64,000 nucleotides of DNA from Solirubrobacteraceae bacterium. Its GTDB lineage: Bacteria; Actinomycetota; Thermoleophilia; Solirubrobacterales; Solirubrobacteraceae. The position numbers and the translations under genes were made by a program. Each line of letters begins with the position of its first letter. Within the stretch, counting starts at the first letter, position 1. Location of the stretch: contig JAUJOF010000009.1 of NCBI GenBank assembly GCA_030447785.1, positions 1-64,000 of the forward strand. Direction: 5' to 3'. The notes below the pieces were generated by a model. That model did not search any database, was not told the origin of the DNA, and was given only the letters and a program-made list of their open reading frames with translations. This document shows, piece after piece, positions 1-64,000 of the stretch.

Positions 1-539
1 ACGTTGTCCGACGTGCGCGGCCCGGGCCCGTAGTGCTTGGCCTGCACGGAGTGGATGCCGCACGAGTTGTTGCCGACGTTGCCCCCGATGGTGCAGCGCG
101 AGTGCGAGGAGGGATCGGGCCCGAACACGAGGCCGACCTCGCCCGTGCGGCGGTTGACCTCCTCGTTGATGGCGCCGGGCTGCGCGCTGACCAGGCGGGC
201 ATCGCCGTCGGGCTCGCCGATCGCGTGCAGGTACTTGGAGAAGTCGATCACCACCGCGTGGTTGACCGTCTCGCCCGAGAGGCTGGTGCCCCCGCCACGG
301 GGCAGGACCGGTGCGCCGAACTCGTGGCAGGCGCGGTGGACGGCGACCACGTCGTCCACCGTCCTGGGGATCACCGCGCCGATGGGCACCTGGCGGAAGT
401 TCGAGGCGTCGGTGGCGTACAGGCCCTTGGCCTGTGCGTCGAAGCGCACCTCGCCCTCGACGGTCTCCTTCAGGCGGCGCTTGAGGCGGCCGACGTCGAT
501 CCGCACGCCGTCGCGCCGCTCGGTCGTCGTGGCGGTCAT
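1..539 (-). CDS. FAD-linked oxidase (GlcD/D-lactate dehydrogenase type), 3' end missing
   Basis: Reverse-strand reading of the window edge gives about 179 residues with no stop, so the C-terminus lies outside the window. The visible part is the N-terminal PCMH-type FAD-binding domain: a segment with PRTVDDVVAVHRACHEF, then PRGGGTSLSGETVNHAV (the pyrophosphate-binding glycine stretch) and a later GGNVGNNSCGIHSVQ loop. These are hallmarks of glycolate oxidase subunit GlcD and FAD-dependent D-lactate dehydrogenases, which oxidise 2-hydroxyacids. The ATG at 539 overlaps the TGA of the upstream enolase-family gene (ATGA), so it is the last visible gene of a three-gene operon. Substrate cannot be assigned without the C-terminal domain; some relatives carry an additional Fe-S domain there. 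Confidence 0.88.
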   Translation of the reverse strand, partial: MTATTTERRDGVRIDVGRLKRRLKETVEGEVRFDAQAKGLYATDASNFRQVPIGAVIPRTVDDVVAVHRACHEFGAPVLPRGGGTSLSGETVNHAVVIDFSKYLHAIGEPDGDARLVSAQPGAINEEVNRRTGEVGLVFGPDPSSHSRCTIGGNVGNNSCGIHSVQAKHYGPGPRTSDN

Positions 540-1675
540 CGCACTCGGTGCTCTTCGGCCTCGGGTCGCAGCGCCAGGCCGTGCCCGGCTCGCCCGGGGT
601 CGGGGGCGATCGCCCCCCGGTCAGGGTCGCGGGTGCCCTCGAACAGCAGCTTCTCCACCCGCACGTGGTCGTGGAAGTACTCGCAGTGCTCGAGCGTCTG
701 CATCGCGCAGCCCGCGTGGGCGGTCAGGGCCGGGGCGCAGTGGGCGGAGAAGGGCACCTGATGGGCGGCGCACAGCCCGTCGACGCCCAGCAGGCCGGTG
801 ATCCCACCCACGCGCGTGACGTCGGCCTGCAGGATGTCCACGGCGCCGGCCTCGAGCAGGCCGCGCGAGTAGAAGGGGTTCCAGGAGTACTCCCCCGCGG
901 CGATGCTCAGCCCGGCCGGGCCGCGATCGCGCAGCAGACGCAAGCCTTCGAGATCCTCGGAGGTGACGGGCTCCTCGAGGTAGTCGATGCCCTCGCCGGC
1001 GAAGCGCTGCGCCCATTCGAGCGCCTGCTTGCGCGTGTAGGCGCCGTTGGCGTCGACCATGAGTCGGGCGCCGTCGCCGATGGCTGCCCGGGCGGCGCGC
1101 ACGCGGCCCAGGTCGGCGTCGGGGTCGCGCCGCACCTTCATCTTCACCCGCGGGATGCCCATGTCCACCCAGGTGCGCAGCTGCGCCGCCAGGCGCTCGT
1201 CGGTGTAGGAGGTAAAGCCGCCGCTCCCATAGACCGGCACCTCCTCGCGACAGCGCGGCAGGGCGTCGGCTAGCGGCACGTCGAGCAGACGGGCCTTGAG
1301 GTCCCACAGCGCGGTGTCGACCGCCGAGATCGCCATGGCCCCCACGCCCGGGCGCCCCGCGTTGCGCAGCGCGCGCTGCATGGCCGCCCACGCCGCGGGC
1401 GGGCGCATCGCGTCCGTGCCCTCCACTGTGCTGGCGAGCTTGGACTCGACCATGGTGGCGATCGAGACGTCGCCGTAGGTGTAGCCCAGCCCGCGCTGGC
1501 CGCCGCCGTGGGCCTCGACGACCACGCAGGTCGTCGAGTCCCACTCCAGCGTGCCGTCGGACTCGGGCTCCTCCATCGCCACCTCGTAGGCGGCGGCCTG
1601 CACGCGCTCGATGCGGGTGCCGGAGGCGGTCACGTGACTGCCGGAGGTGGGTCCCGCACGCTCTCCCTCGGCCAT
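536..1675 (-). CDS. Enolase superfamily protein (mandelate racemase/muconate lactonizing type)
   Basis: 379 residues. Barrel motifs appear in the expected order: RVKMKVRRD (K-x-K catalytic lysines), LMVDANGAY, YLEEPV and SIAAGEYSW (metal ligands Asp, Glu, Glu), then ILQADVTRVGG and FSAHCAP (the Asp-His pair). This is the mandelate racemase subgroup arrangement, which abstracts the alpha proton of a carboxylate and typically racemises or dehydrates sugar acids. The ATG at 1675 shares a base with the TGA of the TPP enzyme (TGATG), which fixes the start; a GTG a few codons in is an alternative. Cotranscription with a 2-hydroxyacid oxidase and a TPP enzyme suggests oxidation of a hydroxy- or sugar acid; the exact substrate is an open inference. 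Confidence 0.9.
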   Translation of the reverse strand: MAEGERAGPTSGSHVTASGTRIERVQAAAYEVAMEEPESDGTLEWDSTTCVVVEAHGGGQRGLGYTYGDVSIATMVESKLASTVEGTDAMRPPAAWAAMQRALRNAGRPGVGAMAISAVDTALWDLKARLLDVPLADALPRCREEVPVYGSGGFTSYTDERLAAQLRTWVDMGIPRVKMKVRRDPDADLGRVRAARAAIGDGARLMVDANGAYTRKQALEWAQRFAGEGIDYLEEPVTSEDLEGLRLLRDRGPAGLSIAAGEYSWNPFYSRGLLEAGAVDILQADVTRVGGITGLLGVDGLCAAHQVPFSAHCAPALTAHAGCAMQTLEHCEYFHDHVRVEKLLFEGTRDPDRGAIAPDPGRAGHGLALRPEAEEHRVR

Positions 1676-3501
1676 CAGCGGGTGGTGAACTCGGAGACCT
1701 TCGCCTTGATGGTCTCCTTGATGATCCGCCCACGGTTCTCGTCGCCCTCGGCCAGCGCCCTGGCGATCTTCTTGGCCTGCTCGGGCTTGATGTGGGGGGG
1801 CAGCGGGGGGAACTCCGGGTCGGTGATCGCCTCGAAGACCACGGGACGGTCGGCGCTGAGCGCCTCCTCCCACGCCGCGGCGACCTGCCCGGGCTCCTCG
1901 ACGCGGATGCCCTTGAGGCCCAGCAGCTCGGCATAGCCGGCATAGGGGAAGTCGGGGAGGTCCTGAGAGGCCTGCATCTTGGGGTCGGAGGCCTGCACGC
2001 GCTGCTCCCAGGTGACCTGATTGAGGTCGTGGTTGTTGAGCACCAGGACGATGAGGCGCGGATCGCTGTACTGGCCGTCGCGCCACAGGCGCGCGATGTC
2101 GATGAGCTCGCTGATGCCGTTCATCTGCATCGTGCCGTCGCCCACGCAGGCGATCACGGGGCGGTCGGGGTAGGTCACCTTGGCGGCGGTCGCGTAGGGC
2201 ACGGCCGGGCCCATCGTCGCGAGCGTGCCCGAGAGGATCGCGTCCATCCCCTCGCGCAGCCTGAGGTGGCGCGCCCACCAGTTGGTCGACGAGCCCGAGT
2301 CGGCGGTGAGGATGCACCGGTCGGGCAGCCGCGGGCTGAGCTCGTGGAAGACCAGCGTGGGGTTCAGCCCGTCGTCCATCGGCTTCTGCGCGCGGTCGGC
2401 GAGGATCTCCCACCAGCGCTCGACCTCTTGCTCGATGTTCTCGCGCCAGGAGCGGTCCTCCTTGCGCTGCAGGTGGGGGATCAGCGCGCGCAGGGTCTCC
2501 TTGGAGTCGCCCACCAGGCCGACCTCCATCGGATAGCGCAGGGCGATCATGCGCGCGTCGATGTCGATCTGCACGCCGCGGGCGTCGCCCGGCTCGGGCA
2601 GCCACTCCGCGTAGGGAAAGCTCGTGCCGATCATGAACAGCGTGTCGCAGTTCATGATCATCTCATCGGTCGGCTTGGAGCCCAGCAGGCCGATCGCCCC
2701 GGTGACGTAGGGCAGGTCGTCGGGCAGCGCGGCCCGGCCGTTGAGCGCCTTGGCCACACCGCAGCCCAGCAGGTCGGCCACCTGCTTGACCTCCTCGGCC
2801 GCCTTGGCCGCGCCCTGGCCGATGATGATGCCCACCTTCTGCCCCGCGTTGAGCACCTCGGCGGCCCGGGCGATCTCGGCGTCCTGAGGGATCACCCGCG
2901 GCTGCGCCGCGGGCACATTGGGATGGCCCGAGTAGATCGCGCCGTGCTCGCGCGGCGGGTCGGAGTAAGGCTGCTCCTGCACGTCGGAGGGGAAGATCAC
3001 GCAGGTGGGCGACTTCGTCGCCTTGGCGATGCGCATCGCGCGGTCCACGAGGTGGCGCGCCTGGGAGGGCGCCATGCAGACCTGCACGAACTCGGAGCAG
3101 ACGTCCTTGAACAGGGTGTTGAGGTCGACCTCCTGCTGGTACTGGCCCCCCAGCGAGAACCTCTTCTGCTGGCCGACGATCGCCACCACCGGCTGGTGAT
3201 CGAGCTTGGCGTCGTACAGGCCGTTGAGCAGGTGGATGGCCCCCGGGCCCGAGGTGGCCATGCACACGCCCACCTCGCCGGTCAGCTTGGCCTGGGCGGT
3301 CGCCTTGAACGCGGCCAGCTCCTCGTGGCGGCACTGGGTGAACTCGACGCGGTCGCCCACCTCGTGGAAGGCGCCGATCAGGCCGTTGATCCCGTCGCCC
3401 GGATAGCCCCAGATGCGGCTGACGCCCCACTCGTGCAGGCGGTTGAGGACGAACGCGGCCACCGAGCCGGACTCGGAGGACTTCTTGGTGAGGCTGCTCA
3501 T
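1675..3501 (-). CDS. Thiamine pyrophosphate-requiring enzyme (pyruvate oxidase-like)
   Basis: 608 residues with the three-domain TPP oxidase/decarboxylase layout: N-terminal PYR domain with the catalytic Glu region CRHEELAAFKA and TSGPGAIHLLNGLYDAK, a central domain with IIIGQGA, and a C-terminal PP domain carrying CVGDGTMQMNG and VLNNHDLNQ (the GDG...NN cofactor motif). Closest in character to pyruvate oxidases/PoxB-like proteins, which decarboxylate pyruvate to acetate or acetyl phosphate. Start supported by AAGGAG upstream of the ATG. First gene of the operon that continues into the enolase-family and FAD oxidase genes. PoxB-like genes are common in stationary-phase and stress gene sets, which suits the neighbours, but acetolactate-synthase-like activity is not excluded. 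Confidence 0.9.
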   Translation of the reverse strand: MSSLTKKSSESGSVAAFVLNRLHEWGVSRIWGYPGDGINGLIGAFHEVGDRVEFTQCRHEELAAFKATAQAKLTGEVGVCMATSGPGAIHLLNGLYDAKLDHQPVVAIVGQQKRFSLGGQYQQEVDLNTLFKDVCSEFVQVCMAPSQARHLVDRAMRIAKATKSPTCVIFPSDVQEQPYSDPPREHGAIYSGHPNVPAAQPRVIPQDAEIARAAEVLNAGQKVGIIIGQGAAKAAEEVKQVADLLGCGVAKALNGRAALPDDLPYVTGAIGLLGSKPTDEMIMNCDTLFMIGTSFPYAEWLPEPGDARGVQIDIDARMIALRYPMEVGLVGDSKETLRALIPHLQRKEDRSWRENIEQEVERWWEILADRAQKPMDDGLNPTLVFHELSPRLPDRCILTADSGSSTNWWARHLRLREGMDAILSGTLATMGPAVPYATAAKVTYPDRPVIACVGDGTMQMNGISELIDIARLWRDGQYSDPRLIVLVLNNHDLNQVTWEQRVQASDPKMQASQDLPDFPYAGYAELLGLKGIRVEEPGQVAAAWEEALSADRPVVFEAITDPEFPPLPPHIKPEQAKKIARALAEGDENRGRIIKETIKAKVSEFTTR

Positions 3502-3605
3502 CGGGCGTCGCTCTCCTTCTCTGGGGGTGCGATGCGACTACCCCTGGCCGTGGCGGACCCAAGCACGAGTGCCTGCGCGCCGCCTGCGCCTGACCGCCGC
3601 GCCCG

Positions 3606-5120
3606 TCAGCGCCGGGCGGAGGCGACCGACAGGGCCGCGTTGATCAGCCCGAGGTGGCTGAGGCCCTGGGGCATGTTGCCCCGGAACTCGTGGCTGTCGG
3701 GCGTCATCTCCTCGGTGTACAGGCCGACGTCGTTGCCCAGGGCGACGAGCTCGTCGAGCAGCCGTGCACCCTCGTCGACGCGTCCGGCGGCGACCAGCGC
3801 CTCGACCAGCCAGAACGAGCAGGCCACGAAGCACCCTTCCCGCCCCTGCGTGCCGCTGAAGCGGTAGAGCAGCGGCCCACGGCCCAGCTCGGCTCGCAGC
3901 GCGGCGATGGTGTGGGTGAGGTCGGGGTCGGGCTCCCCGCGGTAGCCGATGCGCACGGCCAGCAGCGTGGTGCAGTCCAGCTCCTGCCCATCGGCGTGCA
4001 TGCGCCAGGCCTTCCTGCTCTGCGACCAGCAGCGCTCGACCAGATAGCGGTCGATGGCGGCCGCCTCGGCGCGCCAGCGCCCGACCGAGCGGTCGGGGAG
4101 GTGGCCCTGCTCGGCCAAGGCGACGGCGCGCGTGAGCGCGCCCCAGCAGGCCATTCTGGAGATCGTGTAGTGCGGTAGGAGCTCAGCTCCCAGAAGCTCG
4201 CGTCCGGGCGCGTCCAGATGTCGCAGACGTGGTCGGCCTGCTCGGCCAGGCACACGGCGGTCTGCTCGTCGAGGACGTGACCCTTGGAGACGAACAGGGC
4301 GGCGGTGGTCAGCGCGTCCCCGTAGGAGCTGAACTGGTGCTGCTTGGCCGCGCCGTTGCCGATGTGCACCGGCCGTGAGGCCATGTAGCCCTGCAGGTCG
4401 AGCGTGGTCTGCCTGGAGGAGGGACGCCCGTCGAGGCGGTAGATCGGTCCCAGGCGCGGATGGGTGGTGCGCCCCGCGCGCACGAGGAAGGAGAACGCGG
4501 CAGCGACGTGGTCGCCGCGGCGATGATGGCGCCGCTGCGGCGATCGGTCAGCAGGCCGAGCGCCAGAGCGCTGCGTTGGACCGCTTCGCGGTGGGCACCG
4601 TCGTAGCGCATCCGCGACGCCCATCCGCTCCAGGACCGGGCGGTCACCTCGAGGCGGGCTGGACGTCGTCGCGTGCGGGGAGGGCGAGCGGCTGGTCCTC
4701 GGACAGCGTGAGGCACAGGAGGCTCACGCTCCCCTCCTCGACGGTCGCGATCCCCTCCACGCCGCGGTCGCGGATCTGGGCCTGACCCGCCTCCCAGGCC
4801 TGGATCGAAGCGAGGTGACGCCCGCCACGCGCGATCACCGCGTCGCCGTGGCGCTCACAGGAGACCTCGGCCCGCCCCCAGTCGAAGCGCGGCTCCACCC
4901 GCCAGCCCAGTTCCACCCGCCCTGAGACGCCCTCGATGCGGCGCGCCAGCTCGCGCCAGGGCAGCTCCCCGAGCTCATCCATGGTCAGGGCATCGGTGAC
5001 GCGCACCGTTCCCGCCGCGGTACGGAAGGTGGTCTCCAGCACGTTGCTCGCCTCGACGTAGCGACGCTGTACCTCGAAGGGCTCGCGCGGCGCGAGCGTG
5101 GCGCGAAGTCGAAACCGGTG
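3606..5120 (-). pseudogene. Decayed GH15 glucoamylase/trehalase-like gene
   Basis: GH15 segments are recognisable in order but in three reading frames. About 5120-4644 carries the N-terminal beta-sandwich (SNVLETTFRTAAG, LPWRELARRIEG). About 4611-4491, in another frame, carries EAVQRSALALGLLT and AATTSLP. About 4500-4185, in a third frame, carries IYRLDGRPSS and RPVHIGNGAA. About 4185-3606 carries PHYTISRMACWGAL through NMPQGLSHLGLINAAL. The stretch that should follow AATTSLP, including the G-x-NWDYRYxWLRD region kept in the intact copy at 50172, is missing, so a deletion plus at least two frameshifts have inactivated it. The normal N-terminus (YGFLSDCH motif) is also gone; in its place the frame runs into a membrane protein. 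Several independent lesions favour a real pseudogene over a sequencing slip. Confidence 0.85.
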
Positions 5121-5525
5121 CGCACGCCCCAGGGTGTAGGTGATCAGCGCGTTGTAGATCGCGAACGCTCCGAGATGGAGGCCGAAGAGCGCGCCGGGCT
5201 CGCGACCGCGGGAGCGCCGGGCGAGGTGCTCGAGGCCGTAGAAGAGCGAGAAGCCGGCGAGCGCGACGGCGAAGATGGCGAGGTCGAGCAGGGCGGTGGC
5301 CTCCACGCTCTCCTCGAGCGCCTCGCCGATCTTCTCGTTGCCCTCGGCGAGCTCGGGCAGCAGATGGACGAACACGTAGGCGACGCTGATGCCCCCGGCG
5401 AACGAGCCCAGCGCCGACTCGGGCACGCCCGGCAGGCGACGCAACCGCGGCGCGGCCAGGTGCAGCGTCGCCAGCACGAGGGTCAGGGCCAGGGCGATCC
5501 ACAGACTGGCCGGGGCGGCGAGCAC
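4644..5525 (-). CDS. Chimeric ORF: truncated polytopic membrane protein fused to GH15 N-terminal remnant
   Basis: Open frame of 293 residues from a GTG with GGAGAGGG just upstream. Residues 1 to about 133 are a membrane protein: hydrophobic segments around LWIALALTLVLATLHLAA, SFAGGISVAYVFVHLLPEL, ALLDLAIFAVALAGFSLFYG and FGLHLGAFAIYNALITYTL, resembling ZIP-like integral membrane proteins of unassigned function. From about residue 137 the same frame reads GH15 sequence (HRFRLRATLAP, then SNVLETTF) and stops at 4644. A deletion has therefore joined the 5' part of a membrane-protein gene to the inside of the GH15 gene. Whether the product is made or folds is unknown; I treat it as the front end of the pseudogene region. 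Confidence 0.6.
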   Translation of the reverse strand: MLAAPASLWIALALTLVLATLHLAAPRLRRLPGVPESALGSFAGGISVAYVFVHLLPELAEGNEKIGEALEESVEATALLDLAIFAVALAGFSLFYGLEHLARRSRGREPGALFGLHLGAFAIYNALITYTLGRAHRFRLRATLAPREPFEVQRRYVEASNVLETTFRTAAGTVRVTDALTMDELGELPWRELARRIEGVSGRVELGWRVEPRFDWGRAEVSCERHGDAVIARGGRHLASIQAWEAGQAQIRDRGVEGIATVEEGSVSLLCLTLSEDQPLALPARDDVQPASR

Positions 5526-5575
5526 CCCTCTCCGTCTACCCCTGCTCGAGGGCCGGGACGAGCGATGAACGCGGG

Positions 5576-5992
5576 CTAGGCCGTCTCGTAGCCCAGCTCG
5601 AACCAGATGCGCGTGTGCGCGCTTTCGCGGGTCATGCCCCACCGGCGCGCCATCTGCTCCACGAGGAACAGGCCCATACCGGCGCTCTCGTCGTCGGCGC
5701 CGATCGCGCCGGGCCGGGGGACCAGACCGGGGCCCGCGTCGGTGACCTGCACGCAGAGGTACCCGTCCTTGGGCGTCATCGCCAGGCGGACGTCCTCGCA
5801 CGAGCGCCCGTGCTTGACCGCATTGGTCACGACCTCGCTGATCAGCAGCTCGAGCTTGGCCCCCTGCTCGGAGTCCAGCAGGCCGTCGGCGACCTCACCG
5901 GCATGCCGGCGTGCGTGCGGAATCGATTCGGCGGTAGGGGCCAGCGCCACGATCAACGGCTCCTGCTGCCTGGCCGCCATCTCCGGGATCAT
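5576..5992 (-). CDS. RsbW-like anti-sigma factor kinase (HATPase_c_2)
   Basis: 138 residues, the usual size. GHKL ATPase motifs are present: N box LELLISEVVTNAVKHG, G1 box VTDAGPGLVP, G2 region AGMGLFLVEQMARRWG. Proteins of this family bind and hold a SigB/SigF-type sigma factor and phosphorylate a STAS antagonist. There is no cognate antagonist next door; the STAS gene lies at 24555 and the SigB-like sigma factor at 28953. This makes it one of three related kinases in the window. The ATG at 5992 gives a typical N-terminus, though a second Met five residues in is possible. It points the same way as the broken GH15 region downstream. Confidence 0.88.
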   Translation of the reverse strand: MIPEMAARQQEPLIVALAPTAESIPHARRHAGEVADGLLDSEQGAKLELLISEVVTNAVKHGRSCEDVRLAMTPKDGYLCVQVTDAGPGLVPRPGAIGADDESAGMGLFLVEQMARRWGMTRESAHTRIWFELGYETA

Positions 5993-6048
5993 CGCGCGAC
6001 ATTATGCGTCAGGCCGCCAAGCGCCGTCGAGGGTGCCGGCGGCGGCGG

Positions 6049-6549
6049 TCAAGCGAAGCCCTTCAGCCGCCTCCCGAGCGCCGCGCGTCGCACGGAGCTC
6101 TTGGGCGACGGCTCGACGAGCGCGTCGGCCACCGCACCGGTCACGAACGCGTAGAGCGTCTTGTTGGCCACGTCCACGAGCAGCTCGTCGCGCGGCCACG
6201 TCCACGGCGGCGCGCCCACTCCGGTGGCGTTCTCGAGCGTCTGGTCCAAGCCGAGGCGCAGGTTCGCGTGCATCAGCGAAGCGAACGGCCCACGCAGGTT
6301 GGCGGCCGCCATGACCCCGCGCACCGCGCCGGCCGTGGCACCGGCCATGTAGTGCATCAGGATGTTCCGCGCCCAGCGATCGCGGTCGGGATCGCGAAGG
6401 CCGACCAGGTGGGCCAGGGTGCGACCCGGGACATAGGAGTCCGGGCGTCCCGTCGCCGCCTGCTCGACCTTGCTGCCCGCGGCCATCGCGGCGGCGCCGA
6501 TCAGGCCGGCTGCACCACCCGCAACGGCCGCTCTGCCGTAGAGCGCCAT
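6049..6549 (-). CDS. Small glycine-rich protein, unnamed family, copy 1
   Basis: 166 residues; function not recognised. The N-terminus is a hydrophobic, glycine/alanine-rich helix (AGGAAGLIGAAAMAAGSKVE) that could insert in a membrane. A central segment, MHYMAGATAGAVRGVM, has a small-residue helix pattern after a histidine. Near the end PPWTWPRDELLVDVANKTLYAFVTG is followed by a basic tail. The same plan (G-x-x-x-G-x-IG-x-x-AM; H-x-x-x-G-x-x-x-G-x-x-R; P-x-W ... D ... K/H-x-x-Y-A-x-x-T) recurs in the proteins at 46249 and 49688, so the three are paralogues. Copy 1 has a C-terminal basic extension the others lack. It lies between an RsbW-like kinase and an SDR. Remote members of uncharacterised integral-membrane families are possible homologues. 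Confidence 0.75.
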   Translation of the reverse strand: MALYGRAAVAGGAAGLIGAAAMAAGSKVEQAATGRPDSYVPGRTLAHLVGLRDPDRDRWARNILMHYMAGATAGAVRGVMAAANLRGPFASLMHANLRLGLDQTLENATGVGAPPWTWPRDELLVDVANKTLYAFVTGAVADALVEPSPKSSVRRAALGRRLKGFA

Positions 6550-6642
6550 GGTGACGTGCTACCCCGCCGCCCGCACCTCCGACCCATCGCGCTCCCGCTC
6601 GTTGGGCGCGGTCGCGAGGGATCGAGGCACCGGCAGGCGCGC

Positions 6643-7638
6643 TCAGCGACCCGCCCCACGTCGCCGGGCGAAGCCGGCGGCGGCCGCGAAGGGAGCGGCC
6701 GCGAGGGCCGCTGCGACGGCGCGGCGGCGCACCTTCGCTGCGGTGGTGGCGCGCAACCCGCCGTCGACCCGGTTGCGGGCGCTGCGGGGCTCGAGGACGT
6801 TGCCCGCCGTCGCTTCGGCGCGGCCGCGTCCGAAGGCGAGAAGGTCGAACATCGGGGGAACGATGCGGGCGTAGAGCCCGGCGGGGATCAGCGCGTCGCC
6901 CCACTCGAGCAGGTGGCCCATCCACCCCACGGTCACCTCGGCCCGCGGATGCTCGATGCACCGCAGGATCGCGTGCACCACACGGTCGGGGTCGGCGATC
7001 GGCGGGACGGCGCGCGCGGGCCGCCCCGCGTAGTTGGCCGCCTGGCCGAAGATCGGGGTGTCCACCGACTCGGGCAGGATGGTGCATACGTGGATGTCCT
7101 CCGAGTCCGGCGTGTCGCGCAGGCCTTGACGCAGGCACTGTGAGAAGGCGCGCACCCCGAACTTGCTGACCACGTAGGGGCTGACGTGGGGCGAGGTGAC
7201 CCGGCCCCACAGCGAGGCCATGTTGATCAGCACGCCCGCGCCCTGCCGGCGAAACGCGGCCAGGGCGGCCCGTGCCCCGTAGATCTGCCCGTGGAGGTTG
7301 GTGGCGATGACCCGCTCGTAGACCTCCCCGGGAATCTCCTCGAAGGGGCCGTAGGCGATCACCCCCGCGTTGTTGACCCAGATGTCGATGCCCCCGAAGC
7401 GCTCGACGGCGCGGCGGGCGAGCTCCTGCACCGCCGGCTCGTCGCCCACGTCGGTGGGCACCGCGAGCGCCCGCCCCCCGGCCTGCTCGCACTCGCGTGC
7501 GACCTCGTCGAGGTCCGCCGCGCTGCGCGCGGCCAGCACGACGCTGGCCCCGCGCGCCGCGAGCGCCCGGGCGGTCGCGCGTCCGATCCCGCTCGACGCG
7601 CCCGTGACGACGGCGACCGAGCCCGCTATCGCGGGCAT
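6643..7638 (-). CDS. Short-chain dehydrogenase/reductase
   Basis: 331 residues. Classical SDR motifs: TGASSGIG for NAD(P) binding near residue 13, NNAG near 90, catalytic Ser in INMASLWG and the YVVSK Tyr-Lys pair. After the Rossmann domain there is a C-terminal extension of about 80 residues ending in a basic/alanine stretch (VRRRAVAAALAAAPFAAAAG) that may sit at the membrane, as in the extended SDR subgroup often found next to GH15 and stress genes. Start ATG at 7638 is 8 nt after the fdhD stop, so it may be cotranscribed with the formate dehydrogenase genes. Substrate unknown. Confidence 0.88.
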   Translation of the reverse strand: MPAIAGSVAVVTGASSGIGRATARALAARGASVVLAARSAADLDEVARECEQAGGRALAVPTDVGDEPAVQELARRAVERFGGIDIWVNNAGVIAYGPFEEIPGEVYERVIATNLHGQIYGARAALAAFRRQGAGVLINMASLWGRVTSPHVSPYVVSKFGVRAFSQCLRQGLRDTPDSEDIHVCTILPESVDTPIFGQAANYAGRPARAVPPIADPDRVVHAILRCIEHPRAEVTVGWMGHLLEWGDALIPAGLYARIVPPMFDLLAFGRGRAEATAGNVLEPRSARNRVDGGLRATTAAKVRRRAVAAALAAAPFAAAAGFARRRGAGR

Positions 7639-7646
7639 CGCGCGCC

Positions 7647-8429
7647 TCAGCCCCCGACCCGCTCGGCGTGCGCGTAGACGTTCAGGCGGCCGCGCCGGGC
7701 GAAGCCCCCCAGGGTCAGCCCGAGCTCGTCGGCCAGCTCGACGGCCAGCGAGGACGGGGCGCCGACGCCGACCAGCACCGGCGCACCGGCGCGCACCGCC
7801 TTGTGGACCAGCTCAAAGGACAGGCGGCCGCTGACGCACAGAAGCAGGCCGTGGAGGGGCAGCGCGCCGTCGAGCAGCCGGCGACCCACCACTTTGTCCA
7901 CCGCGTTGTGGCGACCCACGTCCTCGCGCACGACCAGCAGGCCACCCTCGGCATCGAACAGGGCCGCCGCGTGCAGGCCGCCCGTGCGCGCGAAGGTCGG
8001 TTGGCGCATGCGCTCGGGCAGGTCGGCCAGCAGGGCGGCGGGGACCTCGGGTCCCGGCGGGGCGGGCGCGGCGCTCTGGCGCACGTCGGCAATGGCCCCC
8101 GCGCCGCAGACGCCGCAGGCCGAGGTGGTGGTGAAGGCGCGCGGATCGGGCTGGCGGGCGAGCGGCGAGCGCACCTCCACCGTGTTGGCCTCCAGCTCGT
8201 CGGTCAGGCCGACGTCGGGTGCCTGGTCGACCAGCGCCTCGGAGAACAGAAAGCCCGCGGCCAGCTCGTCGTCGTGCCCGGGCGTGCGCATCGTGACGCT
8301 CAGGGTCCGCCCGGCGTGGCGGATCTCCAAGGGCTCCTCGACCGCGACCTCGTCGCGCCAGTCGCCGCGCTGGACCACGGCGACCATCCCGCGCTTGCGT
8401 ACGGCGGTCGACACAGGCACGAGCGACAC
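7647..8429 (-). CDS. fdhD: Formate dehydrogenase accessory sulfurtransferase FdhD
   Basis: 260 residues from GTG 8429. FdhD transfers sulfur from the cysteine desulfurase to the bis-MGD cofactor of formate dehydrogenase and is essential for its activity. Visible family features: an EEPLEIRHAG opening, TPGHDDELAAGFLFSE, the redox/sulfur-carrying TSACGVCGAGAI (C-x-x-C), REDVGRHNAVDKVVG and the VSGRLSFELVHKA stretch. Several in-frame GTG codons precede the conserved core, so the start is uncertain by a few residues. Its place at the end of the formate dehydrogenase operon fits its role exactly. Confidence 0.93.
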   Translation of the reverse strand: MSLVPVSTAVRKRGMVAVVQRGDWRDEVAVEEPLEIRHAGRTLSVTMRTPGHDDELAAGFLFSEALVDQAPDVGLTDELEANTVEVRSPLARQPDPRAFTTTSACGVCGAGAIADVRQSAAPAPPGPEVPAALLADLPERMRQPTFARTGGLHAAALFDAEGGLLVVREDVGRHNAVDKVVGRRLLDGALPLHGLLLCVSGRLSFELVHKAVRAGAPVLVGVGAPSSLAVELADELGLTLGGFARRGRLNVYAHAERVGG

Positions 8430-8442
8430 CGGGCGCCGCGCG

Positions 8443-8724
8443 TCAGTCGCCCACGGCGGGCGCCTTGGCCCCGCCCATGGTCTTCTCGCGCCGCGCGGTC
8501 CATCGCCGGCCGGTGTGCTCGACGCTCGCGACGCGCCGCCCGATCGGGTCGTCGAGCCGTCCGGCACGCCCGCCCTCGGCGAAGACGAGCAGGTTGCGCT
8601 CCCCGCCCAGGACGCCCGTGACGATCTGCTGGGCACGCGCGGCGTCGAAGGCCTGCACCTTCTGGTCGTTGAAGGTGGTGGTCAGCGCGTTGAGCGCACG
8701 GCTGATCTCGACGTCGGTGGCCAT
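8443..8724 (-). CDS. 93-aa protein in formate dehydrogenase operon, function unknown
   Basis: 93 residues from ATG 8724, lying 13 nt after the NrfD-type gene and 13 nt before fdhD. No family recognised. The sequence is soluble-looking: an amphipathic N-terminal half (VEISRALNALTTTFNDQKV, then FDAARAQQIVTGVL) and a basic, probably beta-rich second half (GRRVASVEHTGRRW). The ATG has no convincing ribosome binding site, but tight packing between two functionally linked genes argues that it is expressed. A role in maturation or assembly of the enzyme is inferred from position only. Confidence 0.6.
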   Translation of the reverse strand: MATDVEISRALNALTTTFNDQKVQAFDAARAQQIVTGVLGGERNLLVFAEGGRAGRLDDPIGRRVASVEHTGRRWTARREKTMGGAKAPAVGD

Positions 8725-8737
8725 GGGAGGCGGAACG

Positions 8738-9790
8738 CTAGTCCCTGTGCGCGACGATGGCCGGGGAGGCCTTGTCGGTATCGACGCGGCCGTTGGGCGA
8801 GGTCCGGCGCACCGCTCCTCGCGTGTCGCCGCGCTCGATGCGCTCGCGCTGGGGCACGACCGTGTCATCCGGCCGCGCGGCGGACTGGAAGCCCGCCTTG
8901 AACACGCTCCAGCGCTCGCACAACGAGCCGGCGGTCACGAGCGCCGCGCCCGCCAGCGCGGCGGCGCGAGAGCGCCTCCCGCGCAGCGCGATGGCCGCGG
9001 CGCCGGCCGTGGTCATGGCCTTGGCCGCCATGCCCAGCCGCCCCGCCGGCCCCTCGTGATAGGGCTCTCCGACTGACCCCAGGCGGTGCTCCATGAGCTG
9101 GGTGGCGGCCACCTCGACGACCGCGCCGCCCACGGTCGCCCAGCGCGCCGGACCGGCGTGCTTCGCGGGCGTCCAGGCGGTCGCGAGCGCCCCGGCGCTG
9201 GCCGCCGCGCTGCCCGCGAAGACGAAGGGCAGCTCGTGGCGTGCCTCGTGCCAGACCGGGATCGCGGTGTCGGCCACCAGCGCCGCGGTGTAGGTGCCCA
9301 GCGGACCGCCCAGCGCCGCGGCGACGGCGCTCCCCGCGCGGCCCGCGCGCGGGAACAGGCCGGTCCAGGCGCGCACGGCGGCCAGCGCGATCGAGACGCC
9401 GCTGGCGCTGAGGATCCAGGTGCCCACGCTCATCGGCGAGGTGACCTTGAGGACGCGCAGCATGTTGAAGAAGCGGGCGGGCTTGCCCAGGTCGGCGATC
9501 AGGAACGCCGGGCTGGCGCCCGCGCCGGCCAGCGCGGCGGCCCACCCCCGGCGGGCGAGCTGGGGGTTGCCCTGGCCCTCGGCCAGGTGGGCGAGGATGG
9601 CCGAAGCGCCGGCCAGGCCGCCCGTGTAGAAGTAGCAGGGGATCTCCCAGGTCCACACCGGCTCCTTGAGGACCGGCCGGCCGTAGGGGGTGGTCTTCGC
9701 GCCCTCGTGGCCCACCGACGCCGGCCCGCGCTGCTGCGGACTTCCCGCTCTGCGCGCCAGCCGGGTGGTGCCCAGCTCGGGGCGGCTCAT
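8738..9790 (-). CDS. NrfD/PsrC-type membrane subunit of formate dehydrogenase
   Basis: 350 residues. After a hydrophilic start come ETPCY-like EIPCYFYTGGLAGASAILAH, then many hydrophobic segments including LIADLGKPARFFNMLRVLK and SPMSVGTWILSASGVSIAL, which are typical NrfD/polysulfide-reductase motifs, and about eight membrane helices in all. Such subunits anchor the molybdoenzyme-ferredoxin pair and pass electrons to the quinone pool. A soluble tail with basic residues ends the protein. ATG 9790 overlaps the ferredoxin gene stop (ATGA), so translation is coupled. The use of NrfD rather than a cytochrome b gamma subunit means no heme is expected in the membrane arm. Confidence 0.88.
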   Translation of the reverse strand: MSRPELGTTRLARRAGSPQQRGPASVGHEGAKTTPYGRPVLKEPVWTWEIPCYFYTGGLAGASAILAHLAEGQGNPQLARRGWAAALAGAGASPAFLIADLGKPARFFNMLRVLKVTSPMSVGTWILSASGVSIALAAVRAWTGLFPRAGRAGSAVAAALGGPLGTYTAALVADTAIPVWHEARHELPFVFAGSAAASAGALATAWTPAKHAGPARWATVGGAVVEVAATQLMEHRLGSVGEPYHEGPAGRLGMAAKAMTTAGAAAIALRGRRSRAAALAGAALVTAGSLCERWSVFKAGFQSAARPDDTVVPQRERIERGDTRGAVRRTSPNGRVDTDKASPAIVAHRD

Positions 9791-10707
9791 CGCCGCCCGC
9801 CCAACACCGCCGCGGTCAGCCCCGCGACCAGCGCGACCGCCGCGGCCGCGGTGGCGCGGTAGATGCCCCCGAGGTCGCGGGTGGTATCCACCGGATCGGG
9901 CGGAAGGTGGTAGGCCTCGGGCTCGTCGAGCAGCAGGAAGAAGGCGCCGAAGCCCCCGACGCCGTCCTGGTCGTCGGCCCCGTACAGGCGCGCCTGCTCC
10001 AGCCCCGCGTCGGTGAGCTGCTGGAGGCGTTCGTCCGCGCGCTCGCGCAGCTCGTCGAGGTCGCCATACTGGATCGAGTTGGTCGGGCAGGCCTGGGCGC
10101 AGGCCGGCTCCTTGTCGTCCTTCAACCGGTCGTAGCACAGGGTGCACTTCCACACCCGCCCGTCGTCCTGGCGCTGGTCGAGCACCCCGAAGGGGCAGGC
10201 GGGCACGCAGTAGCCACAGCCGTTGCAGATGTCCTCCTGGACCACCACCGTGCCGAACTCGGTACGGAACAGCGAGCCGGTGGGGCACACCTCCAGGCAG
10301 GCCGCGTGCGTGCAGTGCTTGCACACGTCGGAGGCCATGAGCCAGCGCATGCCCTCGCCGTCCTGGTAGGTCGCCAGGCCCTCGCTGCGGGCCATGCCCT
10401 CCAGCGCCGCGGCCTCGGCCAGGCTCATCCCCATGCCGTCGTCGACGTCCAGCGCCTTGCGCTGCTCGACGAAGGCCACGTGGCGCCAGGTGTCGGCGCC
10501 CAGGTCGATCGTGTTGTCGTAGCTCTCGCCGGTGAAGTAGGCGGGTTGGGCCCCATTCCGGGCCGGGACGTCGTTCCACTCCTTGCAGGCGACCTCACAG
10601 GCCTTGCACCCGATGCACACCGAGGTGTCGGTGAAGAAGCCCTTGCGCGCCCGGGCGTGCTCGCCGTAGGAGGACGGCCAGGCGGTGGTCGGCAGCGAGT
10701 AGCCCAT
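9787..10707 (-). CDS. Formate dehydrogenase beta subunit, four [4Fe-4S] clusters
   Basis: 306 residues. Four ferredoxin-type cysteine groups are visible: CIGCKACEVAC near residue 31, CKHCTHAACLEVCP, CNGCGYCVPACPFGV, and CTLCYDRL with CAQACP. This is the electron-wire subunit that links the catalytic subunit to the membrane protein. The C-terminus is hydrophobic (AAAAVALVAGLTAAVLGG), a likely single membrane anchor as in FdnH-type subunits. Compared with enteric FdnH there is an insertion of about 60 residues after the first cluster (TYQDGEGMRW region). ATG 10707 follows the catalytic-subunit stop by 2 nt. Confidence 0.93.
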   Translation of the reverse strand: MGYSLPTTAWPSSYGEHARARKGFFTDTSVCIGCKACEVACKEWNDVPARNGAQPAYFTGESYDNTIDLGADTWRHVAFVEQRKALDVDDGMGMSLAEAAALEGMARSEGLATYQDGEGMRWLMASDVCKHCTHAACLEVCPTGSLFRTEFGTVVVQEDICNGCGYCVPACPFGVLDQRQDDGRVWKCTLCYDRLKDDKEPACAQACPTNSIQYGDLDELRERADERLQQLTDAGLEQARLYGADDQDGVGGFGAFFLLLDEPEAYHLPPDPVDTTRDLGGIYRATAAAAVALVAGLTAAVLGGRR

Positions 10708-10709
10708 GG

Positions 10710-13700
10710 TCAGTCCCCGGGGTGGCGCGCCTCGTGGAGCACCCCGGCGCGGCGGCGGTAGCCCTCGACGTAGGCGGTCAGGTCCTTGCCGCGGGGGCGG
10801 CGGCCGGGCCGCACGTCGCAGGTGAGCACCTTGTACTCGGCGATGTGCACGTTGAGGTCGAGCACCATGGAGACCAGCTCGTTGGCCGCATCGCCCTTGG
10901 CGATGCCGTTGCGCCCCCAGTGGTAGGGAAGGCCGACCTGGTGGACGGTGCGGGGAGGATGGGATCCGATCGTCATCGGCCGCACGCGGTCGGTCACCAT
11001 CACGCGCGCCTCGATGGCCGTGCGCGCGGTGACGATGGTCGCCCAGTCGGCGTGGCGCAGCCCGCGCTCCTGGGCGAGCTCCGGGCTGACCTCGACGAAC
11101 AGCTCGGGCTGCAACTCGGCCAGGTAGGGCAGCGTGCGCGACATGCCACCGGCGGTGTGGTGCTCGGTCAGGCGGTAGGTCGACAGCACGAAGGGGAACA
11201 CGTCGCTGCCCGGCGGGTGATAGGGGTTGTCCTCCCGGTCGAACTCCTGTCGCGTGGGGTTCGCCCGCTGACCGTACAGGGCGTTGTCCACCGGCGACTC
11301 GTGGGGCTCGTAGTGGGTGGGCAGCGGCCCGTCCACCAGGCCGGTCGGCGCGTACAGCCAGCCCAGACCGTCGGGGTGCAGGATGAAGGGATTGGTGCCC
11401 CGCATGGCCGCCATGCCCTCGGCGTCCTCCTCGGGGACGTAGTCGGGCGCCTTGGTGGGCGGGAAGTCGACGTCGTCCCCCACGCTCTGCCACTTGCCCT
11501 CCTCCGCGCTCCACCAGACGTAGCGCTTGCGCTCCGACCACGGGTTGCCCTCGGGATCGGCCGACGCGCGGTTGTAGAGGATGTGGCGGTTGGACGGCCA
11601 CGCCCAGCCCCACTCCGGCGCGATCCAGTTCTGCTCGGTGTGGGGCTTCTTGCGCGCGGTCTGGTTCTCGCCGTCGTTGTAGATGCCGGCGTGGATCCAC
11701 GAGCCGCAGGCCGTCGAGCCGTCGGCCGCAAGCTCCTGGTACTTGCCCACGTAGCTGCCGTCGGCGTGGCGGCCGCCGATCTCCTGCAGCACCGCCTCGG
11801 CGTCGGGCTCGTCGTCGGGGCCCTGGGTCGGGTAGTCCCACGTGACGTCGAGGATGGGGCGATCGATCGGGTCGGTCGAGCCCTCCACGCGGGCCTTGAT
11901 GCGCTTGCCCAGGTGGTACATGAAGTGCAGCTCGCTGCGGCAGTCCTCAGGGGATTCGACCGCCTTGTGGTGCCACTGCAGCAGGCGCTGGGTGTTGGTG
12001 AAGGTGCCGTCCTTCTCGGTGTGCGAGGCCGCGGGCAGGAAGAAGATCTCCGTGCCGATCTGCTCGGGGGAGGTCTCCCCCGCCTCGATCTCCGGCGAGT
12101 CGTACCAGAAGGAAGCGGTCTCGATCTCGGCCAGGTCGCGGACCACCAGCCACTCCAGCGAGCTGAGCGCCTCGCGCTGCAGCCGCGCGTTGGCCGAGCC
12201 CACCACCGGGTTCTGGCCCACGGCGAACAAGCCTTTGCACTGCCCCTCGATCATGCGCACCATCGTCGGGTAGATCGAGTGGTCGCCGTCGATGCGCGGC
12301 AGGTGGTTGAAGCAGAAGTCGTTCTCCGCGGTGGCCGCCTCGCCGAACCATGCCTTGAGCAGGCTGGTCATGTACGTGTCGAGGCTGCCCCACGCGCCGG
12401 TCTTGGGCCCGTTCTTCTCCACGAAGGTGGCAAGCGTCGGCGTCTGCTGGGGGTGGGGCATCGGAATGTAGCCCGGCAGGATGTTGTAGAGCGTCGGGAT
12501 GTCCGTCGAGCCCTGGATGTTCGCGTGCCCGCGCAGCGCCATGATCCCGCCGCCCGGGCGGCCGATGTTGCCCAGCAGCAGCTGCACGATGGACGCGGCG
12601 CGGATGTTCTGCACGCCGTGGGTGTGCTGGGTCCAGCCCACCGCGTAGACGAAGGCCGACGTGCGCTCGCGCCCGGAGTTGTCGCACAGCCATTCGGCCA
12701 CCCGGACGAACTGCTCCTCGGGCACGCCGCAGACGTCGGCGACCATCTCGGGCGTGTAGCGCGCGAAGTGGCGGCGCAGGATCTGGAAGACGCAGTTGGG
12801 GTGCTCGAGGTCGAAGTCGACCTGGGGCGGCTCGCCGCGATCGAGGTTCACCCCGTGCGCGCCGTGGGCCTGCTCACCCGACACGTCGGCGGCCTGGACC
12901 TTCCCCCCGCCCGCCGTCTCGCCACTGGTGCCGGCGTAGCCCCAGGTGTCGATGCGGTAGAGCTGCTCGTCGGCCTGCCAGCCCGAGAAGAGGCCCGTCG
13001 GCTTGCCGCCCGCTCGGCTTCCGGCCTCGCTTGCTTGGGCGGCGCCGACGTCATCCGGCTGCGCCTCCGGGCCCTGGTAGCCGTCCTTGATGATCACGTG
13101 CGCGTTGGTGTAGTGGCGCACGTACTCGCGGAAGTCCCGGTCGTTTTCCAGGATGTAGCGGGCCAGGCCACCGAGGAACGCGATGTCGGTCCCGCCGCGG
13201 ATGGGGACGTGCAGGTCGGCCATGGCGCTCGTGCGCGTGTAGCGCGGGTCGACGTGGATGACCTTCGCGCCGCGCTCCTTGGCCTCGATCACCCACTGGA
13301 ACCCGACCGGGTGCTGCTCGGCCATGTTCGAGCCCATGATCAGGATGCAGTCGGAGTTCTGTAGGTCCTGCTGGAAGGTGGTGGCGCCGCCGCGTCCGAA
13401 CGAGGTGCCCAGACCGGGCACCGTGGAGGAGTGTCATATGCGCGCCTGGTTCTCGATGGAGATGGCCCCGGCGGCGGTGAAGAACTTCTTGATGAGGTAG
13501 TTCTCCTCGGTGTCCAGCGTGGCGCCGCCCAGGAAGGCCAAGCCGCGCGTGCGGTGCAGCGGCCTGCCGTCGTCGGTCTCCTGCTCCCAGGTCTCCTTGC
13601 GGGTCTTGACCACCCGGTCGGCGATCATGTCCATCGCCGTCTCGAGGTCGAGCTCCTCCCACTCCGTTCCGTAGGGACGGCGGTACTTGACCTTGGTCTC

Positions 13701-13994
13701 GCGCAGCGGGCTGTTGACCAGCTGCTCGGAGGCCGCGCCCTTGGGACACAGCCGCCCGCGCGAGATCGGCGAGTCCGGGTCGCCCTCGATCTGCACGACC
13801 TTCTCGTCCTTGACGTAGACCTTCTGCCCGCAGCCCACCGCGCAGTAGGGGCAGACGGACTGCACGACGCGGTCGGCGGTCTTCGTGCGCGGAGTCAGCT
13901 CCCGCGAGCGCCTGGACTGCACCGAGCGACCCAGCCCGAGGGGCTCGCGCAGCTGGCGCAGCAGGGGCGGCACGAGCTTCGCGTCGATCCCCAT
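10710..13994 (-). CDS. Formate dehydrogenase catalytic subunit, selenocysteine-containing
   Basis: 1,094 residues if the in-frame UGA at 13436-13434 is read as selenocysteine (residue 187). The enzyme oxidises formate to CO2 at a Mo/W bis-MGD centre. The N-terminal [4Fe-4S] motif is CPYCAVGCG with a later GRLCPKG. The frame before the UGA ends ENQARI and continues after it HSSTVPGLGTSFGRGGA, the exact context of the metal-ligand Sec/Cys in this family. Downstream are GSNMAEQHPVGFQW, HVDPRYTRTSAMA and the C-terminal MopB domain (TSHP-like IGSHPPRTVHQVG). No twin-arginine signal with hydrophobic core is seen at the N-terminus, so a cytoplasmic-facing complex is likely. A low-complexity insertion (GAAQASEAGSRAGG) lies near the middle of the first half. 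ATG 13994 has AGAGGA upstream. Annotation pipelines that do not decode UGA would split it in two. Confidence 0.93.
13404..13422 (-). promoter_or_regulatory. bSECIS hairpin for UGA-selenocysteine decoding
   Basis: Reading the minus strand, the UGA at 13436-13434 is followed by 11 nt and then a perfect 7-bp stem GGTGCCC/GGGCACC enclosing the 5-nt loop GGTCT. The distance from UGA to the loop is 18 nt. The GGUCU apical loop is the SelB-binding signature known from Escherichia coli fdhF, where the spacing from UGA is also 18 nt. The hairpin is embedded in codons for a conserved protein segment, so the RNA structure has been kept alongside coding constraint. Confidence 0.9.
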
Positions 13995-14088
13995 CGGCCC
14001 CGATCCTCTCACCCGGCAGCCGGGGAGGCAACTCACCCGGTCGCCTCCCGGACGCCCTCGGCCGCCCGGCGTGACATGATCCCCGGGC

Positions 14089-14496
14089 ATGGTCGGGTCC
14101 ACGGGGCAGCTCCTCCTCGAGGTGACGCTCCCCGCGCGGGCGTCGGCGGTTCCCGACGCCCGCCACCGCGTCGCGGAGGCGCTCGACGACCGCGGCGTTC
14201 CCGCCGAGATGGCGGCCGACGTCGCCCTGGCCCTGTCGGAGGCGTGCACCAACGTGGTCAAGCACGCCTACAAGGATCGTCCGGTGGGTCCGATGCACCT
14301 GAGCGTCATGCAAGGTGCGGACGAGCTGTTCATCACGGTGTGCGACGAGGGCTTGGGCATGGCTCCGCGTCCCGATAGCGACGGACTGGGCCTGGGACTG
14401 CCCCTGATCGTGAATGCCACGCGGGACCTGGAGATCACGGCCGGTCCCCACGGGCGCGGGACGAAGCTGCGCATGACCTTCGCCGTACCCGCCTGA
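14089..14496 (+). CDS. RsbW-like anti-sigma factor kinase (HATPase_c_2), second copy
   Basis: 135 residues. Motifs: N box DVALALSEACTNVVKHAYKD, G1 box VCDEGLGMAP, G2 region DGLGLGLPLIVNA. The same family as the proteins at 5576 and 23596, and clearly closer to the latter (shared EACTNVV and GLGLGLPLI). Transcribed away from the formate dehydrogenase operon across a 94-bp intergenic gap and toward the sigma factor at 14563, which it meets tail to tail. Its partner sigma factor and antagonist are not adjacent; the primary-like sigma factor next door is not the usual type of target. Confidence 0.88.
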   Translation: MVGSTGQLLLEVTLPARASAVPDARHRVAEALDDRGVPAEMAADVALALSEACTNVVKHAYKDRPVGPMHLSVMQGADELFITVCDEGLGMAPRPDSDGLGLGLPLIVNATRDLEITAGPHGRGTKLRMTFAVPA

Positions 14497-14562
14497 GCGG
14501 CGACCGGCGCCCGCCGCTCCCCCGGCGGGGCGGACGTGGGCGCCGCGACGGCGCTGGGCGCC

Positions 14563-15630
14563 TCAGGCGGCGGCGAGCGCCTGGAGCTCGCGGTTGGCGG
14601 CCAGGTGCTCGAGCGCCCGGCGCTCGAGCGTCCGCAGGCGCGAGGGTGACAGCCCCAGACGCCGCCCCGCCTCCTGGAGGGTGGTCGGATCCTCGGTGCC
14701 GATGCCGAAGCGCAGCGCGACGAGCTCGCGCTCGGGGTCGGGAAGCCGCTCCAGCGCGGCGCGCACGGCGTCCTCGCGCAGCGTGATGTCCACCTCCTCG
14801 GCCGGGGTCGGCGCGTCGGCGGGCAACAGCGCCCCGAGCTCGCCGGCGCTCTCGTCGCCCCCCACCGGGCGGTCGAGGCTCGTGACCACGCGCGCCGCCT
14901 CGCGCGCCTCGCGGACCTGCCCGACCTCGAGCTCGGCTGCGCCGGCCAGCTCCTCGTCGGTGGGCTCGCGGCCCAGGCGCGCGAACAGGTCGCGGTGGGC
15001 GCGCTCGATGCGCCGCTCGCGCTGACCGACGTGGATGGGGATGCGGATCGTGCGCGAGCGGGTGTCCAGCGCACGCTGGATGGCCTCGCGGATCCAGAAG
15101 GTGGCGTAGGTGGAGAACTTGAAGCCCCGACGGTGGTCGAACTTCTCACTCGCACGGATGAGCCCCAGGATGCCCTCCTGGATGAGGTCCAGGAGGGCCA
15201 GCTCGGTGCCCTGGTACTTGCGCGCCACGGAGACCACCAGGCGCAGGTTGGCGTTGACCATGCGCTCCTTGGCCTGCAGGTCGCCGCGCTCGATGCGCTT
15301 GGCCAGCTCGATCTCCTCGGCGCGCGTGAGCAGGCGGTGACGACCCACCTCGGCCAGGAACAGCGAGAGCGCGTCGGCGGTACGCGCGGCCAGCGCGTCG
15401 GGCTCGTAGCTGGTCGCCTGGTGGGCGCCGTGTCCGCAGTCGTCTCGCACCTCCACGCCCCGGGCGTTCACGTGCTCGTGCAGGGACTCACCGTGCTCGG
15501 TGTCCAGGTCCAGCTCCTCGGCCATTTCGCTGAGCTCGGACACCTCGACGCAGCCGTGCCCGCGCTGGGAGGCGGCCTCGACCAGCGCGTCGGCGCGCTC
15601 GAGCGCGTCGTGGGACAGAGGCTCGCTCAC
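14563..15630 (-). CDS. Sigma-70 family RNA polymerase sigma factor, group 1/2 type
   Basis: 355 residues from a GTG start. Regions are clear: a short acidic N-terminal part (residues 1-75), region 1.2 ([19 protein letters not shown]), region 2 with core-binding [20 protein letters not shown] and promoter-recognition [19 protein letters not shown], region 3, and region 4 ending [16 protein letters not shown]. The size and the full set of regions place it with group 1/2 (RpoD/HrdB-like) factors rather than stress SigB or ECF types. A complete housekeeping RpoD would usually have a longer N-terminus, so an alternative primary-like sigma factor is more likely. Divergent from the membrane protein at 15714. 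Confidence 0.92.
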
Positions 15631-15674
15631 GGAGGGTCGGGTACCCGCAGCCGCTGCGAGGGATGCCCGGCCCT

Positions 15675-15697
15675 GCGCCAGCTGGACAGCAGACCGG
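15675..15697. repeat. Dispersed repeat around CTGGACAGCAG, copy 1
   Basis: The core CTGGACAGCAG followed by RCCGGG occurs here, at 16936-16951 in direct orientation, and in inverse at 45497-45515; the first and third also share GCGCCA before the core. The first two copies bracket the membrane protein gene 15714-17009 in direct orientation. When translated in that gene's frame both give a GQQ motif. Function is unknown; recombination footprint and coincidence are both possible. Confidence 0.35.
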
Positions 15698-15713
15698 GGT
15701 AATCCGCAGCCGG

Positions 15714-17009
15714 ATGACCGCGCTGCGCCTCCTGCCCATGCTCGTCCTGTATCTGGGCGTGTGCGCGCTGGGCCAGCCGGGGCCCGACCCCGTGCGCGAC
15801 GAGGCCTTCCTGCTCAGCTACGTGCACGAGTATGTCCTGGCCGGGGCGTATCTCGATCCGGACGCGGTGGGCGACCGCGCGCTGTTTCTGTGGCACGGGC
15901 ACGGCCTGCCGCTGGTGCTCACGCCGCTGGTGGCCCTCGAGCTTCCGCTGCGCGCCCTGCGCTTCAGCGGCCCGGTGCTCCTGTGGGCAGCGCTGCTGGC
16001 CTTCCACGCGCTGCTGCGCCCGCGCCTGGGGCCCCGGCCCGCGCTGGCCGCGACGTATGCCCTGGGTGTCTATGCGCCCTTCGCGACGGTACTGGTGGCC
16101 GTGCACAAGGAGCCGCTGGCCATCCTGGCGGTGGTGCTCGCCCTGCTGGGTCTCGCGCGCGGCCTGGGTGACGAGGGACGGTGGTGGCACCTGGCCGGCG
16201 CGGGTGGGGCCCTGGCCGCGCTGACCATGGTGCGCCTGGAGTACGGGTGGGTGCTGATGGCGCTGCTGGGCGTGGCGCTGGTCTGGTGGGGCGTGCAACG
16301 CGCAGCACCGGTGCCCCGGCGGCTGGCGGCGGTGTGCTCCCTCGCGCTGGCGCTGTGCCTGCCCTGGCTGGCGCACACGCACGCGATCACCGGCCGGGTG
16401 GGCTACTGGGCCACCTCGAGCGGGCTGTCGCTGTACTGGATGTCGCCCACCACGCCCGGGGCCACCGGCACGTGGCACCGTCCCGAGGCCGTTGCCGGCG
16501 AGCCGACCCTGCGCGCTCACCGTTCCCTGTTCGCGAGCCTGCCCGCCGACCCGGTGGCGCGCGACCTGGCACTGCGCGAAGCCGCGGTCGCCAACGTCCG
16601 CGCCGACCCGCCGGCCTACGCGCGCAACCTGGCGGCCAACGCCTCGCGACTGTTCTTCCTGTGGCCGATGGAGCCTGCGCGTCGCGCACCCGTGGTGGCG
16701 GCCGCCGTCCTGTTCAACGGCGCGCTGCTGCTCGGCGTGGCGTGGGCGGGGCGCCGCCTGTGGCGCCGGCGCGGCGCCTTGCCGCCCGAGACGCTGCCCT
16801 TCGTGCTCTTCGCCGCGCTGGGCATCGGGGTGCACCTGCCGCCCTCGGCCCAGCCGCGGATGCTGCTGCCGCTCGTGCCGGTGCTGGCGTGGCTGATCGT
16901 GGTCGCGGCTGTGGCTTCGAAGCCGGCTCCGCCGACTGGACAGCAGGCCGGGCCGCCGCCATCGCCCCAGTTGCCCCCGCAGCGCTCGCGGCGGGCCGCC
17001 CTGGTCTGA
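15714..17009 (+). CDS. Polytopic membrane protein, GT-C/mannosyltransferase-like
   Basis: 431 residues from ATG 15714; an in-frame ATG at 15663 would add 17 residues without membrane character. About ten hydrophobic segments are visible, starting with [18 protein letters not shown]. An acidic first loop (DPVRDEAF) follows the first helix, as in GT-C glycosyltransferases such as dolichyl-phosphate-mannose-dependent enzymes, where a DE/DD pair near the outer face is catalytic. Later parts include [19 protein letters not shown] and [20 protein letters not shown]. The tail is proline/glutamine-rich ([14 protein letters not shown]). No ribosome binding site is obvious. A role in envelope or glycolipid glycosylation is inferred from topology only. 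Confidence 0.7.
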
Positions 17010-17023
17010 GCGCACGGGGATCA

Positions 17024-17110
17024 CACAAGAGATCGCCGATGCGTCGCCCAGCTTCTCGGCGGCCTTGAGCTCGCCCTCGGCATTGGTGATGCGCGGCACG
17101 GCGGGTCGCG
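17024..17110 (-). pseudogene. Fragment of a stomatin/SPFH-family gene
   Basis: On the minus strand a short frame reads VPRITNAEGELKAAEKLGD, which matches the conserved AEGEXXAAEKL signature near the end of the SPFH domain in slipins/stomatins. Nothing before or after it belongs to the family, there is no start, and the frame runs out within about 30 residues. It is therefore debris of a lost gene, not an expressed protein. Identification rests on this one signature. Confidence 0.5.
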
Positions 17111-17271
17111 GCACGTTCATGAACGTGGCCGTATGGGAGTCCTCGAGAGCACTCGGCGAGGCCTTTCGGTCACCCGAGTTCCACAAACGCGCCGGGCACT
17201 ACCCCGACAGCGCCGTCGCGGCACCACACGTCTTCACGAAGGTCGCCGTCCCGGGGATCTGCGTCGCCTAG
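17101..17271 (+). pseudogene. C-terminal fragment of an antibiotic-biosynthesis-monooxygenase-like gene
   Basis: The plus frame ending at the TAG at 17271 reads FMNVAVWESSRALGEAFRSP and PHVFTKVAVPGICVA, the C-terminal half of the small ABM/dimeric alpha-beta barrel family (heme-degrading or quinone monooxygenase type). The N-terminal half is missing: upstream of about 17100 the DNA is the stomatin remnant on the other strand. An ATG at 17065 could open the frame but would start inside unrelated sequence. Probably a truncated gene end left by deletion. Confidence 0.6.
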
Positions 17272-17309
17272 GCAGGCAGCCGCGGTCTATCCGCCGGGGC
17301 GTCCGGCGG

Positions 17310-18836
17310 TCAGGGCTGGGCGGTCAGCGCGCCGGTGGGGTGGCGCGGCGGGCCCTCGGGCCCCTCGTCGGCGGGCGCGAGATTGCCCGAGCCGACCATG
17401 CCCCGGCGCGCTAGCTCGGAGAGGTGGCGATCGACCATGCGCGCGCACTGGCGCCCCTCGTTGATGGCCCAGACCACGAGCGACTGGCCGCGGCGTGCGT
17501 CGCCGGCGGCGAAGACGCCCTCCACCGAGGTGGCGTAGGCCCCCGCCTTGACGTTGCCGCGTGGGTCCTTCTGGCAGCCCAGGCCGTCGATGAGCTCCTG
17601 CTCGGGGTGCAGGAAGCCCATGGCCAGCAGCACGAGGTCGGCCTTCAGCTCGCCCTCGGTGCCCGCCACCGGCTTGAACGGCGGCGCGGGCTCGGCCTGG
17701 GCGTAGTGCAGGGCGCTGACGCGTCCGTCGTGGCCGGAGAGGTGCGTGGTGGCCACCTGGAAGTCCTGTTCGCCGATGGCCGCCGTCCGCGCCTCCTCCA
17801 TGGCGTAGGACAGGCGGAACTTCTGGGGCCACAGCGGCCAGGGCGTGCGGTCGTCGGGTCGACGGCTGGGCGGCTCGGGCAGCAGCTCGAGCTGGGTGAT
17901 GGACGCCGCCCCCTCGCGCAGCGAGTTGCCCACGCAGTCCGCGCCGGTGTCGCCGCCGCCGATGACGATCACATGCTTGCCGGCCGCGCTGATGGGCGCC
18001 TCGAAACCGGCGCCGTTCTGCGAGGCCGCCACCCAGCGGTTGCGCCCGTAGAGGTAGTCCATCGCGAAGTGCACGCCGCCGAGCTCGCGACCGGGGACCG
18101 GCAGGTCGCGCGGCACGCGCGACCCCGTGGCCAGCACGATCGCGTCGTGGCGCTCGCGCAGTTCCTCCACGGAGACGTCGACGCCCACCTCCACGCCGCA
18201 GCGCACGTGCACGCCCTCCTCGGCGAGCTGGTCGACGCGGCGCTGGACGACCCACTTCTCGATCTTGAAGTCGGGCACGCCGAAGCGCACGAGCCCGCCT
18301 GCGGCCTCGTCGCGCTCGAACAGGGTGACGGCGTGGCCGGCGCGGCGCAGCTGCTGGGCCGCGGCCATGCCCGCGGGCCCCGAGCCCACGACGGCCACGG
18401 TGTAGCCCGTCTCGGCGCGCGGGGGCAGCGGGGCGACCCAATCCTCCTCGAAGGCCCGATCGATGATCGCGTTCTCGATCTGCTTGATGGTCACCGCGTC
18501 GCCCTCGCGGATCTCCAGCACGCAGGCGGCCTCACAGGGCGCCGGACACAGGCGGCCGGTGAACTCGGGGAAGTTGTTCGTCGCGTGCAGCTGCCGGATC
18601 GCGTCGTGCCACCGATCGCGATAGACGAGGTCGTTCCAGTCGGGGATCAGGTTGCCCAGCGGGCAACCGTTGTGGCAGAAGGGGATGCCGCACTCCATGC
18701 ACCGTGCGCCCTGCTCGGCCAGCTCGCCGTCGGACCGGCGCTCGACGAATTCGCGGTAGTCGTGCGCGCGCTCCTCCGGGTCGCGGTAGACCACGCCGGC
18801 GCGCTCGATCTTGAGGAATCCTCCTAGCTCGCCCAT
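17310..18836 (-). CDS. gltD: Glutamate synthase (NADPH) small subunit
   Basis: 508 residues, normal length. N-terminal cysteine groups [17 protein letters not shown] and CPAPCEAAC form the two low-potential [4Fe-4S] clusters. The FAD site is [15 protein letters not shown] near residue 150 and the NADPH site is [13 protein letters not shown]; a second FAD contact, [14 protein letters not shown], sits near the C-terminus. The subunit oxidises NADPH and supplies electrons to the large subunit for conversion of glutamine plus 2-oxoglutarate to two glutamates. The start ATG is 2 nt after the gltB stop, so the two are cotranscribed. Confidence 0.97.
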
Positions 18837-18838
18837 CG

Positions 18839-21800
18839 CTACTCGCCGTCCGTCTCGCGCACGTGCGGGGAGCCGACCACGTCGACGGTCTCCTGCTCGA
18901 ACTCGTCGGCCTTGGGCGGCGCCGCGGCGTCCTCCTCCTCGTCGAGCTCGGCGAGCACCCGCTTGTAGTCACTCGGGAAGACCTTCACGAACCTGGGCAG
19001 CAGATCGTCCCAGTCTGCCAGCACCCGCGCCGCCAGCGGCGAGGCGGTGCGCTCGCCGTGCTCGGCCACCAACGTGCGAAGCTCGATGGCGTCGGCCTCG
19101 TCGAGCTCCTCGAGCTGGTCGAGCATGGCGGCGTTGACGCGCGAGCGCAACAGCCCGTGCTCGTCGAGCACGTAGGCCAGCCCGCCGCTCATGCCCGCGG
19201 CGAAGTTGCGCCCGGTCCGGCCCAGCACCACCACGCGCCCGCCGGTCATGTACTCGCAACCGTGGTCGCCCACGCCCTCGACCACCGCGCGCGCACCCGA
19301 GTTGCGCACCGCGAAGCGCTCGCCGGCCATGCCGCGGAAGTACGCGCGCCCGCTCGTGGCGCCATAGAGCACCGTGTTGCCGATCACGACGTTGTCCTCG
19401 GCCGCGAAGCCGGCGCCGTCGGGTGGCATGACCGCCAGCGTCCCGCCGGACAGGCCCTTGCCCGTGTAGTCGTTGGCGTCGCCGCGCAGGGTGAAGGTCA
19501 CGCCCGGCGCCAGCCAGCCGCCGAAGGACTGGCCCGCCGATCCGTGCAGGGTCACCCGGATGGTGTCGTCGGGCAGCCCGTCGGCGCCGTGGGCGACGGC
19601 GACATAGCTGGAGAGCACGCCGCCCACGCAGCGATGCACGTTGCGGATCGGCGTCTCGAACTCGACCGCCTCGCGGTGCTCCAGCGCCTGGGCGGCCTGC
19701 TCGATGAGCTGCCAGTCGAGGTGGTCGTCGAGCACGGGGTCCTGCGCGCGCACCCGCCGGCGCGGCGCCTCTTCGGGCAGCGGGGGCTGGGCCAGCACAT
19801 GCGTGAGATCCACGCCACGCGCCTTCCAGTGCTCGATGGCGTCGTCGGCCTCGAGCAGCTCCGTGCGCCCGATCAGCTCGTCGATCGATCGCACGCCCAG
19901 CGAGGCCATGATCTCGCGGGCCTCCTCGGCCACCATGAAGAAGAAGTTGACGATGTGCTCGGGCGTGCCCTGGAAGCGCTTGCGCAGCTCGGGGTCCTGG
20001 GTGGCGATGCCAACAGGGCAGGTGTTGAGGTGGCAGGCCCGCATCATGATGCAGCCCGAGGCGATCAGCGGGGCGGTCGAGAAGCCCATCTCGTCGGCGC
20101 CCAGCAGCGCGGCGATGACCACGTCGCGCCCCGTCTTGAGCTGTCCGTCGGTCTGCACCACGATGCGCGAGCGCAGGTCGTTGCGCAGCAGCGTCTGCTG
20201 GGTCTCCGCCAGGCCGATCTCCCACGGCACGCCGGCGGCCTGGATGGAGCTCAGCGGCGAGGCGCCGGTGCCACCGTCGTGGCCGGAGATGAGCACGTGG
20301 TCGGCGTTGGCCTTGGCCACGCCAGCGGCCACCGTGCCCACCCCCACTTCGGAGACGAGCTTCACCGACACCGAGGCCTTGGGGTTCGAGCAGCGCAGGT
20401 CGTAGATGAGCTGCTTGAGGTCCTCGATGGAGTAGATGTCGTGGTGGGGCGGCGGGGAGATGAGCCCCACGCCCGGGGTGGTGTGGCGCACCCCGCCGAT
20501 GTACTTGTCGACCTTGTGGCCGGGTAGCTGGCCGCCTTCCCCGGGCTTGGCGCCCTGGGCCATCTTGATCTGCAGCTGGTCGGAGTTGACCAGGTAGTGG
20601 ATGGTCACGCCGAAGCGCCCGGACGCGATCTGCTTGATGGCCGAGCGACGCCGGTCCCCGTTGGGGTCGGGCACGAAGCGCACGGGATCCTCCCCGCCCT
20701 CGCCCGTGTTGGACTTGCCGCCCAGGCGGTTCATGGCGATGGCCAGCGTCTCGTGGGCCTCGCGCGAGATGGAGCCCAAGGACATGGCGCCGGTCGAGAA
20801 GCGCTTGACGATCTCCCCGGCCGGCTCGACCTCCTCCAGCGCCACGGGCTCCACGCCCTCGGCGCGGAAGCGCAGCAGCCCGCGCAGCGTGGCCCGCCGG
20901 GTGGCGTCGTCGTTGGCCAGCGCGGCGTACTCCTCGTACTTCTGACGCCCATCCCCGTTCGCCCGCACCGCGTGCTGCAGCGACGCGATGGTCTCGGGGT
21001 TCCACATGTGCAGCTCGCCGTCGCGCCGCCAGGCGTAGACGCCGCCCACGGGCAGCAGCTCCCCGTGCGCGGCCGGGTAGGCCCGTGCATGGCGGTCGAG
21101 CGTCTCGCGGGCCAGCACGTCGAGCCCGATGCCGCCGATGCGCGATGCGGTGCCGGTGAAGTGGCGGTCGATGAGGGCGCGCTCCAGGCCCACGGCCTCG
21201 AAGATCTGGGCCCCGGAGTAGGACTGGGTGGTGGAGATGCCCATCTTGGAGATGGTCTTGAGCAGCCCCTTGCCGATGGCCTTGACCACGTTGCGCTCGG
21301 CCTGGACGTCGCTGTCCACGCCCGGCAGGCGTCCCTCGAAGACGAGCTCGTCGACCGAGTCGAGCATCAGGTAGGGGTTGATAGCGCTGACCCCATAGCC
21401 GATCAGCGTGGCCATGTGATGGATCTCGCGCGGCTCGCCGGACTCCAGCACCAACCCGCAGCGCAGGCGCGTGCCCTGGCGCACCAGGTGGTGGTGCACG
21501 GCGGCGACGGCCAGCAGCGAGGGGATCGGCACGCGCTTGGCGCTCGTGCGCCGGTCGCTGAGGATCAGGATGTTCGCCCCGGCGGCCAGCGAGTCGTGGG
21601 CGGCGTCGCAGATCTCGGCGATGCGCCGCGCCAGCCCGCCCGGGCCGTGCTCCACCGGCCAGGTGATGTCGATGGTGTGCGCGCGGAAGATGTGGTGGTC
21701 GACGTGGCGCAGCGTCTCCAGCTCCTGGTTGCGCAGGATCGGCTGGTCCATCACCAGCTGGTGGGCGTGGCGGGGCGACTCCGACAGCAGGTTGACCTCG

Positions 21801-23422
21801 CCGCCGATGCCCGTGGCCAGGCTCATCACGACGTCCTCGCGAATCGGGTCGATCGGCGGGTTGGTCACCTGGGCGAAGAGCTGCTTGAAGTAGGAGAACA
21901 GGGGCGGACGCTGGTCGGAGAGCACGGCCAGGGCCTGGTCGTTGCCCATGGAGCCCACCGGCTCGGCGCCCGTGGCGGCCATCGGCGCCAGCAGCACGCG
22001 CAGATCCTCCTGTGTGTAGCCGAAGGCCAGCTGGCGCAGCCGCGTGGGCTGCACGCCGGTCATCGTCACGTGGGCGGGATCGAGGTCGGAGAAGTGGACG
22101 GTCGCCTCGTCGTACCACCGGCCATAGGGCTGCTGGGTGGCGACCTTCTGCTTGACCTCTTCGTCCTCGACGATCCGCCCCTCCTCGAGGTCGATGAGGA
22201 ACAGCTTGCCCGGCGCCAGGCGACCCAGGCGCTCGACGTTGGCGGGGTCGATGCTCAGCAGGCCGGCCTCCGAGCCCAGCACGACCATGCCGTCCTTGGT
22301 CTCCACCCAGCGACCGGGGCGCAGACCGTTGCGGTCCAGCGTCGCACCGACCACGCGCCCGTCGGTGAAGGCGACCGCGGCGGGACCGTCCCAGGGCTCC
22401 ATCAGGCAGGAGTGGAAGGCGTAGAAGCCCTTGAGGTGGTCGGGCAGGTCGTCGCGGTTCCGGTAGGCCTCCGGGATCATCATCATCACCGCGTGGGGCA
22501 GCGAGCGCCCGGCGAGCATGAGCAGCTCGAGCACGTTGTCGAAGGTCGCCGAGTCCGATCCGCCGGGACGCACGATCGGCATCACCTTCTGCAGGTCCAG
22601 GCCGAAGAGCTCGCTCGCGAGCTGGCTCTCACGGGCGCGCATCCAGTTGATGTTGCCCATCAGCGTGTTGATCTCCCCGTTGTGGGCGATCACGCGATAC
22701 GGGTGGGCGAGGTCCCAGCTGGGGAAGGTGTTGGTGGAGAAGCGCGAGTGCACCAGGCACATCGCGCTCTCGAAGCGCTCGTCCTCCAGGTCACCGAAGA
22801 AGCCCCGCATCTGATGGGAGATCAGCATCCCCTTGTAGACCAGCGTGCGGCTGGAGGAGGAGGCGACGTAGAGGTCGGGCCCGCTGGCCAGCTCACACAC
22901 GCGGCGGATCACGTAGAGCTTGCGCTCGAAGGCGTCCTGGTCGGCGTCGAAGCCCGGGCCCGCGCCCACGAAGAGCTGGCGCATGAGCGGCCGGGTCTGG
23001 TCGGCCGTGGAGCCCACGTGGGCCTCGTCGGCCGGCACGTCGCGCCAGCCCAGCACGCGCTGGCCCTCCACGCGCACGTTGACCTCGAGCAGCTCCTCGA
23101 GCTTGCGCCGAGGACCCTCGTCGCGAGGCAGAAAGCACATGAGCACGCCGTAGCGGCCCCGCTGGGGCAACTCGAAGTCGACCGCGGCGCGCAGGAAGCG
23201 GTCGGGCATCTGCACGAGGATCCCGGCGCCGTCGCCGGTGAGCGGATCGGCGCCCGCGGCCCCGCGGTGCTCGAGGTTCTCCAGGGCGGTCAGGGCCTGG
23301 TCGACCACGTGGTGGTCGGCGACGTTGTCCAGGCGCGCTACGAGCGCCACGCCGCACGCGTCGTGCTCGTAGCGGGGGTCGTAGAGGCCGGCGGCCTCCG
23401 GGCGGCGGAGGTTGAGCGTCAT
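18839..23422 (-). CDS. gltB: Glutamate synthase large subunit
   Basis: 1,527 residues from ATG 23422. The N-terminal nucleophile is Cys23 in HDACGVALVARL, so a 22-residue propeptide must be removed to activate the glutaminase domain. Further landmarks: HNGEINTLMGNINWM, FMN-domain motifs GGKSNTGEGGEDP and GHDGGTGASPLSS, the 3Fe-4S cysteines in CHLNTCPVGIA, and the C-terminal glycine-rich GXGXG beta-helix (VIGNTVLYGATSG). This is the ammonia-assimilating GOGAT with gltD directly downstream. In-frame codons upstream of 23422 do not resemble the family, so ATG 23422 is preferred although its ribosome binding site is weak. Confidence 0.96.
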   Translation of the reverse strand: MTLNLRRPEAAGLYDPRYEHDACGVALVARLDNVADHHVVDQALTALENLEHRGAAGADPLTGDGAGILVQMPDRFLRAAVDFELPQRGRYGVLMCFLPRDEGPRRKLEELLEVNVRVEGQRVLGWRDVPADEAHVGSTADQTRPLMRQLFVGAGPGFDADQDAFERKLYVIRRVCELASGPDLYVASSSSRTLVYKGMLISHQMRGFFGDLEDERFESAMCLVHSRFSTNTFPSWDLAHPYRVIAHNGEINTLMGNINWMRARESQLASELFGLDLQKVMPIVRPGGSDSATFDNVLELLMLAGRSLPHAVMMMIPEAYRNRDDLPDHLKGFYAFHSCLMEPWDGPAAVAFTDGRVVGATLDRNGLRPGRWVETKDGMVVLGSEAGLLSIDPANVERLGRLAPGKLFLIDLEEGRIVEDEEVKQKVATQQPYGRWYDEATVHFSDLDPAHVTMTGVQPTRLRQLAFGYTQEDLRVLLAPMAATGAEPVGSMGNDQALAVLSDQRPPLFSYFKQLFAQVTNPPIDPIREDVVMSLATGIGGEVNLLSESPRHAHQLVMDQPILRNQELETLRHVDHHIFRAHTIDITWPVEHGPGGLARRIAEICDAAHDSLAAGANILILSDRRTSAKRVPIPSLLAVAAVHHHLVRQGTRLRCGLVLESGEPREIHHMATLIGYGVSAINPYLMLDSVDELVFEGRLPGVDSDVQAERNVVKAIGKGLLKTISKMGISTTQSYSGAQIFEAVGLERALIDRHFTGTASRIGGIGLDVLARETLDRHARAYPAAHGELLPVGGVYAWRRDGELHMWNPETIASLQHAVRANGDGRQKYEEYAALANDDATRRATLRGLLRFRAEGVEPVALEEVEPAGEIVKRFSTGAMSLGSISREAHETLAIAMNRLGGKSNTGEGGEDPVRFVPDPNGDRRRSAIKQIASGRFGVTIHYLVNSDQLQIKMAQGAKPGEGGQLPGHKVDKYIGGVRHTTPGVGLISPPPHHDIYSIEDLKQLIYDLRCSNPKASVSVKLVSEVGVGTVAAGVAKANADHVLISGHDGGTGASPLSSIQAAGVPWEIGLAETQQTLLRNDLRSRIVVQTDGQLKTGRDVVIAALLGADEMGFSTAPLIASGCIMMRACHLNTCPVGIATQDPELRKRFQGTPEHIVNFFFMVAEEAREIMASLGVRSIDELIGRTELLEADDAIEHWKARGVDLTHVLAQPPLPEEAPRRRVRAQDPVLDDHLDWQLIEQAAQALEHREAVEFETPIRNVHRCVGGVLSSYVAVAHGADGLPDDTIRVTLHGSAGQSFGGWLAPGVTFTLRGDANDYTGKGLSGGTLAVMPPDGAGFAAEDNVVIGNTVLYGATSGRAYFRGMAGERFAVRNSGARAVVEGVGDHGCEYMTGGRVVVLGRTGRNFAAGMSGGLAYVLDEHGLLRSRVNAAMLDQLEELDEADAIELRTLVAEHGERTASPLAARVLADWDDLLPRFVKVFPSDYKRVLAELDEEEDAAAPPKADEFEQETVDVVGSPHVRETDGE

Positions 23423-23493
23423 CGGTCTGATGGAAGCCCGCGTGAGAGCACGCCGAGCTTGAGGTTCTCTTGAGGATAGCAATGGTCGTCGTA

Positions 23494-23518
23494 GTTTCCC
23501 GGGCCCGAGGCCGGGTAT
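23494..23518 (+). promoter_or_regulatory. SigB/SigF-type promoter before the anti-sigma cassette
   Basis: GTTT at 23494-23497 and GGGTAT at 23513-23518 are separated by 15 nt. This is an exact match to the general stress sigma consensus GTTT-N(14-16)-GGGTAT known for SigF/SigB of Gram-positive bacteria. It points at the RsbW-like gene starting at or after 23596, with an expected transcript start near 23525. Autoregulation of the anti-sigma cassette by its own sigma factor is the usual arrangement in these systems. Confidence 0.7.
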
Positions 23519-23529
23519 CATCTTTGGAT

Positions 23530-23546
23530 GCGGGACGGAGTCCCGC
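23530..23546 (+). other. Stem-loop at the predicted 5' end of the anti-sigma mRNA
   Basis: GCGGGAC (23530-23536), loop GGA, GTCCCGC (23540-23546): a perfect 7-bp stem a few bases after the predicted transcript start. It has no U-tract in either direction, so it is not a classical terminator. It could protect the 5' end of the mRNA or belong to the gltB leader on the other strand. Confidence 0.4.
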
Positions 23547-23595
23547 CGAGATCGCGCACTGAAGTCGCGGGAATTTCCTGCTTCGGCGGCGCGCG

Positions 23596-24105
23596 ATGGA
23601 CCTCCCCCACACCGCGTCGAGGCGCCTACCCCCAAGGCGCCTCGGCGTGTTTGGCCCCCGGCGCGTGAAATCACCCGGGCGCGGGCAGCCTCCGCTCGTC
23701 TTGAACGAGTCCCCGGACCTGGAGCTGACGCTGCCTGCCCGCGCCGAGAACGTCGCCGTGGTGCGCCACGCCCTCGGCGGGGTCGCAGAGGTCGTAGACG
23801 TCAGCGACCAGACGATGTCCGACATCAAGCTGGCGGTGACCGAGGCCTGCACGAACGTGGTGGTGCACGCCTACCCCGACGGCGAGGGTCCGCTGCGCGT
23901 CGGCGCGACGGTGACCGCCGACCTGCTCACCGTGGTGGTGCGCGACGAGGGCCAGGGCATCGTTCCCCGGGCCGACAGCCCGGGCCTGGGCCTCGGCCTG
24001 CCCCTCATCGCCACGCTGGCCGAGTCGCTCGAGCTGGGCAAGGACGACGAGGAGCGCACCGAGGTTCGCATGAGCTTCCGCCTTGGCGAGGACGGTCGCG
24101 AGTGA
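23596..24105 (+). CDS. RsbW-like anti-sigma factor kinase (HATPase_c_2), third copy
   Basis: 169 residues from ATG 23596; a TTG at 23701 would give 134 residues, the normal size, and homology starts only there (LELTLPARAENVAVVRHAL), so the shorter form is quite possible. Motifs: N box DIKLAVTEACTNVVVHAYPD, G1 box VVRDEGQGIVPR, G2 region SPGLGLGLPLIATLAESLE. First gene of a three-gene set with 24102 and 24555, behind the SigB-type promoter at 23494. Expected to sequester a SigB/F-like sigma factor (candidate at 28953) and to phosphorylate the STAS protein encoded two genes downstream. Confidence 0.85.
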   Translation: MDLPHTASRRLPPRRLGVFGPRRVKSPGRGQPPLVLNESPDLELTLPARAENVAVVRHALGGVAEVVDVSDQTMSDIKLAVTEACTNVVVHAYPDGEGPLRVGATVTADLLTVVVRDEGQGIVPRADSPGLGLGLPLIATLAESLELGKDDEERTEVRMSFRLGEDGRE

Positions 24106-24476
24106 GCGTGGAGTGCAACGAGGCGCACCTGCGGGTGAGCCACCGCGACCTCCTGGCCCCCGTCCTCAGCCGCGTGGTCGGGATGCTCGCCGCCCGGGCG
24201 CAGTGCCCCATCGACCGCCTGGACGACGCGCTGCTGCTGGCCGACGCCGTCGCCGCCCACGCGCCCCACTTCAGCCGTGACGGCCGCGTGGACGTCGTCG
24301 TGCGCACCGACGAGGCGGGGCTGGACCTGCTCGTCGACGCGCTGCGCCCCTCCGGCGCCGGGGAGCTCGTCGCCGCCGCGGAGCTGCCCGGCGTGGGCAA
24401 CGTGCTCCAGAAGGTCGCCGACGAGGTGCAGGTCCCGGGCGACGACTCGGTGCACGTCCGCCTCGGCTTCGCATAG
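24102..24476 (+). CDS. Putative degenerate anti-sigma-kinase-like partner protein
   Basis: 124 residues. The GTG start overlaps the stop of the preceding RsbW-like gene (GTGA), so the two are translationally coupled. No named family recognised. The order and spacing of elements (ALLLADAVAAHAPHF in place of an N box; VDVVVRTDEAGLDLLVDAL; then a C-terminal VQVPGDDSVHVRLGF strand) resemble an RsbW fold that has lost the Asn and the glycine-rich G1/G2 ATP boxes. A non-catalytic partner of the kinase is my inference from size, position and pattern. Confidence 0.6.
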   Translation: MSVECNEAHLRVSHRDLLAPVLSRVVGMLAARAQCPIDRLDDALLLADAVAAHAPHFSRDGRVDVVVRTDEAGLDLLVDALRPSGAGELVAAAELPGVGNVLQKVADEVQVPGDDSVHVRLGFA

Positions 24477-24554
24477 CGCGCGCCGCTCCGCGAGCGAGCG
24501 AGCGTAGCGTGGCGCCGCCGCGCTCGTCAGCGAGGGCTAGCTAGTATCGGGGCC

Positions 24555-24920
24555 ATGCCGCCCGAGTTCGCCGTCACCGAGGAGGAACTGGCCGCCGATC
24601 GCCACGTCGTGGCCGTCCGCGGCGAGATCGATCTGTTCACCGCGCCCGAGCTCAAGCAGACGCTCACGGACGCGATCGAGAAGGGGCGCTCCCGCATCGT
24701 CGTCGACCTGGCCGAGACGACGTTCCTGGACTCCACCGCGCTCGGCGTCCTCATCGGCGCCGTCAAGCGCCTGCGCGCCCGCGACGGTGCGCTGGCGATC
24801 GTCAACACCGACGCGAACATCGCCAAGACGTTCGAGATCACCGGCCTCGACCAGATCTTCACGATCGTGGGCAGTCGCGACGAGGCCGTGGCCTCACTCG
24901 ACGCGGCGGCCACGAGCTAG
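24555..24920 (+). CDS. Anti-sigma factor antagonist (STAS domain)
   Basis: 121 residues. RGEIDLFTAPELKQTL is the STAS opening and FLDSTALGVLIGAVKRL contains the phosphorylatable serine (DST-LGVL). In the unphosphorylated state such proteins (RsbV/SpoIIAA-like) bind the RsbW-like kinase and free the sigma factor. It follows the two coupled anti-sigma genes by 78 bp and is probably part of the same unit. Its TAG shares the palindrome CTAG with the stop of the convergent topoisomerase gene. Confidence 0.93.
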   Translation: MPPEFAVTEEELAADRHVVAVRGEIDLFTAPELKQTLTDAIEKGRSRIVVDLAETTFLDSTALGVLIGAVKRLRARDGALAIVNTDANIAKTFEITGLDQIFTIVGSRDEAVASLDAAATS

Positions 24921-25969
24921 GCAGCCAGCGTCTCCTGAGCGCCCGCCACCGCGGGGCTCTCGTGCCCCTCGATGAGGTCGAGCACGGCGGCCTCGACCGC
25001 GCCCTGGATCGCCGGGTCGCCCGGATCGGCGCCGAGTCGCTCGAGCGCGGGGCCGATCGTCAGACCGTCCTGGAAGCGGTCGATCACGCGGGGATCGATG
25101 TAGGAGGCCCGCGCGACGGCGGGCGTGTTGCCCAGGTAGCCGGCGACCTCCTTGACCGCGCGGGTGATCGCCCGCTTGCGCCCCGTCTGCGTGGCGGTCG
25201 CGCGCCCCGACACGGCGAGGGCGACCGCCGCGAGCACCGTCGCGCCCCATGTGCGGAAGTCCTTGGCGGTGATCTCGCGGCCGGCGCGCTCGCGCAGCCA
25301 CGCGTTGATGTCCTCCGACTGCACGTCGCGCCAGCGGCTCGACACCTTGTAGGCCAGCAGCTCCTCCCCTCCCCCGCGCCGGCGCTTGAGCGAGCGCACG
25401 ACCGCCGCCACCTCGGGATCGATCATGGCCTGCACGCGACGCTTGCCCGACTTGGCCGGAAAGTCGAAGACGAGGGTGTCCCGGCGCTGCACGACGTGCT
25501 CCCTGCGCATGGTGGCCAGCCCGTAGCTGGCGTTCTCGGCCGCGTACTCCTCCGAGCCGATGCGGAAGAAGCCGCGGTCCAGCAGGCGCACCGCCGCGGC
25601 CAGCACGCGGTCGCGGTCCAGCGGCCGGCGGCGCAACTCGCGGTCGACCTCCTCGCGCAGCGCGGGCAGGCCGCGCGCGAAGACCAGCATGTCGTCGAAC
25701 TTGGCCTGGTCGCGGCGCTCGCGCCAGCGTGGGTGGTAGAGGTACTGCTTGCGCCCGCGATCGTCGAAGCCCGTGGCCTGGATGTGGCCGTTGGGCACCG
25801 GGCAGATCCACACGTCGCGCCAGGCGGGCGGGATGACCAGCTCGCGGATGCGCGTGCGCGTCTCCTCGTCGTCGATCGGGTCGCCCTCCTCGTCGAGGAA
25901 CTGAAAACCCTTCCCGCGGCGGCGGCGGGTCAGCCCGGGGCCGGAGCAGTCGGAGCGGCGCAGTCGCAC
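24917..25969 (-). CDS. DNA topoisomerase IB (eukaryotic/poxvirus type)
   Basis: 350 residues, typical of bacterial topoisomerase IB. Landmarks: N-terminal FQFLDEEGDPIDDEE and RELVIPPAWRDVWICP, QYLYHPRWRERRDQAKFD, the catalytic domain with KSGKRRVQAMIDPEV, ITAKDFRTWGATV, and the nucleophile Tyr in ARASYIDPRVID. It relaxes supercoils through a 3'-phosphotyrosine intermediate. It lies next to Ku, both on the minus strand and 29 bp apart, and may be cotranscribed with it. Such a pairing suggests DNA repair under stress. Start ATG 25969 gives a short basic N-terminus. Confidence 0.93.
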   Translation of the reverse strand: MRLRRSDCSGPGLTRRRRGKGFQFLDEEGDPIDDEETRTRIRELVIPPAWRDVWICPVPNGHIQATGFDDRGRKQYLYHPRWRERRDQAKFDDMLVFARGLPALREEVDRELRRRPLDRDRVLAAAVRLLDRGFFRIGSEEYAAENASYGLATMRREHVVQRRDTLVFDFPAKSGKRRVQAMIDPEVAAVVRSLKRRRGGGEELLAYKVSSRWRDVQSEDINAWLRERAGREITAKDFRTWGATVLAAVALAVSGRATATQTGRKRAITRAVKEVAGYLGNTPAVARASYIDPRVIDRFQDGLTIGPALERLGADPGDPAIQGAVEAAVLDLIEGHESPAVAGAQETLAA

Positions 25970-25998
25970 GGCACGGCGCTACCCGCCGGACGGGCGGT

Positions 25999-27036
25999 CT
26001 ACGAGGAGCTCTTGGTCTTGGGGCGCGAGCCGCCGCCGGATTTCTTGGGGCCGCCGGTCTTGGAGCCGCCGGACGAGCCCCCGCCCTTGGACCCCTTGGA
26101 CGAGCCGGCGCTCTTGGCGCGCGAGCCGCCGGACGAGCCGCCCTTGGCGCGCGAGCCGCCCTTCGCACCGGACGAGCCACCCCGGGCGCCGTCCCGGCCT
26201 TCGTCCTTGGTCGCCGCGGACTTCTCCCCGCTCCCGTTGGCGGCGGCCTCCTCCCGCCCGCGCACCTGGTCGATGCTCGCCTTCAGGGCGGCCATGAGGT
26301 CGGGCACCGGCTGGGGCTCCTCGGCGGCGGGCTGCACGGCGATCTCCTCGCCCTGGGCCTTGCGCTCGATCAGATCCAGGACCTCCTCGCGGTAGGTGTC
26401 CCGGTACTTGCCGGGCTCGAAGGGCGCGGCCAGCGAGTCGATGAGCTGGCGCGCCATGTCGACCTCGCGCTTCGTGGTGTCGATATCGTCGGCCGCGGGC
26501 ACCTCGTCAAGACGATCGGCGTCGACCACCTCGTCGGCGAAGACCATGGTCGCCATGGCCAGCACGTCGCCCATCGGGCGGATGGCCACGAGCTGCTCCT
26601 TGGAGCGGATGACCACCCGCGCGATGGCCACCTTGCCCGTCTCGCGCATGGCCTCCAGCAGCAACCGGTAGGGCTTGGCCCCGCCCTGGCCGGGCGCCAG
26701 GTAGTACGGGTGGTCGTAGAAGATCGGATCGATCTCGGCCAGGTCGACGAAGTCCTCGATGTCGATCGTCTTCGTCTTCTTGGGATCGAGCGCCTCCAGC
26801 TCGGTCGGCTCGACGACCACGTAGCGGTCGGGCGTCAGCTCGTAGCCCTTGACGACGTCCTCGTAGGGGACCTCCTCGCCGGTGGTGGGATCCACGCGCT
26901 TCTGCTGGATGCGCACTCCGGTCTGCTGGTTGAGCTGGTGGAAGCGCACCGTCTTGCGCTGGACCGCGGAGTACAGCTTCACCGGCACGGTCACCAGGCC
27001 GAAGGAGATCGCGCCGGTCCATATCGAACGGGGCAT
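25999..27036 (-). CDS. ku: Non-homologous end joining protein Ku
   Basis: 345 residues from ATG 27036. The Ku core is complete: MPRSIWTGAISFGLVTVPVK, HQLNQQTGVRIQQKRVDP, EVVDADRLDEVP and LIDSLAAPFEPGKYRDTY. Ku dimers thread onto double-strand DNA ends and recruit LigD. After about residue 255 the protein has a long Gly/Ser/Lys/Arg low-complexity tail made of imperfect GGSRAK and SSGGS units. Lysine-rich tails in other bacterial Ku proteins aid DNA binding; this one is unusually long. No ligD is present in the window. Confidence 0.95.
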   Translation of the reverse strand: MPRSIWTGAISFGLVTVPVKLYSAVQRKTVRFHQLNQQTGVRIQQKRVDPTTGEEVPYEDVVKGYELTPDRYVVVEPTELEALDPKKTKTIDIEDFVDLAEIDPIFYDHPYYLAPGQGGAKPYRLLLEAMRETGKVAIARVVIRSKEQLVAIRPMGDVLAMATMVFADEVVDADRLDEVPAADDIDTTKREVDMARQLIDSLAAPFEPGKYRDTYREEVLDLIERKAQGEEIAVQPAAEEPQPVPDLMAALKASIDQVRGREEAAANGSGEKSAATKDEGRDGARGGSSGAKGGSRAKGGSSGGSRAKSAGSSKGSKGGGSSGGSKTGGPKKSGGGSRPKTKSSS

Positions 27037-27045
27037 GGGTGCAGT

Positions 27046-27070
27046 ATGCCCGCCCGCGTCCAGTGCGAAC
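27046..27070 (-). promoter_or_regulatory. Candidate SigB-like promoter for ku
   Basis: On the minus strand GTTC, 15 nt, GGGCAT: one mismatch in each half of the GTTT/GGGTAT stress consensus with ideal spacing. The -10 element ends 10 nt before the ATG at 27036, which would give a leaderless or nearly leaderless transcript. Suggestive only. Confidence 0.3.
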
Positions 27071-27166
27071 GGACGCGCAGGCGGGGTTGCAGGGTGCCGG
27101 GCTTCGCCGCCAGAGACCAGGGGTAGCAGTCCGCCTGGATACGAGAACGAAGGAGGCACCGATCAC

Positions 27167-27676
27167 ATGGCAGTCCGCTCCGCCGGCCAGGGGATCCTCT
27201 CCCCCGATCGCAACGAGCACCGCGAGGAGATCATCGCGATGCTCAGCAAGGCCTACTGGATGGAGATCGAGACGGTGATGAACTACATCACCAACTCGGT
27301 CAACCCCGACGGCGTGCGCGCCCAGGAGATCATCGAGTCGCTGAGCGAGGACGTGCAGGAGGAGCTCGGGCACGCCCAGCAGTTCGCCGCGCGCATCAAG
27401 GAGCTCTACGGCGTCGTGCCCGGCTCGCTGGAGTTCTCCGCCGAGCAGTCGTTTCTGCAGCCGCCCGAGCACCAGACGGACATCGTGCACGTCATCCGCG
27501 GCGTGATCGAGGCCGAGACGGGTGCCATCGAGCACTACAACAAGGTCATCGAGTACACCGAGGAGGTCGATCCGGTCACCAACGACATGGTGATCGCGAT
27601 CCTGCGCGACGAGGAGGGCCACCGCCGCCTGTTCGAGGGCTTCCTCCGCGAGTACGAGGCCGAGGGCCGCGCCTAG
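27167..27676 (+). CDS. Ferritin-like diiron protein
   Basis: 169 residues with a strong AAGGAGG before ATG 27167. Four-helix ferritin-like pattern with the expected carboxylate/histidine sets: KAYWMEIETVMNY, DVQEELGHAQQFAARI, GVIEAETGAIEHYNKVIEY and LRDEEGHRRLFEGFL, i.e. E, E-x-x-H, E, E-x-x-H. This points to iron oxidation/storage or peroxide detoxification of the bacterioferritin/Dps-like type; no heme methionine is evident. Divergent from ku and convergent with the CsbD unit, so it sits within a stress gene group. Confidence 0.88.
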   Translation: MAVRSAGQGILSPDRNEHREEIIAMLSKAYWMEIETVMNYITNSVNPDGVRAQEIIESLSEDVQEELGHAQQFAARIKELYGVVPGSLEFSAEQSFLQPPEHQTDIVHVIRGVIEAETGAIEHYNKVIEYTEEVDPVTNDMVIAILRDEEGHRRLFEGFLREYEAEGRA

Positions 27677-27688
27677 GCGCGGCCCTCG
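27661..27688. terminator. 28-nt perfect palindrome spanning two convergent stop codons
   Basis: Arms CGAGGGCCGCGCCT and AGGCGCGGCCCTCG are exact complements, centred on CTAG. The TAG of the ferritin-like gene (plus) and the TAG of the proline-rich gene (minus) both lie in the centre. It can form an identical hairpin in both transcripts and is a likely bidirectional transcription end, although no U-tract follows. Confidence 0.6.
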
Positions 27689-27909
27689 CCCGGCTGGGGA
27701 TCCGGGGGCGGCGGGGTTGGCTCGGGCGGCACCACGGGGGTGGCCGGCTCGGGGGGCACCTCCGGAGCGGGCGGGACGGCCGGGTCGGGCACCTCGGGCG
27801 TCTGCGGCGGCGAGACCGGCGTGGGCGCCTCGCCGGGGTGGGGCACCTCGAGGGCCGGCCCGACCGGACCCGGAGCACTGGACGCCGGGCCGGGGGCGGT
27901 CGTGATCAC
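27673..27909 (-). CDS. Proline-rich small protein
   Basis: 78 residues from GTG 27909, which overlaps the TGA of the CsbD-like gene (GTGA). Composition is dominated by Pro, Glu, Ala and Val in PEVP/PPEP units (for example PPQTPEVPDPAVPPAPEVPP), with no signal peptide or domain. Low complexity in GC-rich DNA can open frames by chance, but the coupling overlap and the palindromic terminator at its stop favour a real gene. Function unknown; perhaps an unstructured linker or wall-associated peptide. Confidence 0.45.
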   Translation of the reverse strand: MITTAPGPASSAPGPVGPALEVPHPGEAPTPVSPPQTPEVPDPAVPPAPEVPPEPATPVVPPEPTPPPPDPQPGEGRA

Positions 27910-28094
27910 GTCTGGCGATCCAGGTCCGCCGCCTCCTGCTTCTTGGCATCGGCGGTCTCCTGCGCACGGGCGGCCTCATCCTTCCTGTCGCCCTTCTCCT
28001 CCTCCTTCTGGCCCTCGCGCCGGGTGCTCGCGTCGCCGCTCAGGTCTCCGATGGCCTTCTTGGCGCGGCCGGTGATCTTGTCCGTGATGCCCAT
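27906..28094 (-). CDS. CsbD-like stress protein
   Basis: 62 residues. ATG 28094 has an excellent AAGGAGG ribosome binding site. MGITDKITGRAKKAIGDL followed by a Glu/Lys/Ala-rich helix (REGQKEEEKGDRKDEAARA) matches the small CsbD-type general stress proteins, which in other bacteria are SigB-controlled and accumulate to high level. Function at molecular level is unknown in the family. Its location among Ku, ferritin and a SigB-like sigma factor fits. Confidence 0.8.
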   Translation of the reverse strand: MGITDKITGRAKKAIGDLSGDASTRREGQKEEEKGDRKDEAARAQETADAKKQEAADLDRQT

Positions 28095-28126
28095 GGTTCC
28101 TCCTTGGATCGGGTTCGTCCGGGGCT

Positions 28127-28777
28127 CTACCCGAACGGCGTCGAGGCCCAATCGTCTCGGAGCTCCACGATCGAGTCGTAGACGGCGGACGCGCCCGCGT
28201 CGCGCAGCTCGTCCACGGCGAAGCCGCCGGTGCGCACGGCGAGGGTCTCGAGACCGGCCTTGCGGGCCGCCTCGATGTCCCAGCTCGAGTCGCCGACCAT
28301 CACCGCCTCGCCCTGGCCCGCCTTTTCCATGGCGACCTGCACCAGATCAGGCTGGGGCTTGGTGGCCTGCACGTCCCCGGAGGTCGTCCATCCGTCGGCC
28401 AGCTCACGGGCGCCGATCAGGTCGATGTAGATCTCGAGTTCTTCCGGCTTGGCCGACGAGGCCAGGATCACGTCGCAGCCACGCTCCTTCAGGTCCTCGA
28501 TCATCCCCCGGGCGCCCTCCAGCGGCTCGACCTCGTCGATCAGCGTGTAGTAGATCGCCTGCTCGGCGGCGCGGATGTCGTCGCCCTTCTCCTGCTCGAC
28601 CTCCTCGCCGCACAGGTACTCGAGGATCTGGTCCCCGCCCATGCCCACCGCACGGTGGATGCGCCAGACCGGGAGCACGATGCCGTGCTGGCGCAGCGCG
28701 CGGTACCAGGCGACCGCGTGCTGGTAGTTGGAGTCGACCAGCGTGCCGTCGACGTCGAGGATGGCGGCGGGCGCCAC
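28127..28777 (-). CDS. HAD-family phosphatase (phosphoglycolate phosphatase-like)
   Basis: 216 residues from GTG 28777. HAD motifs: AILDVDGTLVDSNYQH (motif I with nucleophile Asp), ILASSAKPEE (motif II), ATKPQPDLV (motif III Lys) and VMVGDSSWDIEAARKAG (motif IV). An alpha-helical cap lies between motifs I and II, as in phosphoglycolate or beta-phosphoglucomutase-like enzymes. Natural substrate not predictable. Separated from CsbD by 32 bp and in the same direction. Confidence 0.9.
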   Translation of the reverse strand: MAPAAILDVDGTLVDSNYQHAVAWYRALRQHGIVLPVWRIHRAVGMGGDQILEYLCGEEVEQEKGDDIRAAEQAIYYTLIDEVEPLEGARGMIEDLKERGCDVILASSAKPEELEIYIDLIGARELADGWTTSGDVQATKPQPDLVQVAMEKAGQGEAVMVGDSSWDIEAARKAGLETLAVRTGGFAVDELRDAGASAVYDSIVELRDDWASTPFG

Positions 28778-28952
28778 GGGCTAGCGGAGAGCAGACAGGG
28801 CAACGGACATGGCGCAGCCGTACCCCCCAGAGCGCGCGCTCACGCAGCCCACCAGCAGGAGCGTCCCTAGGAGCATGTGTCGCTAGCGCGACCTGGGGGC
28901 CCACCTCCCACGGCTCGCTTCGCTACGCCCCACCTGGCCGCCTCCGGCACCC

Positions 28953-29768
28953 CTAGCCGGCGTGCCCGGTCGCGGCCGCCACCGAGAGGCGCCCCAGGCA
29001 ACGACGGATGATGCGCGAGACCTGCATCTGTGAGATTCCGACGGCGTTCCCGATCTCGCTCTGGGTGAGGTCCCGCTCGAAGCGCAGGCGCAGGACGAGG
29101 CGCTCGCGCTCGGTGAGGGTGGTCATCAGGCGCGCCAGCAGCGCGCGGTCCTCGGCCAGCGCGAAGCCGGGCTCGTCCAGGCCGACGCCGTCACCCACCG
29201 TGTCGTCGCCGTCCTCGCCCCGGCGTGGCGCCTCGAGCGAGGCGGCGCGGTAGGCGCCCGCGGCCTCGATGGCCTCGAGCACCTGCTCCTCGCCGGTCTC
29301 CAGCGCCCGGGCCAGCTCACCAACGGTGGGCCGGCGGCCCAGCTCGCCGCTGAGCTCCTCCGCGACGCGGTCGGTGCGCAGCGCGAGCTCCTGCAGGTCG
29401 CGCGGGACGCGGACCGACCACGTGCGGTCGCGGAAGTGGCGCTTGAGCTCGCCCGGGACGCGGACCGACCACGTGCGGTCGCGGAAGTGGCGCTTGAGCT
29501 CGCCCAGGATGGTCGGGACGGCGTAGCTGGAAAACGCGACCGGCCGCTGCACGTCGAAGCGGTCGACCGCCTTGACCAGGCCGATGGCGGCGACCTGCAC
29601 GAGGTCGTCGAGCGGCTCGTCGGCCTGCGCGTAGCGACGCGCCAACCGGCGGGCGAGCGGCAGGTAGCGCTCGATCAGCGCGGCGCGGGCGTCCTGGTCG
29701 CCGTCGTTCTGCCAGCGCGTGAACTGGGCGCGTTCTTCCTCGAGATGTCGTGCGGGGTGCGTGGCCAT
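28953..29768 (-). CDS. SigB/SigF-family stress sigma factor with internal duplication
   Basis: 271 residues. Region 2 (LIERYLPLARRLARRYAQ, then LDDLVQVAAIGLVKAVDRFD and FSSYAVPTILGELKRHFRD) and region 4 (TLTERERLVLRLRFERDLTQ, SEIGNAVGISQMQVSRIIRR) match the SigB/SigF/WhiG-type group regulated by RsbW-like kinases. Residues 89-105, GELKRHFRDRTWSVRVP, are repeated exactly and in frame as residues 106-122. The repeat falls at the region 2.4 / region 3 boundary, the part that reads the -10 element. Likely target of the anti-sigma proteins at 23596, 14089 or 5576, and the best candidate to read the promoter at 23494. Confidence 0.93.
   Translation of the reverse strand: MATHPARHLEEERAQFTRWQNDGDQDARAALIERYLPLARRLARRYAQADEPLDDLVQVAAIGLVKAVDRFDVQRPVAFSSYAVPTILGELKRHFRDRTWSVRVPGELKRHFRDRTWSVRVPRDLQELALRTDRVAEELSGELGRRPTVGELARALETGEEQVLEAIEAAGAYRAASLEAPRRGEDGDDTVGDGVGLDEPGFALAEDRALLARLMTTLTERERLVLRLRFERDLTQSEIGNAVGISQMQVSRIIRRCLGRLSVAAATGHAG
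29404..29505. repeat. Exact 51-bp tandem duplication inside the sigma factor gene
   Basis: Units 29404-29454 and 29455-29505 are identical base for base. The length is 17 codons, so the reading frame is kept. The bases before and after the pair differ, so this is a two-copy tandem duplication and not a longer array. Perfect identity means it is very recent, selected for, or an assembly artefact. Confidence 0.95.
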
Positions 29769-29865
29769 GGGCGCGGGCGGTCAGACGGACCGCGCCAGGG
29801 GCTCGGGCGCGAACGGCAGCGGCGGGTGGATCGACCGCGGCCGAGTCGGCATGATACCTCCCTGA

Positions 29866-30492
29866 ATGGCGGGTGCGCTCAAGGAGGGAAAGCGGCAGGC
29901 GACCGACGGCCTGCAGGTGCTCGCCGCCAACGAGGACCACGACGCCCTGCAGCGCACCGTGGCGCTGCTGCGGGGGCTGGGCCACGACGTGATCGGCCGG
30001 GCGGTGACCCTCGGAGAGGTCGAGGCCCAGATCAGCGCCGAGCAGCCCGACCTGGCCGTGGTGCGCGTGCACGACAACGACGAGCACGCGCTGGAGCTCA
30101 TCGCCGAGATCACCGAGGTGGCCGGCCGGCCCGTGATCGCCATCGTCGACGACCCGCCGCCCGAATTCGTGCGCCGGGCCGCCGAGCGGGGCATCTTCGC
30201 CTATGCCCAGGCAGAGGACGCCGGGGACCTGCAGGGCGCCATCGAGGTGGCCATGCAGCGCTACCGCGAGACGCTCGAGCTCGCGCGCCAGGTCGACCGT
30301 CTCGAGTCGGCGCTCGAGCGCCGCGCGGTGATCGAGCGGGCCAAGGGGATCCTGATGGAGCGCCATGGCAAGGACGACACCGCGGCCTTCGGCATGCTGC
30401 GCGAGCAGGCGCGGCGGAGCAACCGCACCGTCGTCGATCTGTCCCGAGCGATCGTGGACGGCCACCCGCTGCTGCCCAAGCGACGCTCCTAG
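29866..30492 (+). CDS. ANTAR-domain RNA-binding regulator with pseudo-receiver
   Basis: 208 residues. The C-terminal ANTAR domain is clear: ERRAVIERAKGILMERHGKD and AFGMLREQARRSNRTVVDLS. ANTAR proteins bind paired-hairpin RNAs and prevent transcription termination. The N-terminal half has the CheY-like order of strands, but the phospho-acceptor position reads DLAVVRVHD, with Arg67 where Asp is expected, and the conserved Lys is absent, so it is probably not switched by phosphorylation. Divergent from the stress sigma factor, 97 bp apart, which suggests a shared regulatory unit. Confidence 0.88.
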   Translation: MAGALKEGKRQATDGLQVLAANEDHDALQRTVALLRGLGHDVIGRAVTLGEVEAQISAEQPDLAVVRVHDNDEHALELIAEITEVAGRPVIAIVDDPPPEFVRRAAERGIFAYAQAEDAGDLQGAIEVAMQRYRETLELARQVDRLESALERRAVIERAKGILMERHGKDDTAAFGMLREQARRSNRTVVDLSRAIVDGHPLLPKRRS

Positions 30493-30502
30493 TGGTCCTC
30501 CA

Positions 30503-33500
30503 CTAGCGCTCCGCGATGGTGCGCAGCGTGCGCTCGTCGGGATGCGGGCACAGGCCGCCGCGACCCGGGCAGGTGGCGCACAGGTCGCGGTGGGGCTCCT
30601 CGGTGACCGCGAACTCGCCGCGCAGGACGGGAGCGGCGGCGGCGAGGAGCTCGCCCTCCAGCGCGGGCGCGTCGGCGCTGGCGAAGCGAGCCTGCACGGG
30701 CTCGTCGGCGCGCTCGAGGAAGGCGTAGGCGACCTCGACGGTGGCAAAGCCCTCGGCCAGCGCGGCCAGGGCGTAGGCGGCGCGCTGGGCGGCGTAGGCG
30801 CCCGCCACGCGCGCGGCCGGGTCCTCGCCTGCTCGCAGCCGGTCGGTCTTGTAGTCGACGACGAGCGCGCGGGAGCCGTCCTCGTCGGCCAGCGCGTCGA
30901 CCACCCCGGTCAGCAGCGGGCCCTCGCCGAGGGACAGGGCGAAGGGCGCCTCGCGGCGCACGGCGCGCGCGCCGGCCAGCCGCGCGCGTAGCGGGCTGCG
31001 CGCGAAGGCGGCCACCAGCGCGACGATCTCATCAGCCTGCGCGCGCGGCAGCGACTCGCCCTCGGGCGTGCGCAGCTCGCCGGGATCGACCGGCGCGGGC
31101 GCGAGGAGGTCGAGGCGCTCGAGCAGCTCGTGGACCAGGATGCCGCGCAGCCGCGGGTCCAGGCGGCCCTGGCCGGACTCCTCGCGCGGGAGCCTCGGCG
31201 CCTCCACCGGCCTCAGGCGAAGCACCCGCTCGAGGTAGAACCGATAGCCGCACTCGCCGTAGCGAGCAAGCGCCGAGTGGCTGAGCGCAGGGAGAGCCGG
31301 CGGCGCTGGGGCGGCGAGCGGGGTGACGGCCCCCGGACGCCCTCGCAGGTGGCTGGGCTCCCCGGCCGAGGCGTGCTCTGCGACCGCGCCGACGGCGGAG
31401 AGCGCGCCGGGCTGTGGATCGGTCTGCTCTCCGCCGGGCGCCAGTGACTCGTCGCGCAGGACGGCGCCGACCGTCTCCGGCGTGTTGCGCAGCACGCGCA
31501 CGCGCACGCGCCGGCCATCGCGGGTCTCGTCGTGGAGCTCCACGGCCGGTCCGCCGGGGCCCGCGGCCAGGGCCGGAACGAGCGCGGGCGCCAGCCAGGC
31601 CAGCGGCGGGGCCGCGTGGCCCTCGGCCGGCGGGCGGTCCAGGCGCAGTGAGCCCGAGACGATCAGCCGATCACGCGCGCGGGTGGCACCGACGTAGAGC
31701 ACGCGACGCTCCTCGGCGGCGGCGCGCTCCTGGGCGCCCTGCGTGAGGCGCTGGAGGGCGGCCGTCGGGGCGCCAGGGCCCTCGAAGCCGATCACCCGCA
31801 CGCCCGCGACGCCGTCCCACACCGCGAGATCGGGGCGTCGGGCGGGCGGGCGGCGGCCGAGGTCGGCGAGCACGGCCGTGGCGAACTCCAGTCCCTTGGC
31901 CGCGTGGATGGTCATGAGGCGCACCGCGCGCAGGTCGCCCAGCTCGGTCGGCGCCTCAGGCTCGCGGGCGCCGGCCTCCTCCTCGGCGGCCGCGAAGGCG
32001 AGGAAGCCGGCGAGGTCGCGGCCGTGGGCGGCCTCGTAGGCGGCGGCCAGGCGCAGGAGCTTGTGCACGTTGGCCATCCGCCGCTCCCCGCCGGGCAGCG
32101 CGAGCACGTGCAGGTCGTAGCCGGTGGTGGCGACGACGCGCTCGACGAGGGCGTCGAGGCCCACCCGCGGCGCCACGCGGCGCTCCGCGGCGAAGCGCGC
32201 GGCGAAGGCCGCGAGCCGCGAGCCCTCATCGGGCGCGACCGCGGCGCAGAGGGCGCGCAGGGCGGAGAGTCCGGCGCCCCGGGCGGTCGCCTCGGGTCCG
32301 AAGGCGGCGTCGACCGTCCGCCACAGGCCCCAGCCCAGGGCCTGCTTGGTCATGGCCAGCCGGGCGAGCGTGTCGGCGCCGACACCGACGAGCGGTGAGG
32401 CGAGCACGCCATACAGCGCCGCCTCCTCGTCGGGGTTGGCCAGCGCCTGCAGCCAGGCGCGCAGGTCGAGCACCTGCTGAGCCGACCAGTACCCGCGCCC
32501 GCCCGAGGCGTAGGTGGGCAGCCCCTGGTCGGCCAGCGCGCGCTCGAGGACCTCCAGCGAGGCGGTGGCGCGCACGAGGACGACCACCTCGGCGGGCTCG
32601 ACGCCTTCGCAGTCGACCAGGTCGCGCACCCGCTGGGCGACCAGGCGCGCCTCGGCGCGCCGGCAGGCCGCCACGGGCGGCAGGGTGTCTCCGAGGCGCT
32701 CCTCATGCTCGTCCCACCCCTGCACGTCGGTGAGCAGGAGCTCCACAGGCGGGTCGTCGCCCGGGTCGGCCGCGTCCTCGCGGCCGGGCACCAGCTCGAC
32801 GAAGTGCTCGCCCAGCAGCTCGGAGAACGCGGCGTTGACCGTGGCCAGCACGCCGGCGCGGCTGCGGAAGTTGCGCGCCAGCGTGCGCACGGCGTCGCGG
32901 CCGCCGAGACTCGTCCGGCGGCGGCGGAAGCCTTCGACGTCGGCGTGGCGGAAGCCGTAGATCGACTGGAACTCGTCGCCCACCACGAAGAGGTGCTCGG
33001 GCGCCACGAGGTCCAGCAGCTCGAGCTGGAGGGGGTTGGTGTCCTGGAACTCGTCCACCATCACGCGCTCGTAGCGCGCACGGACCGCGGCGCGCAGGCC
33101 CGGGCGGTCGCGCAGGAGGTCCCGCGCGCGCAGCTCGAGGTCGGCGAAGTCCAGCACGCCGCGGGCCCGCTTGGCCTGGGCGCAGGCGCCGGCGTGGCGC
33201 GCGAGCAGGTCGGCCAGCAGCACGAGGTCGTCCGCGCCGCGGTGCTCGACCAGCCGGTCACGGAAGGCGACGAGCGCCTCGCCGTAGGCCTGCATGCCCT
33301 CGCCGCGCAGCACGCCGTTGTTGCCGGGGCGCACGACGGCCGCGTCCAAACGGGCGATGGACAGGGGCGAGCGCGCGGGCGGCGCGTCGTCGAAGAGCGC
33401 CATGGCCGCGGACGGATCGGCCGCCGCGGCGCCCTCCTCCTCGAGCATCCGCGCACAGCGCTCGATCTGGCCCAGGGCGCGGCGGACGCGATCGCCGGGC

Positions 33501-34126
33501 GCGTCGATCGCCGCGAGCTCCCGCGCGGCGCCGGCGCAGGCGGCGCGCAGCCGCGCCGGATCGGGTGGCGCGACCGGGTCGGGCACTGGCAGTGACGGGG
33601 CCGCCTCCCCCGCGCTGCGCCGCTCGTCGTGCAGCGCGACGATGGCGCGCCGCAGGCGGTCGGGCCCCCAGGCGGCCGCGACGTCCAGCGCCGCGCGGGC
33701 GCGCTCGTCGCCCCCGGCCAGCCATCCCGCGAACGCCGTCTCGAAGGCCTCCAGGCGAACCTCGCGGGCGGCGCTCTCGTCGAGCACGGTGAAGCCCGGG
33801 TCGAGCCCGGCGGCCACCGGGGCCCAGCGCAGCAGCCCGGCGCAGAAGGCGTGGATCGTCGAGATGGCCGCGGCCTCGGTCTCGCGCGCGGCCTCGCGGT
33901 GCCCGCGGGCCGCCAGCTCGGCGCGCACCCGCTCGCGCAACTCGCCGGCGGCCTTGTCGGTGAAGGTGATGGCCAGCACGCGCCGGGGCTCGACGCCGTC
34001 CTCGACCACCATGGCCACGAAGCGCTCGACCAGCACGCTGGTCTTGCCGCTGCCCGCCGTGGCCTCCAGCAGCAGCGGGCCGCTGCGCCGGGCGATCGCC
34101 TCGGCCTGCTCGGGCGTCGGCCTCAC
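30503..34126 (-). CDS. AddA-like UvrD/Rep helicase with C-terminal nuclease
   Basis: 1,207 residues from GTG 34126, which overlaps the TGA of the upstream gene (GTGA). Walker A is EATAGSGKTSVLVERF, motif II VMVDEFQDTNPLQLELL, with VGDEFQSIYGFRHADVE and a motif-VI region RRVLYVGATRARDRLIVSG. The C-terminal RecB-like nuclease domain has RGILVHELLERLDL, GVVDALADEDG and VVDYKTDRL (the Asp...D-x-K site). Cysteines in YGECGYRFYLERVL and LCATCPGRGGLCPHP (C-x2-C-x6-C) look like an Fe-S staple. With the next gene it forms an AddAB-type complex that resects double-strand breaks for recombination. Confidence 0.9.
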   Translation of the reverse strand: MRPTPEQAEAIARRSGPLLLEATAGSGKTSVLVERFVAMVVEDGVEPRRVLAITFTDKAAGELRERVRAELAARGHREAARETEAAAISTIHAFCAGLLRWAPVAAGLDPGFTVLDESAAREVRLEAFETAFAGWLAGGDERARAALDVAAAWGPDRLRRAIVALHDERRSAGEAAPSLPVPDPVAPPDPARLRAACAGAARELAAIDAPGDRVRRALGQIERCARMLEEEGAAAADPSAAMALFDDAPPARSPLSIARLDAAVVRPGNNGVLRGEGMQAYGEALVAFRDRLVEHRGADDLVLLADLLARHAGACAQAKRARGVLDFADLELRARDLLRDRPGLRAAVRARYERVMVDEFQDTNPLQLELLDLVAPEHLFVVGDEFQSIYGFRHADVEGFRRRRTSLGGRDAVRTLARNFRSRAGVLATVNAAFSELLGEHFVELVPGREDAADPGDDPPVELLLTDVQGWDEHEERLGDTLPPVAACRRAEARLVAQRVRDLVDCEGVEPAEVVVLVRATASLEVLERALADQGLPTYASGGRGYWSAQQVLDLRAWLQALANPDEEAALYGVLASPLVGVGADTLARLAMTKQALGWGLWRTVDAAFGPEATARGAGLSALRALCAAVAPDEGSRLAAFAARFAAERRVAPRVGLDALVERVVATTGYDLHVLALPGGERRMANVHKLLRLAAAYEAAHGRDLAGFLAFAAAEEEAGAREPEAPTELGDLRAVRLMTIHAAKGLEFATAVLADLGRRPPARRPDLAVWDGVAGVRVIGFEGPGAPTAALQRLTQGAQERAAAEERRVLYVGATRARDRLIVSGSLRLDRPPAEGHAAPPLAWLAPALVPALAAGPGGPAVELHDETRDGRRVRVRVLRNTPETVGAVLRDESLAPGGEQTDPQPGALSAVGAVAEHASAGEPSHLRGRPGAVTPLAAPAPPALPALSHSALARYGECGYRFYLERVLRLRPVEAPRLPREESGQGRLDPRLRGILVHELLERLDLLAPAPVDPGELRTPEGESLPRAQADEIVALVAAFARSPLRARLAGARAVRREAPFALSLGEGPLLTGVVDALADEDGSRALVVDYKTDRLRAGEDPAARVAGAYAAQRAAYALAALAEGFATVEVAYAFLERADEPVQARFASADAPALEGELLAAAAPVLRGEFAVTEEPHRDLCATCPGRGGLCPHPDERTLRTIAER

Positions 34127-37068
34127 GCCGCCGTCTCCGTGCGGCAGATCGTGGGGTGGGCGCACCGGGTGGGTGGGCCGGATCCGAAGGCGCAGCTTGC
34201 CGGGCGCGCGGCCAGGACCCCGGTGCGCAGCTCGGCGACCGCCTCGCGCGCCACCGCGACCACATCGTCGAGCAGCGCGCGGAAGGTGGCCTCGTCGACC
34301 GCGTCGCCGTTCACCGTGGCCAGGCCGGGGTCGGCGCCCTCGATCACCGCGCCGCGCGGGCGCAGCTCGTCGTCGCGGTAGGCCTGGTAGAAGCCGCCCA
34401 CGGGGTCGAGCCCCAGCAGCTGCTCAGCCGCCCGGAGGTAGATGCCGACCTGCAGCGCGCGGCGCTCGATCCAGCCCGCCCCCGGGACCCCGGCCCGCCC
34501 CTTGTAGTCATAGACCAGCGCGCGCCCGGCGCCGTCGACGTCCACGCGGTCGATCGTGCCGTGCAGTCGCAGCCCCTCGCCGAGATCCAGGGCGGGCAGC
34601 GGGTCGTCCTCGCGCCCGAAGGCGACCTCGAAGTGGGCGGGCGCGAAGGCCGAGCCGGCGCCGACGGCGTGGGCCAGCAGGCGGTCGAGGTCGGCCTCCA
34701 GGCGGCGCAGGTGCGCGCGCAGGCGCTGGGCGTCGTGGGAGATGGGATAGGCGGCGGCGTGCTCGTCCAGCGCGCGACGCAGCGCCGCCCGCGCCGCGGG
34801 CAGGTCGTCGGGGCGCAACGGGCGGGGAGCGCCGGCGGCCAGGCCGCGCAGCACCTCCTCGAGCAGGCGGTGGGCCAGCGAGCCGCGCACCATCGGCTCG
34901 GGGTCGGGCTCGATGCTGCCCGGGCGCAGCCAGCGCTCCACGAACCACCGCACCCCGCAGCCGACCAGGGTCTCGAGGCCGGTCCCGGACCACCGGTTGG
35001 CGCCCAGAGCCTCGAGCATCCCTTCGTCGCGCAGCGGGCCGAGGACGGCGGGCCGCCGGCGCGGTCCGGCCAGGGCCGCAGCGCGGGCGGCCTCGCCGGA
35101 GGTGGGCGCCTCGCCCGCCGGCCAGCCCACCGCGCCCAGGGAGCGCCGGCGCGTGCGCGCCCGGAGGTCGTCAGCGTCGAAGAGGTCGCAGACGTCGTCG
35201 ACGAAGAACGAACGCACCGCGGGGTCGCCGTCGTCGGTGGCGGTGTGCCAGGAGAGGACCAGGCGCTCCTCGGGCCGGGAGGCCAGCGCGTAGAAGAGGT
35301 AGCGCTCGGCACCCAGCGCCTCGTCGCCCCGTCGGCGCAGACGCAGCCCGGTGTGGACGGCCAGCTCGCGGCGCGCGTCGTCGGAGAGGAAGGGCTCGGG
35401 CCGCGGCGCGGGCGGGAAGGAGCCCTCCTGAAGACCAGTGACGAAGAGGACGCGCACGCGGCGCGCGCGCACGGCCAGCGCGTCGGTGACCGCGACTGCC
35501 TCCGGCGCCGCAGGGAGGGAGGCGTCGACCTCGAGCGCCTCGAGCGCGGCGATGAGGTCGGCGGGGGCGGCCGGGAGCGCGGGGGCGCCCGCGGCGGCCT
35601 GCGCGCCGGCCAGCCTCTCGAGCTCGTCGAGGGCGTCGCGGACCACGGCCAGAGCGCGGGCGTCGACGAGCTCGGCGGCGTTGAGCAGCGGCGCGCGGCC
35701 ACGCCACTCCCCTGCGAACAGCGCCCCCGCGCGCTCGCCCACCGCGGTCAGCAGCGCCCGCGGGCCGCGGCGGGCCGCCTCGCCCAGCGCATCGACCTCC
35801 CACAGCGCCCGGCCCCCGTCGGCCTCCCACGCGGCCCGCGCGGCGGCCACGCTGCGCAGGCCGTCGCGGCGCATCCGCCGTTCCAGGCGGTCGGCGGGCC
35901 AGTCGGCCCCGGTGCGTCCCGGCGCGCGCAGCCACGCCAGCAGGTCACCGGCGTCCCCGCCTCCCAGCGCGGCGCGCAGCAGGCCCAGCAGCGCGCGCCC
36001 CAGCGCTGTGCGTCCCAGGCCGACCGGGCGCTCCAGCGCGATGGGCACCTCGAGCGCTGCGAACACCCGCTCGAGCAGCGGCGCGACGTCCGCGGGGCGG
36101 CGCACCACCACGGCGATCTCCTCGCCGGGCACGCCGCCGGCCAGCAGCGCGTGCACCTCCGCGGCCACGAGCTCCAGCTCGGCGCGCTCGCCACCGCCCT
36201 CGAGCAGGGTCAGGGCCTCGCCCACCGTCCGGCGCCCGGCGCCCGGCTCGAACAGCCCGCGCTCCAGGTGATGCAGGGCGGCCCGCGCGGCCGGGGCGTA
36301 GTGCTCCTCACGGGCCGGCAGCTCCTCCACGGTCGCCTCGGGGCGTAGCGTCTCGAAGGTGGTGGCGCGGCCCGCGAACGCCGCCCGGCCCGGCTCGTAG
36401 GGCAGGGAGGCGGTCACCTCGGTGATGCGTCCCAGCACGAGCAGCGCGTCGCACTCGGCCGGCGTGAGGTCGTCGAACCCGTAGACGAACACCGGCGTGG
36501 TGCCCCAGCGCGCGGGTTCGGTGGCCAGGACGTCGAGGGCACGCGCGTCGCGCAGCTCCCGGTCCGTGTGGTCCAGGCGCTCGAGTGCGCCGCGCCATCC
36601 CCGATACAGCGCGGCCAGCTCGCGCCCATAGGCGGGATCGCGCCCCGTCGCGGCGCTCCAGTCGGCCAGGGCGCGGGCCAGGCGCCCGGGCTCGACGCGG
36701 GCGGCCTCCATCTCCGCCCACAGCGCCCCCAGCGCCGCCGCGAACCCGGGAGTACGCGCGGACTCTCCCAGGACGTCCAACCGGGTGACCTGCACGACCC
36801 CGGCGACGATCCGCTCGCGGGCCACCGGCCCGAGCAGCGGGGCCTGCAGGCCCGCGCGCACGGCCACCTCGTCTCCCAGCCCCGCGAAGGTCGTCACCTG
36901 CACGCCGAAGACGGTGCCGCCCGACGCCAGCTCCCGGCGGAAGCGCTGGGCGTCGGCTCCCCGGGGGACCACGAGCAAGGGGCCGCAGCGCGCGGCGGCG
37001 CGCACGCCGCCCAGCACGACACGGACCTTCTCGGCGTTGGCGGGTCCGGTGATCAGGTGCAGGGGCAC
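34123..37068 (-). CDS. AddB-like exonuclease subunit
   Basis: 981 residues from GTG 37068, where VPLHLITGPANAEKV resembles the family start; a GTG at 37113 would add 15 residues. The phosphate-binding loop is degenerate (GPANAEKVR without GKT), as in AddB, whose helicase domain is inactive and scans for Chi. The C-terminal PD-(D/E)XK nuclease is complete: VRGSLAHRLLEEVL, GTIDRVDVDGAG and VYDYKGRAG. An Fe-S set is suggested by LVGCGVRWFVERW together with three cysteines in CAFGSGPPTRCAHPTIC. The spacing differs from the usual C-x2-C-x5-C. Coupled to the helicase gene by a 4-nt overlap. Confidence 0.85.
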   Translation of the reverse strand: MPLHLITGPANAEKVRVVLGGVRAAARCGPLLVVPRGADAQRFRRELASGGTVFGVQVTTFAGLGDEVAVRAGLQAPLLGPVARERIVAGVVQVTRLDVLGESARTPGFAAALGALWAEMEAARVEPGRLARALADWSAATGRDPAYGRELAALYRGWRGALERLDHTDRELRDARALDVLATEPARWGTTPVFVYGFDDLTPAECDALLVLGRITEVTASLPYEPGRAAFAGRATTFETLRPEATVEELPAREEHYAPAARAALHHLERGLFEPGAGRRTVGEALTLLEGGGERAELELVAAEVHALLAGGVPGEEIAVVVRRPADVAPLLERVFAALEVPIALERPVGLGRTALGRALLGLLRAALGGGDAGDLLAWLRAPGRTGADWPADRLERRMRRDGLRSVAAARAAWEADGGRALWEVDALGEAARRGPRALLTAVGERAGALFAGEWRGRAPLLNAAELVDARALAVVRDALDELERLAGAQAAAGAPALPAAPADLIAALEALEVDASLPAAPEAVAVTDALAVRARRVRVLFVTGLQEGSFPPAPRPEPFLSDDARRELAVHTGLRLRRRGDEALGAERYLFYALASRPEERLVLSWHTATDDGDPAVRSFFVDDVCDLFDADDLRARTRRRSLGAVGWPAGEAPTSGEAARAAALAGPRRRPAVLGPLRDEGMLEALGANRWSGTGLETLVGCGVRWFVERWLRPGSIEPDPEPMVRGSLAHRLLEEVLRGLAAGAPRPLRPDDLPAARAALRRALDEHAAAYPISHDAQRLRAHLRRLEADLDRLLAHAVGAGSAFAPAHFEVAFGREDDPLPALDLGEGLRLHGTIDRVDVDGAGRALVYDYKGRAGVPGAGWIERRALQVGIYLRAAEQLLGLDPVGGFYQAYRDDELRPRGAVIEGADPGLATVNGDAVDEATFRALLDDVVAVAREAVAELRTGVLAARPASCAFGSGPPTRCAHPTICRTETAA

Positions 37069-37196
37069 GGCAGACCCGCGATGGTCGCGCACGGACCCGA
37101 CGACCTGACGCACCTGCGCTGCGGTGGGCTTTTGCCCAGCGGCCCTGGCGGGGAATCACAGGTCAGCCGTAAGACACGAAGAGAGGAGAACCCGCG

Positions 37197-38012
37197 ATGG
37201 CCAAGGTCGAGGAGAGCATCGAGGTCGACGTCCCCGTACGCACCGCGTACGACCAGTGGACGCAGTTCCAGGAGTTCCCGCAGTTCATGGAGGGCGTCGA
37301 GGAGGTCCGTCAGCTGGACGACACCCACCTGCACTGGCGCACGAAGGTCGCCGGCAGGGAGAAGAGCTTTCGCGCCAAGGTGACCGAGCAGATCCCCGAC
37401 GAGCGCATCGCGTGGACCAGCGAGGAGGGCGCCCGCCAGGCCGGCGTGGTGACCTTCCATCGCGTGGACGACCGGCGCACCCGGATCATGCTCCAGCTCG
37501 AAGCCCAGCCGGAGGGCATCGTCGAGAAGGCCGGCGACGCGCTGGGGCTGCTCGCGCGCCGGGTCACGAGCGATCTGGAGAACTTCAAGCGCCTCATCGA
37601 GTCGCGCGGCCAGGAGAGCGGGGCCTGGCGCGGCGAGGTGGGCCGGGCCGAGCACAGCGAAGAGGGTCGGGCCTGGGGCCCCGAGGAGAGTCGGCCCTGG
37701 CGCGGCGAGGAGAGTCGGACCGGGCGCCCCGAGCAGAGTCGCACCGGGCGCCTCGGCGCGGAGAGTCTGGCCTGGCGCGGCCAACCTCCGGTCGAGCCCG
37801 ATCACAGGAAGCGACAGATGGACGAGACACCGCTTGAGGTGGTGCGGTTGTACACACAGGGACTCGAGTTCCCCGCGACCAAGGAGCAGGTCCTGGAAAG
37901 CTTCCAGCGCAACGGGGCGCCGGGCGAGGCCGTGGAGATCATCCGCTCGAAGAACCACCCGAGGTTCGCAGCCCCGAACGAGGTCCTGGTGTACCTGCTC
38001 CGGGACACCTAG
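37197..38012 (+). CDS. SRPBCC domain fused to a DUF2795 domain through an octapeptide-repeat linker
   Basis: 271 residues with GAGGAGAA before the ATG. Residues 1 to about 138 are an SRPBCC/polyketide-cyclase-like domain (IEVDVPVRTAYDQWTQFQEF, FMEGVEEVRQLDD, ERIAWTSEEGA), a lipid- or hydrophobic-ligand pocket fold often found in stress gene clusters. Residues 139 to about 196 are seven imperfect eight-residue units (consensus E-E-S-R-x-W-R-G). The C-terminus, ETPLEVVRLYTQGLEFPATK to PNEVLVYLLRDT, matches DUF2795, a small helical domain normally found alone. The molecular role is unknown; the fusion may tether a binding domain to a partner. Confidence 0.8.
   Translation: MAKVEESIEVDVPVRTAYDQWTQFQEFPQFMEGVEEVRQLDDTHLHWRTKVAGREKSFRAKVTEQIPDERIAWTSEEGARQAGVVTFHRVDDRRTRIMLQLEAQPEGIVEKAGDALGLLARRVTSDLENFKRLIESRGQESGAWRGEVGRAEHSEEGRAWGPEESRPWRGEESRTGRPEQSRTGRLGAESLAWRGQPPVEPDHRKRQMDETPLEVVRLYTQGLEFPATKEQVLESFQRNGAPGEAVEIIRSKNHPRFAAPNEVLVYLLRDT
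37611..37781. repeat. Coding 24-bp repeats (octapeptide array)
   Basis: Seven consecutive units of 24 bp (the last 27 bp) encode QESGAWRG, EVGRAEHS, EEGRAWGP, EESRPWRG, EESRTGRP, EQSRTGRL and GAESLAWRG. The central units share GAGGAGAGTCGG at the DNA level. In-frame minisatellite that forms the linker of the fusion protein; length variation between strains is likely. Confidence 0.8.
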
Positions 38013-38017
38013 GCTCG

Positions 38018-38083
38018 CCTGCGCGCCCGCCCGGGTGGGCCTGCGCGCCCGCCCGGGTGGGCCTACGCGCCCGCCCGGGTAGG
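38018..38083. repeat. Three tandem 22-bp repeats before uvsE
   Basis: Units 38018-38039, 38040-38061 and 38062-38083 share the core GCGCGCCCGCCCGGGTGGG; units 1 and 2 are identical and unit 3 differs at two positions. Each contains the near-palindrome GCCCGCCCGGGTGGGC, so each could fold as RNA. They fill the space between the SRPBCC fusion gene and uvsE and may act as a terminator or be a replication-slippage product. Confidence 0.85.
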
Positions 38084-38093
38084 CGGGAGAGGT

Positions 38094-39038
38094 ATGCGTC
38101 TGGGTTTCGCGGTGAAGGTTCTCGGCGCCGGCGGCCTGCCCTCGCACGACACCCGCCGCTGGCAGTCGGATCCCGACCTCTCGGTCTCCCTACAGCGCCT
38201 CGAGGCGATCCTCGACTACCTCGACGACAACGACATCCGCTTCTACCGGATGGCCACCGCTCTGGCGCCCTACGCCAGCCACCCCGACCTCCCCCGGTTT
38301 CGCGACCAGCCGGCGCGCTGCGCCCCGGCCCTGGAGCGGGTCGGAGCGCGAGCGCGTGAGCTGGGCATCCGCCTGAGCTCCCATCCCGGGCAGTACACCG
38401 TGCTCAACTCCGAGGACCCTGCGGTCCAGCGCCTGGCCGCCGTCGAGCTGGAAGTGCAAGCCGAGCTGATGGACGGAATGGGCCTGGGTCCCGAGTCGGT
38501 GGTCGTCGTGCACGTCGGCGGCGCGGCGGGCGGGGTGGCCGCCGGCCTGGAGCGCTTCGAGCGCGGCTTCGCGCTCCTGTCCGAGGCGGCGCGGGCCCGC
38601 CTCGTGGTCGAGAACGACGACCGCAGCTTCGGCCTGGCCGACGTCCTCTCCCTGAGTCAGCGCATCGGCCGCCCGGTGGTGTGGGACATCCTGCACCACC
38701 ACTGCCACGACCCGCAGGGCATCCCCGATCGCGAGGCGCTCGACCGCGCACTGGCCACCTGGCCCGCGGGCGTCATCCCCAAGGTCCACGTCTCCACGCC
38801 CAAGACCGCCGTGGAGGAGCGCAAGAAGCGCGTCGGCCGGCGCGTCGAGCGCTCGCTGGTCCTGCCCCAGCTGCGCGCCCACGCCGACATGATCGACCCG
38901 ATCGCCTTCAAAGGGTTCCTCAGCCAGACCGCCGCGGGCCTGGACTTCGACATCATGCTCGAGGCCAAGGCCAAGGACCTCGCCCTGCTGCGCCTGCGCG
39001 AGCAGCTGGCGGCGCGGAGGACCGCGGTGGGAGTCTGA
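38094..39038 (+). CDS. uvsE: UV DNA damage endonuclease UvsE
   Basis: 314 residues with GGGAGAGG just before the ATG. TIM-barrel UVDE family, related to endonuclease IV: MRLGFAVKVLG, DNDIRFYRMATALAPYASHP, LSSHPGQYTVLNSEDP, VVVHVGGAAGG, LVVENDDRSFG, VVWDILHHHCHDPQG and PKVHVSTPK supply the His, Glu and Asp metal ligands. It nicks DNA 5' of cyclobutane dimers and 6-4 photoproducts, an alternative start of excision repair. It adds to the DNA-repair content (Ku, AddAB, topoisomerases) of this stretch. Confidence 0.95.
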   Translation: MRLGFAVKVLGAGGLPSHDTRRWQSDPDLSVSLQRLEAILDYLDDNDIRFYRMATALAPYASHPDLPRFRDQPARCAPALERVGARARELGIRLSSHPGQYTVLNSEDPAVQRLAAVELEVQAELMDGMGLGPESVVVVHVGGAAGGVAAGLERFERGFALLSEAARARLVVENDDRSFGLADVLSLSQRIGRPVVWDILHHHCHDPQGIPDREALDRALATWPAGVIPKVHVSTPKTAVEERKKRVGRRVERSLVLPQLRAHADMIDPIAFKGFLSQTAAGLDFDIMLEAKAKDLALLRLREQLAARRTAVGV

Positions 39039-39137
39039 GTTCTACGAGGGGCCGCCCAGCGGCGCGGCGGCCGGAAGCGACAGCAGGGCGAGCACGGTGG
39101 CGCGCAGGGCGCTCCGGAAGGCGAGGAGGGTCTGGAT

Positions 39138-39572
39138 TCAGTGCGCGGCGCGGCGGGCGCGTAGCGCGTACAGCAGGCCCGAGGCCAGGAAGAGGGCGGC
39201 GGTGAGGACCAGCCAGCGCTCGAGGTAGGGCGTGGGAAGCAGGCCCGTGGCCGACCGGTAGCTGTCCGGCGCCAGCGACAGGATGAGCGGCAGGAACATC
39301 AAGAGCAACAGGCCCGACAGCAGCGCGGGGACGCGCACGTGGTTGACCGCCCGGCGCGGGCGCGCCCGGCCGGCCAGCCGGCCCAGCAGCGTGTAGAGGG
39401 GAAAGAGCACGAGGTCGTGGACCAGCGCGGCGCCCACCAGCCACAGCCCGATCGACAGGGCGCCCGAGGTCTCGGCGATCTTCAGCGCCGCGTAGGCGGT
39501 CAGCGCCAGGCTGGTCGCCAGCGCGATCAGGTGCAGCGGGGTGGTCCCGTAGAGGGCGCGCACGCGGGCCAC
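39138..39572 (-). CDS. Small integral membrane protein partnering the molybdopterin oxidoreductase
   Basis: 144 residues from GTG 39572, which follows the oxidoreductase stop by 2 nt. Four hydrophobic segments are visible: HLIALATSLALTAYAALKI, IGLWLVGAALVHDLVLFPLY, VPALLSGLLLLMFLPLILSL and WLVLTAALFLASGLLYAL. No domain recognised. Because it is tightly coupled to a membrane molybdoenzyme, a structural or electron-transfer membrane subunit is the simplest reading. Confidence 0.7.
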   Translation of the reverse strand: MARVRALYGTTPLHLIALATSLALTAYAALKIAETSGALSIGLWLVGAALVHDLVLFPLYTLLGRLAGRARPRRAVNHVRVPALLSGLLLLMFLPLILSLAPDSYRSATGLLPTPYLERWLVLTAALFLASGLLYALRARRAAH

Positions 39573-39574
39573 CG

Positions 39575-40876
39575 TCAGGCCTCGAAGGTCATGCGCGAGA
39601 CCCACTTCGTGTTGTGCACTCCGGGGCCGGCAGGGATGATGATCCGCGCGGGGAAGCCGTGGTCCAGCGACAGGTCCACGCCGTTGACGCGCAGCGCCAG
39701 CAGTGACTTGTCGGCCGCGACCTGGTCGGCGCTGAAGGTCGTGGTGGCGAAGGTCCCCTGGCCCTCCAGCGACTCGGCGGTCATCACCGTGCCCGCCGGC
39801 ACCCCGGCCAGCGCCGCGAGGTCGCGCAGGCGCACGCCGGTCCACGTCTGCGTGGTGGACCATCCCTCCACGCAGGCGATCGGCAGGCGGTAGGTGTGCT
39901 GGGGCAGCTCCAGCAGCTGCCCGCGCGAGAGCGAGCGGGCCACGGTCCCGCCCGCGCCCCGTACCAGCTCCAGCCGGTAGGACGGACCGGCCATCTCGGC
40001 GGTCACCCCCACCGACGCCGCGGGCTTGTTGACCTGGAAGTCGTTGGGTCCGTCGCCGTAGACGCGCCCGCGGGGGGCCAGCAGCGCCACCGGGCGGGTC
40101 ACGGACCCGCCGATGGTCTGGCCCGCCGTGAGCACGAAGATCGCCGCCGAGCTGCCGGCCACCAGCCCCAGCAGCCCGCGGCGCGAGAGCGTCGGCTCGC
40201 GCGGCGCCGCGGGCACCAGCTCGTCCTGGCCCTCGAAGCGCTCCTCCGGCCGCGTCTGCTCCAGGGGCACCCGCAGCTCGTCGATCAGCCGCCGCGTGCG
40301 CCGCGCCCGGCGCATGAGCGGCAGCTTGATCGCGACGTGCACCACAAAGCCCGCCGTGAACACCCACGCCCCATACAGGTGCGCGGGGTAGAACGAGAAC
40401 GGGAACGCGTACCAGTAGAGGATGTTCAGGGTCCCCGTGACGAACTGGAAGATCGCGCCGCCCACCAGCGCAAGCAGGCTGAGGCGCTCCAGCGCCTGCG
40501 CCGGCGAGACCACCGGTGGCCAGGTGAACAGCTTGGGGATGACCGACCACAGCTTGGCCAGCAGCACGGGGGTCAGGACCAGCCCCCCGATGACGTGGAT
40601 GCCCTGGTTGACCGCGTACAGCCAGACCGGCTCGGTCGGCCAGTCGAACAGGTAGAAGCCCAGCAGCCCTTTGTTGGCGGTCAGGTCGTTGGAGCCCAGT
40701 CGCGGGTTGTAGGCGGCGTAGGACAGAAATCCCGTGACCGCCACGAACGGGATGCCCACCAGCAGCACGCTGGCCAGCAGCGAGGTCATCCACCGCCCGC
40801 GCAGGGGGCTGCGCCACGCACCGGGACGGAAGGGCCCGGGCGGCGGGGTCTTCGAGAAGAGGCGGCTCAGGTTCAC
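39575..40876 (-). CDS. Membrane-bound molybdopterin-dependent oxidoreductase with cytochrome b-like N-terminus
   Basis: 433 residues. The first 200 residues contain about five membrane helices (TSLLASVLLVGIPFVAVTGF, GIHVIGGLVLTPVLLAKLW, VFTAGFVVHVAIKL) with histidines placed as in cytochrome b561-type domains. A further segment LSRRGLLGLVAGSSAAIFVL has a twin-arginine look and precedes the soluble part. The C-terminal sulfite-oxidase-fold domain contains PIACVEGWSTTQTWTGV, whose Cys is the expected Mo-cofactor ligand, and DHGFPARIIIPAGPG. The catalytic domain is therefore probably outside and linked to membrane heme. Substrate unknown; sulfite or methionine-sulfoxide-type reactions are possible from family knowledge. 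Confidence 0.88.
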   Translation of the reverse strand: MNLSRLFSKTPPPGPFRPGAWRSPLRGRWMTSLLASVLLVGIPFVAVTGFLSYAAYNPRLGSNDLTANKGLLGFYLFDWPTEPVWLYAVNQGIHVIGGLVLTPVLLAKLWSVIPKLFTWPPVVSPAQALERLSLLALVGGAIFQFVTGTLNILYWYAFPFSFYPAHLYGAWVFTAGFVVHVAIKLPLMRRARRTRRLIDELRVPLEQTRPEERFEGQDELVPAAPREPTLSRRGLLGLVAGSSAAIFVLTAGQTIGGSVTRPVALLAPRGRVYGDGPNDFQVNKPAASVGVTAEMAGPSYRLELVRGAGGTVARSLSRGQLLELPQHTYRLPIACVEGWSTTQTWTGVRLRDLAALAGVPAGTVMTAESLEGQGTFATTTFSADQVAADKSLLALRVNGVDLSLDHGFPARIIIPAGPGVHNTKWVSRMTFEA

Positions 40877-40944
40877 TGCGCGACGGTACGCGGGCCGATA
40901 CGGGACCCGACGTCGAGGTGGGCCACCAGTCTCGCGCCACCTTC

Positions 40945-42198
40945 TTACGATTCGGCAACAGAGCCGGGCGCCACCGTCAGGGGGTCAGCGCGCGGCTGGC
41001 CGGCAGCGCCCACGGGCGCGCCCTCGTGGGGCAGGAAAAAGCGAATCCGGGTGCCCTTCGCGGACTCCTCGAGCCAGATCCGACCGCCGTGGGCCTCGAC
41101 GATGGTGCGGGCGATCGCGAGCCCCAGGCCCGCGCCCGCGGGGGTGCGACCGGCGTCGGCGCCGCCGCGGTACAGGGGCTCGAACACGTGGTCGCGGTCG
41201 ACCTCGGCTATGCCGGAGCCGGTGTCGGCCACCTCGATGTACACCCCCGTCGCAGCCTCCTCGGCCCGCACGGTCACCGAGCCGTCGGGCGGGGTGTGGC
41301 GGATCGCGTTCTGCAGGAGGTTGAAGAGGACGCGCTGGACCTTCTCCGGATGCGCGCGGGCAGGCCCAAGCGTCGGGGGCACTCGCACGTGGACCTGCAC
41401 GCCTCCCGCCTCGGCATGCGGTCGCATGGCCTCCACGGTCTCGGTGACCAGGTCCTCTACCTGCACCTGCTGCAGCGTCCAGCGGATCTCGCCTGCCTCC
41501 AGGCGCGACAGCTCGAAGAGGTCGTCGATGAGGTCCGACAGGGCACCGATGTGGGTGCTCATACGCCCCAGGTACTCACGCCGCGTCGCGGCGTCCACGA
41601 TGTCGTCGTCGACGGCCTCGGCCAGCAGCTTCAGCGCGGTGATCGGCGTGCGCAGGTCATGAGAGATGGCGGCGACGAGATCGCGCCTCGCGCGCTCGGT
41701 GCGCGCGAGCTTCTCGATCGCCGCGTTGGCCACTGCGGCGAGGTCGGCCAGCTCGTCAGCCGACCCGGTGGCCGCGGACGGCGCGCGCGAGCCTTCGCCC
41801 ACCGCCGCCAGCGTGGTGTGCAGCGCGTCGATGTCGCGCATGACCCCACCGGCGAAGAGCTGTGCGGCGCGCACCGCCACCAGGCCGGCCAGGGCGGTGA
41901 TCGCGAGCACGATGGCCGCGTCGTGACCGGACACGAACATGAGCTGCGCGCCGACCACCATCGCCGCCACCAGCTGACCGATCGCGATGGCCACCGCGAA
42001 GGCGAACTGGCGTCGCAGGGAGCCCAGCCGGTGCCTGCGGCGGATAAGGGCATGGGCGAGCAGGAGGGCTCCCGAGCCCAGCGTCAGGAGAATGACCAGC
42101 GTGACCACGCCGTCGTAAAGCCCGAAGAAGATGGCCACCAGCGCGGCGAGGACGGTGGCCACGCCCAGCACGAGCAGCAGCGACCGCAGAATGCTCAC
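40945..42198 (-). CDS. Sensor histidine kinase
   Basis: 417 residues from GTG 42198, overlapping the response regulator stop (GTGA). The N-terminus has about four hydrophobic segments (SLLLVLGVATVLAALVAIFF, VTLVILLTLGSGALLLAHAL, AVAIAIGQLVAAMVVGAQLM, AAIVLAITALAGLVAV) and little extracellular sequence, so the signal is probably sensed in or at the membrane. Then a HAMP-like linker, the H box AAISHDLRTPITALKLLAEA, the N box LFNLLQNAIRHTP, G1 VADTGSGIAE and G2 PAGAGLGLAIARTIVEAHGG. Orthodox kinase paired with the next gene. Confidence 0.93.
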   Translation of the reverse strand: MSILRSLLLVLGVATVLAALVAIFFGLYDGVVTLVILLTLGSGALLLAHALIRRRHRLGSLRRQFAFAVAIAIGQLVAAMVVGAQLMFVSGHDAAIVLAITALAGLVAVRAAQLFAGGVMRDIDALHTTLAAVGEGSRAPSAATGSADELADLAAVANAAIEKLARTERARRDLVAAISHDLRTPITALKLLAEAVDDDIVDAATRREYLGRMSTHIGALSDLIDDLFELSRLEAGEIRWTLQQVQVEDLVTETVEAMRPHAEAGGVQVHVRVPPTLGPARAHPEKVQRVLFNLLQNAIRHTPPDGSVTVRAEEAATGVYIEVADTGSGIAEVDRDHVFEPLYRGGADAGRTPAGAGLGLAIARTIVEAHGGRIWLEESAKGTRIRFFLPHEGAPVGAAGQPRADPLTVAPGSVAES

Positions 42199-42917
42199 GG
42201 CTGGAAGCGGTAGCCCACGCCCCAGACGGTCTGCAGGTGCTCGGGTCGACCGGGGTCGACCTCGATTTTGGCCCTCAGGCGGCGGACGTGGACCGTGACC
42301 GTCGAGGTGTCGGTGTAGAAGGCGAACCCCCATACCGAGTCCATGAGCTGGTCGCGCGAGAACACCTGGCCGGGGTGACGGGCCAGGAAGAGCAGCAGAT
42401 CGAACTCGCGCTGGGTGAGGGCGGCCTCCTCGCCGCGGACGAAGGCGCGACGAGCGGCCGCGTCGATTCGCACATCTCCGACCTCGATGACCTCCTGCGG
42501 CTCTGACGCCGGATCGGCCCGGCGCAGCACCGCGCCGACCCGGGCGACCACCTCCGCGGGCGAGAACGGCTTGACGACGTAGTCGTCGGCGCCCAGTCGC
42601 AGACCGGCGACGCGGTCGGATTCCTCACCGCGGGCGGTGAGCAGGACGACCGCCGGCGGGGGGCCCGGCCCGCCGGCGGACAGGGCCCGCAGGCGGCGCA
42701 TGACCTCGAGCCCGTCGATGCCCGGCAGCATCAGGTCGAGCAGCACCAGGTCGGGGCGCCGACGGGTCGCCAGCGCCAGGGCCTCCTCACCGTTAGCGGC
42801 GATGCGCGTCTCGTAGCCGGCGCGCACGAGATAGCGCGACAGGACGTCGGTGATGGTCGGCTCGTCATCGACGAGCAGCAGCGACGCGCGGACCTGCACG
42901 TTCGGGCTGGCGGCCAT
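42195..42917 (-). CDS. OmpR-family response regulator
   Basis: 240 residues from ATG 42917 with AGAGGA upstream. The receiver domain has the acidic pair VDDEPTITD, phospho-acceptor Asp in LVLLDLMLPGIDG, Thr in LLTARGEE and Lys in YVVKPFSP. The C-terminal winged helix reads LTQREFDLLLFLARHPGQVF and TVTVHVRRLRAKIE. It is a DNA-binding transcription regulator controlled by the coupled kinase downstream. The regulon is not evident from the window. Confidence 0.95.
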   Translation of the reverse strand: MAASPNVQVRASLLLVDDEPTITDVLSRYLVRAGYETRIAANGEEALALATRRRPDLVLLDLMLPGIDGLEVMRRLRALSAGGPGPPPAVVLLTARGEESDRVAGLRLGADDYVVKPFSPAEVVARVGAVLRRADPASEPQEVIEVGDVRIDAAARRAFVRGEEAALTQREFDLLLFLARHPGQVFSRDQLMDSVWGFAFYTDTSTVTVHVRRLRAKIEVDPGRPEHLQTVWGVGYRFQP

Positions 42918-43047
42918 GGCACATGTTCCTCTGAGGATCGGGCGGGACGCAAGGCCCACCGACCGCTGGTCACCCTCTCGTCATCCGTGGGCCCTCCTGG
43001 CGTCCCGGGCGCGAGGGAGATGGGACGACGGCCTGGCCCTGAGCGGT

Positions 43048-45267
43048 TCAGGCGGCCTGCGACGAGGCGGGCGTCGCCATCGTGGACTCCGCCTCCTCCT
43101 GCTCGGGTTGGCGGGCGCCCTCGCGAGCCCAGGGCTCGTCGAACTCCACGCGCCACTTGCCCTCCTCGTTCTGTTGGAGGGCCAGGCGCGCGCGGAAGGA
43201 GCGACCCGAGCGGCCCTTGAAGCCGGTGACCGGCTTCTCGGTGCGCCCCGTTCGGATCAGCTCCTTGGCCACCGCGGCGGTGAGCTGCTTGCCCGCCTTG
43301 CCCTTCCAGATCACGAAGCCGCAGCCGGGGTCCTCGCGCGACCAGCACGAGTAGCCCTTGCGGTTCTCGACGATGTCGTGCCCGCACACCGGACACGGGC
43401 CCAGGTTGGCGCGCGGAATGCGCACGTCCTTGAGCTTGGCGTCCAGTTCGGAGACGGTCGATCCCGCGAAGGAGGCGATGTCGGCCATGAAGCGCTCGCG
43501 CGAGTCCTCGCCGCGCTCGATCCGGCCCAGTCGCTGCTCCCAGTCGCCGGTCAGCGACGGCGAGGTCAGCGGGTGCTCGCCCAGGAGGCGCACCACGTTC
43601 ATGCCCTTCTCGGTGGCCACCAGGGAGCGTCCCTCGCGCTCGACGTAGCCCACCTGGATCAGGCGCTCGATGATCGCCGCGCGGGTGGCCGGGGTGCCGA
43701 TGCCCGACTCCTTCATGGCCTCGCGCAGCTCGTCGTCGTCCACGAGCTTGCCCGCGGTCTCCATGGCGCCCAGCAGCGAGGCGTCGGAGTAGCGGCGCGG
43801 TGGCTTGGTCTCCTTCTCCTCCGAGCCGACCTCGCGCACGTCAGCGCCCTCGCCCTGCTCGAGCCTGGGCAGCTGCTGGTCGGCGCCCGCGTCCTCCTCG
43901 GCGGCCGAGCGGTCGCCCTCCGGCAGCTCGCCGTACACGCCGCGCCAGCCCGCCACGAGCAGCACCTTGCCGCGGGTGCGGAAGACGTGCTGTTTCACGG
44001 TGGTCTCGACGCGCGTGTTCTCGAATTCGGCGTCGGGGTGGAAGACGGCCAGGAAGCGCCGCGCGACCAGGTCGTACACGCGGCGGTCGTCGTCGCTGAG
44101 CTTCTCGAGGTCGTGCGGGCCGTTGACGGGGATGATGGCGTGGTGGTCGCCGACCTTCTCGTCGGCCACCACCCGGCCCAGGGGCAGCAGATCGAGCCCG
44201 GTGACGTACTTGGCGGCCTTGGCGTAGTCGCGCCCCGCCCCCACGTACTCGGCGGTGGGCTTGATCTCGCCGATCATGTCGGAGGTCAGGTAGCGCGAGC
44301 TGGTGCGCGGATAGGTCAGGACCTTGTGCTCCTCGTAGCAGCGCTGGGCAGCGGCCAGCGTGCGCCGCGCGGAGAAGCCGTACCGGGTGTTGGCCTCCCG
44401 CTGCAGCGAGGTGAGGTCGTAGAGCAGCGGCGCGCGCTCCTTGCGCCGCTGGGTCTCCAGCTTGGTGATCTCGCCCCGCCCGCCGCGGACCGCCTCGACG
44501 ATCGCCGTCGCCTCCTCGGCGGTCCCCAGCCGCGGCTGGGCGCCGGCGTGGAAGCGGCCCTGGTAGACGCGCTCGCCGGAGGCGGCGAACGTGGCGTCCA
44601 CGAGCCAGTAGGGCTCGGGTACGAAGGCCCGGATCTCCTCCTCGCGACGGGCGAGGATGGCCAGCGTCGGGGTCTGCACGCGGCCCAGCGAGACGGCACC
44701 GTCGAAGCTCGAGCGCAGGCGGATGGTCGCCGCCCGCGTGGCGTTCATGCCCACGATCCAGTCGGCCTCGCTGCGTGAGCGCGCGGCGGCCTCCAGCGCG
44801 GCCAGGTCGGCACCCGGGCGCAGGTGGCCGAAGGCATCCTCCATCGCCTTCTTGGTCATGGAGGACAGCCAGAGGCGCTGGACGGGCTTGTCGCCCCTGG
44901 CCTTCTCGTACAGGTAGGCGAAGATGAGCTCGCCCTCGCGCCCGGCGTCGCAAGCGTTGACGACCCTGTCGATGTCGTCGCGGCGCAGCTGTCTGGTCAC
45001 CACGGCCATCTGCTTCTTGGAGCGCTCGTCGCGCACCACGAGCTTGAAGTCGTCGGGCACGATGGGCAGGTCGGCCATCTTCCACTTCTTGAAGCGATCG
45101 TCGTACTCGTCGGGCTCGGCGAGCTGGACGAGATGGCCGACCGCCCACGTGATCACGTGCTCGGGGCCCTCGAGGAAGCCCTCCTGCTTCTTGAACGGCC
45201 CGGGGAGCACCCGCGCGACGTCGCGCCCCACGGACGGCTTCTCGGCGATCACCAGCGTCTTCCCCAT
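43048..45267 (-). CDS. topB: DNA topoisomerase III (type IA)
   Basis: 739 residues from ATG 45267. N-terminal TOPRIM: KTLVIAEKPSVGRDVARVL and NACDAGREGELIFAYLY. The catalytic Tyr lies in KVLTYPRTSSRYLTSDM, and the GRVQTPTLAILARRE motif is typical of topoisomerase III. The C-terminus has a zinc-type CPVCGHDIVENRKGYSCW...CGF segment and an acidic end (RQPEQEEAEST). It decatenates and resolves single-strand DNA intermediates. The 60-residue region before RRYSDASLLGAMETAG is acidic and variable (GDRSAAEEDAGADQQLPRL). A second topoisomerase in addition to the IB enzyme at 24917. Confidence 0.93.
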   Translation of the reverse strand: MGKTLVIAEKPSVGRDVARVLPGPFKKQEGFLEGPEHVITWAVGHLVQLAEPDEYDDRFKKWKMADLPIVPDDFKLVVRDERSKKQMAVVTRQLRRDDIDRVVNACDAGREGELIFAYLYEKARGDKPVQRLWLSSMTKKAMEDAFGHLRPGADLAALEAAARSRSEADWIVGMNATRAATIRLRSSFDGAVSLGRVQTPTLAILARREEEIRAFVPEPYWLVDATFAASGERVYQGRFHAGAQPRLGTAEEATAIVEAVRGGRGEITKLETQRRKERAPLLYDLTSLQREANTRYGFSARRTLAAAQRCYEEHKVLTYPRTSSRYLTSDMIGEIKPTAEYVGAGRDYAKAAKYVTGLDLLPLGRVVADEKVGDHHAIIPVNGPHDLEKLSDDDRRVYDLVARRFLAVFHPDAEFENTRVETTVKQHVFRTRGKVLLVAGWRGVYGELPEGDRSAAEEDAGADQQLPRLEQGEGADVREVGSEEKETKPPRRYSDASLLGAMETAGKLVDDDELREAMKESGIGTPATRAAIIERLIQVGYVEREGRSLVATEKGMNVVRLLGEHPLTSPSLTGDWEQRLGRIERGEDSRERFMADIASFAGSTVSELDAKLKDVRIPRANLGPCPVCGHDIVENRKGYSCWSREDPGCGFVIWKGKAGKQLTAAVAKELIRTGRTEKPVTGFKGRSGRSFRARLALQQNEEGKWRVEFDEPWAREGARQPEQEEAESTMATPASSQAA

Positions 45268-45549
45268 CGGCCGGGGCAGGGTAGCGGTCGGGTGAACCAA
45301 CCGAGCGCACGCAGGGTCTTTCGTCACAGCTACACCACCGCTTCCACGCTTCGTGCGAGCCGAAGTCGAGGCCCGAGTGCCCGGCGATCACGGCCCGCCG
45401 TAGTCCTACAGATCGTCAGGCTCAGGACTTGCGGGCTCTGCGCCGATATGGAGGCCACCGGTGGGGGCTTGGCGTAGGAGCCCGGGGCCGGGGCGACCTG
45501 CTGTCCAGTTGGCGCGGAGCAGATCGAGCCCCGCGAACATCTACACAGG
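45268..45549. other. Intergenic region upstream of topB
   Basis: Nothing convincingly coding. It contains an inverted copy of the CTGGACAGCAG repeat (45497-45515). Short frames crossing it on both strands lack domain features or ribosome binding sites. The topB promoter is expected near its left end, but no clear -35/-10 pair is visible. Confidence 0.4.
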
Positions 45550-45981
45550 TCACACCAGACGATGCTCAGCCTGCCGAGGCGCAGGCTCCAGCGCCCAAGC
45601 TCCACGGCTGGCCTCTCGGCCGTCTTCGTCGATCGTGATCATGAGCTGCGCGTGGTACTCGTCGAGCGCGTGGAGCCGTCTGTCGTTCCACGCTGCTAGG
45701 GCGGGGTTCCCCGACGGACGAGCCGATCTCGCCGAGTCCGTCGGCGCGGGCGGCGGAGGCGGAGGGCGACCACTTTGGGGTATCACCTCTCCTTCCATCC
45801 AGAGGGAACGGCGCTTCTCCTCGGGATACAGCGACCGCTCCTTCTCCTGGGGGCGTCTCAGGCGGTCCCCGTGCCTGCGCGCACGGGTCAGTCGGCTCTG
45901 ACGGCGGATCAGGGCTACCGCAAGGCACAGCACCGCCGCGCAGCCGAGGGCGGCAAGGAGGAGGGCGAGGTCGAGCGTCAT
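45550..45981 (-). CDS. Small membrane-anchored hypothetical protein
   Basis: 143 residues. One N-terminal membrane helix (LALLLAALGCAAVLCLAVAL) is followed by a basic segment, a proline stretch (SGRPPPPPPAPT), and a charged C-terminus with RRLHALDEYHAQLMITIDED. A GAGG stands at a sensible distance before ATG 45981. No family recognised. The pattern (helix, positive residues, Pro linker, soluble end) is plausible for a type I/II-anchored protein, but it is isolated and could be a chance frame. Confidence 0.45.
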   Translation of the reverse strand: MTLDLALLLAALGCAAVLCLAVALIRRQSRLTRARRHGDRLRRPQEKERSLYPEEKRRSLWMEGEVIPQSGRPPPPPPAPTDSARSARPSGNPALAAWNDRRLHALDEYHAQLMITIDEDGREASRGAWALEPAPRQAEHRLV

Positions 45982-46248
45982 CTAGATGGCCTCAGCATGC
46001 CATCGCAACCGCGACGATGGACAGTCCAAATGTCGCTCATGTCCCTCCTTGCGACACCCTAGGCGGAGAAGGTGACGAGTCCATGACAACGCGGTTCCTC
46101 ATCTCGTAAGCGCGGAGCAGGCACTCGGAAAGGAACGGCCTCGGCCTCCGGCAGGCGTGGGAGCGCCGCGCACGCTTCAGACCTGACGGTTCGCGAACAC
46201 GCCGGCACGCCAGGGTGGCGTTGGCCTCTGACGGGTAGGTGATCTGCG
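45982..46248. other. Intergenic region, nothing recognised
   Basis: About 270 bp between the minus-strand hypothetical gene and the plus-strand family member at 46249; must hold divergent promoters. Base composition is less GC-rich than the flanks. No repeat or conserved site seen. Confidence 0.4.
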
Positions 46249-46668
46249 ATGTTCAAGGGAGCTTTTGCCGGGCTGATCGGAGTCGCGGCGATGACCGTGG
46301 CGCAGACAGTGGAGATGCGCATCACCGGTCGACGGCCGTCGATGGTGCCCGGCCAAGTCGCCTCGAAGCTCCTGCGCCTGGGGCCCGAGGACGACGAGGC
46401 CCTCGCGCGCATCTCGACGCGCATGCACTGGGCCCACGGCGTCACCATGGGCACGGTTCGCGCGGCGATCGGTCGTTCCGGCATACAGGGCCCCGTGGCT
46501 GCGTTGGCTCATTTCGGGCTCATGTGGGCCGGCGACGCGATGCTCTACAAGGCCCTCGGGATCTCGCCCTGGCCTTGGGAATGGAGCCTCGAGGAGCTGG
46601 CCCCCGACGTGGTGCACAAGGGTCTGTACGCGGTGGCGACCAGCGCGGCCTACGACCGCCTGGCCTGA
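46249..46668 (+). CDS. Small glycine-rich protein, unnamed family, copy 2
   Basis: 139 residues. FKGAFAGLIGVAAMTVAQTVE is the hydrophobic start; MHWAHGVTMGTVRAAIG the central H-x-x-x-G-x-x-x-G-x-x-R element; ALGISPWPWEWSLEEL and VVHKGLYAVATSAAYDRL the end. These align with copies 1 (6049) and 3 (49688). The encoded KALGISPWPWE segment is also present as a near-identical DNA fragment at 48063. Probable membrane association; function unknown. It precedes a patatin-like lipase by 59 bp and may be cotranscribed with it. Confidence 0.78.
   Translation: MFKGAFAGLIGVAAMTVAQTVEMRITGRRPSMVPGQVASKLLRLGPEDDEALARISTRMHWAHGVTMGTVRAAIGRSGIQGPVAALAHFGLMWAGDAMLYKALGISPWPWEWSLEELAPDVVHKGLYAVATSAAYDRLA
46547..46581 (+). 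repeat. 35-nt segment repeated at 48063-48097
   Basis: Within the copy 2 gene: ACAAGGCCCTCGGGATCTCG and onward to GGGAA. The partner at 48063-48097 has one difference (C to T at the eighth to ninth base region, giving Phe for Leu). See the entry for 48063. Confidence 0.9.
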
Positions 46669-46727
46669 TCTCCCGCCGCTCGCGGCGTCCGCGTACCTTC
46701 AACGGTGACCAGAGAGGGGAGGGAACC

Positions 46728-47960
46728 ATCGTCGCAGCACATGACGAAGTCGGGGTCGGGCAAGAGCGCTCCAAGGGGCGGATCGCGCTGGTGCTCGCGG
46801 GCGGGGGCGCGCGGGGCGCTTACGAGATGGGTGTGCTGTCGATGCTGGCGCCGGTCCTGGAGGACCAGGGCGAGCGGGTGGAGATCATCGTCGGCACCAG
46901 CGCCGGTGGGATCAACGCCGCCTATCTGGCCGCGAACGCGCACCTGCCACTCGGCGAGGCGGTCGCGGGCGGCGTGGAGGTGTGGCGCGGGCTGAGCTAT
47001 CGCGACGCGATGCGCTCGCTGCTCTCCCCGGCTTCGCTCAGCCGGCTGGTCCGCTTCTTCGCCACCTGCCTGGGCCTTCCCGTCCGCGGGGTGGCGAGCC
47101 TGCTGGACACCGGACCGCTGCGAAAGACCCTCAACCGGCTCATCGAGTTCGAGCGCATCGCGGACAACGTCGCCGACCAGGCGTCACCGCTGCGCTCCGT
47201 GAGCGTCGTCGCCACGTCGTACGAGACCGGTCGCAGCATCGTCTTCCACCACGGCGGCGACACGCCGCCTGCTGACGAGGAGCGTGCGATCGACTACGTC
47301 GCGGCTCATCTCAACGACGCGCACGTACGCGCGTCCGCCGCGATCCCGGTCGTCTTCCCCGCCGTCGAGGTCACCGAGCCTTCGTCGTGGCGCGGCTGGT
47401 ACGGGGACGGCGGCGCGCGGCTGAACGCCCCGCTGAACCCCGCGCTCGCGCTCGGCGCCGAGCGGGTCATCGTGATCGGCCTGAACTCCTCGGTCGCCCT
47501 CGAGGACCTCTCGGTGACGACCAGGCCGGATCTCTTCGACGGCGCGTCGTCGCTGCTGAGCGTGCTCGCCGACCAACTCACGGCCGACGTCGCCAGGCTG
47601 ACCGCGATCAACGAAGTCGAGCACGACGACGAATCCGGCCACGAGAGGGCAGGGTCCAAGATCCCCTACATCTTCGTCGTCCCGTCCGATCGCCTGAAGA
47701 TCGGCCGCATCGCCGTCGACGTCTATCAGCGCCACCTCAAGAGCGTCCGAGCTATCCTGCGCGCGCCCAACGTGGCCTTGCTGGGGCGCATCACCGATGC
47801 GGCGCGCAACCCGAGGCACGGCGAGCTGTACAGCTACCTGTTCCTGGCCAGGGAGTTCATGGACGAACTGATCGAGCTCGGCCGCATCGACGCGCAACGC
47901 TGGCTCGACAGTGAGCACGACGAATGGCCGTGGCGCGTGGGGCGCCCGACCGAGGCATAG
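46728..47960 (+). CDS. Patatin-like phospholipase
   Basis: 410 residues if translation begins at the ATC at 46728. Catalytic features: oxyanion loop VLAGGGARGAYEMG, nucleophile elbow VGTSAGGINAAYL (G-x-S-x-G) and the dyad Asp in WYGDGGARLNAPL. Serine lipase/phospholipase A of the RssA/patatin type, with a C-terminal extension of about 120 residues (RHLKSVRAILRAPNVALLGR). There is no ATG, GTG or TTG at the right place; the frame is open far upstream across the copy 2 gene, and the first GTG is already inside the oxyanion loop. GAGGGGAGGG stands just before ATC, so initiation at this rare codon, or a mutated start, is the best reading. Confidence 0.85.
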   Translation: MVAAHDEVGVGQERSKGRIALVLAGGGARGAYEMGVLSMLAPVLEDQGERVEIIVGTSAGGINAAYLAANAHLPLGEAVAGGVEVWRGLSYRDAMRSLLSPASLSRLVRFFATCLGLPVRGVASLLDTGPLRKTLNRLIEFERIADNVADQASPLRSVSVVATSYETGRSIVFHHGGDTPPADEERAIDYVAAHLNDAHVRASAAIPVVFPAVEVTEPSSWRGWYGDGGARLNAPLNPALALGAERVIVIGLNSSVALEDLSVTTRPDLFDGASSLLSVLADQLTADVARLTAINEVEHDDESGHERAGSKIPYIFVVPSDRLKIGRIAVDVYQRHLKSVRAILRAPNVALLGRITDAARNPRHGELYSYLFLAREFMDELIELGRIDAQRWLDSEHDEWPWRVGRPTEA

Positions 47961-48062
47961 AAGCGCCGCGGCCGGGTGTCCGCATCTCTACCGGTCCCCT
48001 GCGGGTGCTTCCCCCGCCGACCAGCTGCGTTCGACCAGCCCGAACCTCGAGACCTTGTCGTG

Positions 48063-48097
48063 ACAAGGCCTTCGGGATCTCGCCCTGGCCTTGGGAA
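48063..48097 (+). repeat. Fragment of a small glycine-rich family gene
   Basis: 35 nt matching 46547-46581 with a single mismatch. In frame it reads KAFGISPWPWE, the signature of copy 2, and then runs into unrelated sequence to a TAG at 48151. It marks either a partial local duplication of copy 2 or the last trace of a fourth family gene. Confidence 0.8.
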
Positions 48098-48245
48098 ATT
48101 GTTGATCCTACACCAGTGGCCGCTGTCTACCTCGAAGGGTTAGATCAGTAGCGACCAAAGGTTACAGATGCGGGCAGTCCTTACAATTTTCTTACCTTTA
48201 CATCAGGGCCTCGACTGTCACTCTCATTGTGGTCTAATGCTCGGG
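48098..48245. other. Low-GC intergenic stretch
   Basis: About 150 bp with clearly more A+T than anywhere else in the window, including the run CTTACAATTTTCTTACC. No gene. It probably contains the promoter of the secreted-protein gene at 48339 and could be a boundary of imported or rearranged DNA. No confident -35/-10 pair can be named. Confidence 0.5.
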
Positions 48246-48338
48246 CATGCGTGAGCACCGGGCAATGGGCCTCATCTCCCGCAGATCGCGACTTGCGCGA
48301 GCCATGTCCGCTCAGCGGACCGACCAGGGAGATGGACC

Positions 48339-49637
48339 ATGAGGATCAGGCCTCCGAAGACGATCGGCTGGGGAATTGCACTGGCAACGGCCACGGCGTT
48401 GACGCTGACCGTCGCCGTCGCCTCCAGCCACGGGGAGGGCTCGACTCAGGGGCCGGGCGGCGTCAGCCAGAACGCGCCGGTCGGCCTGACCCTCGACCGA
48501 GACAAGCAGACCATCAGGAGCGCACGGCGGGTCGACCTCACGCGGGGCTTCGCGACGCTTCCGCTGCACAGGGGCACTGCCGACGGAGAGACCGTCTGGT
48601 TCGTGATCACCGACACCTCCGACGCGCGCATCGCCCGCCAGCTGGGCATCAACCACTCGCCCAAGCTCCGCAACGTCCGCAGAAAGTGCCCGCACTGCGC
48701 CCAGACCGTCCGGTCGAACAGCGAAATTCTCGGCAGGGCGCCGGCCAGGTTCGAGGGAGCTCCGGACTTCAGCCGGAGCCGGTCGCTGGTGCCGGGCCGC
48801 ACAGCGTTTCCGCCTCGGTCGTTCCGCGAAGGGGCGAGGGCCCGCCCAGGCTACAGCCCGTTCGTCACGGTCCGCGGCAGCGGCGTCGTCTACAACGCCC
48901 CCATCGTGGCCACCGGCGACGGGCCGTTCGACGTCACGACGCACACCAACACGCACGATCGGACGCTGGGCATCGACACGCGGCGGATGACCACGGACCA
49001 TCTGTTCATCCGCGGCTTCTCCAACGGTCAGCCGATCCTCTACCTGAGCTTCGACTCCTCCGATGCCTTCACGGCGGCGCTCGAGCGCAGCACCTTCGTC
49101 CCGGCACTGGCCGATCTGGCGTTCGCCAACGGCGGCGGTGACGCGAGATCGGCTCGCGCATCGATCTTCACCTTCGTCAACGCCAAGCGGGGACTCGAGC
49201 GCTCCGCGCCGGCCACAGGGGCGTCGGACGGGCCGGGGCGCGCACAGGGCCTCACGCACGCGCTCGCCGACGGCCTGCCCAACCGTGACGCCGCGGTGGC
49301 CAACCCCGAGGTGCTGGAGGGCTTCCGCCTCGGCGCAGACGTCAGCAACATCTTCGACGTGTTCCCGACCAACCGCCGAGAGCGGGACCGTCGCGAATAC
49401 AGCCCGGCATGGGACCTGCAGGTCGGGGTCTACAGCCGTAGGGCGGTGGCCAGGGGACTGCACGGCCTCAAGCAGGACGCCAACGTCGTCCGGCGCTTGG
49501 CGGCCAGGGGGCTCATCACCTCCCCCGGCGGCGTACCACTCGGCTCGTCGAACGTCGTCATCAACTGCCCGGCACTCGGCTTCCTGCACTCCCGGCCGCG
49601 CGGGCCGCGGACTCCCGTCGCCGGCGTCCAGCCCTGA
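48339..49637 (+). CDS. Secreted protein of unknown function
   Basis: 432 residues with GGGAGA before the ATG. Signal peptide: basic start then TIGWGIALATATALTLTVAV, with a cleavage region near ASSHGEG. The mature part has repeated beta-like segments (FATLPLHRGTADGETVWFVI, PFVTVRGSGVVYNAP, HLFIRGFSNGQPILYLSFD) and a C-P-H-C pair in RRKCPHCAQTV. The pattern of RVDLTRGFATLPLHRG and WFVITDTSD suggests a family of secreted actinobacterial proteins, but I cannot name a domain. It lies between the lipase and the third glycine-rich protein. Confidence 0.75.
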   Translation: MRIRPPKTIGWGIALATATALTLTVAVASSHGEGSTQGPGGVSQNAPVGLTLDRDKQTIRSARRVDLTRGFATLPLHRGTADGETVWFVITDTSDARIARQLGINHSPKLRNVRRKCPHCAQTVRSNSEILGRAPARFEGAPDFSRSRSLVPGRTAFPPRSFREGARARPGYSPFVTVRGSGVVYNAPIVATGDGPFDVTTHTNTHDRTLGIDTRRMTTDHLFIRGFSNGQPILYLSFDSSDAFTAALERSTFVPALADLAFANGGGDARSARASIFTFVNAKRGLERSAPATGASDGPGRAQGLTHALADGLPNRDAAVANPEVLEGFRLGADVSNIFDVFPTNRRERDRREYSPAWDLQVGVYSRRAVARGLHGLKQDANVVRRLAARGLITSPGGVPLGSSNVVINCPALGFLHSRPRGPRTPVAGVQP

Positions 49638-49687
49638 GCGGGGCTGATCTTGTTGACCCAGTAGCCGTTCGACCGGAAGGATGCATC

Positions 49688-50146
49688 GTGGGACCAGGAG
49701 ACACCGCAGCAGCGGTGGGCAAGGGCCTGTTCGCGGGTGCGATCGGCACGGTGGCGATGACCGTCTCGAGCACGCTGGAGGCCAAGCTGCGCCAGCGCGG
49801 GTCGAGTTCCGCGCCGGCTGACGCCGCGGGCAAGGTGCTCGGGGTGCAGCCTCGCGACCCCGCGGGTCAGGCCCGCTTTGCGACCGTCGTGCACTGGGGC
49901 TATGGCACCTCGTGGGGGGCGGTGCGCGGCCTGCTGCACGCGGCCGGCCTCGACGGCCCCGCCGCCACGGGTGCCCACTTCGCGGCGGTCTGGGGATCGG
50001 CTCAGGTGATGCTGCCCGCACTCGACGTCGCACCGCCGCTCTGGGACAGCCAGCCCAAGGAGGTCGCCGTCGACGCCTTCCACCACTGCGTCTACGCGGT
50101 GGCGACCGGGGTCGCGTTCGCCGCGCTGCAAAGCAGCTCGTCATGA
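49688..50146 (+). CDS. Small glycine-rich protein, unnamed family, copy 3
   Basis: 152 residues from GTG 49688 with GGAAGGA upstream. KGLFAGAIGTVAMTVSSTLE matches the start of copy 2 nearly residue for residue; VVHWGYGTSWGAVRGLL is the central element; PPLWDSQPKEVAVDAF and VYAVATGVAFAAL form the end. 25 bp before the intact GH15 gene, so the two are probably cotranscribed. Copy 1 likewise lies near a (broken) GH15 gene. Confidence 0.78.
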   Translation: MGPGDTAAAVGKGLFAGAIGTVAMTVSSTLEAKLRQRGSSSAPADAAGKVLGVQPRDPAGQARFATVVHWGYGTSWGAVRGLLHAAGLDGPAATGAHFAAVWGSAQVMLPALDVAPPLWDSQPKEVAVDAFHHCVYAVATGVAFAALQSSSS

Positions 50147-50171
50147 GCCCGACCGTCAGCGACGACCCGGC

Positions 50172-51962
50172 GTGAACGCCATCGAGGATTACGGGTTCCT
50201 GTCCGACTGCCATTCAGCCGCGCTGATCGACCGGGCGGGCTCCGTGGACTGGTGGTGCGTGCCGCGATTCGACTCCGCCTCGGTCTTCGGGCGGCTGCTG
50301 GGACCCGATGCCGGTCACTGGTCACTGCGCCCGGCGGCCGCCTTCGAGGCCGAGCGCCGGTACGTGGCGGACTCCCTGGTCCTGCAGACCGTCTTCACGT
50401 GCGCGGGCGGTGAGGTGACGATCACCGATGCGCTGGGCCTGGAGCTCGGGGCGCGAGGGCATGCGATCGGCCTGCGCAGCCCGCACGTGCTGCTCCGACG
50501 CGTCGAGGGAACTCAGGGCACCGTCGAGATGGCTACCGAGTTCGCTCCACGCATGGAGTACGGGCTGACCGTCCCCCACATCCTCAACTCCCCCGACGGG
50601 ATAGTGGCGCGGGGCGGTCCGGTGCACTTGAACCTGGCCAGCACCATCGCGCTCGCGCAGGGCCCCGGGCGAGCCATGGGCCGCTTCACGGTCCATGCGG
50701 GCGAGCAGGTGGACTTCCGGCTGGCCTTCACGCCCTCGTCAGGGGGTTCGGGCACGATCGATCGTGAAGATCAGACCACCCTCGAGGACACGATCGCCGG
50801 GTGGAACTCGTGGGCACAGCTGCACGACGGCTACAAGGGGCGCCACAGGACCGCGGTGCGGCGCAGCTCCCTGGTGCTGCACGGTCTGACCTTCCAGCCC
50901 ACCGGTGCGGTGGTGGCAGCAGCGACGACGTCCCTTCCGGAGAAGGTCGGCGCGGACCTCAACTTCGACTACCGCTTCGCGTGGCTGCGCGACCTCAGCC
51001 TGACCATCCGCTCGCTGTGGATAGCGGCCTGCCCCGACGAGGCCAATCGGCTGTTTCGGTGGATGGCGGACGCCGCCGGTCATCTCGGCGACGGGCACGT
51101 CCCGATCATGTATGGCGTGGGGGGCGAGCGGAACCTCGCCGAGCACGAGCTGGCGCACCTGTCCGGCTTCCGTGACAGCCGTCCGGTACGGGTCGGAAAC
51201 GCGGCATGGGAGCAGGAGCAGCTCGACGTCCTCGGCGAAGCGCTCGACGCCGCCGAGCAGCTGCGCGACCAGCTCGAAGAGCTCGCCGAGCCCACTCGGG
51301 ACCTGCTCATCACGCTGGCGGATCGGGCCGCTGCGACCTGGCGCGAGCCGGACGCCGGGATGTGGGAGGCTCGGGATCGGCAGCGCCAGTACCTGTCCTC
51401 CAAAGTGATGTGCTGGGTCGCCCTCGACCGCGCCATACGCCTGGCCCCGATGCTCGGCCACCGCGCTCGTGTCGCCCGCTGGGAAGAGGCCCGCGAGCGC
51501 GTGCGAACTGCGGTGCTGACCAAGGGCTGGAGCGAGGCAGCGAGAGCCTATACGGGGGCCTTCGGCTCGGAGGACCTGGACGCCTCGGTCCTCCTGATGC
51601 CGCTCGTGCATTTCCTCCCCGCGGACGACGAGCGGATGTGGGCGACGATCGAGGCAATCGAGCTCGAGCTCGGCGACATCGGCCTCGTGCGCCGCTGGCC
51701 GGAGGATCCGATGGGCTTTCTCATCTGCACCTACTGGCTGGTCGAGTGCCTCGCGATGGGAGGCGAGATCTCCCGCGCCGAGAGGTGGTTCGATCAGGCC
51801 ACCGCCTGCGCCAACGATCTCGGCCTCCTGTCAGAGGAGGCCGACCCCGACCGCAAGGAGCTGCTTGGCAACTACCCGCAGGCCTTTTCGCACGTCGGGC
51901 TGATCAACGCCGCGTGGCGCCTCACCGAGACCGCAGAACAAGACAAGAGGGACGAGCTGTGA
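50172..51962 (+). CDS. GH15 glucoamylase/trehalase-like enzyme
   Basis: 596 residues from GTG 50172, the full family length. N-terminal EDYGFLSDCHSAALIDRAGS and VDWWCVPRFDSASVFG, then the (alpha/alpha)6 catalytic barrel with FDYRFAWLRDLSLTIRSLWI, PIMYGVGGERNLAEHELAHL and RPVRVGNAAWEQEQLD, ending YPQAFSHVGLINAAWRL. Family members hydrolyse alpha-glucosidic bonds of maltodextrins, or trehalose in actinobacteria; a trehalose role would fit the desiccation-type neighbours. No signal peptide, so cytoplasmic. It is the intact counterpart of the pseudogene at 3606. Confidence 0.93.
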   Translation: MNAIEDYGFLSDCHSAALIDRAGSVDWWCVPRFDSASVFGRLLGPDAGHWSLRPAAAFEAERRYVADSLVLQTVFTCAGGEVTITDALGLELGARGHAIGLRSPHVLLRRVEGTQGTVEMATEFAPRMEYGLTVPHILNSPDGIVARGGPVHLNLASTIALAQGPGRAMGRFTVHAGEQVDFRLAFTPSSGGSGTIDREDQTTLEDTIAGWNSWAQLHDGYKGRHRTAVRRSSLVLHGLTFQPTGAVVAAATTSLPEKVGADLNFDYRFAWLRDLSLTIRSLWIAACPDEANRLFRWMADAAGHLGDGHVPIMYGVGGERNLAEHELAHLSGFRDSRPVRVGNAAWEQEQLDVLGEALDAAEQLRDQLEELAEPTRDLLITLADRAAATWREPDAGMWEARDRQRQYLSSKVMCWVALDRAIRLAPMLGHRARVARWEEARERVRTAVLTKGWSEAARAYTGAFGSEDLDASVLLMPLVHFLPADDERMWATIEAIELELGDIGLVRRWPEDPMGFLICTYWLVECLAMGGEISRAERWFDQATACANDLGLLSEEADPDRKELLGNYPQAFSHVGLINAAWRLTETAEQDKRDEL

Positions 51963-52175
51963 CCGGACCGCGGACGAGAAGATCGGGCTCATCACAGGAT
52001 CGGACTCGGGCATCGGGCAGGGGACGGCGACCGAGTTCGCCAGGAAGGCGCCGACGTTGTGGTGCAATACCTCGACGACGCCAACGGGCTGAGAAGACCC
52101 GCGCCGCGGTCGAGGCGCAGGGGCGTCGCGCGATCGTGGTGCAGGCCGACATCAGCGACGAACAGCAGGTGCGAG
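51963..52175 (+). pseudogene. Frameshifted N-terminal fragment of an SDR (glucose dehydrogenase-like)
   Basis: Three consecutive pieces in different frames together read as an SDR N-terminus: EKIGLITGSDSGIGQG and TATEFARK; then EGADVVVQYLDDANG; then AEKTRAAVEAQGRRAIVVQ and ADISDEQQV. At least two single-base frameshifts are needed, and everything after the second NAD-binding strand is missing; the sequence then runs into the convergent protease gene. It lies directly after GH15, matching the GH15-SDR association seen elsewhere in the window. Confidence 0.8.
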
Positions 52176-52213
52176 GGCGGGCCGACCCGGCGCCTTTCGT
52201 CACACGTGACCCC

Positions 52214-53359
52214 TCAGCTCACGCACGGCCCGGTGTCCACCGGACCGTCGACTCCGGCGAGGGTCTCCTCGACGATGTCGTTGGGCACGCCGTAGCCGCC
52301 GCGGACCTCTTCGGAGACCGTGGAGGCGAAGATCGTGGTGACCACCTCGCCGGAGTCGTCGAGGACCGGGCCCCCCGAGTTGCCTGGGCGGATCCTGCCG
52401 CGCACCACGGTGAGGCGCCGGCGCAGTGGACCGCGGCCGTAGGCGTCCTGGGTCAGCGCGGTGACCGTGTCGCCCACCCGTGCGGCGCGGATGTCGAAGG
52501 GACCGTTGCGCGGGAAGCCCAGGATCGCCGCCTGGCTGCCCGGGTCCACGTCTTCCTTCAGTGGGAGGGGCTCGGCGTCGAGCCCCGGCACGCGCAGTAC
52601 CGCCACGTCGTTGCGTGCGTCGAAGGCCACGGCCTGGGCGTCCAGGCGCGGGCCCTCGCCGGCGACCTGCACGGTGGTGTCCTCCTGCCCGGCGACGACG
52701 TGGGCGTTGGTGACCACCAGATCGTCTCCCGCGACCCAGCCGCTGCCCGCGGAACCCAGGCCGCAGGACGTGCCGGTGATCTTCACCACGCTGTCCTGCG
52801 CGGCGGTCACGTCGGGATCGCGGGCGATGGCCTCCCGCGGCGGGGGCAGGTCGGGCGTGGGCCCGTCGATCTCGGGAAGCGGATCGAAACGGGCAAGGGC
52901 GTTGAGGATCGGCCCCGAAGAGGGCAAGAAATCGTTGAGCGACCCGATGATCTGCGAGCGCTGGACGCCCTGGCGCACCTGCGGGACGCCGGGCAGGCTG
53001 AGCGCCGCCGCTCCCGCCACCCACGCCAGGCCGAGCGCCAGCACGGCGCCCAGCGCCGCGCCCAGCAGGCCGTCGAAGACCCCCAGCGCGTCGCCCATGC
53101 GCGCCTGTACCTGCGCCCCGACCGCCTCGAGCAGGCCGGCGGCCAGCCCGCCCAGCAACACCGCGCCCAGCAAGCCGAACAGTGGCGCGTAGGGCGACTC
53201 GGCGCCGCTCCCGAGCACCAGCGGGACCAGCCGGCTGCCCGCGAAGGCGCCGCCCGCGAAGCCGGCGAGCGCGAGCCCCGCGGCGAAGAAGCCGCGCAGG
53301 AAGCCGATGATCGCCAGGCCCGCGGTCAGCGCGACGATCGCCCAGTCGAGCCAGGTCAC
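52214..53359 (-). CDS. MarP-like membrane serine protease (CvpA plus trypsin domain)
   Basis: 381 residues from GTG 53359; longer in-frame starts exist. Four N-terminal membrane helices of the CvpA type (DWAIVALTAGLAIIGFLRGF, GLALAGFAGGAFAGS, LFGLLGAVLLGGLAAGLLEA, AALGAVLALGLAWVAGAAAL) precede a chymotrypsin-fold domain with catalytic His in VVTNAHVVAG, Asp in ARNDVAVLRVPG and Ser in IRPGNSGGPVL. Cysteines in TSCGLGSAG and near the C-terminus (TGPCVS) could form a disulfide, as in mycobacterial MarP, which acts in the periplasm in acid and oxidative stress. Divergent from the PBP gene. Confidence 0.92.
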   Translation of the reverse strand: MTWLDWAIVALTAGLAIIGFLRGFFAAGLALAGFAGGAFAGSRLVPLVLGSGAESPYAPLFGLLGAVLLGGLAAGLLEAVGAQVQARMGDALGVFDGLLGAALGAVLALGLAWVAGAAALSLPGVPQVRQGVQRSQIIGSLNDFLPSSGPILNALARFDPLPEIDGPTPDLPPPREAIARDPDVTAAQDSVVKITGTSCGLGSAGSGWVAGDDLVVTNAHVVAGQEDTTVQVAGEGPRLDAQAVAFDARNDVAVLRVPGLDAEPLPLKEDVDPGSQAAILGFPRNGPFDIRAARVGDTVTALTQDAYGRGPLRRRLTVVRGRIRPGNSGGPVLDDSGEVVTTIFASTVSEEVRGGYGVPNDIVEETLAGVDGPVDTGPCVS

Positions 53360-53458
53360 CCCGGCATAGTGGCGGATCGGGGCGTCGAGGCGCCCGCGAG
53401 CGCGGCCGCGGATGGATCGGAGCGTCACGCCGACCCTCCGGCGGGTATATCGGCGCTG

Positions 53459-55231
53459 ATGGCCGTGGGCGGAGAGGAGCGAGGTCCCGCAGAGGGGCCG
53501 GGTCCACGCGGCACGGAGGTCGTGCACATCCTGGAGGTCGCTCTGGCCCGCCTGTCGCCCCGGGCGCGCCGCGCGCTGCCCGTGACCCTCGCCGGGGCCG
53601 CCGCCCTGCTGGCCGGCGTGGTGGTCGGCGCCACGGAGGTCTCGAGCGAGCGCGAGGTCGTCCAGCGCTACCTGAGCGCGTGGGAGGAGGGCGACCACGC
53701 CGCGATGCACCGCCTGCTGACGCCCGCCGCCCGGCAGGCGGTGGGCCGGGACGAGTTCCGCGCGCGCATGCGCGCCGCCCTCATCACCGCCACGGCGACC
53801 GACCTGGCCGTCGAGGACCTCGAGGTCGAGGGCGAGCGCGCGCGGGCGAGGGTGACCGTCGAGACCCGCGCCTTCGGCACCGTGCGCGAGCCGATCACGC
53901 TGAGTCTCCGGGAGGCCGACGACGGCCCGCGGGTGGCGTGGCGCGAGCACGACGTGTTCCCCGGGGTGCGCCCCGGCCAGACGCTCGAGCGCGACACGCG
54001 CCTGCCCGAGCGCGCGGCGCTGCTGGCTCGCGACGGCACGCCGCTGGCCCAGGGCCCCGTCCGCGCCTCGCGGCTGGGCGCGGTGGCCAGCGCGGTGGTC
54101 GGTCAGCTGGGCGCGATCCCCCCCGAGCGCGCGAGCCGGCTGGCCGCCCTGGGCTGGCCGGCCGACGCCCAGGTGGGCGTCACCGGCTTGGAACGCGCGT
54201 TCGACGAGCGCCTGGCCGGCCGGCCGGGCGGCGTCCTGCTGGCCGGGGAACGCCCGCTGGCACGCTCCGCCCCCCGCCCGGCCGGGCCGGTGCGCACCTC
54301 GGTGTCGGTCCCCGTCCAGCGCTCGACCGTCGACGCGCTGGCGGGCCGCCTGGGCGGCGTGCTGGCTCTCGATCCCCGCAACGGCGAGGTGCTCGGCTCG
54401 GCGGGCATCGCGCTGGACGGGCTGCAGCCTCCCGGCTCGACCTTGAAGGTCGTCACGCTGGCCGGCGCGCTGGAGGCCGGCATCACCGAGGTCGGCGAGC
54501 GCTTCCCCGTGCAGACCGCGGCGACCCTCGAGGGCGTCGAGCTGCAAAACGCCGACGGCGAGCCGTGCGGCGGCACCCTGACCGTCTCCTTTGCCCAGTC
54601 GTGCAACTCGGTGTTCGCCCCCCTGGGCGCAGAGCTGGGCGCCCGGCGACTGGTGGCCGAGGCCGAGGACTTCGGTTTCAACGCGTCCACGGGCATCCCC
54701 GGCGCGGCGATCTCGACACTCCCGCCCGCCGACGAGATCGGCGACGACCTCGCGGTGGGCGCGACGGCCATCGGCCAGGGGCGTGTGCAGGCCACCACGC
54801 TGCAGATGGCGCTGGTGGCCGCGACCATCGCCCGCGACGGCGTCCTGCCGCGTGCGAGCTTTCGCCTCGGGGCCTCCGCGGAGGGCAGCCGGGCGGTGAA
54901 GCCCGAGGTCGCCGCCACGATCGGGCGCTTGATGGTCCGAGTGGTGAGCGAGGGCACCGGTGAGGCCGCCGCGCTGCCCGGTGTCGAGGTCGCGGGCAAG
55001 ACCGGCACGGCCGAGCTGCGCAGCACCCAGGGCTGCGCCGCCGCCTGCCCGGGCGGGGGACCCACCGACACCGACGCGTGGTTCCTGGCCTACGCGCCCG
55101 AGCGCGAACCGCGCATCGCCGTGGCCGTGCTGCTCGTGGGCAGCGGCTCGGGCGGCGCCACCGCTGCGCCCGCCGCCCGGGCCGTGCTCGAGACGGCGCT
55201 GCGGGCGGATTCAGAGCCGGCCGAGGAATGA
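53459..55231 (+). CDS. Penicillin-binding protein with MecA_N domain
   Basis: 590 residues. One N-terminal membrane helix (ALPVTLAGAAALLAGVVVGA), then an NTF2-like MecA_N domain (VVQRYLSAWEEGDHAAMHRL), a linker dimerisation domain, and the transpeptidase domain with GSTLKVV (S-x-x-K, active Ser), SFAQSCNSVF (S-x-N) and VAGKTGTAEL (KTG). It cross-links peptidoglycan outside the membrane (class B PBP). The MecA_N domain places it with PBP2a/PbpA-like enzymes of actinobacteria. Shares a 99-bp divergent promoter region with the MarP-like protease. Confidence 0.92.
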   Translation: MAVGGEERGPAEGPGPRGTEVVHILEVALARLSPRARRALPVTLAGAAALLAGVVVGATEVSSEREVVQRYLSAWEEGDHAAMHRLLTPAARQAVGRDEFRARMRAALITATATDLAVEDLEVEGERARARVTVETRAFGTVREPITLSLREADDGPRVAWREHDVFPGVRPGQTLERDTRLPERAALLARDGTPLAQGPVRASRLGAVASAVVGQLGAIPPERASRLAALGWPADAQVGVTGLERAFDERLAGRPGGVLLAGERPLARSAPRPAGPVRTSVSVPVQRSTVDALAGRLGGVLALDPRNGEVLGSAGIALDGLQPPGSTLKVVTLAGALEAGITEVGERFPVQTAATLEGVELQNADGEPCGGTLTVSFAQSCNSVFAPLGAELGARRLVAEAEDFGFNASTGIPGAAISTLPPADEIGDDLAVGATAIGQGRVQATTLQMALVAATIARDGVLPRASFRLGASAEGSRAVKPEVAATIGRLMVRVVSEGTGEAAALPGVEVAGKTGTAELRSTQGCAAACPGGGPTDTDAWFLAYAPEREPRIAVAVLLVGSGSGGATAAPAARAVLETALRADSEPAEE

Positions 55232-55303
55232 ACGCGGCCCGCGTCGAGCCGCGGAGACGCACCGACGCAGGGGGCGCCGGGGGCTCAGTTCGCCTCCGGC
55301 ACC

Positions 55304-55867
55304 CTAGACGTCCAGGACGATCTCGGCCTCGGACTCCCGGCCCTGGATGATGAGGTCCAGGGGACGGAGCTGCAGCGCCTGGGAGGGCAGCTTGTAGAGC
55401 AGCAGCAGGCCGTTGATGGTGCCCTCGCCCGCCGGGCTGTTGGCCGAGGGCAGGGTGCCCATGGGCTGAACGGTCGGGGGCTGGCGCAGGGAGTAGGCGA
55501 AGGCGTTCTCCGGCGCGAGCGGGATGGGCTCGTAGACGTTCTCCCGCGCGTCCACGACCTCGAAGCGCGTCGCGGCCTGGTGGTTGCGCTCCGTCTCGTT
55601 CTCCACGCGGATCCAGACCCCGTAGAAGGTCTCGTCCGGCGCCAGCTGGCGCTCCTCGGGCGGGACGCCGACCAGGTAGGCCCGATCGGCCGCGTCGGTC
55701 GGGTTGAGCTGGCGCGTGGTCTGCACCTGGTATTCCAGCTCGCCGACATCGACGTACACGGCCTCTGACTCGCCCTTGGTGGTCGGTCCCTCTGACCCGC
55801 AGGCGGGGAGAACGAGGCCGAGGGCGGCGAAGGCGAGGACGACGAGCAGGCGAACGCTGGCGGTCAT
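55304..55867 (-). CDS. Lipoprotein of unknown function
   Basis: 187 residues from ATG 55867. Lipobox: a hydrophobic signal VRLLVVLAFAALGLVL followed by PACGS, with the lipidated Cys near residue 23. The mature part reads as a beta-sandwich: LEYQVQTTRQLNPTDA, YGVWIRVENETERNHQAA, ALQLRPLDLIIQGRESE, resembling DUF4352-type extracellular domains. Convergent with the PBP gene. An envelope accessory role is inferred only. Confidence 0.85.
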   Translation of the reverse strand: MTASVRLLVVLAFAALGLVLPACGSEGPTTKGESEAVYVDVGELEYQVQTTRQLNPTDAADRAYLVGVPPEERQLAPDETFYGVWIRVENETERNHQAATRFEVVDARENVYEPIPLAPENAFAYSLRQPPTVQPMGTLPSANSPAGEGTINGLLLLYKLPSQALQLRPLDLIIQGRESEAEIVLDV

Positions 55868-55930
55868 GGGCCGCGGAAGTGTAAGGGGTGCCGGAGGCGC
55901 GCCGGAACCGTGCACCGGTTGGCGCGGGCG

Positions 55931-56464
55931 TCAGACGTGGGCGCCGAAGCGAAAGGCGCTGGCGGGCTTGCGCGGGCCGCCGGAGATCGTGGGGCGCTCC
56001 CCGCGATCGCGGTCCTCCTCGGCGATGGAGCGCAGCCGGCGCAGCGCCTTGGCCCACTGGCGCTTGGTCCACCCGCGGGCGCCCAGCGCCTCGGACAGGC
56101 GGTCGGTGGTCGTGGCCGGCACCGTCTCGTGGGTCACCTCGACGTTCGTGCCCGAGGTCGTCGTCTCCAGGCGCCAGACGGTGATCAACCGCACGCGGTT
56201 GAACATCCCCCCGCGCCCGTGGACCACCATCTCGCGCGGCGGATCGAGCTCGGCGAGGAACATATCGGCCCACCCGTAGCGGGTGCGGGGCCGGTCGGAG
56301 TGGAAGCGCGCGCCCGCCCCGCGGCCGTAGCTGTCCTCGCGGGTGAGGTGCCAATGCTTGAGGAAGTGGTCGGTGAACTCGGCGTGGTTGGCCACGTCGG
56401 CGAGGTAGGCGAACAGCTGCTCGCGGGGCACGTCGATCGTGATCGAGACGGTCACCGGATCCAT
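55931..56464 (-). CDS. SRPBCC-family protein
   Basis: 177 residues. TVSITIDVPREQLFAYLADV opens the START/Bet v1-like fold, followed by HAEFTDHFLKHWHLTRED, VVHGRGGMFNRVRLITVWRL and the C-terminal long helix TDRLSEALGARGWTKRQWAK. It may bind a hydrophobic ligand. The basic, Gly/Pro-rich last 40 residues are not part of the fold. Monocistronic by position. Confidence 0.85.
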   Translation of the reverse strand: MDPVTVSITIDVPREQLFAYLADVANHAEFTDHFLKHWHLTREDSYGRGAGARFHSDRPRTRYGWADMFLAELDPPREMVVHGRGGMFNRVRLITVWRLETTTSGTNVEVTHETVPATTTDRLSEALGARGWTKRQWAKALRRLRSIAEEDRDRGERPTISGGPRKPASAFRFGAHV

Positions 56465-56505
56465 CGGCGCGCGAGTCTACGCGCCGGTCCGCAGAGGTGG
56501 CCTGC

Positions 56506-56781
56506 TCAGGCCCCTCCGCGGCGGACCCTCACGGTGAGCCCGTGCTCGCAGTGGCGCACCGTGGTCGACGCCTCGGGGGGCCCTGAGCGCAGCAGTCGGC
56601 ACAGCTCACAGACCACCTGGACGCCCGCGTAGCGGTGCACGCGCTCGCCGGCCAGTGGGGTGCGCCCGCAGTCGCCGCAGGGATGGCGCCCGGCCGCCAG
56701 CGCGCCGACCCCCTTGCGCAGCAGCTCGCGCTCGAGGTCGGCTTCGTCGTAGGGATCGAGGACGGTCGCGGAGCGCGGCAT
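56506..56781 (-). CDS. Small zinc-ribbon-like protein
   Basis: 91 residues from ATG 56781. Two CxxC pairs (HPCGDCGRTPL and VVCELCRLL) and a nearby HCEHG could bind zinc. The N-terminal part, TVLDPYDEADLERELLRKGV, is helical and acidic. Function unknown. Divergent from the FHA-domain gene, which also starts with a zinc ribbon, 128 bp apart, so a functional link is possible. Confidence 0.7.
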   Translation of the reverse strand: MPRSATVLDPYDEADLERELLRKGVGALAAGRHPCGDCGRTPLAGERVHRYAGVQVVCELCRLLRSGPPEASTTVRHCEHGLTVRVRRGGA

Positions 56782-56909
56782 GGCGACCTTCTTCCGCGCG
56801 GTGCCGCCATCTCCTGCGACGGGGCGGCACATCCCTGATCCCCGGGGTTTACAGACGCCATCGAGATGGGTACGTTCGCGGCCCCAAGCTCTTGGAGGAG
56901 GGTCGTCGC

Positions 56910-57482
56910 ATGGAGTCACTCGTGTCGGGCACGCTGGCCGGAGCGGGTTCGTTTCGCTGCCGGCAGTGCGGCCACGTGGTCACGGTGGCCGCGCACGACC
57001 GGCTGCCCGGCTGCCCCGGCTGCGGGGCGCAGAGCTTCGCGCGCGCCTCTCTGTTCGGCGCCACGCGCTTTCGTAGCGGGGGCGTCGGGCCGGCCGCCGA
57101 GGAGGGCGCCCGGGCCTGGCTGGACGAGGCGCGCGAGGGGATCGTCCAGCCCGGCGTGCACCTGGCCTGGCGCGAGGGCGATGACGTCCACGTGGTCGCG
57201 CTGACCCGGGAGTGGACCCGCGTGGGACGCAGCCTAGCCGCCGACGTGCGCTTCGACGACCCGACCGTCTCGCGCCGCCACGCCCTGATCGTGCGCCAGG
57301 CCGACGGCCTGCGCGTGCTCGACGACCGTTCGCTCAACGGCGTCTTCGTCAACGGCCAGCGCGTGGAGTGGCGAGCGTTGCGCGACGGCGACGAGATCGT
57401 CCTCGGCCGCTACCACCTGCACGTGCTCGACGTCAGCAGCATCGAGGTCGCACAGCAGGCCCCCGCACGCGACGCCGGGTAG
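56910..57482 (+). CDS. Zinc-ribbon plus FHA-domain protein
   Basis: 190 residues from ATG 56910 with the strong site GGAGGAGGG. An N-terminal zinc ribbon, FRCRQCGHVVTVAAHDRL with CPGCGAQSF, is followed by a linker and a C-terminal FHA domain: TRVGRSLAADVRFDDPTVSR, RHALI, DDRSLNGVFVNGQRV (the G-R, S-x-x-H and N-G-V-x-V-N hallmarks). FHA domains bind phosphothreonine, so the protein probably reads a Ser/Thr kinase signal. Followed 13 bp later by a ParA-like gene and then an L,D-transpeptidase. Confidence 0.92.
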   Translation: MESLVSGTLAGAGSFRCRQCGHVVTVAAHDRLPGCPGCGAQSFARASLFGATRFRSGGVGPAAEEGARAWLDEAREGIVQPGVHLAWREGDDVHVVALTREWTRVGRSLAADVRFDDPTVSRRHALIVRQADGLRVLDDRSLNGVFVNGQRVEWRALRDGDEIVLGRYHLHVLDVSSIEVAQQAPARDAG

Positions 57483-57495
57483 CCTTCGGAGCCCG

Positions 57496-58287
57496 ATGGG
57501 CTCCGTCATCGCCGTCCTCTCCCAGAAGGGCGGGACCGGGAAGACCACCACGGTCCGCACCCTCACCGACGTGCTGCGCCGCGTCGGCCTCGACGTGCTC
57601 GCGGTCGACCTCGACCCGCAGGGCAACCTGTCGGACTACTTCGACATCCCGCCGGAGGCCTCGCCCACGGTGGCCGACGTGCTCGCGGGCCGCGCGACGG
57701 CCGCGGGCGCCGTCCACGACGGGATCATCCCCGCCAACCTCCAGCTCGCCGAGGCAGAGCTGGCCATCGCCGGGAAGATGGGCCGCGAGCTCACGCTGCG
57801 CCGGGCGCTGAAGGAGGTGCGCACCCGCTACGACGTCGTCATCATCGACTGCCCGCCCAACCTGGGGCTGCTGACCGTCAACGCGCTGGTGGCCGCCGAC
57901 CACGCGCTGCTGACCGCCGAGGCCCAGTACTTCGCCCTGCAGGGCGTCGAGCAGGCGCTCGAGGTCATCGAGCTCGCGCGCGACGGGCTCAACCCCGACC
58001 TGAACTGGCTTGGGGTGGTGTTCACGATCGCCGACCTGCGCACGCGCCACTCGCGCGAGGCCCACCAGTCACTGGCCGAGCACGTGGGCGAGAAGCTCTT
58101 CGTGACCTCCATCCGCCAGTCGATCGCCTACGCGGAGTCGGCCGAGCGCGCGGTCTCCATCCTCGACCACCGCCCCGACCTGGGCGGCGACTACGCGGCG
58201 CTCGCCGAGGAGCTCCTCGACCGCCTGGGACTGGACGCCGAGCGCCGACGCGTGCGCTCGCTGGCCGAGGAGCTCGCGGCGGCATGA
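57496..58287 (+). CDS. ParA/Soj-family ATPase
   Basis: 263 residues. Deviant Walker A VLSQKGGTGKTTTVRTL, Walker A' VDLDPQGNLSDYF and Walker B VVIIDCPPNLGLLTVNAL. No parB gene or obvious parS lies next to it, so it is probably an orphan ParA used for positioning of a protein complex rather than for chromosome segregation. Its neighbours are an FHA protein upstream and an L,D-transpeptidase gene whose ATG overlaps its TGA (ATGA). Growth-zone positioning is an inference from that context. Confidence 0.9.
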   Translation: MGSVIAVLSQKGGTGKTTTVRTLTDVLRRVGLDVLAVDLDPQGNLSDYFDIPPEASPTVADVLAGRATAAGAVHDGIIPANLQLAEAELAIAGKMGRELTLRRALKEVRTRYDVVIIDCPPNLGLLTVNALVAADHALLTAEAQYFALQGVEQALEVIELARDGLNPDLNWLGVVFTIADLRTRHSREAHQSLAEHVGEKLFVTSIRQSIAYAESAERAVSILDHRPDLGGDYAALAEELLDRLGLDAERRRVRSLAEELAAA

Positions 58288-59033
58288 GGCGCCGAGGCGG
58301 CGCGGCGGCGGCCGCGGCCATCGCCGGTGCCACCCTCCTCGGCGCGGGCGGCGGCGCCGAGGCGCCCGCCGGTCCTCCCCCCGGCGCCGTCCCGCCCGCG
58401 AGCGCGGTGGTGGACCGGCCCGAGCCGGCCCCCGCGATGCCCGAATCCGCCCGCCTGCAGCGCGCGGTGATGCTGCGCGACGCCCCGGGCGGCGAGATGG
58501 TCGTGCGCGTGGACGAGAGGACCGAGTTCGACGGCCCCACGGTGCTGGCGGTGGCCGCGCGCGAGCCGGGCTGGCTGGGGGTGCGCGCCCCGCAGCGCCC
58601 CAACGGCGAGGTGGCCTGGATTCCCCAGGACGCGGCTCGGATCGAGCGCCAGCCCTACCGGCTGCGCGCCGACCTCTCCGAGCGCGAGGTCGCGGTGATC
58701 GACACGCGCAGCGGCGAGGTCGAGCTGCGCCTGCCGGTGGCCATCGGGCGGCCGGAGAACCCCACGCCCACCGGCGAGTTCGGCGTCACCGACCGCCTGA
58801 CCTCCGACGGCGGGACGGGTCCCTACGGCTGCTGCGTCCTCGCCCTCTCGGGCCGCCAGACCGACCTGCCCCAGGGCTGGGGCGGCGGCGACCGCCTGGC
58901 CATCCACGGCACGGGCATCGAGGGCAGCATCGGCGAGGCGGCCTCCAGCGGCTGCCTGCGCGCAACCAACGCGTCGATGCGCAGGCTCATGGCGCGCATC
59001 CCGCTGGGGGCGCCGGTGACGATCGCGGAGTAA
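58284..59033 (+). CDS. L,D-transpeptidase (YkuD domain)
   Basis: 249 residues. N-terminal signal-like segment GAAAAAAIAGATLLGAGGG, an SH3-like middle part (AVMLRDAPGGEMVVRVD) and a YkuD domain with IGRPENPTPTGEFGVTD, the His in AIHGTG and the catalytic SSGCLRATNASMRRLM (S-x-G-C-x-R). It makes 3-3 cross-links or anchors proteins in peptidoglycan. Translationally coupled to the ParA gene (ATGA). Confidence 0.93.
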   Translation: MRRRGGAAAAAAIAGATLLGAGGGAEAPAGPPPGAVPPASAVVDRPEPAPAMPESARLQRAVMLRDAPGGEMVVRVDERTEFDGPTVLAVAAREPGWLGVRAPQRPNGEVAWIPQDAARIERQPYRLRADLSEREVAVIDTRSGEVELRLPVAIGRPENPTPTGEFGVTDRLTSDGGTGPYGCCVLALSGRQTDLPQGWGGGDRLAIHGTGIEGSIGEAASSGCLRATNASMRRLMARIPLGAPVTIAE

Positions 59034-59099
59034 GGACTGGGCACGCCCGGAGCGGCGCGGCGCTCAACCGAGGGGAGAGGCGTCTGTCGATCGCCTGGT

Positions 59100-59478
59100 T
59101 CAGCGCGGCGATCGTCTGCACAAGCGCCAGGGATGGCCGAGGCGCAGGACGGATGTGAGCTGGCCCGCCGCGGCTCGTGGCCAGGCGAGGCGCTGCGGCA
59201 TCGTGCGAGGCGGCCTGGGGATCTCAGAGCACGGCGTGGCGGGTCCTCGCGCGCCCAGCAGCAGCCCGACGAAGGCTCCGGTGAGAAGGTCGGCGGGAGG
59301 GTGACCAGGCCCACGTTCTTGGTCTGATCGAGGGTGGGCACCACGACAACCCTGGGTTCCGCGGCCACCGCGGTTGCGCAGCATTCGCGAGGGAGCCGTT
59401 GAAGGGCGGTGCGGGCGGCGTTCGCCTGGACCGTGCGAGGGCCAGCCGCGCTTCGATGGCGGGCAATCCGTCGGCCAC
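59100..59478. repeat. Degenerate partial tandem copy of the fetB-like 3' half
   Basis: Corresponds to 59553-59811 in the intact part of the neighbouring permease gene. Exact blocks: 22 nt (59100-59121 and 59553-59574), 50 nt (59294-59343 and 59662-59711) and 43 nt (59436-59478 and 59769-59811). Between the blocks copy 1 has insertions and mismatches, including about 60 nt with no counterpart around 59190-59250. It no longer encodes the permease continuously. Confidence 0.9.
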
Positions 59479-60228
59479 GGCCGAGGAGCGCACTGGCAGC
59501 ACCACCCGCTCGCCCGGGCGCCCGCGGGCCGGTGCGACCAGCCCCGCGAGCGTCAGCGCGGCGATCGTCTGCACGGCCAGGATGGCCAGCAGGACGGTGA
59601 GCTGGACCGCCGCGGCTCGTGCCGGCGAGGCGCCGCCCAGCAGCAGCCCGACGAAGGTGCCCGGGAGGGTGACCAGGCCCACGTTCTTGGTCTGATCGAG
59701 GGTGGGCACCAGCCCGGTGGCCACCGCGTTGCGCAGGGCGGGAGCCAGGGCGGTGCGGGCGGAGACCCCGAGGGCCAGCCGCGCTTCGATGGCGGGCAAT
59801 CCGTCGGCCACCGCCTCCAACAGCCGGCGACCCGTCAGCGAGCAGGCGGCCATGGCCCCGCCGATGAGGATGCCCGCGACGGGCACGAGCTCGCGGGGCT
59901 GCGTGCTGAAGGCCCCCAGAGCCAGCAGGGGCACGAGCGCGGCCGCGGCGCCCGCGCCGATCGCCGCCGCGGCGCGCAGCCGGCTGCGCGGCAACGGGCG
60001 CAGGCGCCGTCCCGCCGTCAGAGCGGCGGCGGTGAGCATGACGGCGATGCAGCCGGCCGCCAGCCCGGCCTGCTCGAAGACGACGGCGACCACGAGCCCC
60101 ACCACCGCGAGCTGGACTCCCGCGCGCACGGCAGCGACCGCCAGCTCCCGCGCCACACCCAGGCGGACCGCTGCGGCGAGCGCGACGGCGAGGGCCAGCA
60201 GCCCGGTGGACACCAGCACGCCGGTCAC
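59224..60228 (-). CDS. FetB-like ABC transporter permease with duplicated, scrambled tail
   Basis: 334 residues from GTG 60228, overlapping the TGA of the ATPase gene (GTGA). Residues 1 to about 250 are a normal FetB permease: helices such as GLLALAVALAAAVRLGVA, RAGVQLAVVGLVVAVVF and AGILIGGAMAACSLTG, and the conserved VPTLDQTKNVGLVTLPGTFV cytoplasmic loop. After RVVLPVRSSA the frame enters the duplicated segment (ADGLPAIEARLAL again) and then drifts out of family frame (PAPPFNGSLANAAQ) to a stop at 59224. Normal FetB is about 260 residues, so the tail is an aberration. The pair exports iron or other cations or acts in metal stress. Confidence 0.82.
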   Translation of the reverse strand: MTGVLVSTGLLALAVALAAAVRLGVARELAVAAVRAGVQLAVVGLVVAVVFEQAGLAAGCIAVMLTAAALTAGRRLRPLPRSRLRAAAAIGAGAAAALVPLLALGAFSTQPRELVPVAGILIGGAMAACSLTGRRLLEAVADGLPAIEARLALGVSARTALAPALRNAVATGLVPTLDQTKNVGLVTLPGTFVGLLLGGASPARAAAVQLTVLLAILAVQTIAALTLAGLVAPARGRPGERVVLPVRSSAVADGLPAIEARLALARSRRTPPAPPFNGSLANAAQPRWPRNPGLSWCPPSIRPRTWAWSPSRRPSHRSLRRAAAGRARTRHAVL

Positions 60229-60890
60229 AGCACCGCCTGGGCTTCGCCGCCGCGCACGACGCGCCCGCCGTCGAGCACCACGGCGCGGTCGGCCACGCGG
60301 CGCGCCTGGGCGCTGTCGTGGCTGACCAGGGCGACGGCCAGGCCGCCGGCGGCCAGCGCCCGGACGTGCTCCTCCACCACGCGCCCGGCCGCGGCGTCCA
60401 GCGCCGCGGTGGGCTCGTCGAGCAGCAGCGCCGCGGGCGCGCGCGCCAGGGCGCGCGCCAGGGCCACGCGTGCCGCCTCCCCGCCGGAGAGCTCGCGCGC
60501 GTCGCGCTCCAGCAGGTCTCGTGACAGCCCCACGGCGGCCAGCGACCGGGCCAGCTCGTCGGCGCTCGCGCCGTCCAGGCCGTAGCCGACGTTGGCCGCC
60601 ACGTCGCCGGGCAGCACGACCGGCGCCTGGGCGACCAGGCCGACGCGCCGGCGCAGGAGGCACGGGTCCAGCTCGCGCACGTCGCGGCCCTCGACCAGCA
60701 CCTGCCCGCCTTCGGGCTCCTCCAGGCGCACCAGGCAGCGCAGCAGGGTGGTCTTCCCCGCGCCGGAGGGACCGGCCAGGGCGGTCACGCAGCCCCGCGG
60801 GAGGTCGAGGTCCACGCCATGCAGGACGGTACGCCCGCCCCGTCGGCAGATCAGGCCGCGCGCGCGCAGGAAGGCCGTCTCTCCCGCCAT
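60225..60890 (-). CDS. FetA-like ABC transporter ATP-binding protein
   Basis: 221 residues from ATG 60890. Walker A LAGPSGAGKTTLLRCL, Q loop VGLVAQAPVVLPG, signature ARELSGGEAARVALARAL, Walker B AALLLDEPTAALDAA and the switch His in VALVSHDSAQA. Short form typical of FetA/YbbL partners of FetB. Coupled to the permease gene by GTGA, 14 bp after the MFS gene. Confidence 0.9.
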   Translation of the reverse strand: MAGETAFLRARGLICRRGGRTVLHGVDLDLPRGCVTALAGPSGAGKTTLLRCLVRLEEPEGGQVLVEGRDVRELDPCLLRRRVGLVAQAPVVLPGDVAANVGYGLDGASADELARSLAAVGLSRDLLERDARELSGGEAARVALARALARAPAALLLDEPTAALDAAAGRVVEEHVRALAAGGLAVALVSHDSAQARRVADRAVVLDGGRVVRGGEAQAVL

Positions 60891-60904
60891 GGCCCGCGGC
60901 GGGC

Positions 60905-62491
60905 TCAGGAGGGAGCCGGCGAGGCCGGCCGCGAAGGCTCGGGCTGGACCACCGGCTCCCTGGCGTGCAGCGGCGTGCCGGCGACCGCGCAGTTGCGGTG
61001 GTGCACCGCCGGCCGGTGCTCCTCGGTCTCGGCGCCCTGCTCGAGCACGTCGTCGCGGATGGTCAGGAAGGCCAGCGCGGCGCCGGCGACCGCGAGTGCG
61101 GCCGCGACGGCCATCGCGATCTCGAACCCGGCGGCCAGCGCCCGGGGGTCGGTGAACTCCTCGCCGGACAGGCCGGCGACCAGGGGCAGGACCGCGATGG
61201 CCAGCAGCTGGGCCACGCGAGAGACGGCGTTGTTGACCCCGGAGGCCAGACCGGAGTGGTGCTCGGCGGCGGCGGCCAGCGCCGTCGCGGTGACCGGCGC
61301 GACCGTCGCCGCGAGGCCCAGGCCGAACACCACCACGGCGGGCAGCACGGTCGCGACGTAGCCGTCGCCAGGATCGATGCGCAGCATGAGCAGCATCCCG
61401 GCGGCGAGGATCAGCGGACCGACGGTCAGGGGCAGGCGCGGCCCGACGCGCTGGGCCAGCGCCCCGGCGCGGGAGGAGAGCAGGAGCATGAGCGCGGTGA
61501 CGGGAAGCGACGCGGCGCCCGCGGCCAGCGGGGAGTAGCCCAGCGACGTCTGGAGGTAGACGACCAGGAAGAAGAACACGCTGCCCAGCGCCGCGTAGAC
61601 GGCGAAGGTGACCAGGTTGGCGGCGGTGAACTGGCGGGAGGCGAAGATGCCCAGTGGCAGCATCGGATCGGCCACGCGCCGCTCGACGGTCACGAAGACC
61701 GCGAGGGCAAGTGCGCCGCCCAGCCCGGCGACGAGCACGGCAGCGGGCGCGTAGCCACCCTCCGAGGCGCCGATGAGCGCGAAGGTCACACCCCCGAGCC
61801 CCACGGCGGCGAGCACCGAGCCGGCGAGATCCAGGCGTCCGGTGGCGCCCTCGTCGCGGCTCTCGGGCACGTGGCGGGCGGCCAGGAAGGCGGCCACGAG
61901 CCCGAGCGGGAGGTTGATGAGGAAGATCCAGCGCCACGACAGCGCGCCGATGAGGTAACCGCCCACCAGTGGGCCGATCGCGGCGGCGATGCCCGTCAGC
62001 GCGGACCAGGCGCCGATGGCCCGCGCGCGGTCCTCGCGGCGAAAGCTCGACTCGATGATGGCCAGGCTGCCGGGGGTCAGCAGCGCCCCGCCGACGCCCT
62101 GGGCCACCCGGGCGACGACGAGCAGCTCGATGCTCGGCGCCAGCGCGCAGAGCAGCGAGGCGGCGGTGAACCACAGCACGCCGAAGCTGAACATCCGCCG
62201 CCGGCCCAGGCGGTCGGCCAGCGAGCCGCCGAGCAGGATCAGCGAGGCGATCGTGAGCAGGTATCCGCTGACCGTCCACTGCAGGCCGGCCGTCCCGGCG
62301 TCGAGATCCGCCGCGATGGCCGGCAGGGCCACGTTGACCACCGTGGCATCCAGGAACCCCATCCCCGAGCCCACGACGGTCACCGCCAGCACCCAGCGCC
62401 CTCGTGCGGTGGCGTAGCGCACCGTCTCGGGCGCCGGGGGTGGCGGCGACACGGATCCTGTCGGTCTCGCCCCGTCGACGCTCACCGCCAT
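60905..62491 (-). CDS. MFS drug transporter, DHA2 family (14 TMS)
   Basis: 528 residues from ATG 62491 (GTG 62518 possible). LAVTVVGSGMGFLDATVVNVALPAI is the DHA2 motif D1 region, followed by GGSLADRLGRRRMFSFG (motif A), VARVAQGVGGALLTPGSLAI (motif B), IGPLVGGYLIGALSWRWIF (motif C), then eight further helices. EmrB/QacA-like proton-driven efflux of lipophilic compounds. Probably cotranscribed with fetAB-like genes downstream; no local TetR-type repressor is present. Confidence 0.92.
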   Translation of the reverse strand: MAVSVDGARPTGSVSPPPPAPETVRYATARGRWVLAVTVVGSGMGFLDATVVNVALPAIAADLDAGTAGLQWTVSGYLLTIASLILLGGSLADRLGRRRMFSFGVLWFTAASLLCALAPSIELLVVARVAQGVGGALLTPGSLAIIESSFRREDRARAIGAWSALTGIAAAIGPLVGGYLIGALSWRWIFLINLPLGLVAAFLAARHVPESRDEGATGRLDLAGSVLAAVGLGGVTFALIGASEGGYAPAAVLVAGLGGALALAVFVTVERRVADPMLPLGIFASRQFTAANLVTFAVYAALGSVFFFLVVYLQTSLGYSPLAAGAASLPVTALMLLLSSRAGALAQRVGPRLPLTVGPLILAAGMLLMLRIDPGDGYVATVLPAVVVFGLGLAATVAPVTATALAAAAEHHSGLASGVNNAVSRVAQLLAIAVLPLVAGLSGEEFTDPRALAAGFEIAMAVAAALAVAGAALAFLTIRDDVLEQGAETEEHRPAVHHRNCAVAGTPLHAREPVVQPEPSRPASPAPS

Positions 62492-62564
62492 CCTCGCCTG
62501 CGTTCGCCCGGCCACCACGCAACCGTAGGCGGCGGGCGCTCGTCACCGCCCGACCACTCGCGGC

Positions 62565-63530
62565 TCACTCCACCGTGAGCTCCACCGGGGTCAGCGCGAG
62601 GTGGGCGATCCGCCCGTCGCGGACGATGGCTACGTCGACCGGGGTGCCGATGAGGTCGGCGACCATGATGGTCTGCAGGTCGCCCACGCCGCCGACCGCG
62701 TGCCCGTCGACCTCCACGATGAGATCCTCGGCGCGCAGTCCCGCGCGCTGGGCGGGCGAGTCGGCCTCGACGGAGACCACCTCCACCCCGGTCTCGGCCG
62801 GCACCGAGGCGCGCACGGCGGGAGGCAGGGGGCGCGGACCGCCCGCGATGCCCAGATAGGCGCGGCGCACCCGACCTTCGCTCATCAGCGCGCCGATCAC
62901 CCGGCGCGTGGCGGTGTTGATGGGCACCGCCAGGCCGAGCCCGACGCCCGCCACCGCGGTGTTGATGCCCACCACCTGACCGCGGCTGTCGGCCAGCGCC
63001 CCACCGGAGTTGCCGGGGTTCAGCGCGGCGTCGGTCTGCACGACGTTGTCGATGACGCGCACGTGGCGTCGCGCGCGCGTGGGCAGCGAGCGCCCCAGGG
63101 CCGAGACCACGCCGCTGGTCACCGACCCGGCCAGGCCGTGGGGGTTGCCGATGGCCACCACGAGCTGGCCGACGCGCAGGCCCTCGGCGTCGCCCAGCTG
63201 CGCCGCCACCAGGCCGTCGCCGTCGGTGCGCAGCACCGCGAGGTCCGACAGCGGGTCGCGCCCGACGACCGTGAAGCGCAGCTCGCGGCCGTCGGGGAAG
63301 GCCGCGCGGCCCTCCGCCGAGGCGCCCACCACGTGGGCGGAGGTCACCAGAAAGCCATCGGGGGTGAGCGCGACCGCGCTGCCCTCCCCGGCCGCGACGC
63401 GCCCGCCGCGCACCGGGCGGGTGACGCGCAGGTTGGCCACCGAGGGCGAGAGGCGCTCGGCGACGCCCACCACGAGCTGCGAGTAGGCGTCCAGCGCACG
63501 GCGCTCTGCGTCCGAGGCAGTGGTCGTCAT
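62565..63530 (-). CDS. HtrA-like serine protease with PDZ domain
   Basis: 321 residues. Catalytic His in VTSAHVVGAS, Asp in PLSDLAVLRTDG and Ser in LNPGNSGGALAD, then a C-terminal PDZ domain (SPAQRAGLRAEDLIVEVDG). No signal peptide or membrane helix at the N-terminus (starts MTTTASDAERRALDAYSQL), which is unusual for HtrA, so it may act in the cytoplasm or be exported another way. The ATG overlaps the TGA of the preceding protease (ATGA). Confidence 0.92.
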   Translation of the reverse strand: MTTTASDAERRALDAYSQLVVGVAERLSPSVANLRVTRPVRGGRVAAGEGSAVALTPDGFLVTSAHVVGASAEGRAAFPDGRELRFTVVGRDPLSDLAVLRTDGDGLVAAQLGDAEGLRVGQLVVAIGNPHGLAGSVTSGVVSALGRSLPTRARRHVRVIDNVVQTDAALNPGNSGGALADSRGQVVGINTAVAGVGLGLAVPINTATRRVIGALMSEGRVRRAYLGIAGGPRPLPPAVRASVPAETGVEVVSVEADSPAQRAGLRAEDLIVEVDGHAVGGVGDLQTIMVADLIGTPVDVAIVRDGRIAHLALTPVELTVE

Positions 63531-64000
63531 GCCGAGACCTCCCCGGGCTCGAAGCGCACCTCGACCTCGCGCTCCTCGCTGCCGCGCACCACCCCGAGCG
63601 TGATGGCGCCCTCGCCGTCCACACCATCCAGCGCCGCGTAGAGCGCGTCCACCCCGTCCAGCGGACGGCCGCCCGCGCTGACCAGCAGATCGCCGCGGGC
63701 CAGGCCCGCGCGCTGGGCCGGCGAGTCGTCCTGCACGCCGCGTACGAGCAGGCCCTCGCGCTCGGGCAGGCCCACGGCGTGGCGCATCCGCCGCGCCAGG
63801 CGCGGCGGGGCGACCGCCACGCCAAGCGTGCGCGGCTGCGCGCCCTCGCCGCCGCTCAGGCGCTCGACGCGCTCGCGCAACGCGGCGTCGGCGGGCAGGG
63901 CGACGATCAGCCCCCCGTCGCGACGCACCGCGTTGATGCCTACCAGCCGGCCCTGGAGGTCGACCAGCGGGCCCCCCGAGGAGCCCCGTGGCAGAGGAGC
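63527..64000 (-). CDS. HtrA-like serine protease with PDZ domain, 5' end missing
   Basis: The frame runs open to the window edge; about 157 residues are visible. At the edge the active-site Ser motif GSSGGPLVDLQGRLVGINAV is present, followed by a PDZ domain (SPAQRAGLARGDLLVSAGGR). Only the C-terminal half of the protease domain is seen. Paired with the next gene by a 4-nt overlap; the two share the same plan, so they are a tandem pair that may form mixed oligomers. Confidence 0.9.
   Translation of the reverse strand, partial: APLPRGSSGGPLVDLQGRLVGINAVRRDGGLIVALPADAALRERVERLSGGEGAQPRTLGVAVAPPRLARRMRHAVGLPEREGLLVRGVQDDSPAQRAGLARGDLLVSAGGRPLDGVDALYAALDGVDGEGAITLGVVRGSEEREVEVRFEPGEVSA

What the first reader, a model, noticed from the sequence alone, without database searches (positions are those of the whole stretch)
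13404..13436. Selenocysteine formate dehydrogenase with a near-perfect bSECIS
An in-frame UGA splits the catalytic subunit at residue 187, exactly where the family has its Sec/Cys metal ligand (ENQARI-U-HSSTVPGLG). The hairpin 11 nt downstream has a 7-bp perfect stem and the GGUCU loop of E. coli fdhF, with an identical UGA-to-loop distance of 18 nt. This implies a functional selABC system elsewhere in a lineage where selenoproteins are sparse. Automatic annotation will show two broken genes.
Basis: partly seen in the sequence, partly recalled or inferred. Interest (0 to 1): 0.8.

Follow-up and report, generated by a model that had tools for sequence, protein, structure and literature searches.

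The report
Ordinary actinobacterial selenocysteine formate dehydrogenase
The broken-looking gene is a normal selenium-containing formate dehydrogenase, read through its internal stop codon by a standard RNA hairpin, and the same enzyme is common in this group of soil actinobacteria, so it is real but not surprising.

Summary
On the minus strand, UGA 13436-13434 sits in frame at residue 187 of a 1094-residue FDH-N-type catalytic subunit (10713-13994). A 7-bp perfect hairpin with loop GGUCU begins 11 nt later, and the UGA-to-loop distance (18 nt) equals that of E. coli fdhF, checked here. The same assembly carries selA, selB, tRNA-Sec (UCA anticodon) and selD. Fifty-six loci, mostly Solirubrobacterales, have the same UGA. 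Their stems covary, largely at synonymous third positions. Six Cys (TGC/TGT) homologues form one clade and lack the hairpin.

Two parts of the reading fail. Selenoproteins are not sparse here: 34 of 151 genomes of the order carry this UGA enzyme, close to the published 21.5% of bacteria using Sec. And the protein matches an existing NCBIfam 'exception' model (NF041513), so annotation need not break it.

One caveat is new. selB in this draft assembly is read across three frames, while about 20 other genes compared with relatives are intact. The codons on each side still look selected, so a sequencing error or very recent damage is likeliest; these data cannot say which. The finding is a new member of a known kind, of low interest.

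The parts
10713..13994 (-). fdhA: FDH-N-type formate dehydrogenase catalytic (Mo/W-bisPGD) subunit, 1094 aa with UGA read as Sec187, 121.4 kDa
13434..13436 (-). in-frame UGA (Sec187) at the metal-ligand position
   Evidence: aligns with the Sec of solved structure 1h0h and the selenocysteine position of 9qm0; UGA in 56 loci
13404..13422 (-). bSECIS hairpin: 7-bp stem GGUGCCC/GGGCACC, loop GGUCU
   Evidence: covariation
9787..10713 (-). fdhB: 4Fe-4S electron-transfer subunit (FDH-beta-like)
   Evidence: Pfam Fer4_11; TIGR01582 178.6 bits, below its 334.7 cut-off
8738..9787 (-). fdhC: probable NrfD-like membrane anchor (start not determined)
   Evidence: PF03916 NrfD in the ORF 8738-10579, residues 308-466; no NCBIfam match
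7647..8636 (-). fdhD: FDH accessory sulfurtransferase
   Evidence: PF02634, E 1.1e-63; TIGR00129 above cut-off

Best explanation
This is the catalytic subunit of an actinobacterial selenocysteine formate dehydrogenase (NCBIfam NF041513). It is encoded with a ferredoxin-like beta subunit, a probable NrfD-like membrane subunit and FdhD. During translation SelB carrying Sec-tRNA-Sec binds the GGUCU hairpin just downstream of the UGA and inserts Sec at position 187, the metal ligand. The enzyme then oxidises formate to CO2 and probably passes the electrons to the quinone pool. The UGA, hairpin, operon and sel genes are shown; Sec insertion, activity and the electron acceptor are inferred from the family.
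For: The read-through protein scores 1771.8 bits over residues 10-1082 of NF041513 (cut-off 1400) and matches the solved Sec FDHs 1h0h, 8bqg/9qm0 and 1kqf, with Sec187/His188 aligned to the active-site pair of 1h0h. selA (467 bits), selB (243.9 bits), tRNA-Sec (62.5 bits; ARAGORN tRNA-SeC, anticodon tca) and selD (372 bits) are all in the assembly. The same UGA occurs in 56 loci; the loop is GGUCU in 46 of 56 and R-GUYU in all but one. The stem covaries: 3 of 7 pairs change on both sides, score 0.182 against 0.076 +/- 0.015 shuffled (0 of 500), and sliding the partners by 1-3 columns destroys it. The covarying pairs join third codon positions (GTC...GGG against GTG...GGC; ACG...ACC against ACC...ACG; CCC...CTG against CCG...CTC), so the protein cannot explain them. 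GGU is used for only 7 of 104 Gly codons in this gene. Six Cys homologues have TGC/TGT, lose the full pairing and replace the Pro of VPGLG, and form one clade (SH-aLRT 95). selA is present in 30 of 34 Sec-FDH genomes, 0 of 5 Cys-only genomes and 14 of 110 genomes without this FDH (Fisher p 7e-16, Sec-FDH against all others).
Against: selB in this draft is split by two frame breaks (C21 about 121114-121133 and 121405-121459), while the same-genus relative G039 has it in one open frame. If the breaks are real, the UGA would act as a stop. The FDH and sel genes lie on different contigs of a draft that is 87.7% complete. Nothing here shows translation or enzyme activity.
Confidence: 0.93

Rival explanations
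1. The UGA now acts as a true stop: selB has recently been damaged in this organism, so fdhA is an orphaned selenoprotein gene that is no longer fully translated.
For: selB pieces match the relative at 73, 78 and 74% identity in three different frames. No other gene among about 24 G000 regions (31 kb) compared with relatives is split (the only other flagged pair is the antisense shadow of selB). G027 (97% complete) likewise has the UGA FDH but no selA, selB or tRNA-Sec was found.
Against: The differences from G039 fall 18/13/36, 12/11/42 and 18/14/41% on codon positions 1/2/3 in the three selB pieces, i.e. no relaxation. selA, selC, selD, the UGA and the hairpin are all intact. The assembly is a draft.
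Confidence: 0.1
2. The UGA is a sequencing error or a nonsense mutation of a Cys codon (TGC/TGT), and the hairpin is incidental.
For: Cys homologues with TGC/TGT exist; given the protein, 7 pairs arise by codon choice 11% of the time.
Against: The same UGA is in 56 loci, including isolates of Solirubrobacter, Conexibacter and Actinomadura; the hairpin covaries at synonymous sites and is lost in the Cys forms.
Confidence: 0.01

Closest known systems
NCBIfam NF041513 formate_DH_Act (formate dehydrogenase, 'exception' model)
   Same: Full-length match, 1771.8 bits against a cut-off of 1400
   Different: No difference found
E. coli FdnG/FdoG (FDH-N/FDH-O) and Desulfovibrio Sec-FDHs (PDB 1kqf, 1h0h, 8bqg series)
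   Same: Same subfamily (TIGR01553 above cut-off), Sec ligand and His next to it, 4Fe-4S binding Cys
   Different: No obvious Tat-type hydrophobic segment at the N-terminus of the window protein, and the membrane subunit looks NrfD-like rather than the cytochrome b of FDH-N (the latter from general knowledge)
Sec-FDHs of Actinomycetospora chiangmaiensis (PMC7176365) and Corynebacterium aurimucosum (PMC2830990)
   Same: Actinobacterial Sec-FDHs with UGA, alpha subunits of 1078 and 1089 aa and SelA/SelB/SelD; formate removal in A. chiangmaiensis was shown to depend on selenium
   Different: There fdh and sel genes are clustered; here the sel genes lie on another contig
E. coli fdhF bSECIS
   Same: Loop GGUCU, 18 nt from the UGA
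   Different: The stem here is one uninterrupted run of 7 G+C-rich pairs

Membership tests
NF041513 formate dehydrogenase (actinobacterial) | Whole-protein score above the curated cut-off | tested here: met
   1771.8 against 1400 bits
FDH-N-type molybdenum/tungsten formate dehydrogenase | Sec/Cys metal ligand followed by His, N-terminal CxxCxxxC...C 4Fe-4S motif | tested here: met
   U187-H188 and C48-x2-C51-x3-C55...C83 aligned to 1h0h and 9qm0
FDH-N-type molybdenum/tungsten formate dehydrogenase | Formate oxidation activity | not testable with these tools
   Needs biochemistry
bSECIS element | Stem-loop directly after the in-frame UGA with a conserved GU-containing apical loop at a fixed distance | tested here: met
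   7-bp stem, GGUCU, 18 nt as in fdhF; covariation
Sec-decoding trait | selA, selC (tRNA-Sec) and selD present | tested here: met
   All above curated cut-offs
Sec-decoding trait | Intact selB | tested here: inconclusive
   Present and above cut-off but read across three frames in the draft

The most novel reading that the evidence does not exclude
This organism is caught just after losing selB: an intact selenoprotein gene with its hairpin, tRNA-Sec, selA and selD, but a freshly broken decoder, so fdhA is an orphan awaiting a Sec-to-Cys change or loss.
Probability: 0.1. Interest if true: 0.35.

Novelty: new member of a known kind. Interest (0 to 1): 0.15.

Why it matters
It correctly rescues a gene that a simple ORF caller would split, and it shows that Sec-FDH is a regular feature of this order (Solirubrobacterales). 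The synonymous covariation and the single Cys clade make a clean case of RNA-level selection on a bSECIS. It does not change what is known about selenoproteins.

Tried and rejected
Rfam at gathering thresholds over the window: no match, hence no use for the hairpin. A whole-genome pattern scan for other UGA + 18 nt + RGUYUS sites gave 28 hits against 17 for the reversed control; besides the FDH none was followed, and no second Sec protein was sought with a full method. A codon-bias frame-break caller found both selB breaks but also many false ones: the UPF0014 and UvrD/PDDEXK domains run across two called breaks, so its rates are not used. The homology comparison was used instead.

Full report
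Observation. The minus strand of the window holds a 1094-codon frame, 13994 to 10713, interrupted once by UGA at 13436-13434, residue 187. Eleven bases later a perfect 7-bp stem closes the loop GGUCU (13422-13404). It folds at -14.8 kcal/mol in a 40-nt segment, z -1.84. In E. coli K-12 fdhF, read here from NC_000913, the UGA is codon 140 and GGUCU also begins 18 nt after it. Its mass estimate is a little low: 121.4 kDa.

How surprising is one hairpin? If the protein is kept and synonymous codons are redrawn at the gene's own usage, 11% of draws give all seven pairs and 0.8% give pairs and loop together. So a single hairpin is only moderate evidence; the comparative data settle it.

Comparative evidence. 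Relatives were fetched from named genomes and from 151 genomes of the same order. Fifty-six loci have the same UGA. In 37 distinct sequences the stem is 93.8% paired. Three pairs change on both sides, the covariation score is 0.182 against 0.076 for shuffles (0 of 500 as high), and sliding the partners destroys the signal. The covarying pairs join third codon positions of Val/Gly, Thr/Thr and Pro/Leu, so they are silent in the protein. Six Cys homologues carry TGC or TGT, have lost the full pairing and have replaced the Pro of VPGLG by Val or Ala. They form one clade with support 95, consistent with a single replacement of Sec by Cys, although the root is not fixed.

Machinery. The assembly has selA and selB side by side on contig 21, tRNA-Sec with a UCA anticodon and selD, all above curated cut-offs. 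Across the order, selA is present in 30 of 34 genomes with the UGA enzyme, in none of 5 with only the Cys form, and in 14 of 110 without this enzyme. Of the four UGA genomes where selA was not found, three have tRNA-Sec and only one (G027) does not.

The selB problem. selB in this draft is read in three successive frames. In the same-genus genome G039 it is one open frame as far as its contig reaches. The breaks lie near C21:121114-121133 and 121405-121459, in variable linkers. About two dozen other gene regions compared with relatives are unbroken. The codon-position pattern of differences from G039 is the same in all three pieces, so selection was acting until very recently or still is. A base error in the draft is the simpler reading, but reads were not available.

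Identity and function. The protein exceeds the cut-off of NCBIfam NF041513, an existing exception model for formate dehydrogenase (named formate_DH_Act), and of TIGR01553 (FDH-N alpha). It aligns with the solved Sec-FDHs through the 4Fe-4S cysteines and the Sec-His pair. Downstream lie a 4Fe-4S subunit, an NrfD-like membrane subunit and FdhD. The first 45 residues show no hydrophobic Tat-type segment, so the catalytic subunit may face the cytoplasm; that is an inference. The likely role is oxidation of formate to CO2 with electrons passed to the membrane.

Known or new. Sec-FDH is among the most widespread bacterial selenoproteins and 21.5% of bacteria were reported to use Sec (PMC5029168). 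Actinobacterial cases are published, including selenium-dependent formate removal (PMC7176365) and a clustered fdh-sel region (PMC2830990). In this order 34 of 151 genomes (23%) have the enzyme. The finding is correct but ordinary.

Noticed in passing
L009:12232-13834 (G000:C21:120231-121833): selB of the window's genome is split over three frames while the same-genus relative has one open frame; damage or draft error.
   Followed up: partly
genomes G039, G001, G069, G117, G133, G140, G147, G010, G028, G043, G049, G055, G094, G110: Fourteen genomes of the order have selA and selB but no FDH of this type; most showed no UGA in other FDH-like genes, so their selenoprotein is unknown. G140 has a different FDH (TIGR01591-like, L191) with an in-frame TGA next to selA.
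   Followed up: partly
genome G027: 97% complete, UGA-containing FDH but no selA, selB or tRNA-Sec found: a possible orphan selenoprotein gene.
   Followed up: partly
G000:C17:11511-11537 and G000:C34:39864-39890: Identical 27-mer TGATTAGCCTGCTAATCGGGTGGTTTG on two contigs, probably part of a longer repeat.
   Followed up: no
G000:C30:13246-14994 and G000:C41:31550-33298: Two FDH-like hits with identical scores and lengths on two contigs, possibly a duplicated stretch in the assembly.
   Followed up: no
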